Part shown: piece by piece, positions 1 to 33,737 of the stretch
Position numbering within the stretch: the first letter of the stretch is position 1
Layout of the letters: every line of letters begins with the position of its first letter
Source of the DNA: Prochloron didemni P4-Papua_New_Guinea
GTDB taxonomy: Bacteria > Cyanobacteriota > Cyanobacteriia > Cyanobacteriales > Prochloraceae
Direction: 5' to 3'
Length of the DNA: 33,737 bases
NCBI GenBank assembly: GCA_000252485.1
Contig: JH611124.1
Coordinates: forward strand, 1-33,737
Notes under the pieces: model-generated
Database searches by the model: none
Seen by the model: the letters and a program-made list of their open reading frames with translations, nothing else
Told to the model about the DNA's origin: nothing
Position numbers and translations under genes: made by a program

Positions 1-49
1 TCAGTTGTTTTTGCCACTCTGCGTCTGTTTTCTGAATTTTTGCTGCCAT
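1..49 (-). CDS. msrB: Peptide-methionine (R)-S-oxide reductase, 5' end only
   Basis: Read on the minus strand, the first 49 bases encode an N-terminus beginning MAAKIQKTDAEWQKQL, cut off by the window edge. The pattern KIQKTDAEWQKQL is typical of the start of cyanobacterial MsrB, which reduces the R-epimer of methionine sulfoxide in proteins using thioredoxin. Only 16 codons are visible, so neither the zinc-binding CxxC motifs nor the catalytic Cys can be checked. The S-epimer enzyme msrA lies 6.5 kb away on the same strand but is not in an operon with it. Confidence 0.6.
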   Translation of the reverse strand, partial: MAAKIQKTDAEWQKQL

Positions 50-322
50 TTATCTATCCTTTTTATCTATCCTTTTTGTTATAGCAGTTGAAGCGTAGTT
101 GAGCAGGACTTACGCAAAATTTGGTCGAAGACACTAGGAATAGTGTGGTGCGTTACGAACGCACCCTACTGAATCTGAATCCCATCTATAAGTCCTGTGG
201 TGGGCAGTGCCGCACCCTACGAAGAGAGGAACTATCAACTGTCAACTGTCAACTGTCAACTGTCAACTATCCACTATCCACTATCAACTATCAACTATCC
301 ACTATCCACTATCCACTATCCA
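50..322. repeat. Intergenic repeat cluster with heptamer array
   Basis: No gene is supported here. A palindrome with 8-bp arms (GGTGCGTT / AACGCACC) lies at 147-165, of the type that recurs at 27094-27112. A tandem heptamer array of the units CAACTGT, CAACTAT and CCACTAT runs from 229 to 326 and directly abuts the stop codon of mltG. The motif CAGGACTTACGCA near 107-117 recurs near 28170. The open frame at 121-393 is a by-product of the repeats. Confidence 0.75.
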
Positions 323-1402
323 CTATTTTCTCGCTTGCCATTGACGACGAATTTGGCGAGTTGCGGCTAAATGTTGGGAATAGGTTTTGCTGAATATGTG
401 AGTACCGTCGTAGCGAGCAACAAAAAAGAGCAAATCGGTTTTTTCTGGATAAAGTGCAGCTTTCAAACTAGCAGCACCGGGACTGGCAATAGGTGTAGGA
501 GGTAATCCCGGATGGATATAAGTGTTATAAGGGGAAGCTGTGGCTACTTCGGCATAGGTTAAGGGGCGATCGGCAGTTTGCTTGATGCCTAAACCGTATT
601 CTACTGTGGGGTCTGTTTGCAGTTTCATCCCTTTTTTTAAACGCTGGGTAAATACTCCGGCAATGCGATCGCGTTCTTGGGCTATTGCTGCTTCTTTTTC
701 TACAATACTGGCTAAGGTAACCCATTCCAATAAGTTCAAGTTAGTTTGCTGTTTGGCTTTGCGATACATGGGTAAACTAACTCGCTCAAATTGGTTTAAC
801 ATCATAGCAATTACTTGCTGGGGAGTTACATTACCTACTGGCACTTTATAAGTATTAGGATACAAAAAACCTTCTAAATGAGGCAAATTTTTTGGTAGCC
901 AAGGATACTTTTCTCTAGGTATTTGTCTGGCACTGGCAGTAAATTCTTCTTCTGTAAAAAAGCCTAAAGATTCAAAATACCTTCCCATTTGCTTGATGGA
1001 CCAACCTTCGGGAATGGTGAAACTTCTTTGCATCACTCTTCCCTGCCATATTTGGGAAGCAATTTCTGGGAGGCTGTCGTTAAAAGAAATTTCATAGGTT
1101 CCCGCTTGAAAACCTCCTTCTGGGTTTTGGGTTGCCAACCACTTAGCCCATAATTTCCAAGCTTTAGCAGAACGAATTAAACCTTCTGCTTCTAAATCTC
1201 TGCCAATGTGTTGCGCTGCGGTTCCTAGGGGAATATTAATTTGGACTGTTTTTTCTGTTTGATTCAGTTCTTGCTTGTCAGAGTTGGGGGAGGAAAGAGC
1301 CCAACTCCACCAACTCCAGGTTTGCCAAGCACAAATACCGAAGGTTACAGGCAATAATCCCAAGTAATACCACCATTTGGAGCTATTTTTGACAGATTTC
1401 AT
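323..1402 (-). CDS. mltG: Endolytic murein transglycosylase MltG (YceG-like)
   Basis: 359 residues. MltG is an inner-membrane lytic transglycosylase that cleaves nascent peptidoglycan glycan strands and sets their length. A single N-terminal membrane segment (about residues 10-35, rich in W, L and G) is followed by the YceG domain. Recognisable motifs are EGWSIKQMG, LEGFLYPNTY, ASIVEKEAA (which carries the catalytic Glu by family knowledge), LQTDPTVEYG and SPYNTYIHPGLPPTPI. The length is normal for cyanobacteria. The stop codon TAG lies at the edge of the heptamer array, so the last codons adjoin repeat DNA. The DUF3727 gene lies 46 bases upstream on the same strand, probably co-transcribed. 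Confidence 0.95.
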   Translation of the reverse strand: MKSVKNSSKWWYYLGLLPVTFGICAWQTWSWWSWALSSPNSDKQELNQTEKTVQINIPLGTAAQHIGRDLEAEGLIRSAKAWKLWAKWLATQNPEGGFQAGTYEISFNDSLPEIASQIWQGRVMQRSFTIPEGWSIKQMGRYFESLGFFTEEEFTASARQIPREKYPWLPKNLPHLEGFLYPNTYKVPVGNVTPQQVIAMMLNQFERVSLPMYRKAKQQTNLNLLEWVTLASIVEKEAAIAQERDRIAGVFTQRLKKGMKLQTDPTVEYGLGIKQTADRPLTYAEVATASPYNTYIHPGLPPTPIASPGAASLKAALYPEKTDLLFFVARYDGTHIFSKTYSQHLAATRQIRRQWQARK

Positions 1403-1448
1403 TTCGTTATTTCAATGAACTACTAATTATTGTTCTCGCTTCACATCT

Positions 1449-2003
1449 CTATTCTAGTTCATCTGGTAACAATTCTTCTAGAATTTTCTGTAAGTTTTCA
1501 TCTTCCGGGTAAACCAGTTCCAACTGTTTCATTCTATTATATTTAGCAAAAAACAACAAAGGAGCGACGGGAGCGTAAATAGAGTATTTTTGGTGATGGT
1601 GATAGAAATTAGCTAAGAATTGCAGTTCTTCTTGTTCTAGGTTGGAGTCTTCTTCCTCCAGTTCTAGAGTCAGAATATCTTCTTCTTCTAGGGGGGGAAG
1701 TTCACCAGAAACAGTCAGAGTAAAGGCGGTGTGCTGGAGGACCAGGTCTAGTTCTGCCAAGACGGCTTTTGCGTCGGCAAAAATTTCCTCTATTTCTATT
1801 TCTTCTTCTACCGGGATTGCTGCGGAAACATCTCCATTATTGGTTTGATCGGACCAGGCCAAAATCAAGACAGTGGAGTCTACGGGCATTAGTAGTAAGT
1901 AAGTATCCCTTCCTACTGGTCGAGAATTTTCAATGTAACAGTCAAGCGATCGCCCGGCTTCATCAGTCAGGGTAAGCCTTTGTTGAGGGTCTGGCTCGTA
2001 CAT
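1449..2003 (-). CDS. DUF3727 family protein
   Basis: 184 residues, acidic, with long Glu/Asp runs in the middle (about residues 85-125). The N-terminal section, with TLTDEAGRSLDCYIE, resembles the DUF1292/DUF3727 fold. The C-terminal part with YSIYAPVAPLLFFAKY and the acidic tail ELLPDELE is typical of the cyanobacterial/plastid DUF3727 family. Its molecular function is not established to my knowledge. It sits immediately upstream of mltG on the same strand, a pairing I recall from other cyanobacteria, so the two are probably one transcription unit. A heptamer array lies just upstream of the start. Confidence 0.8.
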   Translation of the reverse strand: MYEPDPQQRLTLTDEAGRSLDCYIENSRPVGRDTYLLLMPVDSTVLILAWSDQTNNGDVSAAIPVEEEIEIEEIFADAKAVLAELDLVLQHTAFTLTVSGELPPLEEEDILTLELEEEDSNLEQEELQFLANFYHHHQKYSIYAPVAPLLFFAKYNRMKQLELVYPEDENLQKILEELLPDELE

Positions 2004-2010
2004 ATAGCAG

Positions 2011-2067
2011 TTGACAGTGGATAGTGGATAGTTGATAGTGGATAGTGGATAGTTGATAGTTGAGAGT
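2011..2067. repeat. Heptamer tandem array
   Basis: About eight units of GATAGTG / GATAGTT (the complement of CAACTAT / CCACTAT), the same family as at 229-326. It lies in the divergent spacer between the DUF3727 gene and chlD, where promoters for both would be expected. Confidence 0.85.
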
Positions 2068-2198
2068 TAATCTAGCAACTGCTAAAACCCAGATGTCAGT
2101 ATATCATACCGGGGAAGGGGGAGAGAAGCAGAAAGAGATGGTAGGATATCTCGAAGAATAACAATCAACCTCTTATAATCCATCACCCATTACCCCAA

Positions 2199-4193
2199 AT
2201 GCCTAGTTCTATTTTTCCTCTCACCGCAGTTGTCGGCCAAGAAGCAATTAAACTGGCTTTGCTTTTGGCAGCCGTAGATCCAGGTTTGGGAGGGGTGGCG
2301 ATCGCCGGTCGTCGTGGCACGGCTAAATCGGTGATGGCAAAGGCAATCCATTCTCTTCTTCCTCCTATTGAAGTTATTAAAGGTAATTTTTGCAATTGCG
2401 ACCCTCTCAACCCAGAAACTTGGGATGACTTGACTGCAGCGGAATGGCATGGGGCGGAGGATCTGCCGACGGAAGTTATTCCTACTCCTTTCGTGCAAAT
2501 TCCCCTGGGGGTGACGGAAGACCGACTGCTGGGTTCTGTAGACGTGGAGGAGTCGGTAAAGCGAGGGGAATCGGTATTTCAACCGGGACTGCTAGCGAAA
2601 GCCCATCGGGGAGTTCTCTACGTGGATGAAGTGAATCTCCTGGACGACCAAATTGCGGAACGCTTACTATCTGTTTTAAGCGAGGGACGGAACCAAATAG
2701 AACGGGAAGGTATTAGCTTTCAGCATCCCTGTCAGCCTTTGCTCTTATGTACTTATAACCCAGAAGAAGGAATGCTGCGGAAGCATTTACTAGACCGTAT
2801 CGCCATCAATCTTTCTGCGGACGGGGTGTTGGCTTTAGACCAACGAGTACAAGCGGTAGACCAGGTGTTAGCTTACACTCGTTCTCCTGGCGACTTTATC
2901 GCTCAATACGGTGAAGATACGGATAGTTTGCGCACGGATATTATTTTGGCTCGGGAATGGCTCAAAGAAGTAAAAATCCAGCAGGAGCAAATTAAATATT
3001 TGGTGGAAGAGGCCATTCGCGGTGGAGTGCAAGGACATCGAGCAGAACTGTTTGCTCTGCGAGTGGCTAAGGCTGCGGCTGCTTTGGAAGGACGGGATTT
3101 AATTACCGCTGAGGATTTGCGTCGGGCAGTGCAATTGGTAATTGTGCCTCGTTCTACTACGGTGGAAGCCCCTCCAGAACAAGCGCCTCCCCCACCGCCA
3201 CCGCCTCCTCAGGAACAGCCTCAAGATGAAGACCGAGATGATGAGGACCAGCAAGAAGAAGAACAAGACGAACAGGAGGATAGAGAAGAAGAACAGGAAC
3301 CTCCTAGCTTGCCGGAGGAATTTGTCTTTGATGCGGAAGGGGTGATTATGGACCCCAGCGTCCTTTATTTTGCCCAGATGATGCAGCGTCAGGGCAAGTC
3401 TGGCAGCCGCAGTCTCATTTTCTCTGACGATCGCGGGCGCTATGTTAAGCCCATGTTACCCAAGGGGAAGGTGCGGCGCATTGCGGTGGATGCTACTTTG
3501 CGATCGGCTGCTCCCTATCAGCAATCTCGACGACGGCGCTATCCTGGGCGCAAGGTAATTGTGGAACAGGGGGATTTGCGTTCCAAGCGCTTGGCCCGGA
3601 AGGCTGGGTCTTTAATCGTGTTTGTGGTGGATGCTTCCGGTTCCATGGCCTTGAATCGCATGGAGTCGGCCAAGGGCGCGGTGTTGCGGTTGCTGACGGA
3701 AGCCTATGAGAATCGGGACCAAATTGCTTTAATTCCCTTTCGGGGGGAAAAGGCAGATGTGTTGATTCCCCCCACTCGTTCCATTTCCTTGGCCCGGCGG
3801 CGGTTGGAACGATTGCCCTGCGGTGGACCCTCTCCTCTGGCTCACGGTTTGACTCAAGCGGTGCATGTGGGCATGAACGCTACTATGTCTGGGGATATCG
3901 GTCAAGTGGCGATTGTGGCTATTACCGACGGACGGGGAAATATTCCTTTGGCTCGTTCTTTGGGGGAAACCATGGATTCAGCAGAAAAGCCGGATATTAA
4001 GGGGGAATTGTTGGAAATTGCGGGGAAAATCAGACTGTTAAAAATGCAGTTTTTGGTGGTAGATACGGAAAAGAAATTTATTTCTACTGGGTTTGGCAAG
4101 GAGTTGGCTCAACAAGCTGGGGGAAAATATTATCATTTACCTATGGCCAATGATAGGGCGATCGCGGCTATGGCTCAGGGGGCATTTTCTTAG
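2199..4193 (+). CDS. chlD: Magnesium chelatase subunit D
   Basis: 664 residues. ChlD partners ChlI and ChlH in ATP-dependent insertion of Mg2+ into protoporphyrin IX, the committed step of chlorophyll synthesis. Residues 1-320 form an AAA+ module: GRRGTAKS is the P-loop region and [10 protein letters not shown] the Walker B. A Pro-rich run and a strongly acidic Gln/Glu/Asp linker follow (about 325-375). Residues 460-664 form an integrin-I (von Willebrand A) domain with the MIDAS motif DASGSMA. Length and order match cyanobacterial ChlD. The start [18 protein letters not shown] agrees with the family, although no strong ribosome-binding site precedes it. It appears monocistronic. Confidence 0.97.
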
Positions 4194-4741
4194 TTGTTTG
4201 TTGTTTGTTGTTTGTTGTTTGTTAATGGAAGATGTCGGCTTTCCTCAGTTGATCCGATGAACGCTGAGGTTGAGGAGGAAGGCTACTTCCTTAGGTTTTG
4301 TTTGTGGTTATTTCAATTCTTACGTCTTTGTACCTGGGGTTAGAAACCGGGTTTCTTGCCAAAATTTTGGTATTAATAGTAAAGTCATGATAGAAACCCG
4401 GTTTCTTCGCTGAATATGTTAGGATTTTAAATAAACTTAAACCGTGGGATAGCCCAGGAAACTTGTGTTGGGTTTCGTTGCGGAAACCCAACCTACGATA
4501 GAACATCGCTTGCTTCCTTGGATTTGGTAATTGAGGAAGGAATGATGGTTCCTAGTTCTTATTTAATTTATCTATATCCATCTGTGGCACAGGCAAGATG
4601 CCTGTGAGTTATTAGCAATTGTAGGTTGGGTTAAGCGATAGCGAAACCCTTCGGCTACCGCGGTCCCTGAGCTACGACAGAACTGCGGTTGATATGATTT
4701 AAATAGCAGTAATCGCTAGTTATCATTTAAACTATCTGTAT
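4194..4741. repeat. Repeat-rich spacer downstream of chlD
   Basis: No gene is supported. From 4193 to 4223 there is a GTTTGTT heptamer run touching the chlD stop. CCTCAG/CTGAGG complementary segments near 4235-4265 may form a terminator. Two copies of the 15-bp palindrome AGAAACCSGGTTTCT are at 4342-4356 and 4392-4406. Hairpins lie at 4468-4491 (TTGGGTTTC / GAAACCCAA) and 4588-4606 (CACAGGCA / TGCCTGTG). A GTAGGTTGGGTTAAGCGATA repeat at 4621 recurs in inverted orientation near 10220-10250. Confidence 0.7.
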
Positions 4742-4773
4742 TCATCTGCGTTCATCTGTGTTCATCTGCGGTT
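4742..4773. repeat. Left 32-bp inverted repeat flanking a Uma2 gene
   Basis: 32 bases built of three TTCATCTG-type units. The reverse complement of 5428-5459 matches it at 31 of 32 positions by my alignment. It ends seven bases before the start codon of the Uma2 gene. Confidence 0.85.
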
Positions 4774-4779
4774 AAAATC

Positions 4780-5439
4780 ATGGTTGTTGCCAGTTCTCCA
4801 AAATCTACACAAGTTAGCCAAGAAACTCATCTAACTCCTTTTTTCCCTTTAAGAGGAGTTAGTTGGTCAACTTATCGAGCCTTAATGACCGATGTAGGGG
4901 AAAATAGACCTTGGCGCATTGCTTATAATCAAGGAATCTTAGAAATTAGAATGCCATTAGCACAACATGAAGAACCGAAACGACTGTTAGAAAGTTTTGT
5001 GGAAGCGATGGTGGATGAGTTGGAAATAGAACTGAGAAGTCTGGGTTCTTTGACTTTGGAACGAGAAGATTTGAAGCGGGCGATCGAACCTGATAGTTGC
5101 TTTTATATTCAAAATGAAGCTAAAGTTAGAGGGAAGAAGAAAATTAATTTAACTGTAGATCCTCCTCCAGATTTGGCGATTGAGTCGGATTATACTAATT
5201 CTTCTTTGAATAAGTTTTCTATCTATGCTTCTTTGGGAGTTCCCGAACTTTGGCGGTATTATGAGGGGAATTTGGAAGTTTATCATTTAGTGGGTGAGGA
5301 GTATGAAAAGAGGGATGAAAGCCTTGCTTTTCCTTCTTTTCCTGTTGGGGAAGTGGGAGAACTGATTGAGGTTAGTAAGACTGAGGGTCAACGATATGCT
5401 GTTAGGTTGTTGCGGAAGAGGATTATGAACCGCAGATGA
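4780..5439 (+). CDS. Uma2 family (DUF820) restriction-endonuclease-like protein
   Basis: 219 residues. Uma2 proteins have a PD-(D/E)xK nuclease fold and are greatly expanded in cyanobacteria; their biological role is unclear. Visible motifs are RIAYNQGILEIRMP, AIEPDSCFYI, PPPDLAIESDYTNSSLNKFSIYA and LGVPELWRYY, all in the expected order. The PDLAIE...S section is the variant metal-binding core. The last codons, MNRR and the stop, are encoded by the right-hand 32-bp inverted repeat, and the start codon lies seven bases after the left-hand copy, so the whole gene fits exactly between two repeats. A Uma2-like coiled-coil tail also occurs at the right edge of the window. Confidence 0.9.
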   Translation: MVVASSPKSTQVSQETHLTPFFPLRGVSWSTYRALMTDVGENRPWRIAYNQGILEIRMPLAQHEEPKRLLESFVEAMVDELEIELRSLGSLTLEREDLKRAIEPDSCFYIQNEAKVRGKKKINLTVDPPPDLAIESDYTNSSLNKFSIYASLGVPELWRYYEGNLEVYHLVGEEYEKRDESLAFPSFPVGEVGELIEVSKTEGQRYAVRLLRKRIMNRR

Positions 5440-5459
5440 ACACAGATGAACGCGGATGA
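5428..5459. repeat. Right 32-bp inverted repeat flanking a Uma2 gene
   Basis: Partner of 4742-4773 in inverted orientation with one mismatch. It overlaps the last four codons and the stop of the Uma2 gene. Confidence 0.85.
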
Positions 5460-5673
5460 TGGAGGATGTTTATGGCTTAATTGCACTTTTCAAACACGCT
5501 CTTAGAAACCGGATTTCTTTAACAAAGAGAGGGGCGATCGCCAGTCAGCCAAGAAACCGGGTTTCTTCTATTATTTTACTCAGGGGGCATTTTCGTAAGT
5601 ATCTCTCTATCCCCCTAAATCCCCCTTGCCAAAGGGGGACTTTGAATTAATTTTGAATTAATTATAAATTGGT
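5460..5673. repeat. Spacer with palindromic repeats
   Basis: No gene is supported. The palindrome AGAAACCGGRTTTCT occurs at 5504-5518 and 5552-5566, with a HIP1 octamer between them. A hairpin TCCCCCTT / AAGGGGGA lies at 5620-5639 and could terminate transcription from the Uma2 gene. Confidence 0.65.
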
Positions 5674-5702
5674 TTGACAAGAATTGATTGTTGAGTTAGA
5701 TT
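5674..5702 (+). promoter_or_regulatory. Putative sigma-70 promoter of the hydrophobic pair
   Basis: A perfect -35 hexamer TTGACA at 5674-5679 is followed after 17 bases by TAGATT (4 of 6 matches to TATAAT). It lies about 70 bases upstream of the first small gene, which has a strong GGGAGG ribosome-binding site. Prediction only. Confidence 0.4.
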
Positions 5703-5774
5703 GTAAGTGTGGGGAAGTGCGCGGCCATATTAAAGAATTAGTATAAGCGCTACTCTTTTGGGAGGTTTTGAATA

Positions 5775-5981
5775 ATGGAATTCACAAAATTCAGCGATAC
5801 CAGAAAACTGGCATTAATCTCCACCTTGCTAGTTGTTTCAGGATTAACCCTGTTGACTAAGCTATCAACATACGAGGAGATTGGATTGACAGAACGTTTT
5901 ATAGGTTCTGTTGGCATTGTGAGCACTTTGACCGGAACAGGCTTTAGCGCAATCGCATTCATACAAGCAATCAAGAACTAG
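5775..5981 (+). CDS. Small two-helix membrane protein, unknown function
   Basis: 68 residues, not recognised. Two hydrophobic segments, about residues 10-28 (LALISTLLVVSGLTLL) and 44-65 (SVGIVSTLTGTGFSAIAFIQ), are separated by a short polar turn with EEIGLTERF. The start follows GGGAGG with eight bases of spacing, a strong initiation signal. The next gene begins 17 bases after the stop, so the two form a tight pair downstream of a TTGACA promoter and upstream of a strong hairpin at 6427-6460. The layout suggests a small secreted or membrane-acting peptide system, but I see no conserved motif to prove one. Confidence 0.6.
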   Translation: MEFTKFSDTRKLALISTLLVVSGLTLLTKLSTYEEIGLTERFIGSVGIVSTLTGTGFSAIAFIQAIKN

Positions 5982-5998
5982 GCAGGAGAATATAACAA

Positions 5999-6379
5999 AT
6001 GGATAAGGTATCACTGACATTTAGTAGTGTATCCGCTGCAGGAGTAGGCTATGGTATAATTGCTAAAAGTGTGGCGATCGGAAACAGTATTGCAGCCTTG
6101 GCGACTGGAGTTCCTGGACCTACAATTGCAGCAGCAGCAGCACAAAGCGTTGCAGCTGGGGCGGTGGCATCAGAAACAACAATTGCAGTCGCTGTTGCAG
6201 CAACCGCTGCAAGTGCCACTACCGTTGTCGGTCTCGTTGCAGTTGGGATAGGTCTAGTAGGTATTACGGTAGCAGGAATTTCGGCACTTGGCCATTTTGG
6301 GGAAGAAGGGCCTTCTGGTCCTGCTGCTTCTAACAGGACTTATATCATGTCCGATTGCATCGTCATTAATAGACAATAA
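5999..6379 (+). CDS. Ala/Val/Gly-rich hydrophobic protein, unknown function
   Basis: 126 residues, not recognised. Residues about 10-100 are almost wholly Ala, Val, Gly, Ile, Thr and Ser, with few charges, enough for three or four membrane helices. A short polar tail with HFGEEGPSGPAASNRTYI and one Cys follows. AGGAGA lies nine bases before the ATG. The composition recalls pore-forming bacteriocins or holins, but there is no leader motif, no modification enzyme and no transporter beside it, so that is only a possibility. It pairs with the 68-residue membrane protein just upstream. Confidence 0.55.
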   Translation: MDKVSLTFSSVSAAGVGYGIIAKSVAIGNSIAALATGVPGPTIAAAAAQSVAAGAVASETTIAVAVAATAASATTVVGLVAVGIGLVGITVAGISALGHFGEEGPSGPAASNRTYIMSDCIVINRQ

Positions 6380-6426
6380 ACCCTGTTTCTTGTCTCAATT
6401 TATTCCACATTTTTAGGTCGATCGCG

Positions 6427-6460
6427 CCACTACAAAAAGCTAATGAGTTTTTTGTAGTGG
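6427..6460. terminator. Strong bidirectional terminator-like hairpin
   Basis: CCACTACAAAAA (6427-6438) pairs with TTTTTGTAGTGG (6449-6460), a 12-bp stem with a loop of about 10 bases. The stem carries an A tract on one side and a T tract on the other, so it can serve both the plus-strand hydrophobic pair and the convergent minus-strand msrA. Confidence 0.7.
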
Positions 6461-6498
6461 TCTACAGAGATGTAACCTACGCCCTTAACACATTCTCC

Positions 6499-7155
6499 TC
6501 ATCCCTTCACAACACCTACGGGACAAGCCACATTCGTACCTCCTAAACCGCAGTAACCATTGGGATTTTTAGCCAAATACTGCTGGTGGTAGTCCTCAGC
6601 ATAGTAGAATTCCGGAGCATCCAGAATCTCCGTAGTAATCTTGCCATAGCCAGCATTAGTTAGAGCTTCCTGATAGCCATCCCGAGAAGCTTCCGCCAGC
6701 TTTCTTTGTGCAGCAGAGTAAGTATAGATACCAGAGCGGTACTGAGTTCCCCTATCGTTACCTTGACGCATTCCCTGAGTGGGATTGTGGTTTTCCCAAA
6801 ACACTTGCAACAATCTTTCATAGGATATTGTCTTGGGGTCAAATACCACCAATACCGCCTCATTGTGACCGGTCATACCACTACAGACTTCTTGATAGGT
6901 GGGGTTTTGGGTAATACCAGCAGCGTAACCTACAGCAGTGATAAAGACTCCTTTTTCCTGCCAAAATTTCCGTTCTGCGCCCCAGAAACAGCCCATACCA
7001 AACATGGCCAATTCCATGGTTTCCGGATAAGGTGGTGGCAGGGGATTGCCGTTGACGAAATGATTGGGGGGTACTGACATTTTCTGTCTTCGTCCGGGTA
7101 AGGCTTCCTCGGGACTGGGAAGAGTCAGCTTTTTACCAAATCCAAATAGCACCAT
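6499..7155 (-). CDS. msrA: Peptide-methionine (S)-S-oxide reductase
   Basis: 218 residues. MsrA repairs the S-epimer of methionine sulfoxide in oxidised proteins. The catalytic motif GMGCFWGAE is at about residues 53-61. [27 protein letters not shown] and [13 protein letters not shown] are the other family signatures, and the tail with [15 protein letters not shown] supplies resolving-type cysteines. The N-terminal extension of about 40 residues (with [11 protein letters not shown]) is usual in cyanobacteria. It is convergent with the small hydrophobic genes, with a shared terminator hairpin between. Confidence 0.96.
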
Positions 7156-7501
7156 AGGTTTTAATTCTCGTATTTTAGCGGGGATTAGTTATATGCTTTC
7201 TATTATATATAGAAAAATAGGGAATAGGGAATAGGGAATAGGGAACAGGAGGGAAAGAACAGGGAAGCATTATTGTGCGTATTGTTTACCATGACAATGC
7301 TAGAGAACATGATACAACAAACACTTCGGATCCCCTTCGACTCGCGGTCACTGCCCTTCGACTTCGCTCAGGGACCGCGTAGTCGAAGTGCAGGGCAAGC
7401 GCTCAGTGCAAGCAACAAATAACAAACAACAAACAACAAACAACAAACAACAAACAACAAACAACAAACAACAAACAACAAACAACAAACAACAAATTAT
7501 T
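7156..7501. repeat. Spacer with hairpin element and heptamer arrays
   Basis: No gene is supported. A heptamer run GGAATAG lies at 7218-7246. A large imperfect palindrome is at 7335-7388 (see separate entry). A near-perfect run of about eleven AACAAAC heptamers at 7413-7496 ends next to the stop codon of the protein kinase. Confidence 0.75.
7335..7388. repeat. Large nested palindrome (cruciform-type repeat)
   Basis: CTTCGACTCGCGGTC (7335-7349) pairs with GACCGCGTAGTCGAAG (7373-7388), leaving a one-base bulge. The loop contains a second small CCCT/AGGG stem. Related pieces occur at 10161-10197 (CACTGCCCTTCGGCTACG) and 25700-25735, so this is a dispersed repeat. Confidence 0.75.
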
Positions 7502-9331
7502 TCAAGGCTTAATTAAATGTTGCTTTTCCAATTTACGATATCGAGCAATTAATCTAGCCTTTTGCCAATGAGGATATAACAACATAGTCCCCAAAGGCAA
7601 ACCTATTACTCCTAATGCTAACAAGATATAAGAGTGAAAAAATCCTGTAGAAAAACCAATGCCCACAGTAAGAGCAAAGGCGATCGCCAATAATAAACTA
7701 GCCCAAGTAACCTGGGGACTAAATCCTCTGGATTGTAAATTGCTTGCCAACCAACGAATCACCGTCACCGCCCCCAGTCCCGCCACTATTCCCGCTCCTA
7801 CCACCGCCCATTGGCTCCCCACTGTATTAGCCCCCATCATAGCCCCTACCACCGTAGCACCTACCGCCAAATAAACCCCTGCTGCCCCAGCTTCAGCCAC
7901 AGCCAAAGTCCAAGTCACCGCAGCCGCCCCAGACCAGGCGATCGCCACAGCCCAAGATAAAGTTACCACCAGCACCACTTCCCAGGTTGAAGCTGCTCCT
8001 ACTATCACCATGGCTACCGCAGCAGAACCTAACCAAGCGATAGTACTAGGTACTAATAATAAAACAATTGTGCCAATCTTTAAAGAAGACCGATTAACCC
8101 TAGTGATAAACAGTTCTGCAGTTCTCACTTTCAGCTTTAACTTAGAACAGCTTGGCAAGCCATTACTTGCAAATAAAATCTCCCTTTCATATACTCTTCC
8201 CGCCATTAATTTAGCCGTATCAATAGTTATTTTACACTTAGCTTGATTGCCAATAATTTTCCTGGGACGGAAAGAAATCCAAGCGTGGCCTTCAGGAGTA
8301 TGCGGCGGGTCAGAACCATGAGGAGCCACCGACCAGGAACCTTCTAAAATTGTCTCCTCCATCAGGTTATATACCCCAATATTTCTAGTGATTTTTTCTC
8401 CCAATACTTCTGCTTCTACATTTAAATAACTTTTATTGAATTTAACTTCCGGCTGCCTAATTATATCGATATATTCTAAAGCTTCTAAAGCTTCTCTGGC
8501 ATTAGCAAAACGGTCTTTCAGCTTCGGCTGCACCATTTTTTCCAACCAGCCCAGAAAGCTCAAACTCAAGGAGGGAGCTAAAGATTTAAATTCAATTTTA
8601 TAAGGGTCATCTGGGGCAGTTAAATCTTGAATTTCCCTAGATTTAATCCCCACTAGCAAGCAAATGATTGTTGCCCCCAAGCCATATAAATCTGAAGCTA
8701 GGGTTGGCCGCCTCACTTGTTCTGGAGGGATAAAACCAGGAGTTCCTTTAAAAGCACTACTACCAGAAATAGAATTACTCCCAATCCTCGCTAAACCAAA
8801 ATCAATTAGATAGACGTTTAACTCTTTATCTACTAAAACATTATCGGGAGTAATATCCCGATGAATAACAGCAGGAATACGTTTTTGTAAGTAATCTAAA
8901 ATAGTTAAAACTCCCAGAGCAATAGTTTTTATTTCTTCCGAAGCAAAAGTTCTTTCCTTGCCCAAACTGGGAGCAGATTTATATTCCTGAATCAGGCAAA
9001 AACCATCCTCAGTGGGAAAACTACCCAAATAATGGGGAATTCCAGGAAAATCTAATTCCTGGAGTATTTGAATTTCCCTTTCGTAAGCATTAAAACCAGA
9101 CCAACTCGAACCAATAGTAGCAAAGCAAAATTGCTTTAACACAACTCTTGTACCAGCGGTCAATGACATAGCTAACCAAGTTATTCTCCCTCCTTCCCGG
9201 TTCCGTCCTAATTCAGCAATTATTTCGTAACCGTAGTGAGAAAAATTGGGTTTGTTATTTGTTGTTTGTTGCTTGCACTGAGCTACGCGAGAGTGTTGGT
9301 TGTTGGTTGTTTGTTGTTTGTGTTGTGTCAC
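7502..9331 (-). CDS. Membrane-anchored serine/threonine protein kinase
   Basis: 609 residues. The kinase domain spans about 33-300: a degenerate Gly loop (AELGRNREGGRITWLA), the Lys in RVVLKQF, the C-helix Glu in AYEREIQIL, the catalytic loop HRDITPDN, DFGLARIG and a PPEQ in place of APE. All catalytic residues are present. A soluble middle domain follows, then an Ala/Val-rich C-terminal part (about 420-590) with several membrane helices. The first 26 residues, rich in QTTNN, are encoded by AACAAAC-type heptamer repeat DNA, and the start is a GTG without a clear ribosome-binding site, so the true start is uncertain. A longer array of the same heptamer lies directly after the stop. The target is unknown. 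Confidence 0.9.
   Translation of the reverse strand: MTQHKQQTTNNQHSRVAQCKQQTTNNKPNFSHYGYEIIAELGRNREGGRITWLAMSLTAGTRVVLKQFCFATIGSSWSGFNAYEREIQILQELDFPGIPHYLGSFPTEDGFCLIQEYKSAPSLGKERTFASEEIKTIALGVLTILDYLQKRIPAVIHRDITPDNVLVDKELNVYLIDFGLARIGSNSISGSSAFKGTPGFIPPEQVRRPTLASDLYGLGATIICLLVGIKSREIQDLTAPDDPYKIEFKSLAPSLSLSFLGWLEKMVQPKLKDRFANAREALEALEYIDIIRQPEVKFNKSYLNVEAEVLGEKITRNIGVYNLMEETILEGSWSVAPHGSDPPHTPEGHAWISFRPRKIIGNQAKCKITIDTAKLMAGRVYEREILFASNGLPSCSKLKLKVRTAELFITRVNRSSLKIGTIVLLLVPSTIAWLGSAAVAMVIVGAASTWEVVLVVTLSWAVAIAWSGAAAVTWTLAVAEAGAAGVYLAVGATVVGAMMGANTVGSQWAVVGAGIVAGLGAVTVIRWLASNLQSRGFSPQVTWASLLLAIAFALTVGIGFSTGFFHSYILLALGVIGLPLGTMLLYPHWQKARLIARYRKLEKQHLIKP
9249..9322. repeat. Heptamer array inside the kinase 5' end
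   Basis: GTTTGTT / GTTGTTTG units, interrupted by a copy of the element ACTGAGCTACGCGAGAGTG that recurs inverted at 12302-12322. Read on the minus strand it encodes the QQTTNN repeats at the kinase N-terminus. Confidence 0.75.
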
Positions 9332-9375
9332 TAATAACTGCCAAGATTAGATAAAGAATAGTTAGATTTCAGACT

Positions 9376-9771
9376 TTATTTTAGACAATGAGTCTGTCCT
9401 GTATTCAAATCTACATTGAAACCAACTCCACTCTCAAACTCTGGATTAGTTTCCCCAACATCAGAAGTAGATCTTTCTACTCGGTCAGTACAGACTTTCT
9501 CGGGATTGAGTTCAACGGTAAGTTCCGACCTAACTTGGGTGGAACTAGTGTATCCATCTCCATATCCATCCAGGTACGCTTGGGAGTTAGTGGCAGCGGG
9601 TTGGGGAGTTGAGCCATTGCTGGCAGCAGCTTTCCCAGCTTCATAACCCCGCTGATAGTCCTCAGCAGTATCGTTGATGAGCAAATCCTGACTGGTCTGT
9701 GCCTGTAAAGATAAAGGCAAACCCGTACTCAAGACCAGAGTAGAAGCAAGGAAAACAAGATGAAATTTCAT
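9376..9771 (-). CDS. Small secreted protein, unknown function
   Basis: About 131 residues. An N-terminal signal peptide (MKFHLVFLASTLVLSTG...) with a likely cleavage after LQAQ is followed by a Tyr/Gly/Asp-rich stretch, YQRGYEAGKAA and AYLDGYGDGY, resembling short YxxGY repeats. Two Cys residues near the end (VCTDR, THCLK) could form a disulfide in the periplasm. AAGGAGG precedes the two consecutive ATG codons at 9774 and 9771; the second has the better spacing. I do not recognise the family. It is followed on the same strand by the kinase, with a 44-base gap. Confidence 0.7.
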   Translation of the reverse strand: MKFHLVFLASTLVLSTGLPLSLQAQTSQDLLINDTAEDYQRGYEAGKAAASNGSTPQPAATNSQAYLDGYGDGYTSSTQVRSELTVELNPEKVCTDRVERSTSDVGETNPEFESGVGFNVDLNTGQTHCLK

Positions 9772-9834
9772 CATGATACCTCCTTGAGATACAAATAGAA
9801 GTTTTAGCTATATAATAGTTTAAATATAGGTTAG

Positions 9835-10276
9835 AGAGATCCAATTATTGAGATCAGACAATTAGATTTTGCGGCAATATTCTCCATCACTACTCTATCG
9901 ATAGGTTACAGAGCTGCCATTACTGCCATCAGACAATTAGATTTTGCGGCAATATTCTCCATCACTACTCTATCGATAGGTTACAGAGCTGCCATTATTG
10001 CCATCAGACAATTCGATTTTGCGGTAATATTCTCCATCGCTACTCTATCGATAGGTTACAGAGCTGCTCCGCTTTTAGCTATCAGACAATTAATTATAGC
10101 GCTTCGCGTTATAGCTTTATGGAAACAACAATCAGAAAAATTAGGAAAAGCTCAAAGATATAGCGGTCACTGCCCTTCGGCTACGCTCAGGGATCGCCCA
10201 ACAAAGCACCAAGTTGGTGTTGGATTAAGCGATAGCGAAACCCAACCTACGATTACTCTTCTGTCACTGTGAGGCT
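9835..10276. repeat. 75-bp tandem repeat array (locus A)
   Basis: Three copies of a 75-bp unit start at 9853, 9928 and 10003, followed by a partial, diverged copy at 10081. Each unit contains CTACTCTATCGATAGG and GTTACAGAGCTGCC. Since 75 is a multiple of three, the plus strand stays open as a 25-codon repeat from 9835 to about 10270, but there is no ATG in that frame. The rest of the spacer (10150-10255) holds fragments of dispersed repeats. The same unit, with a diagnostic four-base change, recurs at 11190-11377. Confidence 0.9.
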
Positions 10277-10825
10277 CTAATCCAAGTATCTGAGGAGTTG
10301 GTGCGCTGGCGAGTCAAAATTTCCATTTGGTATGCTCTCTCTGAAGAATTTTAATTCCTTGCTAATTGAGTTATTTGCAGTTGGATATAACTTTAAAAAG
10401 TCTATATTATTTATGTAACCCAGGGCTACAGCCTCAATGCCAACCAGAACTGTATCTTTATTCCAACTTGATCCACCTAGTAACGCTTGCTCGATATCAA
10501 TACAAAGATTCAATAGTGTATCGATTTCAGGTCTAGCCTCATCCCAGTACCCAGATAGGAAATTGAGTGCCGCCTTCATCTCTATAAATCCATCAATCAT
10601 CGCATGATATACTTTTGTATCAGCTCCGCGAACACTGGTGTTGCCGAATACTCTTCCAAGGAGCCATGCTTTCTCCAGGTCAGCCTTGACAGTTTCTGTT
10701 CCTAGATGCGCTACTAAGCATCTAGAAACCTCATCATTTGAGAAGTTCACGAAAAATTTCTCTACATCTTCTTCATGCAACTCGTATATTTCCTCGAAGA
10801 AAAAATTCTCAAGTTCTTGGTTCAT
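10277..10825 (-). CDS. Putative immunity protein of a displaced Rhs tip
   Basis: 182 residues, soluble, acidic, predicted mostly helical. No family recognised. The start at 10825 (MNQELENFFFEEIYEL) is chosen because AGGAGA lies six bases upstream; a longer frame would overlap the preceding gene. It follows a short Rhs-type toxin tip by 40 bases on the same strand, the usual toxin-immunity order. The immunity assignment is therefore by position, not by sequence. Codon use is AT-rich compared with chlD. Confidence 0.6.
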   Translation of the reverse strand: MNQELENFFFEEIYELHEEDVEKFFVNFSNDEVSRCLVAHLGTETVKADLEKAWLLGRVFGNTSVRGADTKVYHAMIDGFIEMKAALNFLSGYWDEARPEIDTLLNLCIDIEQALLGGSSWNKDTVLVGIEAVALGYINNIDFLKLYPTANNSISKELKFFRESIPNGNFDSPAHQLLRYLD

Positions 10826-10865
10826 TAAAAATCTCCTATTCAAAATTATCAGATCAGAGGGAGTC

Positions 10866-11150
10866 TCAATTATTATCAACAAGCCACAAATATCTTGTGC
10901 CCTCCTGTAGAGGAGATACTACCTGTCCAGATTCAATAACCTGAAGATCTGGGATTCTAATAATTTGCCCGTTTTCCTGTTCAAATGCCTTGATTCCTCC
11001 TGTAGATGGATTGGGTTGTCGAACATCGCCAAAGATTTCATCCAAGTTTGTGTTTGCTCCACCAGAAATATCATCTGAACTAATTTTATTTACATTTGGA
11101 GATGGAACATCTTCAATTCCAAGATTCCTGGGCAAGGGACCAATACCCAC
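10866..11150 (-). pseudogene. Displaced Rhs C-terminal toxin tip (no Rhs core)
   Basis: 94 codons. It begins with GIGPLPRNLG, matching the junction VGNGPLPRNV of the tip at 18056-18775 at both protein and DNA level. A variable stretch of about 75 residues ending RYLWLVDNN follows. Upstream of the GTG the Rhs homology stops and 75-bp repeat DNA begins, so there is no Rhs core or secretion part; this is a severed tip rather than a full gene. Toxin activity cannot be recognised. It could act only after recombination with a core-bearing Rhs gene. Confidence 0.6.
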
Positions 11151-11169
11151 ATTATTGCACCCCTAGTTT

Positions 11170-11390
11170 TTGGAGATGTCTATTAAATTTTCCGGCAATA
11201 TTGGAAATCACTACTCTATCGATAGGTTACAGAGCTGCCATTATTGCCATCAGACAATTCGATTTTTCGGCAATATTGGAAATCACTACTCTATCGATAG
11301 GTTACAGAGCTGCCATTATCGCCGTCAGACAATTCGATTTTTCGGCAATATTGGAAATCACTACTCTATCCATCGCAGGTGATTATTATA
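11170..11390. repeat. 75-bp tandem repeat array (locus B)
   Basis: Units at exact 75-base spacing (CGGCAATATTGGAAATCACT at 11193, 11268 and 11343) with the same CTCTATCGATAGGTTACAG core as locus A. Locus B units read TTGGAAATC where locus A reads TTCTCCATC, so each array is homogeneous within itself. An ATG-started open frame at 11096-11446 covers the array as a 25-residue repeat; I do not think it is a gene. Confidence 0.9.
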
Positions 11391-11505
11391 GCGTAGTGCG
11401 GTGCGGTGCGGTGCGGTGCGTTGCGCACGCGAAGCGCCGCTCTTAGCGCCCGCACCCTACAAATCTATAAAATTCAACTGTTTTTGACCGCACCCTATCT
11501 CAGTA
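11391..11505. repeat. GGTGC microsatellite within a palindromic repeat
   Basis: Four tandem GTGCG units at 11397-11420 lead into a GTGCGTTGCGCACGC palindrome. Then comes the motif CAACTGTTTTTGACCGCACC (11475-11494) that also occurs near 27351 and, with changes, at 27231 and 27461. No gene is supported. Confidence 0.7.
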
Positions 11506-11583
11506 GCTATCAACTGTCAACTGTCAACTGTCAACTATCAACTATCAACTGTCAACTGTCAACTATCAACTGTCAACTGTCAA
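11506..11583. repeat. Heptamer tandem array
   Basis: About eleven units of CAACTGT / CAACTAT, same family as at 229-326. On the minus strand it encodes the last residues (LTVDS) and the stop of the lysozyme-like gene. Confidence 0.85.
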
Positions 11584-12225
11584 TTCTTCTTTTAGCATCT
11601 GAGTATAAATTTTAGGCAAATGGGGAGTCATGGGATTAGGTTCTATGCCATGACTCAAACTAGTCCAAGTCCCGGAAAGCAAGCGCAACACTTTCTCAAT
11701 CTTCCCCTGACGCAATAAAGAGGGTATATCCGCATTCCAAGCGCCAGCATCACTGAGCCAATCATGAACTACCTTATCTTGATATTGTGGCTCGAAGCTA
11801 TGATATTTCCAACGCCAAAAACCGGACAGTTCCGGATGATACTTTCTAGCTTTTTCCTTCCAAGTAGTATTGAGAAATTGATATCTGCCAGCTGCAGTAG
11901 AACATTTACCGATGTTTGGACCCCTCACAATGGGTACGCAGCGCTCTGGATGTCGCTCCAGACTGCTAACATATTTGCCCCCGTAAATAACGTGATAGGG
12001 TTTAGTAAAATTGGCTTCGCTGGCTGTAATAGTGCGCATCAAGGCCCGAATGTAGGGGTCGCCCCCTTTCATTACTAGGGGCTGAGTGCCTTTATTCTTA
12101 TTAAAGAATTCAGAAGTAGGCGATCGCCCACTCTCCCCACTTTGGCAACTGAGGAGCAAGGAAAGCAAAACAATAGATATTGCCTTCAGTACTAAATTGT
12201 TCTGATTGTTTTCCCTCTCTTGCAC
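11566..12225 (-). CDS. GH104-like (phage lambda R type) murein hydrolase, lipoprotein
   Basis: 219 residues. A short signal peptide with a lipobox (LLLSC, about residues 23-27) indicates export and lipid anchoring. The domain from about residue 58 has IRALMRTITASEANF (Glu in the catalytic position of lambda endolysin-type transglycosylases), YGGKYV and AAGRYQFLNTTW, all typical of the GH104 family. It would cut peptidoglycan in the periplasm. The C-terminal codons and stop lie within the heptamer array. It could be a domesticated phage lysin or a bacteriolytic effector; no holin or phage genes surround it. Confidence 0.85.
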   Translation of the reverse strand: MQERENNQNNLVLKAISIVLLSLLLSCQSGESGRSPTSEFFNKNKGTQPLVMKGGDPYIRALMRTITASEANFTKPYHVIYGGKYVSSLERHPERCVPIVRGPNIGKCSTAAGRYQFLNTTWKEKARKYHPELSGFWRWKYHSFEPQYQDKVVHDWLSDAGAWNADIPSLLRQGKIEKVLRLLSGTWTSLSHGIEPNPMTPHLPKIYTQMLKEELTVDS

Positions 12226-12376
12226 GGCGATCGCTCCTTATGTCCTGATTTAATTATAGAGTTTCTTGGTCATGAGGTACACCTATAGCAATTCCCAATG
12301 AACACTCTCGCGTAGCTCAGTGCAGGCAATTAACAATGAACAATTAAGAGGTTGAAAAGTGTTTAGTATTGAGTTC

Positions 12377-12396
12377 CAGCAACCAACCGGTTGCTG
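12377..12396 (-). terminator. Hairpin downstream of the NAD(P)-binding gene
   Basis: CAGCAACC / GGTTGCTG with a four-base loop, 45 bases past the end of the minus-strand gene at 12442. No T-run follows closely, so termination is only possible. A heptamer array (CCACTAT / CAACTAT) follows at 12401-12437. Confidence 0.4.
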
Positions 12397-12441
12397 TATA
12401 ACTATCAACTATCCACTATCCACTATCAACTATCAACTCCT

Positions 12442-13104
12442 TCAAGCAACGTTAGCAAACAACTGCTCCCAGTTTAGAGACTTTGCTTCTGCTTGAGCAA
12501 CTATTTCCACAATTTTATTGCTTGCTCCTGGTTGGAATAAAGACTCTACGCAAACCTTTCCTACTTTGGTACGCGGAATACTGCCTTCAAACAAACTATC
12601 TGCCCCTTTCATCAAGATAGGATCGGGATTATCCTCATTTTTCAGTCCTCCAGGTCGAACAATTGTATATTTCAGACCGCTTCCTTGCAAATATTGTTCC
12701 GCTTGTTTTTTCCAATACAAAACTAGCCAAAAGAGATTGAGGGGATGGAAAAATTGGGAGACGCAGAGGGAGGAAACCAAGACAAAATGCTCTATGCCCT
12801 TAGCTTTAGCTGCATCTACTAGATTTTTCGTCCCTTGGTAATCCACTTGATAGGGTCCAGCAAAATCAAAACTAGGACTAGCGCCAGTAGCGCAGATTAA
12901 AGCAGTGCAGTCAGCAATAGCCTCTTGGAGACTGGACCGTTTCAGCACATCTCCTACTACTAATTCTACCGATCGCCCAGGCAAAATTTCTTGACCTTGC
13001 TCTAAATTTCTCACCAAAGCCCGGACAGAAAGATTGCGTTGGACTAATTCTGCCACAATTCTCCTTCCTGTTTGTCCCGTTGCCCCAGCTACAAATACTT
13101 TCAT
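12442..13104 (-). CDS. NAD(P)-binding atypical short-chain dehydrogenase (SDR_a5-like)
   Basis: 220 residues, a Rossmann fold. The nucleotide-binding motif GATGQTG is at residues 7-13, followed by the NADP-favouring ALVRN. VVGDV, ICATGA, YQGTKNLVDAAK, HFVLVSS and YTIVRPGGL are hallmarks of the atypical SDR group that includes Ycf39/Tic62-like cyanobacterial and plastid proteins. Substrate unknown. The start has AGGAGA five bases upstream. The adjacent hydrophobic patch FFHPLNLFWLVLYW may contact membrane or partner. Confidence 0.9.
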   Translation of the reverse strand: MKVFVAGATGQTGRRIVAELVQRNLSVRALVRNLEQGQEILPGRSVELVVGDVLKRSSLQEAIADCTALICATGASPSFDFAGPYQVDYQGTKNLVDAAKAKGIEHFVLVSSLCVSQFFHPLNLFWLVLYWKKQAEQYLQGSGLKYTIVRPGGLKNEDNPDPILMKGADSLFEGSIPRTKVGKVCVESLFQPGASNKIVEIVAQAEAKSLNWEQLFANVA

Positions 13105-13262
13105 TTTTGTCTCCTTTCCTGTATTGAGCTAAAATTTGTTAACAAGTTCTGCTTTCTAATATGGCAGGGCTACTCTAGATGACACAATTAGATGACAGAA
13201 TAAAGAATAGAAATGGGAATGCTAAGTTTAGGCGCAAGAAAAACCAGATTTGAAGGTGGATT

Positions 13263-13976
13263 ATGCAGCAGTATCAATATCAAGCAATAGAATCTTCAAC
13301 TTTAGCCCCTACTAAGGAAATTTTCCTAGGTCAAGATAGGGAAATCACATCAGCAGAATCGGAAATATACCCCAACAAGTTGGTTATTTTTCAAGCCAAT
13401 TTTGCGGGATTCATGGAGATGAATGAAGATACGGACAAGGTTGGAGATTATTTTGCTAACCACCAAGATTGGTTTTGCTCCTGTGCTGCACCGATGACCG
13501 TAGAACCCCTAGGCAATAATGCTTATATTTTAGCCATCGGTCATTTGAATTCTTTTGGTTATGAACTAGAACCCAAGATTGCTGTTGCCCTCCAGCCCCA
13601 AACTAAGGTCTAATACCTACTACAGAGTATTCCCATTCCCAATTATACTCCTCCTGGTTACGAAGTTAATTTTCATTCGGCAATGGAATTGGTAGAAGTT
13701 GCAGTTGATGCCAAATCTCCCATCAAAGCAAAAACGAAAATTAACTGGCAAATGCACTTAGAAGTGAAAGTGAAATTTCCCAAATTTATTTATAAATTAC
13801 CCCTCAGTCTGATTCAAACTACAGGCGATCGCATTTTAGCCCAAATAATCAGACAAATTTCCCCTCGCTTAACCCAGAGAGTGCAGAAAGACTTCCACTC
13901 CCGTTTCCATCTTCCCATGCCTGATGCCAAAAGCAGAAAATTGTACAAAATCAACCCAAAAAGGGTTGACCATTAA
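13263..13976 (+). pseudogene. DUF1997 family gene split by an in-frame stop codon
   Basis: Two open frames, 13263-13613 and 13683-13976, lie in the same reading frame and together make one DUF1997 protein. The first half has VIFQANFAGFMEMNEDTDKV and WFCSCAAPMTVEPLG. After the TAA at 13611-13613 the frame continues as QSIPIPNYTPPGYEVNFHSA, then MELVEVAVD and LPLSLIQTTGDRILAQIIRQ, just as in intact members. Only the single TAA separates the two halves; no frameshift is needed. Either the gene was recently inactivated, the stop is a sequencing error, or two polypeptides are made. The function of DUF1997 is not known. Confidence 0.8.
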
Positions 13977-13980
13977 TTTG

Positions 13981-14001
13981 ACTTTTGAGGTTTTCAAAAG
14001 T
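13981..14001. terminator. Hairpin after the DUF1997 gene
   Basis: ACTTTTGA / TCAAAAGT with a five-base loop directly after the DUF1997 stop. No T-run follows, so it is a weak terminator candidate. Confidence 0.35.
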
Positions 14002-14066
14002 AATTAGAGTAAAATCGGACGGAATCAGGATTTTGGAATTTTAGCGTGACTTGTCACCCCATGAGG

Positions 14067-14366
14067 TCAGCCTCGCTGACCCGCGAGTAAGTCAATTCTA
14101 TCTTTTTCCCTAGTTTTACCCCTGCCTAGAGAGTCTAAGCCTAACTTTGTCATCCAGTATTTCGCCTGGTTACCCTCTTCAGGCGGATCTATTGCTAAGT
14201 AGCCATGTTGAGTTAAATCCTGCAAAACATAAAAGGATGGAGGTACACGTTCAACATCCTCAAATTGGTCAACAGTTTTTACGATGTTGTACCAAGTAAG
14301 TGTTCCATTATTGGCGGCAACTGTTTCGAGAATCCTTCTTGCTGAGTTAAGATTTAAGTAGTCCAT
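14067..14366 (-). CDS. Putative immunity protein with winged-helix-like features
   Basis: 99 residues from the ATG at 14366 (MDYLNLNSARRILETVA). AGGTG lies nine bases upstream of it, and a GTG at 14378 is the alternative start. The segment NNGTLTWYNIVKTVDQ...VLQDLTQHGYLAIDP resembles a small winged-helix fold, but no family is certain. It starts 15 bases after the stop of an Rhs-type toxin tip on the same strand, so an immunity role is inferred from position. Confidence 0.6.
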   Translation of the reverse strand: MDYLNLNSARRILETVAANNGTLTWYNIVKTVDQFEDVERVPPSFYVLQDLTQHGYLAIDPPEEGNQAKYWMTKLGLDSLGRGKTREKDRIDLLAGQRG

Positions 14367-14381
14367 AGCTTTCCGCACCTA

Positions 14382-14852
14382 TTATTGATATGTTGATGGA
14401 TGATACAGAACACCAAAGCCTTCTCTGAGACAATAATCTTCAAGGGTGGCTGTGTGTGCATTATTCCAGAGTCTATAAGCTTCATCAGGACTAACAGGAA
14501 CCCCATTCCTGAAGCCAAGACGATTGTAACGTAGAAATTCTCGCAACTCGTGAGTATAGTTATTCAAGTCAGCTTGAGTTGGTTGAATCTTTCCATTAGC
14601 AATATCTCTCAATCTCTGAAGTTGAGCTATATTTTGAAGGTCAGGCCCAAACCTGGCAAGATGTTGTTCAACTCTATCAACACCTCTATTTGTAATACGA
14701 ACCTTATCTGTTGAGAGTTGGCTCGGAGAAATAGACAAGCCAATTTCATTTGGAGAGAAAGGACGACCACTCGATTCACCTAAATGGGAACCAAAGTTAA
14801 ACATTGGACTATCAGGATCTATAGGTGTCGATCCTCTTCCTCCTAAAGCCAT
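14382..14852 (-). CDS. Orphan polymorphic-toxin tip (no Rhs core)
   Basis: 156 codons. An N-terminal Gly/Ser/Pro-rich linker (with GSTPIDPDSPMFNFG) is followed by a compact domain with THELREFLRYNRLGFRNG, RLWNNAHTATLEDYCL and LYHPSTYQ at the very end. I recall this pattern as a C-terminal domain of secreted polymorphic toxins but cannot name its activity. GGAGAAG stands five bases before the ATG, so independent translation is possible, although there is no secretion domain. An immunity-type gene follows 15 bases later. In-frame stops close upstream show that the core has been lost. Confidence 0.6.
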   Translation of the reverse strand: MALGGRGSTPIDPDSPMFNFGSHLGESSGRPFSPNEIGLSISPSQLSTDKVRITNRGVDRVEQHLARFGPDLQNIAQLQRLRDIANGKIQPTQADLNNYTHELREFLRYNRLGFRNGVPVSPDEAYRLWNNAHTATLEDYCLREGFGVLYHPSTYQ

Positions 14853-14919
14853 TAAATCTTCTCCAATTCTACCTATCTTCTAACCTTCCCTGTCTTGCCA
14901 ACACCCAAATGTTAAAAAC

Positions 14920-15150
14920 CTACACTTGTGAGCCACCAACCCCCGATTCCCCCGCAAAGCGCAAGTCCAGAAAATGTACCCGTCCTGAATGGTTTCCTGC
15001 CACAATAGTAGTACCATCTGGGGCAACCCCACAGCAGTAAATCTCCCCAGAAACGGCGGCCCTCAGCGCAGCGGTTAGCCGTAGTTCATGAAACTGGTCA
15101 TTGAAAGTTACAACCATTAATCCAACTAGATAGTCTCGTAGGATTACTTC
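14920..15150 (-). pseudogene. WD40-repeat protein relic
   Basis: The frame contains CCGVAPDGTTIVAGNHSGRVHFLDL, the usual last blade of cyanobacterial WD40 proteins, preceded by the odd sequence FHELRLTAALRAAVSGEI. The rest of the propeller is absent and the frame runs into the DUF4079 gene. I take it as a leftover 3' fragment, not a working gene. Confidence 0.5.
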
Positions 15151-15154
15151 AACT

Positions 15155-15616
15155 TCACAATTTGTTAATAATCCTTTCCAGAATTTCCATTCCCGACACT
15201 GCCTGCCAGCCAAATAGTCCTACAATAATTGTATTGAGGGTAATATGAGCGTAACGAGCCGCATCATTTCCCTTTTGCATCCAAGGAACCAAAGCAGCAG
15301 CCATAGCCATCATCCCAGTCATAGCTAGCCCAGCCAAGAGATGAGGACCAACAAACAGTTTTCCATTGTTGATATAGGTTACACCCATACCGGCAATATT
15401 ACCCAATACCATCAAAGCCAGCAATATGGAACCAAGTTGATAATGCTTGAGATTAAATTGTTTTTTCAACAATTTTTTTTTAGTATCCTTGTCTGCACTG
15501 CGGGTACGCCGAATTTGAACCCCCTGATATCCTGCATAGATAGTAAATCCCAGAACAACCCACATCAGAACGGGATGGCCGAATTGAGACCAGCTTTTGA
15601 TTGCTTCTAGGTCCAT
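15155..15616 (-). CDS. DUF4079 family membrane protein
   Basis: 153 residues from MDLEAIKSWSQFGHPVLMW. Four hydrophobic segments are visible (about residues 12-35, 60-85, 88-112 and 125-148), typical of the DUF4079 family found in cyanobacteria and plastids, which resembles cytochrome b561-like membrane proteins. The central basic loop (RRTRSADKDTKKKLLKKQF) faces one side of the membrane. Conserved His residues (FGHPV, KHYQLG, GPHLLAG, YAHITLNT) could bind heme, an inference. Upstream in-frame starts at 15628 and 15637 are possible; a GGGGAG lies 13 bases before the chosen ATG. Confidence 0.85.
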   Translation of the reverse strand: MDLEAIKSWSQFGHPVLMWVVLGFTIYAGYQGVQIRRTRSADKDTKKKLLKKQFNLKHYQLGSILLALMVLGNIAGMGVTYINNGKLFVGPHLLAGLAMTGMMAMAAALVPWMQKGNDAARYAHITLNTIIVGLFGWQAVSGMEILERIINKL

Positions 15617-15735
15617 CGTGATTAGCATTCTCCCCAAGCAAAAATTATATCTTTATAAAAATTAACACATAGATTAAGTTTTGTAAACTGCTTTTTTCGT
15701 GAGCTAAGATTTGCAAGTCTTCCATATCTATCTAT

Positions 15736-15759
15736 AAAAGCTCTCCCCAAAGAGCTTTT
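15736..15759 (+). terminator. Terminator-like hairpin upstream of the Rhs gene
   Basis: AAAAGCTCT / AGAGCTTTT with a six-base loop, giving a 9-bp stem ending in a short T-run. It lies 120 bases before the Rhs start, so it may insulate the toxin gene from upstream transcription or act as an attenuator. Confidence 0.5.
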
Positions 15760-15876
15760 CAGCCCCAAAGGGTTCATTCTCCGACGTAATTTCTCTTGGC
15801 TTTATCGTCCAAATGGACTATATACTGTAAGACTCAGCTAAATTTCGCCAAATCTCAATTGTTTGGGAGTACAACA

Positions 15877-17619
15877 ATGAGTCGCCTTACCCTGACAAAT
15901 TGCCCGACCTACCACCGTTCCCCAAAATTAACCTCAGCTCCATTAACTGGGGCCAAGGTTAATTTGTCTGATGAAAATGTTGATTTCCTGCCCTTAGATG
16001 AGGTTCGCGAATTAAAAGAGGCCATGGCAGGAGATGGTGGCAACCTCTACGTTCGCCGCCTTCAGTACAGCTACAAAGAGGAGGATGCCTCCGATTCAGA
16101 GACTGTAAAGTTGGAGCTTGCAGCTAGGGAGCTAACAAGGGGAAAGTGGGATTCAGAAACTATTTCCCCGTATTACCGCCAGAGGCATTACGACCCCAAT
16201 CCCGCTCAATTCCTATCGCAGGATCCTCTTGGGTTCGATGGAGGGGATAAGAATCTCTATGGCTATGTAGGGAATTCGCCTGTCAATTATACGGACCCCA
16301 CTGGTTTGATTGCCGAAGGTTTCTTAGATACTTTGGGAAATCAATTAGAAGGTGCGGCTTACTCGGTGGCAGGTTTTATTGTTAGGAACGTCCACGAGCC
16401 TGTAGGTCGGTCTCTTGCTGATAATTCCGCTCTTGAATCAGCATTAAGGACAGGGGATTCTATAGCTGTAGGGGTAGCTCAAACCGGTAATTTTGTTGGC
16501 TTTGATATTCGAGAGTTCCGGGAGGATATATATGGTGAGGAGGTCAACGACAATCTCAATGAAACCATCGTCACTATAAGTACGACTGGTACTCTGGTAT
16601 TGGGAGGTTTTGCCCTATCGGCATACGCTGCTGGAAGCGCTGCATTCAATACAACGGCCACGGCAGCAATCAACGTTGGTTTGATTAATGCTGGCATCGG
16701 TCTAACTACCCAGCTAATTTTTAATGGGGGAGATTCCAGTGAGTTGGATTACGGTTCTTTAGCGCTGGATTTTGGCTTTGGAACTCTGGGTTCTTTTGTA
16801 GGGGCTGGGGTGGCTGCTAAAACTGGTGGCGGTTTGGTATCTAGGATTGGTTTTAGTACTGCTTTTGAGGGGGCTTTTGCCGGTACCGAGCAGGTAGTTC
16901 GCAATTTTGCTAACGGCGATTCTTGGTCTCAGAATGTAAGGTCCGCAATACTTTCCAGCATCCTTTTGCAGGGTGGTTCTGAGATTCTCAGTAACGGTCG
17001 GGAAATTTTGCTGGCTGGTGGGCGATTGTTGCGGGCTGGTGACAATCTGGTGGACGATTTATCGGGGGCTTTTGGCGGTCGCCAGCTGGCTACTCCCGAT
17101 GGTGTTGGTGATGGTCGCTTGCTCCGTTCTGTTGATGAAGTCCCAAATGTACCGAAAGGGGGCGATCGTTTTGCTGCATCTACTGATGGAGGTAGAGGTG
17201 TAGATGGACCAAAAAGAGGGGCAGGAATTCCAGATGGACCAAACAAAGTAGAAAGAGTAAATCCAGAGGATATCCGTTTTACTCAAGATACAGTCAGCCC
17301 TAATTTTAGTGATGGTGGTACAATAACCGAAACCATTAGAGATTTACTAGCAGGCAACATAAGCGCAGACGAAATCCCTACTATTCGAGTTGTAGAAGTT
17401 GATGGCAAATTATTTTCTTTGGATAATCGAAGGCTAAGTGCTTTTAAAGCCGCACAAGTTGATAATATACCTATTCAAAGAGTCGATTTAAGCGATCCAG
17501 TTATTGATAAAAAATTTAGAAATAGGTTTAAACCAATTGATGGAGGAACAAAAATTATTGTTGTTCCAAAATCTGGTAGAGCTGACGCAAGGAGAGTGCT
17601 TCGTGAATTCGGAAAATAA
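15877..17619 (+). CDS. Short Rhs-family polymorphic toxin with ParB-like C-terminal tip
   Basis: 580 residues from the ATG at 15877, chosen because GGGAG lies seven bases upstream. Residues about 1-90 are unrecognised. The end of the Rhs core follows: WDSETISPYYRQRHYDPN, then QFLSQDPLGFDGGDKNLYGY and the second DPTGL at about 142. A hydrophobic Gly/Ala-rich pre-toxin region (about 145-400) contains GFSTAFEGAFAG and NLVDDLSGAFGGR. After the conserved KGGD boundary comes the variable tip: EDIRFTQDTVSPNF, IPTIRVVEVDGKLFSLDNRRL, a ParB-nuclease-like toxin domain. Normal Rhs proteins are far longer, so nearly all repeats of the shell are missing. The immunity gene overlaps its end by 17 bases. Confidence 0.8.
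   Translation: MSRLTLTNCPTYHRSPKLTSAPLTGAKVNLSDENVDFLPLDEVRELKEAMAGDGGNLYVRRLQYSYKEEDASDSETVKLELAARELTRGKWDSETISPYYRQRHYDPNPAQFLSQDPLGFDGGDKNLYGYVGNSPVNYTDPTGLIAEGFLDTLGNQLEGAAYSVAGFIVRNVHEPVGRSLADNSALESALRTGDSIAVGVAQTGNFVGFDIREFREDIYGEEVNDNLNETIVTISTTGTLVLGGFALSAYAAGSAAFNTTATAAINVGLINAGIGLTTQLIFNGGDSSELDYGSLALDFGFGTLGSFVGAGVAAKTGGGLVSRIGFSTAFEGAFAGTEQVVRNFANGDSWSQNVRSAILSSILLQGGSEILSNGREILLAGGRLLRAGDNLVDDLSGAFGGRQLATPDGVGDGRLLRSVDEVPNVPKGGDRFAASTDGGRGVDGPKRGAGIPDGPNKVERVNPEDIRFTQDTVSPNFSDGGTITETIRDLLAGNISADEIPTIRVVEVDGKLFSLDNRRLSAFKAAQVDNIPIQRVDLSDPVIDKKFRNRFKPIDGGTKIIVVPKSGRADARRVLREFGK
16845..17104 (+). repeat. Pre-toxin segment, master copy of the Rhs shared block
   Basis: About 260 bases almost identical to 19585-19844 (offset 2740; about seven mismatches by eye). 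Its 3' part from 16990 is also shared with 18101-18230. It encodes the segment from IGFSTAFEGAF to DDLSGAFGGR. Confidence 0.9.
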
Positions 17620-18043
17620 AGAACGAATAGACATTGCAGATTTATCGCTAGAATGGCTTGAGAAGTATCCAGTATGGACTTGGTATATAGGCTCTTTATT
17701 TGAGCCTGAGGATGAAATCATACCTGTTGATCTAAATTCGGAATCAATTGATGAGATCGATGTTTTATTTGCAAGAGCTGAATTTACAACTGTTGACGGA
17801 TTAAGTCTGAAAGGTTGGATATCATATGATATTGATGCAGACAACGTATATAACATTGATTTTTTTTATGAAAATCATGATTTCGGCTTCAACTCAAATC
17901 TAAAAAAACTGGCAGCAGATAAGTTGGCAAGATTTCGTAAAGTTTTGAATGACGAGTCTTTAATTGTATTCCCAATAGCTTATAAAAGCGCAATAGCATT
18001 TGATGATGGGCAACAACTTTGTGGATATTTTAATCCATGTTAG
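17603..18043 (+). CDS. Putative immunity protein for the ParB-like toxin
   Basis: 146 residues starting at the GTG at 17603, which has AGGAG seven bases upstream, inside the end of the toxin gene (17-base overlap in another frame). The overlap points to translational coupling, as expected of an antidote. Acidic, soluble; it contains LSLEWLEKYPVWTWYIGSLFEPEDEIIPVD and AEFTTVDGLSLKGWISYD. I do not recognise a named immunity family. AT-rich compared with the Rhs segment before it. Confidence 0.75.
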   Translation: MNSENKERIDIADLSLEWLEKYPVWTWYIGSLFEPEDEIIPVDLNSESIDEIDVLFARAEFTTVDGLSLKGWISYDIDADNVYNIDFFYENHDFGFNSNLKKLAADKLARFRKVLNDESLIVFPIAYKSAIAFDDGQQLCGYFNPC

Positions 18044-18055
18044 AAAAATAACTAC

Positions 18056-18775
18056 TTGGACCAAACAGTGGAGGCAATACCCCCTCCTTTTCTCCTATTG
18101 AGTAATAGTCGGGAAGTTTTGCAAGCCGGTCGGCGATTGTTGCGGGCTGGTGACAATCTGGTGGACGATTTATCGGGGGCTTTTGGTGGTCGCCAGCTAG
18201 CTTTAGAAGGTGTTGGTAATGGTCCCTTGCCCAGGAATGTTGATGTTTCTGTAAATAAAGGGGGCGATCGTTTTGCGATTGAAATTGTCGAAGATGGAGG
18301 TAGTGGTTTAGGCAAACAGAAGACAACTAAAAGAGGAGATCAATCAGATTTTGCTGATGCCACTGAAGAAATAGTGTCAAAGATTACTGGTGTTGCTCGC
18401 AACACAGGAGCGAATCAGGAGAAAATTCCAGGCACTGGAAAGGGTGGATTCCGAACCCTAGATTTGAAGATTCATGGTCCAGATGGTTCTCTTGAGCTGC
18501 GTAATTCAATAATTGAAGTTAAAGGTTCAAACATAAAGAATGGAAAATTTGGTGCGGACCTTAGCAAAAGATCCCGAGATCAGCTTAAAGACATACTTAA
18601 ATATGCGGAAGAATTACGCAAGAACGCTGATTCTATTCAAGATCCTCAGAAAAGAGAGAAGATGAAAAATATTGTTGTTGAGGTCTTCACAGATTTAGCC
18701 CCTCCTACAAGAGGTAAGTTTGCTAGACTTATAAAAGAAGAGAAGCTAAAAATAAGACCAATACCGAGACCATGA
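18056..18775 (+). pseudogene. Silent Rhs tip cassette 2: PD-(D/E)xK nuclease-like toxin
   Basis: Open frame of 239 codons from a TTG with no ribosome-binding site. Rhs homology starts at 18101 (SREVLQAGRRLLRAGDNL) and lacks everything before the last third of the shared block. After GPLPRNVDVSVNKGGDRF comes the toxin: TGKGGFRTLDLKIHG, NSIIEVKGSNI and SRDQLKDILKYAEELR. IIEVKGS fits the ExK part of a restriction-endonuclease-like fold. An Imm52-like gene follows after 28 bases, supporting the nuclease call because I recall Imm52 beside Tox-REase toxins. Probably unexpressed as a secreted toxin unless recombined onto the core. Confidence 0.7.
18101..18230 (+). repeat. Partial copy of the Rhs shared block
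   Basis: Matches 16990-17120 with several substitutions and a small indel (for example CGATTGTTGCGGGCTGGTGA is identical). It is more diverged than the 19585 copy. Confidence 0.85.
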
Positions 18776-18803
18776 AAAAAAATTATCTTAAAAGGAAGTA
18801 ACA

Positions 18804-19586
18804 ATGTCAGATCTGCATCTTATAATCCACTTGTTTTCAGAAAAACCAGTTTTCTCTGAGGAAACTCTTGAGACAATCCACCTTTTACTAAAAGAGCATC
18901 TCCCAACATGGTCAAGAGAGCTAAAGGTTACTCCAGACGAATACGACGAAGAAGAAGGAGCATTTGTTGGTGAAAATAGCTTATTTGAGATTGTTCAAAG
19001 AGAGATTATTCAAAAAACTGCCCCTGCTTATCAGGGTTCAGGAGACGCTACTCTTCTAGGAAACGATGAAGGGATTGTATTTTTCCTAGAATCAAACACT
19101 TCCACCTTTCTTCCTATGAGTAACACAATTTATATTGAGATATACAATGTCAATAAAATTGAAGAATTATCAACTTTTGATTGGACTCGAAAATTTGTCA
19201 AGAGCTTAACTTCTGCTATCCCAATTCGATATGGAAACGCTCATTTATCAGAAGACTTTGAACGTAAAAATATGGTTAGAGATAATGGTGAAGTATATGC
19301 GATTGGAGCCAGGATTGATAATGCGATTCCAGGGATTTACTGGTTAAATTATTTTGGAAAACCATATAAATCTTTTTTTGACAAAAAATGTATAAATTCT
19401 GTTCCAGTATTTGAAGTTTATGAAGATTCCCAAGGATTACTGATTGTTCTTGATGAGACACCACTGAATTGGCAAAATTCCGATTATAAGCAGAAGGAAG
19501 AAGAAATCATTTCCAGCCTTGGCAAGGATTATTTCTTTCTGAGATCTGCACCTGAGAGAGTTACTATTGCCCCTACATTTCGTTGA
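18804..19586 (+). CDS. Imm52-like immunity protein
   Basis: 260 residues. AGGAAG lies five bases before the ATG. The C-terminal two thirds, with TSAIPIRYGNAHLSEDFERKN and YAIGARIDNAIPGIYWLNYF, resemble the Imm52 family of immunity proteins in polymorphic-toxin loci. It should neutralise the nuclease-like tip encoded just upstream. Its TGA stop (19584-19586) is exactly where the next copy of the Rhs shared block begins, and it overlaps a TTG of the following frame as TTGA, which could allow low-level coupled translation. A decayed copy of part of this gene lies at 21775-21882. Confidence 0.75.
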   Translation: MSDLHLIIHLFSEKPVFSEETLETIHLLLKEHLPTWSRELKVTPDEYDEEEGAFVGENSLFEIVQREIIQKTAPAYQGSGDATLLGNDEGIVFFLESNTSTFLPMSNTIYIEIYNVNKIEELSTFDWTRKFVKSLTSAIPIRYGNAHLSEDFERKNMVRDNGEVYAIGARIDNAIPGIYWLNYFGKPYKSFFDKKCINSVPVFEVYEDSQGLLIVLDETPLNWQNSDYKQKEEEIISSLGKDYFFLRSAPERVTIAPTFR

Positions 19587-20365
19587 TTGGTTTTAGTACT
19601 GCTTTTGAGGGGGCTTTTGCCGGTGGGGAGCAGGTAGTTCGCAATTTTGCTAACGGCGATTCTTGGTCTCAGAATGTAAGGTCCGCAATACTTTCCAGCA
19701 TCCTTTTGCAGGGTGGTTCTGAGATTCTCAGTAACGGTCGGGAAATTTTGCTGGCTGGTGGGCGATTGTTGCGGGCTGGTGACAATCTGGTGGACGATTT
19801 ATCGGGGGCTTTTGGTGGTCGCCGGTTGGCTACTCCCGATGGTCTTGGTGTTGGTAAGGGTCGCTTCCCCAATGAGATTGAAGTAAAGAAAGGGGGGGAC
19901 AGCGTTTTTGCATCTACTGATGAAAGCAAAGGTATAAACAATATTGTTGGAGGCAGTGATGTAGTTCCAAAGCCTGTTCTAGAAGATGTAACTACAGGAC
20001 CGCATGGTCCTGATAGACCATTGAGTGATGTGGTTTCACGAGGAAGAATTCCTGATCCTCGAACTGGGTTGATGATTCCACAGGGTCGGTGGCTTTCGAG
20101 AGAGGCTGGTGAGCTTGCTGTGAGTACATTAGATACTTCTAGAATGAGTGTTGGGGAAGCTTTTTCAGTTGCTATTGAATCTGGGAGTGGGGTGATCATC
20201 AGAACTTTTAATGAGTTTCCACCTAGCAATCTTCGTCCTAGTGAAAGGTTTTTAACTGAGCCTGCTGAAAGAGCTGTCGTTATTCTAAAAAGAGATGGGC
20301 GTATCCACACATTTCCTATAGGTCCAGAGCATCCTGCATTTAACAAACCTGCACCAACGAGGTAA
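19583..20365 (+). pseudogene. Silent Rhs tip cassette 3
   Basis: 260 codons from a TTG overlapping the previous stop. Residues 2-88 are the Rhs shared block (IGFSTAFEGAFAGGEQVV through SGAFGGRRLATPDG), nearly identical to the main Rhs gene. After VKKGGDSVF a variable tip follows, with PRTGLMIPQGRWLSREAGEL and RAVVILKRDGRIHTFPIG. The toxin activity is not recognised. There is no Rhs core or N-terminal part, so the cassette probably needs recombination to be delivered. The immunity gene begins four bases after the stop. Confidence 0.7.
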
Positions 20366-20368
20366 AAA

Positions 20369-20830
20369 ATGACACAAGCAATCACACTGCAAATTAGCTA
20401 CGAGAATTCTAGCTCTGCAGAAATAAGAGAGATAGACCCAGCTGAATTAATGAAAACATTGCAGGGAAATGGCTATCAATATATAGATTTAGTAGGTGGT
20501 CCCATTGGAGAAATAACCGACAAGATTTCTCTGTATGTAGAGAATGACGCGGAGTTTTTAGCTGAGGGATACTTTTCGTTAGAAGATAATCTTCAGGAGC
20601 ACAAGGCTAGTTTTGAACACTTCTGCTATCTAGGCGATGGATTACTAGAAATAAAAGCAAAGGTGAATGGAGATGAAGTATGCGCAGTCCTTAATTATTG
20701 TCCAGGATTAGATGTATCTAATTTGATTTCTTACAAGTTTAAAATAACAAAAGAACAATATATAGACATGTGGAAAGGAATAGTTCTTGGGTTGTTAACC
20801 GTACTTAAACAGAAAATAAAATTAAAGTGA
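20369..20830 (+). CDS. Putative immunity protein for tip cassette 3
   Basis: 153 residues, acidic, soluble. It begins four bases after the toxin-tip stop, with GAGGT just before the ATG. It contains IREIDPAELMKTLQGNGYQYID and VENDAEFLAEGYFSLEDN. No named family recognised; the role is inferred from its place directly after a toxin tip. Confidence 0.65.
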   Translation: MTQAITLQISYENSSSAEIREIDPAELMKTLQGNGYQYIDLVGGPIGEITDKISLYVENDAEFLAEGYFSLEDNLQEHKASFEHFCYLGDGLLEIKAKVNGDEVCAVLNYCPGLDVSNLISYKFKITKEQYIDMWKGIVLGLLTVLKQKIKLK

Positions 20831-20832
20831 GG

Positions 20833-20838
20833 TATAAT
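20833..20838 (+). promoter_or_regulatory. Possible -10 element before the metallophosphoesterase
   Basis: Perfect TATAAT at 20833-20838, 32 bases before the ATG of the next gene. No convincing -35 hexamer lies at the right distance, so this is tentative, but it would give the phosphoesterase its own transcript. Confidence 0.3.
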
Positions 20839-20870
20839 GGTTTGCAAATAGCAGTTTAACATTAAATAAT

Positions 20871-21716
20871 ATGACCCACATTCCGCATTCTACCGACGAT
20901 AGACACTACTTTGCTGCCATTGGAGATGTTCATGGTAGTATTTTTGCTATGTTTAAGTTAGTTCGCCAATGGGAGTCTGAGTACAATACAAGAATTGATT
21001 TTATTCTACAAGTTGGTGACTTTGAACCGCATCGCTCAGTTGAAGATTTGAAAACAATGGATGCTCCAAGCAAGTATAAGAAGCTTGGCGACTTTCCTGA
21101 TTTCTATGTGAGGAAAAAGAAATTCACTCATCCCGTTTGGTTCATTGGTGGTAATCATGAGCCTTATGGTTTTCTGGATCTAATTCCAGATGGCTCAGAA
21201 ATTTCTCCAAACTGTCATTACTTAGGTAGAGTTAACTCCATTGAGTTACTTGGTCTTAAAATTGTTGGAGTTTCAGGTATTTATAAAGAAGAGGTTTTTA
21301 ATAAAAAAAATCGTCCCTCTGCACAAGAAATTCATTATCACTCTAACTCCGAATATATAGGATTTCTTGAAAGTGAAATTGATAAGGCTCTTGAGTATTC
21401 CTATGCAGATATTTTACTACTACATGAGTGGCCCCAAGGAGTTGTTGATATTGAAGCTTCTGATGCATTCGGAAAACATCATTATATTTCTCAATCTCGT
21501 GAAGTTGGCAATGAATATGCAAGACTTTTAGTTGAGGCTTTGCAACCACAGTTGGTACTGTGTGGACATATGCATATTAGCTATCGTACATTAATGCAAA
21601 CTCCCTCTGGGATGTTCAGCAAAATTTGCTGTTTGGCAAATGTACTGCATGGAAAAGACTCTATGGCTATATTTAGAGTAGATCCAGATAAGCAAATTAT
21701 TGAGGTTACCGATTAG
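20871..21716 (+). CDS. Dbr1-like calcineurin-type metallophosphoesterase
   Basis: 281 residues. The metal-binding motifs are in order: GDVHG (about 18-22), VGDFE, GGNHE and CGHMH near residue 225. Beyond these general motifs the protein follows the RNA-lariat debranching enzyme Dbr1 closely: APSKYKK...DFY, WFIGGNHEPYGFLDL, SPNCHYLGR, LGLKIVGVSGIYK, EIHYHSN and LLLHEWP correspond to Dbr1 segments in the same order. Dbr1 replaces the first-motif Asp by Cys; here the Asp is kept, so a normal two-metal centre is expected. The substrate may be a nucleic-acid phosphodiester, an inference. It lies 40 bases downstream of the third immunity gene and may be cargo of the toxin island. No clear ribosome-binding site. 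Confidence 0.85.
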   Translation: MTHIPHSTDDRHYFAAIGDVHGSIFAMFKLVRQWESEYNTRIDFILQVGDFEPHRSVEDLKTMDAPSKYKKLGDFPDFYVRKKKFTHPVWFIGGNHEPYGFLDLIPDGSEISPNCHYLGRVNSIELLGLKIVGVSGIYKEEVFNKKNRPSAQEIHYHSNSEYIGFLESEIDKALEYSYADILLLHEWPQGVVDIEASDAFGKHHYISQSREVGNEYARLLVEALQPQLVLCGHMHISYRTLMQTPSGMFSKICCLANVLHGKDSMAIFRVDPDKQIIEVTD

Positions 21717-21774
21717 TTGCAGTCACATCTAATAATAAAATACGATAACCAAGCTTAGTATTAGCAAATATTTA

Positions 21775-21882
21775 AATGGCTATTGGCTCTCTATTGATAA
21801 TGGTGAAGTATATGCGATTGGGGTCGAAATTGATAGTGCAATTCCAGGAATTTACTGGTTAAATTATATGAAATCTGAATAA
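21775..21882 (+). pseudogene. Relic of a second Imm52-like gene
   Basis: The frame ending TAA at 21880-21882 reads DNGEVYAIGVEIDSAIPGI then YWLNY, matching the Imm52-like gene around 19281-19353. At DNA level the first 26 bases (from 21796) are identical and the remainder has about nine mismatches. Both ends of the gene are missing. It marks where another toxin-immunity pair once stood or was copied. Confidence 0.8.
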
Positions 21883-21889
21883 TGTTTGC

Positions 21890-22000
21890 GGCGTTGCATC
21901 TCTGTGGGATGATTTGGATATATGCCCAAAAATTTTTCCTTATTTATCAATAGTTTCAGCGAATTGAAATTGGACTATCATCCCGCAATGGTGCAACGCC
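21890..22000. mobile_element. MITE-like element, 111 bp
   Basis: Ends are imperfect inverted repeats of about 24 bases, starting GGCGTTGCA and containing GGGATGAT on both sides. TGC occurs immediately outside both ends, a possible 3-bp target duplication. It is too short to encode a transposase. The family is not assigned. Confidence 0.6.
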
Positions 22001-22019
22001 TGCATCTGGGGTGATTTTT

Positions 22020-23428
22020 TCACTCACCGAAAGCATAATAACGAGGGAAATCCTCTACTTGAAGAATTTGGGAACGTTTTCCAATGGAACCGTAGGAGGG
22101 ATAATCCAGTGGATAAACATTGGCATGGCTCGGCAATTTCTGAATCTTCTTGCTCCGTAAATTAACAATTTCCCAATATGACTCTGGATCGAGGCATTCA
22201 AAAACCGCATCTTCCGAAGATTTAAATCCTCTGAATCTCCCACCAAACTGGGCTCCTTGGCAACTTTGAATATCTAGAGTATCATAGTTATTACTCGCAT
22301 CCACAAACAAAAAAGTATTCCATCTCTCAGTTCCGGAACTCCAATTTTGAGCCACAATTAAATACCTACCATCGGCGGAATATGAGAGAGGATTGCTAAA
22401 ATTGTAATTATCTGTAGCTGGAAAATGTTGAAACTTAACCCTCTCATCCTGCTTGATCGCCATTTTCATTCTGCGGGTTTTAGCTGCTTTACAGCCATAG
22501 CGTTTCAACATAGCCTCAAAATAAACTTTAGTCTTGCTATCAGGAGATTTGAGTTGTTGGGAACGATAGCTAACTTCCGTAGAACCGTGACAGTTTATTT
22601 CTCCCTTACTATTAAATACCTTGAGGTTCGGGTACAAAGAACGAAAAGAATCCTCAATCCATGCAGTTCGGGTTGCCGTATTTATTCGTAAATCGAAAAT
22701 TTGGTAATTTTGTCGTAAGAAAGTGGCAATGGGAATTCCGAAATTTAAGCCTGTGGGTGGGCATTTTTTGCTACCACATTCTAACTCTGCTGTACTGTGA
22801 ATTCCTATTAAACGACCTTGTTGGTCTAATAACTGGCCCCCACCCATGCCCGGTAGACTGGGATTGGTGTAAATTAAGCTATCATCCTCTTGGAGTAGTC
22901 CATGGGAGGAAACCTGATCAATTAATTTTCCTTCCGTAAAGCGAAGTAGAGGAGTTGGTTTCGTTCCTTCCGGAAAACCAGCCAAATAAATCTTAGTTTC
23001 AGGTGCTAAATCTGAATTATCCCCCAACTCTGGAACTGTATATTGATTTTTGCTGACGAACTCTACCACTGCCAAATCTAGATTAGATATTGGTCTGATT
23101 TTGCTGTGATAGTCTTCTGCCTCTATAGTATAGTTTGCCCCATCATGGGTCCGCAAATGGTATTTATTGATATGAGAAACTACTTGTTTGGTGGTGAGGA
23201 CGTAGTAGTTATTGCCGTTTTTCGATACGATGAAACCAGAACCTAAATTATTTTTTCCCCTTGAATGGATACCATGGTCTTTCTGGCAATCTTGGCCACA
23301 GGTGGGGGAGGTTCTAGAGAAATTAGCTCTATTTTTTTGTGCAAATTTATTTGCCATAGCCACCGCCAGGCCAGAATAGCAGTGGTGATAGCTGCAGCAG
23401 CTAGTAAAATACGAATTAATATTTTCAA
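22020..23428 (-). pseudogene. Trypsin-like serine protease homolog, frameshifted and lacking catalytic residues
   Basis: Two frames form one protein. The 5' part (TTG at 23428) gives a membrane anchor, then PPPPVAKIARKTMVSIQGEK. The frame is lost at an A6 tract (23251-23256 on the plus strand); adding one A restores NNLGSGFIVSKNG. The protease domain reads YYVLTTKQVV where a catalytic His is expected (Gln, codon 23184-23186), NLDLAVVEF retains the Asp, and PGMGGGQLLD has Gly in place of the nucleophile Ser (22842-22844). A C-terminal domain of about 240 residues follows. Even with the frame corrected, the protein could not be a normal serine protease. It is either a decaying gene or a pseudoprotease. 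Confidence 0.85.
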
Positions 23429-23550
23429 CTATCTACCACCCTACTGCTCAAGGATTATTTCATCAATTTCGCGCTAATTATAGCCAAATATTTGGCTATT
23501 TTTCTTTGAAGATTGTTAGTGGCATTCATCATTACAGCGCGAATCAACAA

Positions 23551-23658
23551 TTACGGTAATTGGCTAATTGCTTGAATCAAAAACATAGCAAGGGAAAGAG
23601 TGGCAACTGCTTGCATTGTATAGCTTGCTGTCCATTTTAATGTTTTGGCAATTTGCAT
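23551..23658 (-). CDS. 35-residue single-span membrane peptide, paralog 1
   Basis: ATG at 23658, TAA at 23551. GGGAG stands just upstream. The peptide has a short basic start (MQIAKTLK), then WTASYTMQAVATLSLAMFL and the ending ISQLP. One hydrophobic helix covers about residues 14-31. It aligns without gaps to the neighbouring small frame at 23790-23897, with about 22 of 35 identical residues and many silent codon differences, which argues that both are translated genes. Family and function unknown. Confidence 0.6.
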   Translation of the reverse strand: MQIAKTLKWTASYTMQAVATLSLAMFLIQAISQLP

Positions 23659-23704
23659 AGTTTTTTTCTCCCATCAATTGAACTATTGAAGAATTAATCG
23701 GGAA

Positions 23705-23721
23705 CCCTCTGTATCAGAGGG
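23705..23721. terminator. Hairpin between the two small peptides
   Basis: CCCTCTG / CAGAGGG with a three-base loop. It lies between the two peptide genes and could attenuate transcription or stabilise the mRNA. No T-run follows. Confidence 0.4.
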
Positions 23722-23789
23722 ATGACCAAGTTTTGGGAGCGAACAAAATTTATTTTAACACGGAATTTTGATTACTTAGGTTACAGCTG

Positions 23790-23897
23790 TCAAGGTAATT
23801 GGCTGATTAACTGGATGGAACAGATGGCCAAGGAAAGAGTTATTACGGCTTGAATTGTATAGCTAGCAGTCCATTGGAAAATTTTGCTTGTCAGCAT
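23790..23897 (-). CDS. 35-residue single-span membrane peptide, paralog 2
   Basis: ATG at 23897, TGA at 23790. AGGAG lies eight bases upstream, a strong initiation signal. It reads MLTSKIFQ, then WTASYTIQAVITLSLAICS and the ending ISQLP. Same length and pattern as the paralog at 23551-23658. Both are preceded by a [G]GGAGAAAAAA-like leader, so the duplication included the ribosome-binding site. A perfect CRP-type palindrome is centred 107 bases upstream of the ATG. The function is unknown; small one-helix peptides of this kind often act as subunits or regulators of membrane complexes. Confidence 0.65.
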   Translation of the reverse strand: MLTSKIFQWTASYTIQAVITLSLAICSIQLISQLP

Positions 23898-23955
23898 GGT
23901 TTTTTCTCCTGTTCTCTTTTATCAATCTTCTTAAAATTGAGATAAAGTTTCCGTG

Positions 23956-23990
23956 AATTAGATCTCGAGAAACGAATCAATTAGATCTCT
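23956..23990. repeat. Direct repeat AATTAGATCTC in the peptide upstream region
   Basis: The 11-mer AATTAGATCTC occurs twice, about 23 bases apart start to start, between the CRP-type site and the start of the 23897 peptide gene. It could be an operator; this is only a pattern. Confidence 0.35.
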
Positions 23991-23993
23991 TTT

Positions 23994-24015
23994 CTATGTG
24001 ATGGAGATCACATAG
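23994..24015. promoter_or_regulatory. Perfect CRP-type (SyCRP1-like) binding palindrome
   Basis: CTATGTGATGGAGATCACAT plus AG is a perfect inverted repeat with 9-bp arms. Its core TGTGA-N6-TCACA matches the consensus of E. coli CRP and of cyanobacterial SyCRP1/AnCrpA cAMP receptors. The only genes transcribed away from it are the two 35-residue peptides; the RbgA gene ends upstream on the same strand. Confidence 0.75.
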
Positions 24016-24175
24016 GGGAAAGATTCACCAGATCGCTCAGGAATCTAGTTTGCTTTCGTAGATTGTAATGGGTGATTCCCTCCATCTAAACTGTATATTT
24101 TCGTAGTCTAGCGCCTCTTTCAATTTTTGGCAATGTTCAGTAATTTTGCTGAAAACAACTAAGCCAAAATGCTGA

Positions 24176-25018
24176 TTATTGTGGAGGAAACTCTAAGGCA
24201 ATTGCCCCCATCAATCCTGTACGAAAATCGTTTAATAGCTGACGTGCAGTTCTTTCTTTATCGGCGTTATAACTAACCGTCGCTAGATGATAAATATATT
24301 CTTCCCCGGTCATCAATTTCGGAGCTACTTGATAACGAGATTGTAATATTTTGTCACAATTTAATTCCAGCAATAGGTCTACTAAAGCTGCTGCTATGCG
24401 CTGATTGTCGTAAGCTGCTTCCCCAATATCTTCGCAAATAGCTAACTTAATAGCATTTTGCCTATCTTCTAATTTCCAGGGGATTACTCCCGGAGCATCT
24501 AGTAGCTGTATTTCCTTAGAGATGCGCACCCATTGTAATTGGCGAGTGACTCCCGCTCTCCTAGCACTAGCAACAGCTTTGCGCCCCACCAAGCGATTAA
24601 TTAAGGCAGATTTGCCTACATTGGGCAAGCCAATAACCACTGCACGCACTGGACGAGGCTGCATCCCCCGCTGTTTGCGCCTGAGGTTCATTTGGACTCC
24701 TGCTAGTTGAGCTGCTTTTTTCAGTGCTTTAATACCCTTTCCTTCTTTTCCATTGGTGCAATAAGGCTGTTCTCCTCGCTCCTGAAACCAGGTCAACCAC
24801 TCTTGGAGTTGGTTTGTAGGAATCATATCCATGCGGTTGAGGACCAAGATTCGGGGTTTGCTACCAATCCAAGAAAGTATTTGGGGATGGTGAGAAGCTC
24901 TGGGAACTCTAGCATCTAGCACTTCCAGCACTACATCTACCCGCTTGAGCTGCTCTTTTAATTGCCGTTCTGCTTTGGCAATATGTCCGGGATACCATTG
25001 AATCGGAGGAGTGGTCAT
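24176..25018 (-). CDS. ylqF: Ribosome biogenesis GTPase RbgA/YlqF
   Basis: 280 residues. A circularly permuted GTPase required for late maturation of the 50S subunit. The permuted motif order is visible: G4 as LNRMD (about 60), then G1 GLPNVGKS (about 129), the conserved TR of G2 (GVTRQLQW) and G3 DAPG (about 175). IQWYPGHIAKAERQLKEQL at the N-terminus is the family signature. The C-terminal helical domain (about 185-280) binds rRNA. The G4 motif has Arg instead of the common Lys, which is tolerated in this family. It appears monocistronic. Confidence 0.95.
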   Translation of the reverse strand: MTTPPIQWYPGHIAKAERQLKEQLKRVDVVLEVLDARVPRASHHPQILSWIGSKPRILVLNRMDMIPTNQLQEWLTWFQERGEQPYCTNGKEGKGIKALKKAAQLAGVQMNLRRKQRGMQPRPVRAVVIGLPNVGKSALINRLVGRKAVASARRAGVTRQLQWVRISKEIQLLDAPGVIPWKLEDRQNAIKLAICEDIGEAAYDNQRIAAALVDLLLELNCDKILQSRYQVAPKLMTGEEYIYHLATVSYNADKERTARQLLNDFRTGLMGAIALEFPPQ

Positions 25019-25176
25019 GAGAATTTTTGATAGAAAGCGATCGCTGCGGGATCACAATAGCCATAAGTTTAATCATTAGCTAGATAGCAAGTACCTTCCC
25101 ATTTAAGATCTTTTAAGAAAGTTGGATATAGCTAAACGGTGGCTTGGCGATCGCTTTTCTTAATCACAATTGTATC

Positions 25177-25587
25177 TTAAGGGACAATTAAAACCGGACA
25201 GGGAGAAAGATTAATAACCCGGTTGGTCACGCTTTCAGCCGCCCCTTCCTCCGTCAACCCCGTGCCTTTACAACCCATCACGATTAAATTGGCATCTATT
25301 TCGTCCGCTACGTCACAAATTGTAAAGGAAGGTTTTCCTTCTCGCTCCAGTACTTCCGCTTCAATGCCTTCTCCAGCAAATAGAGCTTTCGCTCCTTGGA
25401 GCAGTTTCGCTACCGCTTCTGGGGAACTCATCCCGACCGCATTGGGGTTTTCCCCTTCAGAAGGTTTTTGCACCACCGAAAGAAGAATCAAACGGCTTTG
25501 ATAAGTTTTAACGATATTAGCCACAGTACTAACAGCCTCACGGCTATCTGGACTGCCATCTACAGGAAATAAAACAGTTTTCAACAT
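25177..25587 (-). CDS. Universal stress protein (UspA family)
   Basis: 136 residues, a single Usp domain. It starts MLKTVLFPVDGSPDSREAV, with the Asp typical of the nucleotide-binding family. The ATP-type motif near the end reads MGCKGTGLTEEGAAESVTNR, close to G-2x-G-9x-G(S/T), and the final strand is CPVLIVP. Probably binds ATP and acts under stress; the precise partner is unknown. Divergent from pgk. Confidence 0.93.
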   Translation of the reverse strand: MLKTVLFPVDGSPDSREAVSTVANIVKTYQSRLILLSVVQKPSEGENPNAVGMSSPEAVAKLLQGAKALFAGEGIEAEVLEREGKPSFTICDVADEIDANLIVMGCKGTGLTEEGAAESVTNRVINLSPCPVLIVP

Positions 25588-25792
25588 GATTTCTTAAGCT
25601 CTCTGGTACTCACTCCGGTACAATCGCATTAATAACGATTGTTTTTTCAGTCAACTTATAACAACCTGCGGCCAGGTGGCCAAAATTAACTTTTCGGTTT
25701 CGTGCAGGGACCACGGAGTTGAAGTGCAGGGCAAGCCCTTAAGAAGGGCGCAAACAGTTAACAAACAAAGAAGCAATAGGAGGAAACAGTCC

Positions 25793-26998
25793 GTGTCCAA
25801 GAAAACTGTAGCAAATTTAGCAGCAGCCGATTTAACTGGCAAGCGAGTTTTGGTCAGGGTAGATTTTAATGTGCCGCTGGATGATGCTGGTAAGATTACT
25901 GACGATACGCGGATTCGGGCTGCACTGCCAACAATTAAAGATTTAATTAAGAAAGGGGCAAAGGTCATTCTCTGCAGCCACATGGGTCGTCCTAAAGGAC
26001 AGGTGAAGGAAAATCTTCGTCTCACTCCTGTAGCAACTCGTCTCGGAGAATTATTGGGACAGAAAGTAACTATGTGCGACGACTGCGTGGGTGACTCAGT
26101 CACTGCTGCTATTGGCACATTGGCAAACGGACAGGTAGCGTTGCTGGAAAATCTCCGCTTCCACTCGGAAGAAGAAAAGAACGATCCGGAGTTTGCCAAG
26201 CAATTAGCTGCCAATGCGGATTTATACGTCAATGATGCTTTCGGTACTGCTCATCGCGCTCACGCTTCCACCGAGGGAGTCACTCACTATCTCAGCCCCA
26301 GTGTGGCTGGCTATTTAATTGAGAAGGAACTCAATTATCTTCAGGAAGCCATTGAAAATCCCCAGCGTCCTCTGGCGGCAATTATTGGCGGTTCTAAGGT
26401 ATCCAGTAAAATTGGGGTGATTGAAACTCTGCTGGAGAAGTGCGATAAGTTGCTCATTGGCGGCGGCATGATTTTCACTTTCTATAAGGCTCAGGGCTTG
26501 AGCGTGGGCAATTCTTTGGTGGAAGACGATAAGCTGGACTTGGCTAAGTCTTTGCAAGCCAAGGCAGCAGAAAAAGGAGTTGACTTCTTATTACCTAGCG
26601 ATGTAGTTGTGGCGGATAAGTTTGATAAGGAAGCCAATTCTCAGACTACCAGCGTTGAGAGCATCCCCGATGGTTGGATGGGCTTGGATATCGGTCCCGA
26701 GTCCGTGAAGGCTTTCCAAGCTGCTTTAAGTGACTGTAAAGCGGTGATTTGGAACGGTCCCATGGGGGTGTTCGAGTTCGATAAATTTGCTGTGGGTACG
26801 GAGGCGATCGCCCGTTCCTTAGCAGACCTAACTGGAACTGGTGCTACCACAATTATCGGTGGTGGTGATTCAGTGGCTGCTGTAGAAAAGGTGGGTGTTG
26901 CTGAGAAAATGAGCCACATTTCTACTGGCGGTGGTGCTAGTCTGGAGTTGCTCGAAGGGAAAGAATTGCCCGGAATTGTCGCTCTTGATGAAGCCTAA
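25793..26998 (+). CDS. pgk: Phosphoglycerate kinase
   Basis: 401 residues. Pgk interconverts 1,3-bisphosphoglycerate and 3-phosphoglycerate and makes ATP in glycolysis, or uses it in the Calvin cycle. The GTG start at 25793 is chosen because AGGAGG lies nine bases upstream and [20 protein letters not shown] is the usual N-terminus; the longer open frame from 25676 is repeat-derived. Motifs: [65 protein letters not shown] and [12 protein letters not shown]. Intact and normal length. The leader includes pieces of a dispersed repeat also found near 7390. Confidence 0.98.
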
Positions 26999-27281
26999 AA
27001 TTCTTGCACTTCCCTAGTAGTTGTTTTCGATAAGTACCTAGGCAAAATTAATTGGATATTCGCGAATTGCCCTCGCCTGTATTTATGGGTTGCGGTGCGT
27101 TGCGAACGCACCCTACAATGTCCGTCAAAATTATATACAAATAATTTTGCACGACTACTTATGTAGAAAGTCAATTGTGGGGTAGCCCTCTGGGCTGCCT
27201 CGCAATCGCAGGTAAGCCGCGACTTAAAATTCAACTGTTTTTGCTTAAGATAAAACTATGTCGTTAAAACAAAATCGAACT
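26999..27281. repeat. Repeat-rich spacer downstream of pgk
   Basis: No gene is supported. The palindrome GGTGCGTT / AACGCACC lies at 27094-27112 and a small GCCC/GGGC hairpin near 27183-27197. The motif CAACTGTTTTTG appears at 27231. The reverse open frame at 26995-27234 is a shadow. Confidence 0.65.
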
Positions 27282-27362
27282 ATGTCCAATAACCAAAAGG
27301 CTTTAACCCAAGAAAACTATATCGCAACAAAGGAATCAGCCTTCTTAATCAACTGTTTTTGA
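27282..27362 (+). pseudogene. Truncated paralog of the downstream HTH gene
   Basis: The frame reads MSNNQKALTQENYIATKESA then FLIN, before hitting the repeat CAACTGTTTTTGACCGCACC and a TGA. It matches the N-terminus of the intact gene at 27591 (MSQNQATQTQELIGTTEAAF, LLN). The gene was thus cut after about 24 codons by repeat DNA. Confidence 0.7.
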
Positions 27363-27403
27363 CCGCACCCCTTTGTGGCACTTTGTCCCACAAAGGGGTG
27401 CGG
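27363..27403. repeat. 16-bp perfect-stem hairpin
   Basis: CCGCACCCCTTTGTGG pairs exactly with CCACAAAGGGGTGCGG around a nine-base loop. It follows directly on the CAACTGTTTTTGA motif that truncates the HTH paralog and may be part of a mobile palindromic element. Confidence 0.75.
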
Positions 27404-27590
27404 AATGTAGGTTGTAACTGTAGGGAGTCAGGAGACTGCTATAAAACATTTAGCTCCAAACAACTGTTTTTGACCACACCCATTAACACTTGCCACTTCT
27501 CCCAAACAATTAATTTAAAAAAATCCGAAAAAGACTTGACAAAGGAGTTTTTTGGATTTAGATCTTAACTATAGCGATAAAGTAAAAGTC

Positions 27591-28076
27591 ATGAGCCAGA
27601 ACCAAGCAACCCAAACCCAAGAACTAATTGGAACGACAGAAGCAGCTTTCCTCTTAAATATCAGTGCCGTGAGACTGCGCCAACTCCTACAGCAGGGAAG
27701 AGTTGTGGGAGCCTACAAACAAGGGCGACGTTGGGTCATCCCCCTAACAAAAGGAATGCCCAAAATTAAACCTGGCTCTCGTGGTCCCCAAGGCACTTGG
27801 GGCAAAAGGCGGCGCACCGCTGAAACCAGAATTCATATCCACAGAAAGGTTTTCGCCTCTAACAGAGCCAACGGCACCAACGAACCCCCAATTTCCGTGA
27901 TAATTGGCTCCAAAACTCGCCGCTGCCATGAAGTAGAGATTCCCGCCAAAGCCAGAGTGGTTTACTCTCCTAAACATCCCTTACCTTGTGGCGCTGTGCT
28001 TTGGATTGAAGTAGACCCCAATCAACCGATTACCATGAGAAAGTACAAAAAACTAGAATCTGTCGGAACAGCCTAA
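27591..28076 (+). CDS. Helix-turn-helix DNA-binding protein
   Basis: 161 residues. The N-terminal part, GTTEAAFLLNISAVRLRQLLQQGRVVGAYKQGRRWVIPL, is an excisionase/MerR-type winged helix: a helix-turn-helix followed by the wing GRRWVIP. The basic middle (KPGSRGPQGTWGKRRRTAETR) and a C-terminal half with SKTRRCHEVEIPAKARVVYSP are of unknown function. The ATG at 27591 is preferred because the truncated paralog aligns from the same Met; a TTG at 27552 behind AAGGAG is the alternative. The DNA target is unknown. Confidence 0.8.
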   Translation: MSQNQATQTQELIGTTEAAFLLNISAVRLRQLLQQGRVVGAYKQGRRWVIPLTKGMPKIKPGSRGPQGTWGKRRRTAETRIHIHRKVFASNRANGTNEPPISVIIGSKTRRCHEVEIPAKARVVYSPKHPLPCGAVLWIEVDPNQPITMRKYKKLESVGTA

Positions 28077-28259
28077 TTTCAGATCAACCTCTTAATTGTT
28101 CATTGCTATAGTTGTCCATGGTTGGTTATTTACTCTATCGATATAGTTTGATGGCAGTAGTCAAAAGTACAGGACTTACGCAGAAACCCGGTTTCTAGAA
28201 TTGTTAATTGTTAATTGTTAATTGTTCATTGTTAATTGTTAATTGTTCATTGTTCATTG
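28077..28259. repeat. Spacer with AGAAACC palindrome and TTAATTG heptamers
   Basis: The palindrome AGAAACCCGGTTTCT is at 28182-28196, next to CAGGACTTACGCA. A TTAATTG / TTCATTG heptamer run from 28199 to 28259 touches the stop codon of the oxidoreductase. No gene is supported. Confidence 0.75.
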
Positions 28260-29375
28260 CTATTTAACAAGATAATCTTCCAGCTTAGGTACTTCAACCC
28301 AATATTTACCTTCATGAGATTGACGAGTCAAATCCATTAACAATTGGGAATATACCCCTTCCCGCAGAGATGGAACCAAGGACTTCCCTGTATCAATAGA
28401 TTCTATCCAGCGGTCAACTACTCGAATAAAAGGAGCCAAACGTCCGTCGGTAAATACTTGAGGAAATGCCAGATGCTTGGGAATTTCTACTTTGCTCAGG
28501 GATTTCCCTGCTGGTGCAGCCATTAAATCAAACCCATGAACGTAATCCTTCAAATTATTGCTACCTAAAACTAACGTTCCCTTGTCCCCATATATTTCCA
28601 GCCAATGACCCCGTCCCTGATAGGTGACAGAACTAATTGCTAACTGACAAGGAGTACCGTCAGCCAGTTCTAACATTAGCAAACAAGTATCGTCAGCATC
28701 TACAGGCTTTAATTGTCCTCCAGCTTGAGGATCTGGTCTCCTGTCAATGGCACAACTCAGGTGAGCGCACAACCGCTTGATGGGACCAAATAGCCAGCTG
28801 ATATAATCGAAAGCGTGGGAACCCACAGCCCCCAAGGCTCCTCCTCCCATATCCTGGCGAGAGTACCAATTCCAAGGACGTTCTGGATTGGCACGACTTG
28901 TTACTAGCCAATCTATTTTAATTAAACGCTTTTGACCCACATATCCCATCTGGAGATATTCTGCCAATAATTGCCATGGAGGAACGAAGCGAAACTCAAA
29001 ATCAGCGGTGGCAACTACTCCTTGGCTTTTAGCTAAATGATACAGTTCCCTAATTTCCGCCCCATTCATAGTCATGGGCTTTTCTAATAACAAATGCTTT
29101 TTTGCCGCTAATACAGCTTTCGCCATTTCGTAGTGCAAAAATGGCGGTGTGGAAATGCTAACTGCATCTACCTCTGGTAAGGACAGGATTTCTTCAATTT
29201 GGTTGGCAAAATGGGGAATATTATGAGTATTGGCGATCACCTTTGCCTTTTCCCAGTCCCGATTGTATACTGCTACTACTGAACTGCGAGGGTGATGCTG
29301 AAATCCGGGAATATGAATTTTCTGTCCAAAACCAGTACCTACTACCGCTACTCCAATGTTAGATAGAGGACTCAT
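28260..29375 (-). CDS. Gfo/Idh/MocA family oxidoreductase
   Basis: 371 residues. An N-terminal Rossmann domain with GVAVVGTGFGQKIHIPGF, then SISTPPFLHYEMAKAVLAAKKHLLLEKPMTMN, where EKP holds the Lys typical of the family's dinucleotide/substrate site. The C-terminal alpha/beta domain carries DMGGGALGAVGSHAFDYISWLFG; the His in GSHAFD fits the usual catalytic region. It oxidises or reduces a sugar-like or bilin-like substrate with NAD(P), not determinable here. Intact and normal in length. The stop codon abuts a heptamer array. Confidence 0.92.
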   Translation of the reverse strand: MSPLSNIGVAVVGTGFGQKIHIPGFQHHPRSSVVAVYNRDWEKAKVIANTHNIPHFANQIEEILSLPEVDAVSISTPPFLHYEMAKAVLAAKKHLLLEKPMTMNGAEIRELYHLAKSQGVVATADFEFRFVPPWQLLAEYLQMGYVGQKRLIKIDWLVTSRANPERPWNWYSRQDMGGGALGAVGSHAFDYISWLFGPIKRLCAHLSCAIDRRPDPQAGGQLKPVDADDTCLLMLELADGTPCQLAISSVTYQGRGHWLEIYGDKGTLVLGSNNLKDYVHGFDLMAAPAGKSLSKVEIPKHLAFPQVFTDGRLAPFIRVVDRWIESIDTGKSLVPSLREGVYSQLLMDLTRQSHEGKYWVEVPKLEDYLVK

Positions 29376-29672
29376 AATTGTTTACACAATCCTTTTTGTT
29401 TTTTCTTTTGCTCAATGCTAATATTTAAGACTATCAATAGAATATCACAACTAGGCTCATGATACAGTATTGAATTTATCGAAGTAACCGAGCCTCTTTA
29501 GAGTGGGGAGCGTCAAGGTGTCTAATGGGATTGATTGATAATTCATAATTGATAATTCATAATTGATTAAATAGGCTTGAACTTTTGCTGCGGCGATTGA
29601 GCAATACAGAGCAATAGTGAGGCACTGAAAAATGCACTACCGAATCCAAACAATCCCATTGAACCAGAAGAA
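29376..29672. repeat. Spacer with a 14-bp tandem repeat
   Basis: TTGATAATTCATAA occurs twice in tandem at 29532-29567, fourteen being twice the heptamer length common here. The spacer lies between divergent genes, so promoters for both are expected, but none is clear. Confidence 0.6.
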
Positions 29673-31559
29673 ATGATTCAGGCCCTCCTGACTAGCCCCG
29701 ATCCCAACACTTCCCTCCACCAAATTGCTCTTGAATTGGGGGAAATTTTAGCTGCTGATGCCTGCTTAATTATTGCTGGTACTAGTACTGCAGAGAGAAT
29801 TGAAACAGGTTTGTGGCTTGGGGATGATTCCCTCAAGTTCAAGCTCGATCCTGCACCGAAATTGCTCTCACACCCCATAATTAACAATCTGGCGGAGGAA
29901 CCCATTGCCATCTCCGATGTTACAACCACTGTAACTGAATCTAATGTACCCTCGATGGCTCCAATTCTTCCCATGGGGGCATTATTGAAAATCACTACTC
30001 GCTTACAGGGAGTTGCCAATGGAACTATCGTGATCGGGAAAATCAACCCACACAATTGGACTAGCTCGGAGAAACAACTGTTGAAGACTCATGCCAACTC
30101 CATAGCCAACGCTATTGCTATTGCTAAACTGCAGCAACAAGCAAACATCAGCAATCGTTATCAAACTCTCCTGAAAGATCTTGGTCAGGCCATTCTTCAC
30201 AGTTCCCATATCGATTCCATTCTCAATCTTGCTCTGACAAGTATAGCTCAAACCCTTCAGGTAGATCGGGGTCTAATTTTGATGCTCAAATATAAAGAGC
30301 CATTGTTGAAAAAGCCCTTAAACTACAGTCTAGTTCAAGCCACAGCTAAAGTAGTTGCGGAATGGTCAGAACCAGGCAATGACTCTCAATCTTTGCTCCA
30401 CTACTCTTTCTCCCTCAAAGATTCTCCTCTAACTACCTCCGCCTTGAAAAATGCCCCCTCACCTCTGGCGATCGCCCAGTTGTCCCAAAACTTCAACTTC
30501 AAGAACTTGAATCACATCGACATCCCCCCCTCCTCCCTGTTCGTACCTTTGATGGGAAGTACTACTAGCCAATCCAACCCTGCTGTTGTTTTGGGTTTCT
30601 TTGTCTTGCAACACTACACCTCTCGCTGTTGGCCTACGGACGAATTAGAATTAGTTAATTGGGTTGCAATTCAAACTAGTACTGCTATTATTCAAGATCG
30701 TGCTTTGAGAAGAGTCCAATCCCTAGTGGATGAACGGACAGCACAATTAAGGTGGAGTTTAGATGTTCAAGCAAAATTATCGGCAAAAATGCGCCAGCAG
30801 ATCCAAGAGCTGCTTCTCGCCAATAAACTCAAGGATCAATTCCTTGCTACTGTCAGCGATAATTTAAAAAGTCCTCTGACAGGGATGAAAATGGCCATCA
30901 ACATGCTCAAAAATGCGATCCATAGCAACCAACGCCAGCGTTATCTAGAAATTTTAGAATCCCAATGCGATCAAGAAATTAATCTGGTTAACGATTTGCT
31001 GACTTTCCAGAAATTAGAATCTAACCAATTCCCATCCCATCCCGAGAAACTAAACCTCCAGGAAATTATCGGGGAGCTAGCAGAATCTTTTGGGCAAAAA
31101 TGGAAAGATAGGGGATTAACTCTATTAGTAAATTATAATCCAGCAGATTCATCAGCCCAATCTCCAGATTTATCTTTTAATTTGTACAGCGATCGCGGTA
31201 CTCTCAAGCGAATCTTACAGGAATTGTTGACTAATGCAGGGAAATTTTCCTCCCCAGACAGTTCAGTAACCTTGGATATTACCGAAAAAGTCAATCCTGA
31301 GGAGGTCTTTATTATAATTACTGTGATTAATATAGGTCAAGGCATATCGAAGGAGGAACAAGAATACATTTTTGATAGATTTCGTCGAGTGAAAGGGGAT
31401 ACTGATGGAACAGCTCAAGGCATTGGTTTGGGGTTAGCTTTAGTGAATTCCTTAGTGGAACATATCAATGGCACTATTCAAGTCTCTAGCAATCCATCCG
31501 CTCATCCCACTAATTTTGTCACTTCTTTTACGCTAACCCTACCTCAATATCAATCATAG
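29673..31559 (+). CDS. GAF-domain histidine-kinase-like protein lacking the phosphoacceptor His
   Basis: 628 residues. Two GAF-like sensor domains (about 1-155 and 165-345) are followed by a coiled linker and a HisKA-like helix pair. The H-box reads FLATVSDNLKSPLTGMKMAI where kinases have S-H-E-L-R-T-P: Asp396 replaces His (codon 30858-30860). The HATPase domain keeps the N box (QELLTNAGKFS) and the G2 box (GIGLGLALVNSLVEH), but the G1 box reads NIGQGI, with Asn553 for Asp. The protein cannot autophosphorylate in the usual way and may act as a scaffold, a heterodimer partner or a phosphatase. No response regulator gene is adjacent. The start may be slightly upstream, but no better codon is seen. 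Confidence 0.88.
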   Translation: MIQALLTSPDPNTSLHQIALELGEILAADACLIIAGTSTAERIETGLWLGDDSLKFKLDPAPKLLSHPIINNLAEEPIAISDVTTTVTESNVPSMAPILPMGALLKITTRLQGVANGTIVIGKINPHNWTSSEKQLLKTHANSIANAIAIAKLQQQANISNRYQTLLKDLGQAILHSSHIDSILNLALTSIAQTLQVDRGLILMLKYKEPLLKKPLNYSLVQATAKVVAEWSEPGNDSQSLLHYSFSLKDSPLTTSALKNAPSPLAIAQLSQNFNFKNLNHIDIPPSSLFVPLMGSTTSQSNPAVVLGFFVLQHYTSRCWPTDELELVNWVAIQTSTAIIQDRALRRVQSLVDERTAQLRWSLDVQAKLSAKMRQQIQELLLANKLKDQFLATVSDNLKSPLTGMKMAINMLKNAIHSNQRQRYLEILESQCDQEINLVNDLLTFQKLESNQFPSHPEKLNLQEIIGELAESFGQKWKDRGLTLLVNYNPADSSAQSPDLSFNLYSDRGTLKRILQELLTNAGKFSSPDSSVTLDITEKVNPEEVFIIITVINIGQGISKEEQEYIFDRFRRVKGDTDGTAQGIGLGLALVNSLVEHINGTIQVSSNPSAHPTNFVTSFTLTLPQYQS

Positions 31560-31860
31560 TTGGTTGTTTGTTGTTTGTTGTTTGTTGCTTATGAATTGTG
31601 GCTGCTGTTTTCCATCATAGTATTCATTTAATCATAGTTTGTTGTTTGTTGTTTGTTGCTTATGAATTGTGGCTGCTGTTTTCCATCATAGTATTCATTT
31701 AATCATAGTTTGTTGTTTGTTATTTGTTGTTTATGAATTTTGGCTGCTGTTTTCCATCATAGTATTCATTTAATCATAGTTTGTTGTTTGTTATTTGTTG
31801 CTTATCAATTTTGGCTGCTGTTTTCCATCATAGTATTCGTTCAATTATAGTTTGTTGTTT
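31560..31860. repeat. 71-bp tandem array with embedded heptamers
   Basis: Four copies at exact 71-base spacing (ATGAATTGTGG or variants at 31591, 31662, 31733, 31804). Each holds GGCTGCTGTTTTCCATCATA plus a run of GTTTGTT heptamers. The array fills the whole gap from the histidine-kinase stop into the first codons of the ABC1 kinase gene. Confidence 0.92.
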
Positions 31861-33546
31861 GTTCTAAGAATTAGAAAGTTTTCTCTTCTGGCACGCCAGT
31901 TTCAAGTTTTCGGCGTGGCATTGAAATTAATATTTTATTTATATTCCGACAAGCTAGTTGGCAGAAAATCCTCGACTCAAAGAAATATTCGTGCTAAATG
32001 GTTAGTTAAGACTCTGATAGATTTAGGTCCTACTTTTATTAAAATGGGACAGGCACTATCAACTCGTCCAGATTTAATTCCTTGGGAATACTTGGAAGAA
32101 TTAGGGAAATTACAAGACGGAGTGCCTCCATTTAGCCCAGAGGAAGCCATCGCCCTGATCGAATCTGAACTGGACAATTCTATTTATACCATCTATCGAG
32201 ATTTTCAGCCAGTTCCTCTCGCTGCAGCCAGTTTGGGACAAGTACACAAAGCCCGACTGCATACGGGAGAAGAAGTAGTAGTTAAAGTACAGCGTCCCGG
32301 ATTAGAAAAGTTATTTAACTTAGATTTTCAAGTACTGCATCGTCTAGTTAATTTTGCCAATCGCTTTCTTCCTTGGACCAGAAAGTACCGTTTAGCAGAA
32401 ATTCATCAAGAGTTCTTTCAACTCCTCTATCAAGAAATTGATTACATCCAAGAAGGTAAAAATGCCGATCGCTTTCGGGAAAACTTTCAGACAGATTCTC
32501 GCATTGCCGTTCCCAAAGTCTATTGGCCCTATACCACCAAAAAGGTTTTGACTCTGGAATACCTTCCCGGAATCAAAATTGACGATCGCCAATCTTTAGA
32601 AGCTCGCAATATTGATAAGTCCCAAATTATCCAGCTAGGTATTGGCTGTTACCTCAAGCAATTATTACAAGATGGTTTTTTTCAGTCCGACCCTCATCCT
32701 GGCAATATGGCAGTCAGTGAGAATGGCAAAATTATTTTCTACGATTTCGGCACTATGGCAGAGGTCAAGTCTCTCGCTCGCGACCAAATGGTCAAGACTT
32801 TTTTTGCCGTTCTCAGAAAAGATACAGATGAGGTAGTAGAGACTCTGATTTACATGGGATTGCTGGAACCAGTGGGGGATATGACTCCTGTTAAGCGCTT
32901 AGTTGCCTTTCTCTTAGAAGAGTTTCGAGAAAAACCCATCGATATTCAAGCCTTTGATCGCATTGGCAGCGAAATCTATTTGATGTTCGAGCAGCAACCT
33001 TTTCGCTTGCCACCCCAAATGACCTTCATTCTCAAATCCCTCACCACTCTCGATGGCATTGCTCGCACTTTAGATCCTCAATACAATCTTTTAGCTGCAG
33101 CTCGACCTTTTGTTAAAAGTCTGGCTATTGGCAAAGGTTCCGGAAATATACTTGGAGTCTTTGCTGGACAAGCGAGAGACTTTCTTAAAGATAAACTTAA
33201 AGATAAATTTCAGCAACCCTTCCAAGTATCTCAGGGGAAGGACAGTAGAGCAGAAGTTTTAATTAAAAGGTTAGAGGAACGGATTGAAACTGGACAATTG
33301 CAAGTGCGAGTTCGTTCCCTCCAGAGCGATCGCGCTCTTCAAAAAATTCATTTAGCAATTAAATGCCTCATTTATGCTTGTTTGAGCGGATTTACTCTCC
33401 TTGCTGGTACCCTCTTATGGGTTCATTCTCATCAAAATTGGGCCATAGTAGCATTTAGCTTCTCCGCATTCTGGTTTTTAATCTTGCTCCGTTATTTAAT
33501 TAATCTCTCCATTAGAGAAAGATTGGATAAACTAGCAAGCAAATAA
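31852..33546 (+). CDS. ABC1/UbiB family atypical kinase
   Basis: 564 residues. ABC1/UbiB proteins are atypical kinases/ATPases tied to quinone and lipid metabolism. Motifs: the KxGQ motif in FIKMGQALSTRPDLIP, the Ala-rich loop AAASLGQVHKA, Lys in VVVKVQRPG, catalytic SDPHPGN and YDFGTM. The C-terminus has two membrane helices (about 505-550). The apparent TTG start lies inside the last GTTTGTT unit of the 71-bp array, and the usual N-terminal 20-30 residues of cyanobacterial members are not seen, so the 5' end may be shortened or the array may have expanded into it. The next convincing ATG is far inside the domain. Confidence 0.9.
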   Translation: MLFVLRIRKFSLLARQFQVFGVALKLIFYLYSDKLVGRKSSTQRNIRAKWLVKTLIDLGPTFIKMGQALSTRPDLIPWEYLEELGKLQDGVPPFSPEEAIALIESELDNSIYTIYRDFQPVPLAAASLGQVHKARLHTGEEVVVKVQRPGLEKLFNLDFQVLHRLVNFANRFLPWTRKYRLAEIHQEFFQLLYQEIDYIQEGKNADRFRENFQTDSRIAVPKVYWPYTTKKVLTLEYLPGIKIDDRQSLEARNIDKSQIIQLGIGCYLKQLLQDGFFQSDPHPGNMAVSENGKIIFYDFGTMAEVKSLARDQMVKTFFAVLRKDTDEVVETLIYMGLLEPVGDMTPVKRLVAFLLEEFREKPIDIQAFDRIGSEIYLMFEQQPFRLPPQMTFILKSLTTLDGIARTLDPQYNLLAAARPFVKSLAIGKGSGNILGVFAGQARDFLKDKLKDKFQQPFQVSQGKDSRAEVLIKRLEERIETGQLQVRVRSLQSDRALQKIHLAIKCLIYACLSGFTLLAGTLLWVHSHQNWAIVAFSFSAFWFLILLRYLINLSIRERLDKLASK

Positions 33547-33573
33547 GCAATCTCGTGCGGAATGTGGGCTAAT

Positions 33574-33737
33574 TTACTCCACATCAGGACCAAAATTCTC
33601 CTCATCCAGGTTAATTCCCATTTCTAGCAAACGCTGGGCTAACTTTTCAGCTCGCTGGCGTTCAGTTTCAGCTTGCTGGCGTTCAGTTTCAGCTTGCTGG
33701 CGTTCCTTTTCAACCTGTTGTTCTAAAGTTTCAGCTC
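33574..33737 (-). CDS. Uma2-like protein, C-terminal coiled-coil end only
   Basis: The 3' end of a minus-strand gene cut by the window edge. It reads as heptads, ERQQAETERQQAETERQRAE, then LAQRLLEMGINLDEENFGPD and the stop. Such tails with MGINPDE-type endings are typical of cyanobacterial Uma2 (DUF820) proteins. The 21-base unit is directly repeated in the DNA. The nuclease-like domain is outside the window. Confidence 0.7.
   Translation of the reverse strand, partial: AETLEQQVEKERQQAETERQQAETERQRAEKLAQRLLEMGINLDEENFGPDVE

Follow-up and report, generated by a model that had tools for sequence, protein, structure and literature searches.

Complexes of photosynthesis, respiration or transport are often tuned by membrane micropeptides, a kind of molecule that is routinely overlooked. 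Accessory micropeptides of the CydX/KdpF/AcrZ type are short helices that dock on a large membrane protein, and type I toxin peptides (i.e., TisB, Ldr and Ibs) are short hydrophobic helices that may occur in tandem copies. In Synechocystis, HliR1, Norf4 and other small proteins of 31 to 37 amino acids (aa), each with one predicted transmembrane helix, escaped annotation, and the expression of some of them is stress-regulated (PMC5126843). The peptides described here form a new family of this known kind of molecule, i.e., bacterial membrane micropeptides. The family resembles HliR1 and Norf4 in its length, its one predicted transmembrane helix and its having been overlooked by annotation, but it shows no match to the parts of those sequences that are readable from the primers printed in PMC5126843, and most of the order's sampled genomes give no match to its profile, which further sets it apart. 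PsbJ, PsbT, PetL and PetN also share its length and single helix; however, the family gave no profile or PDB-sequence match and its distribution is patchy. The resemblance to the CydX/KdpF/AcrZ type lies in how the peptide is proposed to work, with no Pfam or NCBIfam sequence match, whereas TisB, Ldr and Ibs differ from the family, which shows neither antisense-promoter evidence nor a mobile distribution and has a constrained helix face.

The window analyzed here is a stretch of 33,737 nucleotides, i.e., a 33.7-kb contig from the 5.7-Mb genome of Prochloron didemni P4-Papua_New_Guinea, which falls in the same genus as two Paraprochloron genomes (Prochloraceae). The initial annotation had reported two 35-codon frames preceded by ribosome-binding sites; both are present, on the minus strand (Table 1). 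The peptides encoded by genes 1 and 2, each in 35 codons followed by a stop, are MQIAKTLKWTASYTMQAVATLSLAMFLIQAISQLP and MLTSKIFQWTASYTIQAVITLSLAICSIQLISQLP, respectively. They share 66% identity at the protein level and 70% at the DNA level, and the DNA repeat that spans the two copies (112 nt, 72%) is limited to the coding sequence plus the ribosome-binding site. Codon positions 1, 2 and 3 account for 5, 8 and 18 of the differences between the copies, respectively; dN/dS is 0.16, and the original description of the differences as silent or conservative is thus correct. The frames had also been regarded as too short for gene callers; as 108 nt exceeds the usual minimum gene length of Prodigal (90 nt), such genes are easily missed but not strictly excluded.

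Table 1. Features of the peptide locus and its flanks (positions in the window)
Feature	Position	Strand	Remarks
Trypsin-like protease gene	about 22020-23428	minus	flanks the peptide pair
Peptide gene 1, 35 aa	23551-23658	minus	orthologous to the lone copy that each Paraprochloron genome (two) carries
Shine-Dalgarno GGGAG of gene 1	23668-23672	minus	~9 nt ahead of ATG
Gene 1 upstream block, conserved in the genus	23659-23757	minus	-10-like TAAAAT (23752-23757), then GTTCGCTCCCAAAA and leader
Peptide gene 2, 35 aa	23790-23897	minus	tandem paralogue; neither Paraprochloron genome has it
Shine-Dalgarno AGGAG of gene 2	23906-23910	minus	~9 nt ahead of ATG
Candidate -10 TCTAAT	23957-23962	minus	34 nt after CRP box
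Exact CRP box TGTGATGGAGATCACA	23997-24012 (palindrome 23994-24015)		~100-115 bp ahead of gene 2
YlqF-type GTPase gene	24176-25018	minus	flanks the peptide pair

No further copy of the peptide gene was found elsewhere in the window's own genome. The flanking protease gene is split by a frameshift near 23252-23282 and its N-terminal membrane anchor sits in a different frame; the homologue at locus L047 (Paraprochloron SP5CPC1) is intact, and the split gene represents either a pseudogene or an assembly error.

We searched 391 Cyanobacteriales genomes with two profiles, one built from the first eight members (A1) and one from 16 members (A2). Clear matches were obtained in 17 of these genomes, distributed over six families, with A1, and in the same 17 with A2, for which E-values ranged from 1e-8 to 1e-19; the next candidates had E-values of 2.5e-4 or worse and mostly sit within other frames, and the recurrence of the family is far beyond what chance would give. 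By family (labels are those of the anonymous genome index), the peptide gene is present in 3/3 genomes of the window genus (f1), 9/10 genomes of the family comprising Roseofilum and a second genus (f5), 2/2 Prochloraceae MAGs (f24), 1/50 genomes of f8 and one genome each of f11 and f18. A class-wide sample of 390 genomes yielded no member besides the window's own, and searches of phages, plasmids and viral contigs yielded nothing. As far as sampled, the family is confined to Cyanobacteriales. One pattern match in a Micrarchaeota bin (L041) contains an internal stop and was rejected as a chance match.

Complete frames, available from 16 genomes, comprise 32 to 35 codons, with the stop directly after an invariant proline (P35); M1, T10 and Q16 are also invariant, and W9 and I31 nearly so. 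Among Roseofilum copies, dN/dS is 0.05 to 0.11 for all pairs of distinct sequence, with synonymous distances up to 1.2. Outside the window the gene occurs once per genome and keeps its position in Roseofilum. The initial annotation had named an absence of homologues elsewhere as its refutation; homologues under strong purifying selection are instead found by profile search in six cyanobacterial families, and they support its reading of the frames as two paralogous translated genes. That the two frames are protein-coding is, in our view, practically certain. As their relatives are under strong selection and match no known family, both are real genes of an unnamed small-protein family, and their expression is suggested by selection, ribosome-binding sites and conserved promoter elements. 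At one further locus (L061 3309-3540, genome G126) the peptide gene is broken after approximately codon 22 by DNA that begins with GTGCGAC and resembles the 5' end of a group II intron; the contig stops there, Rfam gave no match, and a 106-nt query did not recover the 3' half of the gene from that genome.

Gene 1 is 87 to 89% identical to the Paraprochloron gene in DNA, and its upstream block is conserved as well. As the synonymous distance between genes 1 and 2 (1.44) far exceeds that to Paraprochloron (0.29 to 0.35), the duplication is probably older than the genus split, with gene 2 lost in Paraprochloron; the alternative is faster evolution of gene 2.

The claim that these are membrane peptides agrees with their hydrophobicity, their predicted single helix and the periodicity of their conservation, the membrane location itself being a prediction. 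The Kyte-Doolittle mean over 19 residues is 1.5 to 2.0 in each member, the octanol-scale sum is favourable, and net charges range from 0 to +3. AlphaFold2 with A2 predicted one helix covering residues 2 to 32 (mean pLDDT 89.5; pTM 0.46, as expected for a single helix), and the peptide probably spans the membrane once as a single hydrophobic helix. Conservation periodicity peaks at 100 degrees per residue (permutation P = 0.002 to 0.016, depending on the stretch and set chosen), which indicates that one helix face is constrained. This face carries T10, Y13, A17, T20, G/A24, L27/I28 and I31, and the small residues at positions 17, 20 and 24 are suited to helix packing. A constrained face of this kind is the pattern that a helix docked on a protein partner would show.

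Searches of Pfam, NCBIfam, PADLOC and PDB sequences gave no significant match (for PDB, none up to an E-value of 10). Among the 16 members searched against Pfam, the sole match was an insignificant one to CAAD (0.072), and matches to PHROGs were insignificant as well (E-values of at least 0.089); with neither a phage family match nor a phage location, nothing places the peptides among phage holins or small lysis proteins. The same Pfam search recognized the 39-aa PsbJ at 3e-22, and shortness alone therefore fails to explain the silence of Pfam.

The motif TGTGAN6TCACA is the consensus bound by cyanobacterial CRPs, and at the promoters concerned a sigma-70 -10 box follows the CRP box after about 22 bp (PMC2633013). 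The window contains one such site, as compared to 0.03 expected; five occur in the whole window genome, and nine and three in the two Paraprochloron genomes. In 3/3 genomes of the genus a site lies no more than 354 bp upstream of a peptide gene (offsets of -115 from gene 2 in the window, -312 in L046 and -194 in L047), and between species the arms are kept while the spacer letters differ. The peptide gene thus carries the upstream box kept between species by which a putative member of a CRP regulon would be recognized. In L047, TATAAT lies 34 nt after the CRP box, the same distance as TCTAAT in the window, as compared to the ~22 bp of the rule; L046 is rearranged. The -10-like hexamer of the gene 1 block is likewise TATAAT in Paraprochloron. 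A CRP-family gene is present in Paraprochloron LD05 (L159 10234-10851; 52% of the genome, 2.0 Mb, was read), but its frame stops just after the recognition helix and its C-terminal end is therefore missing or mutated. Separately, TGTGAGAGCACTCACA occurs five times in a Paraprochloron genome (G001; e.g., C1:311761), where the copies probably lie within a repeated element.

In other lineages a different palindrome, TCACCC-N4-GGGTGA, was found upstream of the peptide gene, i.e., at six Roseofilum loci (L049, L051, L053-L055 and L057) and at L050, in an unrelated genome of another family. L049 carries a variant with one arm altered (TCACCCAATTAGGTGA, minus strand), and in Roseofilum a further GGGTGATG often follows 13 nt on from the palindrome. 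In 300 kb of background sequence from two of these genomes the palindrome did not occur, nor did it in the remainder of 176 kb of neighbourhoods. As in Roseofilum it coincides with the end of the preceding gene or lies close to it, it may have a terminator role there. Both candidate operators on the promoter side, i.e., the CRP box and the palindrome, are rare elsewhere in the same genomes.

No constant neighbour or partner gene was found linked across families; as the neighbouring genes differ between families, the peptide gene is probably autonomous. A trypsin-like protease gene lies downstream in the window and L047. In Roseofilum (e.g., L053), the peptide gene is followed on the same strand by genes for a universal stress protein and a TPM-domain protein, at +200 and +766 from the peptide start, respectively; universal stress protein genes also occur near the peptide gene in the window and L058, which we consider a lead only. 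At L050 (about 2484-3598) a same-strand run of ycf48-psbE-psbF-psbL-psbJ (plus rubredoxin) precedes the peptide gene, which comes ~430 nt after psbJ.

Our best reading of these data, to which we assign an even chance, is that a single-helix peptide under CRP control docks on a larger membrane protein and serves an accessory or regulatory function. The peptide would insert as a single transmembrane helix whose K/R-W end is cytoplasmic, its conserved small and polar face would pack against the larger protein, and the cell would make it on demand as an accessory or regulatory subunit. In Prochloron and Paraprochloron, the box ahead of gene 2 would be where cAMP-CRP switches transcription, with gene 1 additionally having its own conserved promoter-like block, and the two variants produced by the duplication could serve two partners or two conditions. 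More tentatively, the peptide may be a cAMP-CRP-controlled regulator of a membrane complex, duplicated in the window lineage and placed under another regulator elsewhere. Docking is argued against by the lack of a partner gene linked in all lineages and by a patchiness (e.g., 1/50 genomes in f8) that is unusual for a core complex subunit, and CRP control by the early stop of the CRP-like frame in L159 and by a -10 spacing of 34 instead of ~22.

The main rival sees in the peptides type I toxin-like or stress-induced molecules that, made only under stress, would permeabilize and depolarize the cell's own membrane in the manner of TisB and Ldr. Short hydrophobic peptides they are, and their length, single hydrophobic helix and net charge of 0 to +3 fit this account; their small size, their tandem copies in an intergenic spacer and the patchy distribution leave it some weight. 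In 3/3 genomes of the genus the gene 1 leader CUCCCA can pair with the UGGGAG ribosome site, but this pairing is no stronger than in shuffled leaders, which do equally well in 15 to 29% of trials, and sequestration of the ribosome site was rejected. A promoter scan of 23300-24250 found no antisense (plus-strand) promoter-like site and no excess over chance. Plasmid, phage and viral copies are lacking, genomes outside the window carry one copy each, in a position kept in Roseofilum, and the face is strongly constrained and the C-terminus fixed, all of which makes a toxin-like role unlikely.

Alternatively, the peptide may be a dedicated small subunit of a complex of photosynthesis or respiration (photosystem II, cytochrome b6f or NDH-1); its size and topology are like those of PsbJ/PetL-type subunits, and both the psb genes upstream at L050 and the nearby TPM-domain gene in Roseofilum would suit this reading. 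We nevertheless consider this assignment improbable, given that PsbJ was recognized where the peptide had no Pfam or PDB match and that the peptide is missing from most sampled genomes performing the same photosynthesis. A role as a leader or regulatory peptide, with the next gene controlled through translation of the peptide, could be imagined from the universal stress protein gene that lies on the same strand in Roseofilum, ~90 nt downstream, and the protease gene next in the window and L047; as the downstream genes vary between families, such a role is very unlikely, and the whole peptide is conserved, C-terminus included, while Rfam found no credible element in the window or spacer (the sole match being a chance microRNA model). 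That the frames are a non-coding repeat or chance frames, as their coincidence with the 72% DNA repeat might suggest, is already refuted by the coding signature, i.e., dN/dS well below 1 and a frame kept in six families with the stop always after the same proline.

The docking micropeptide that we favour belongs to a family whose coding signature is clean, whose conserved face is defined and for which there are candidate regulators. As the family occurs in both Roseofilum and Prochloron-type symbionts, both the partner and the cAMP control of the peptide can be tested directly, and the CRP box conserved in one genus provides a handle on cAMP signalling in Prochloron-type symbionts. If the proposed role is true, the peptide would regulate a membrane complex in symbiotic cyanobacteria of the Prochloron type, a function that had gone unrecognized.
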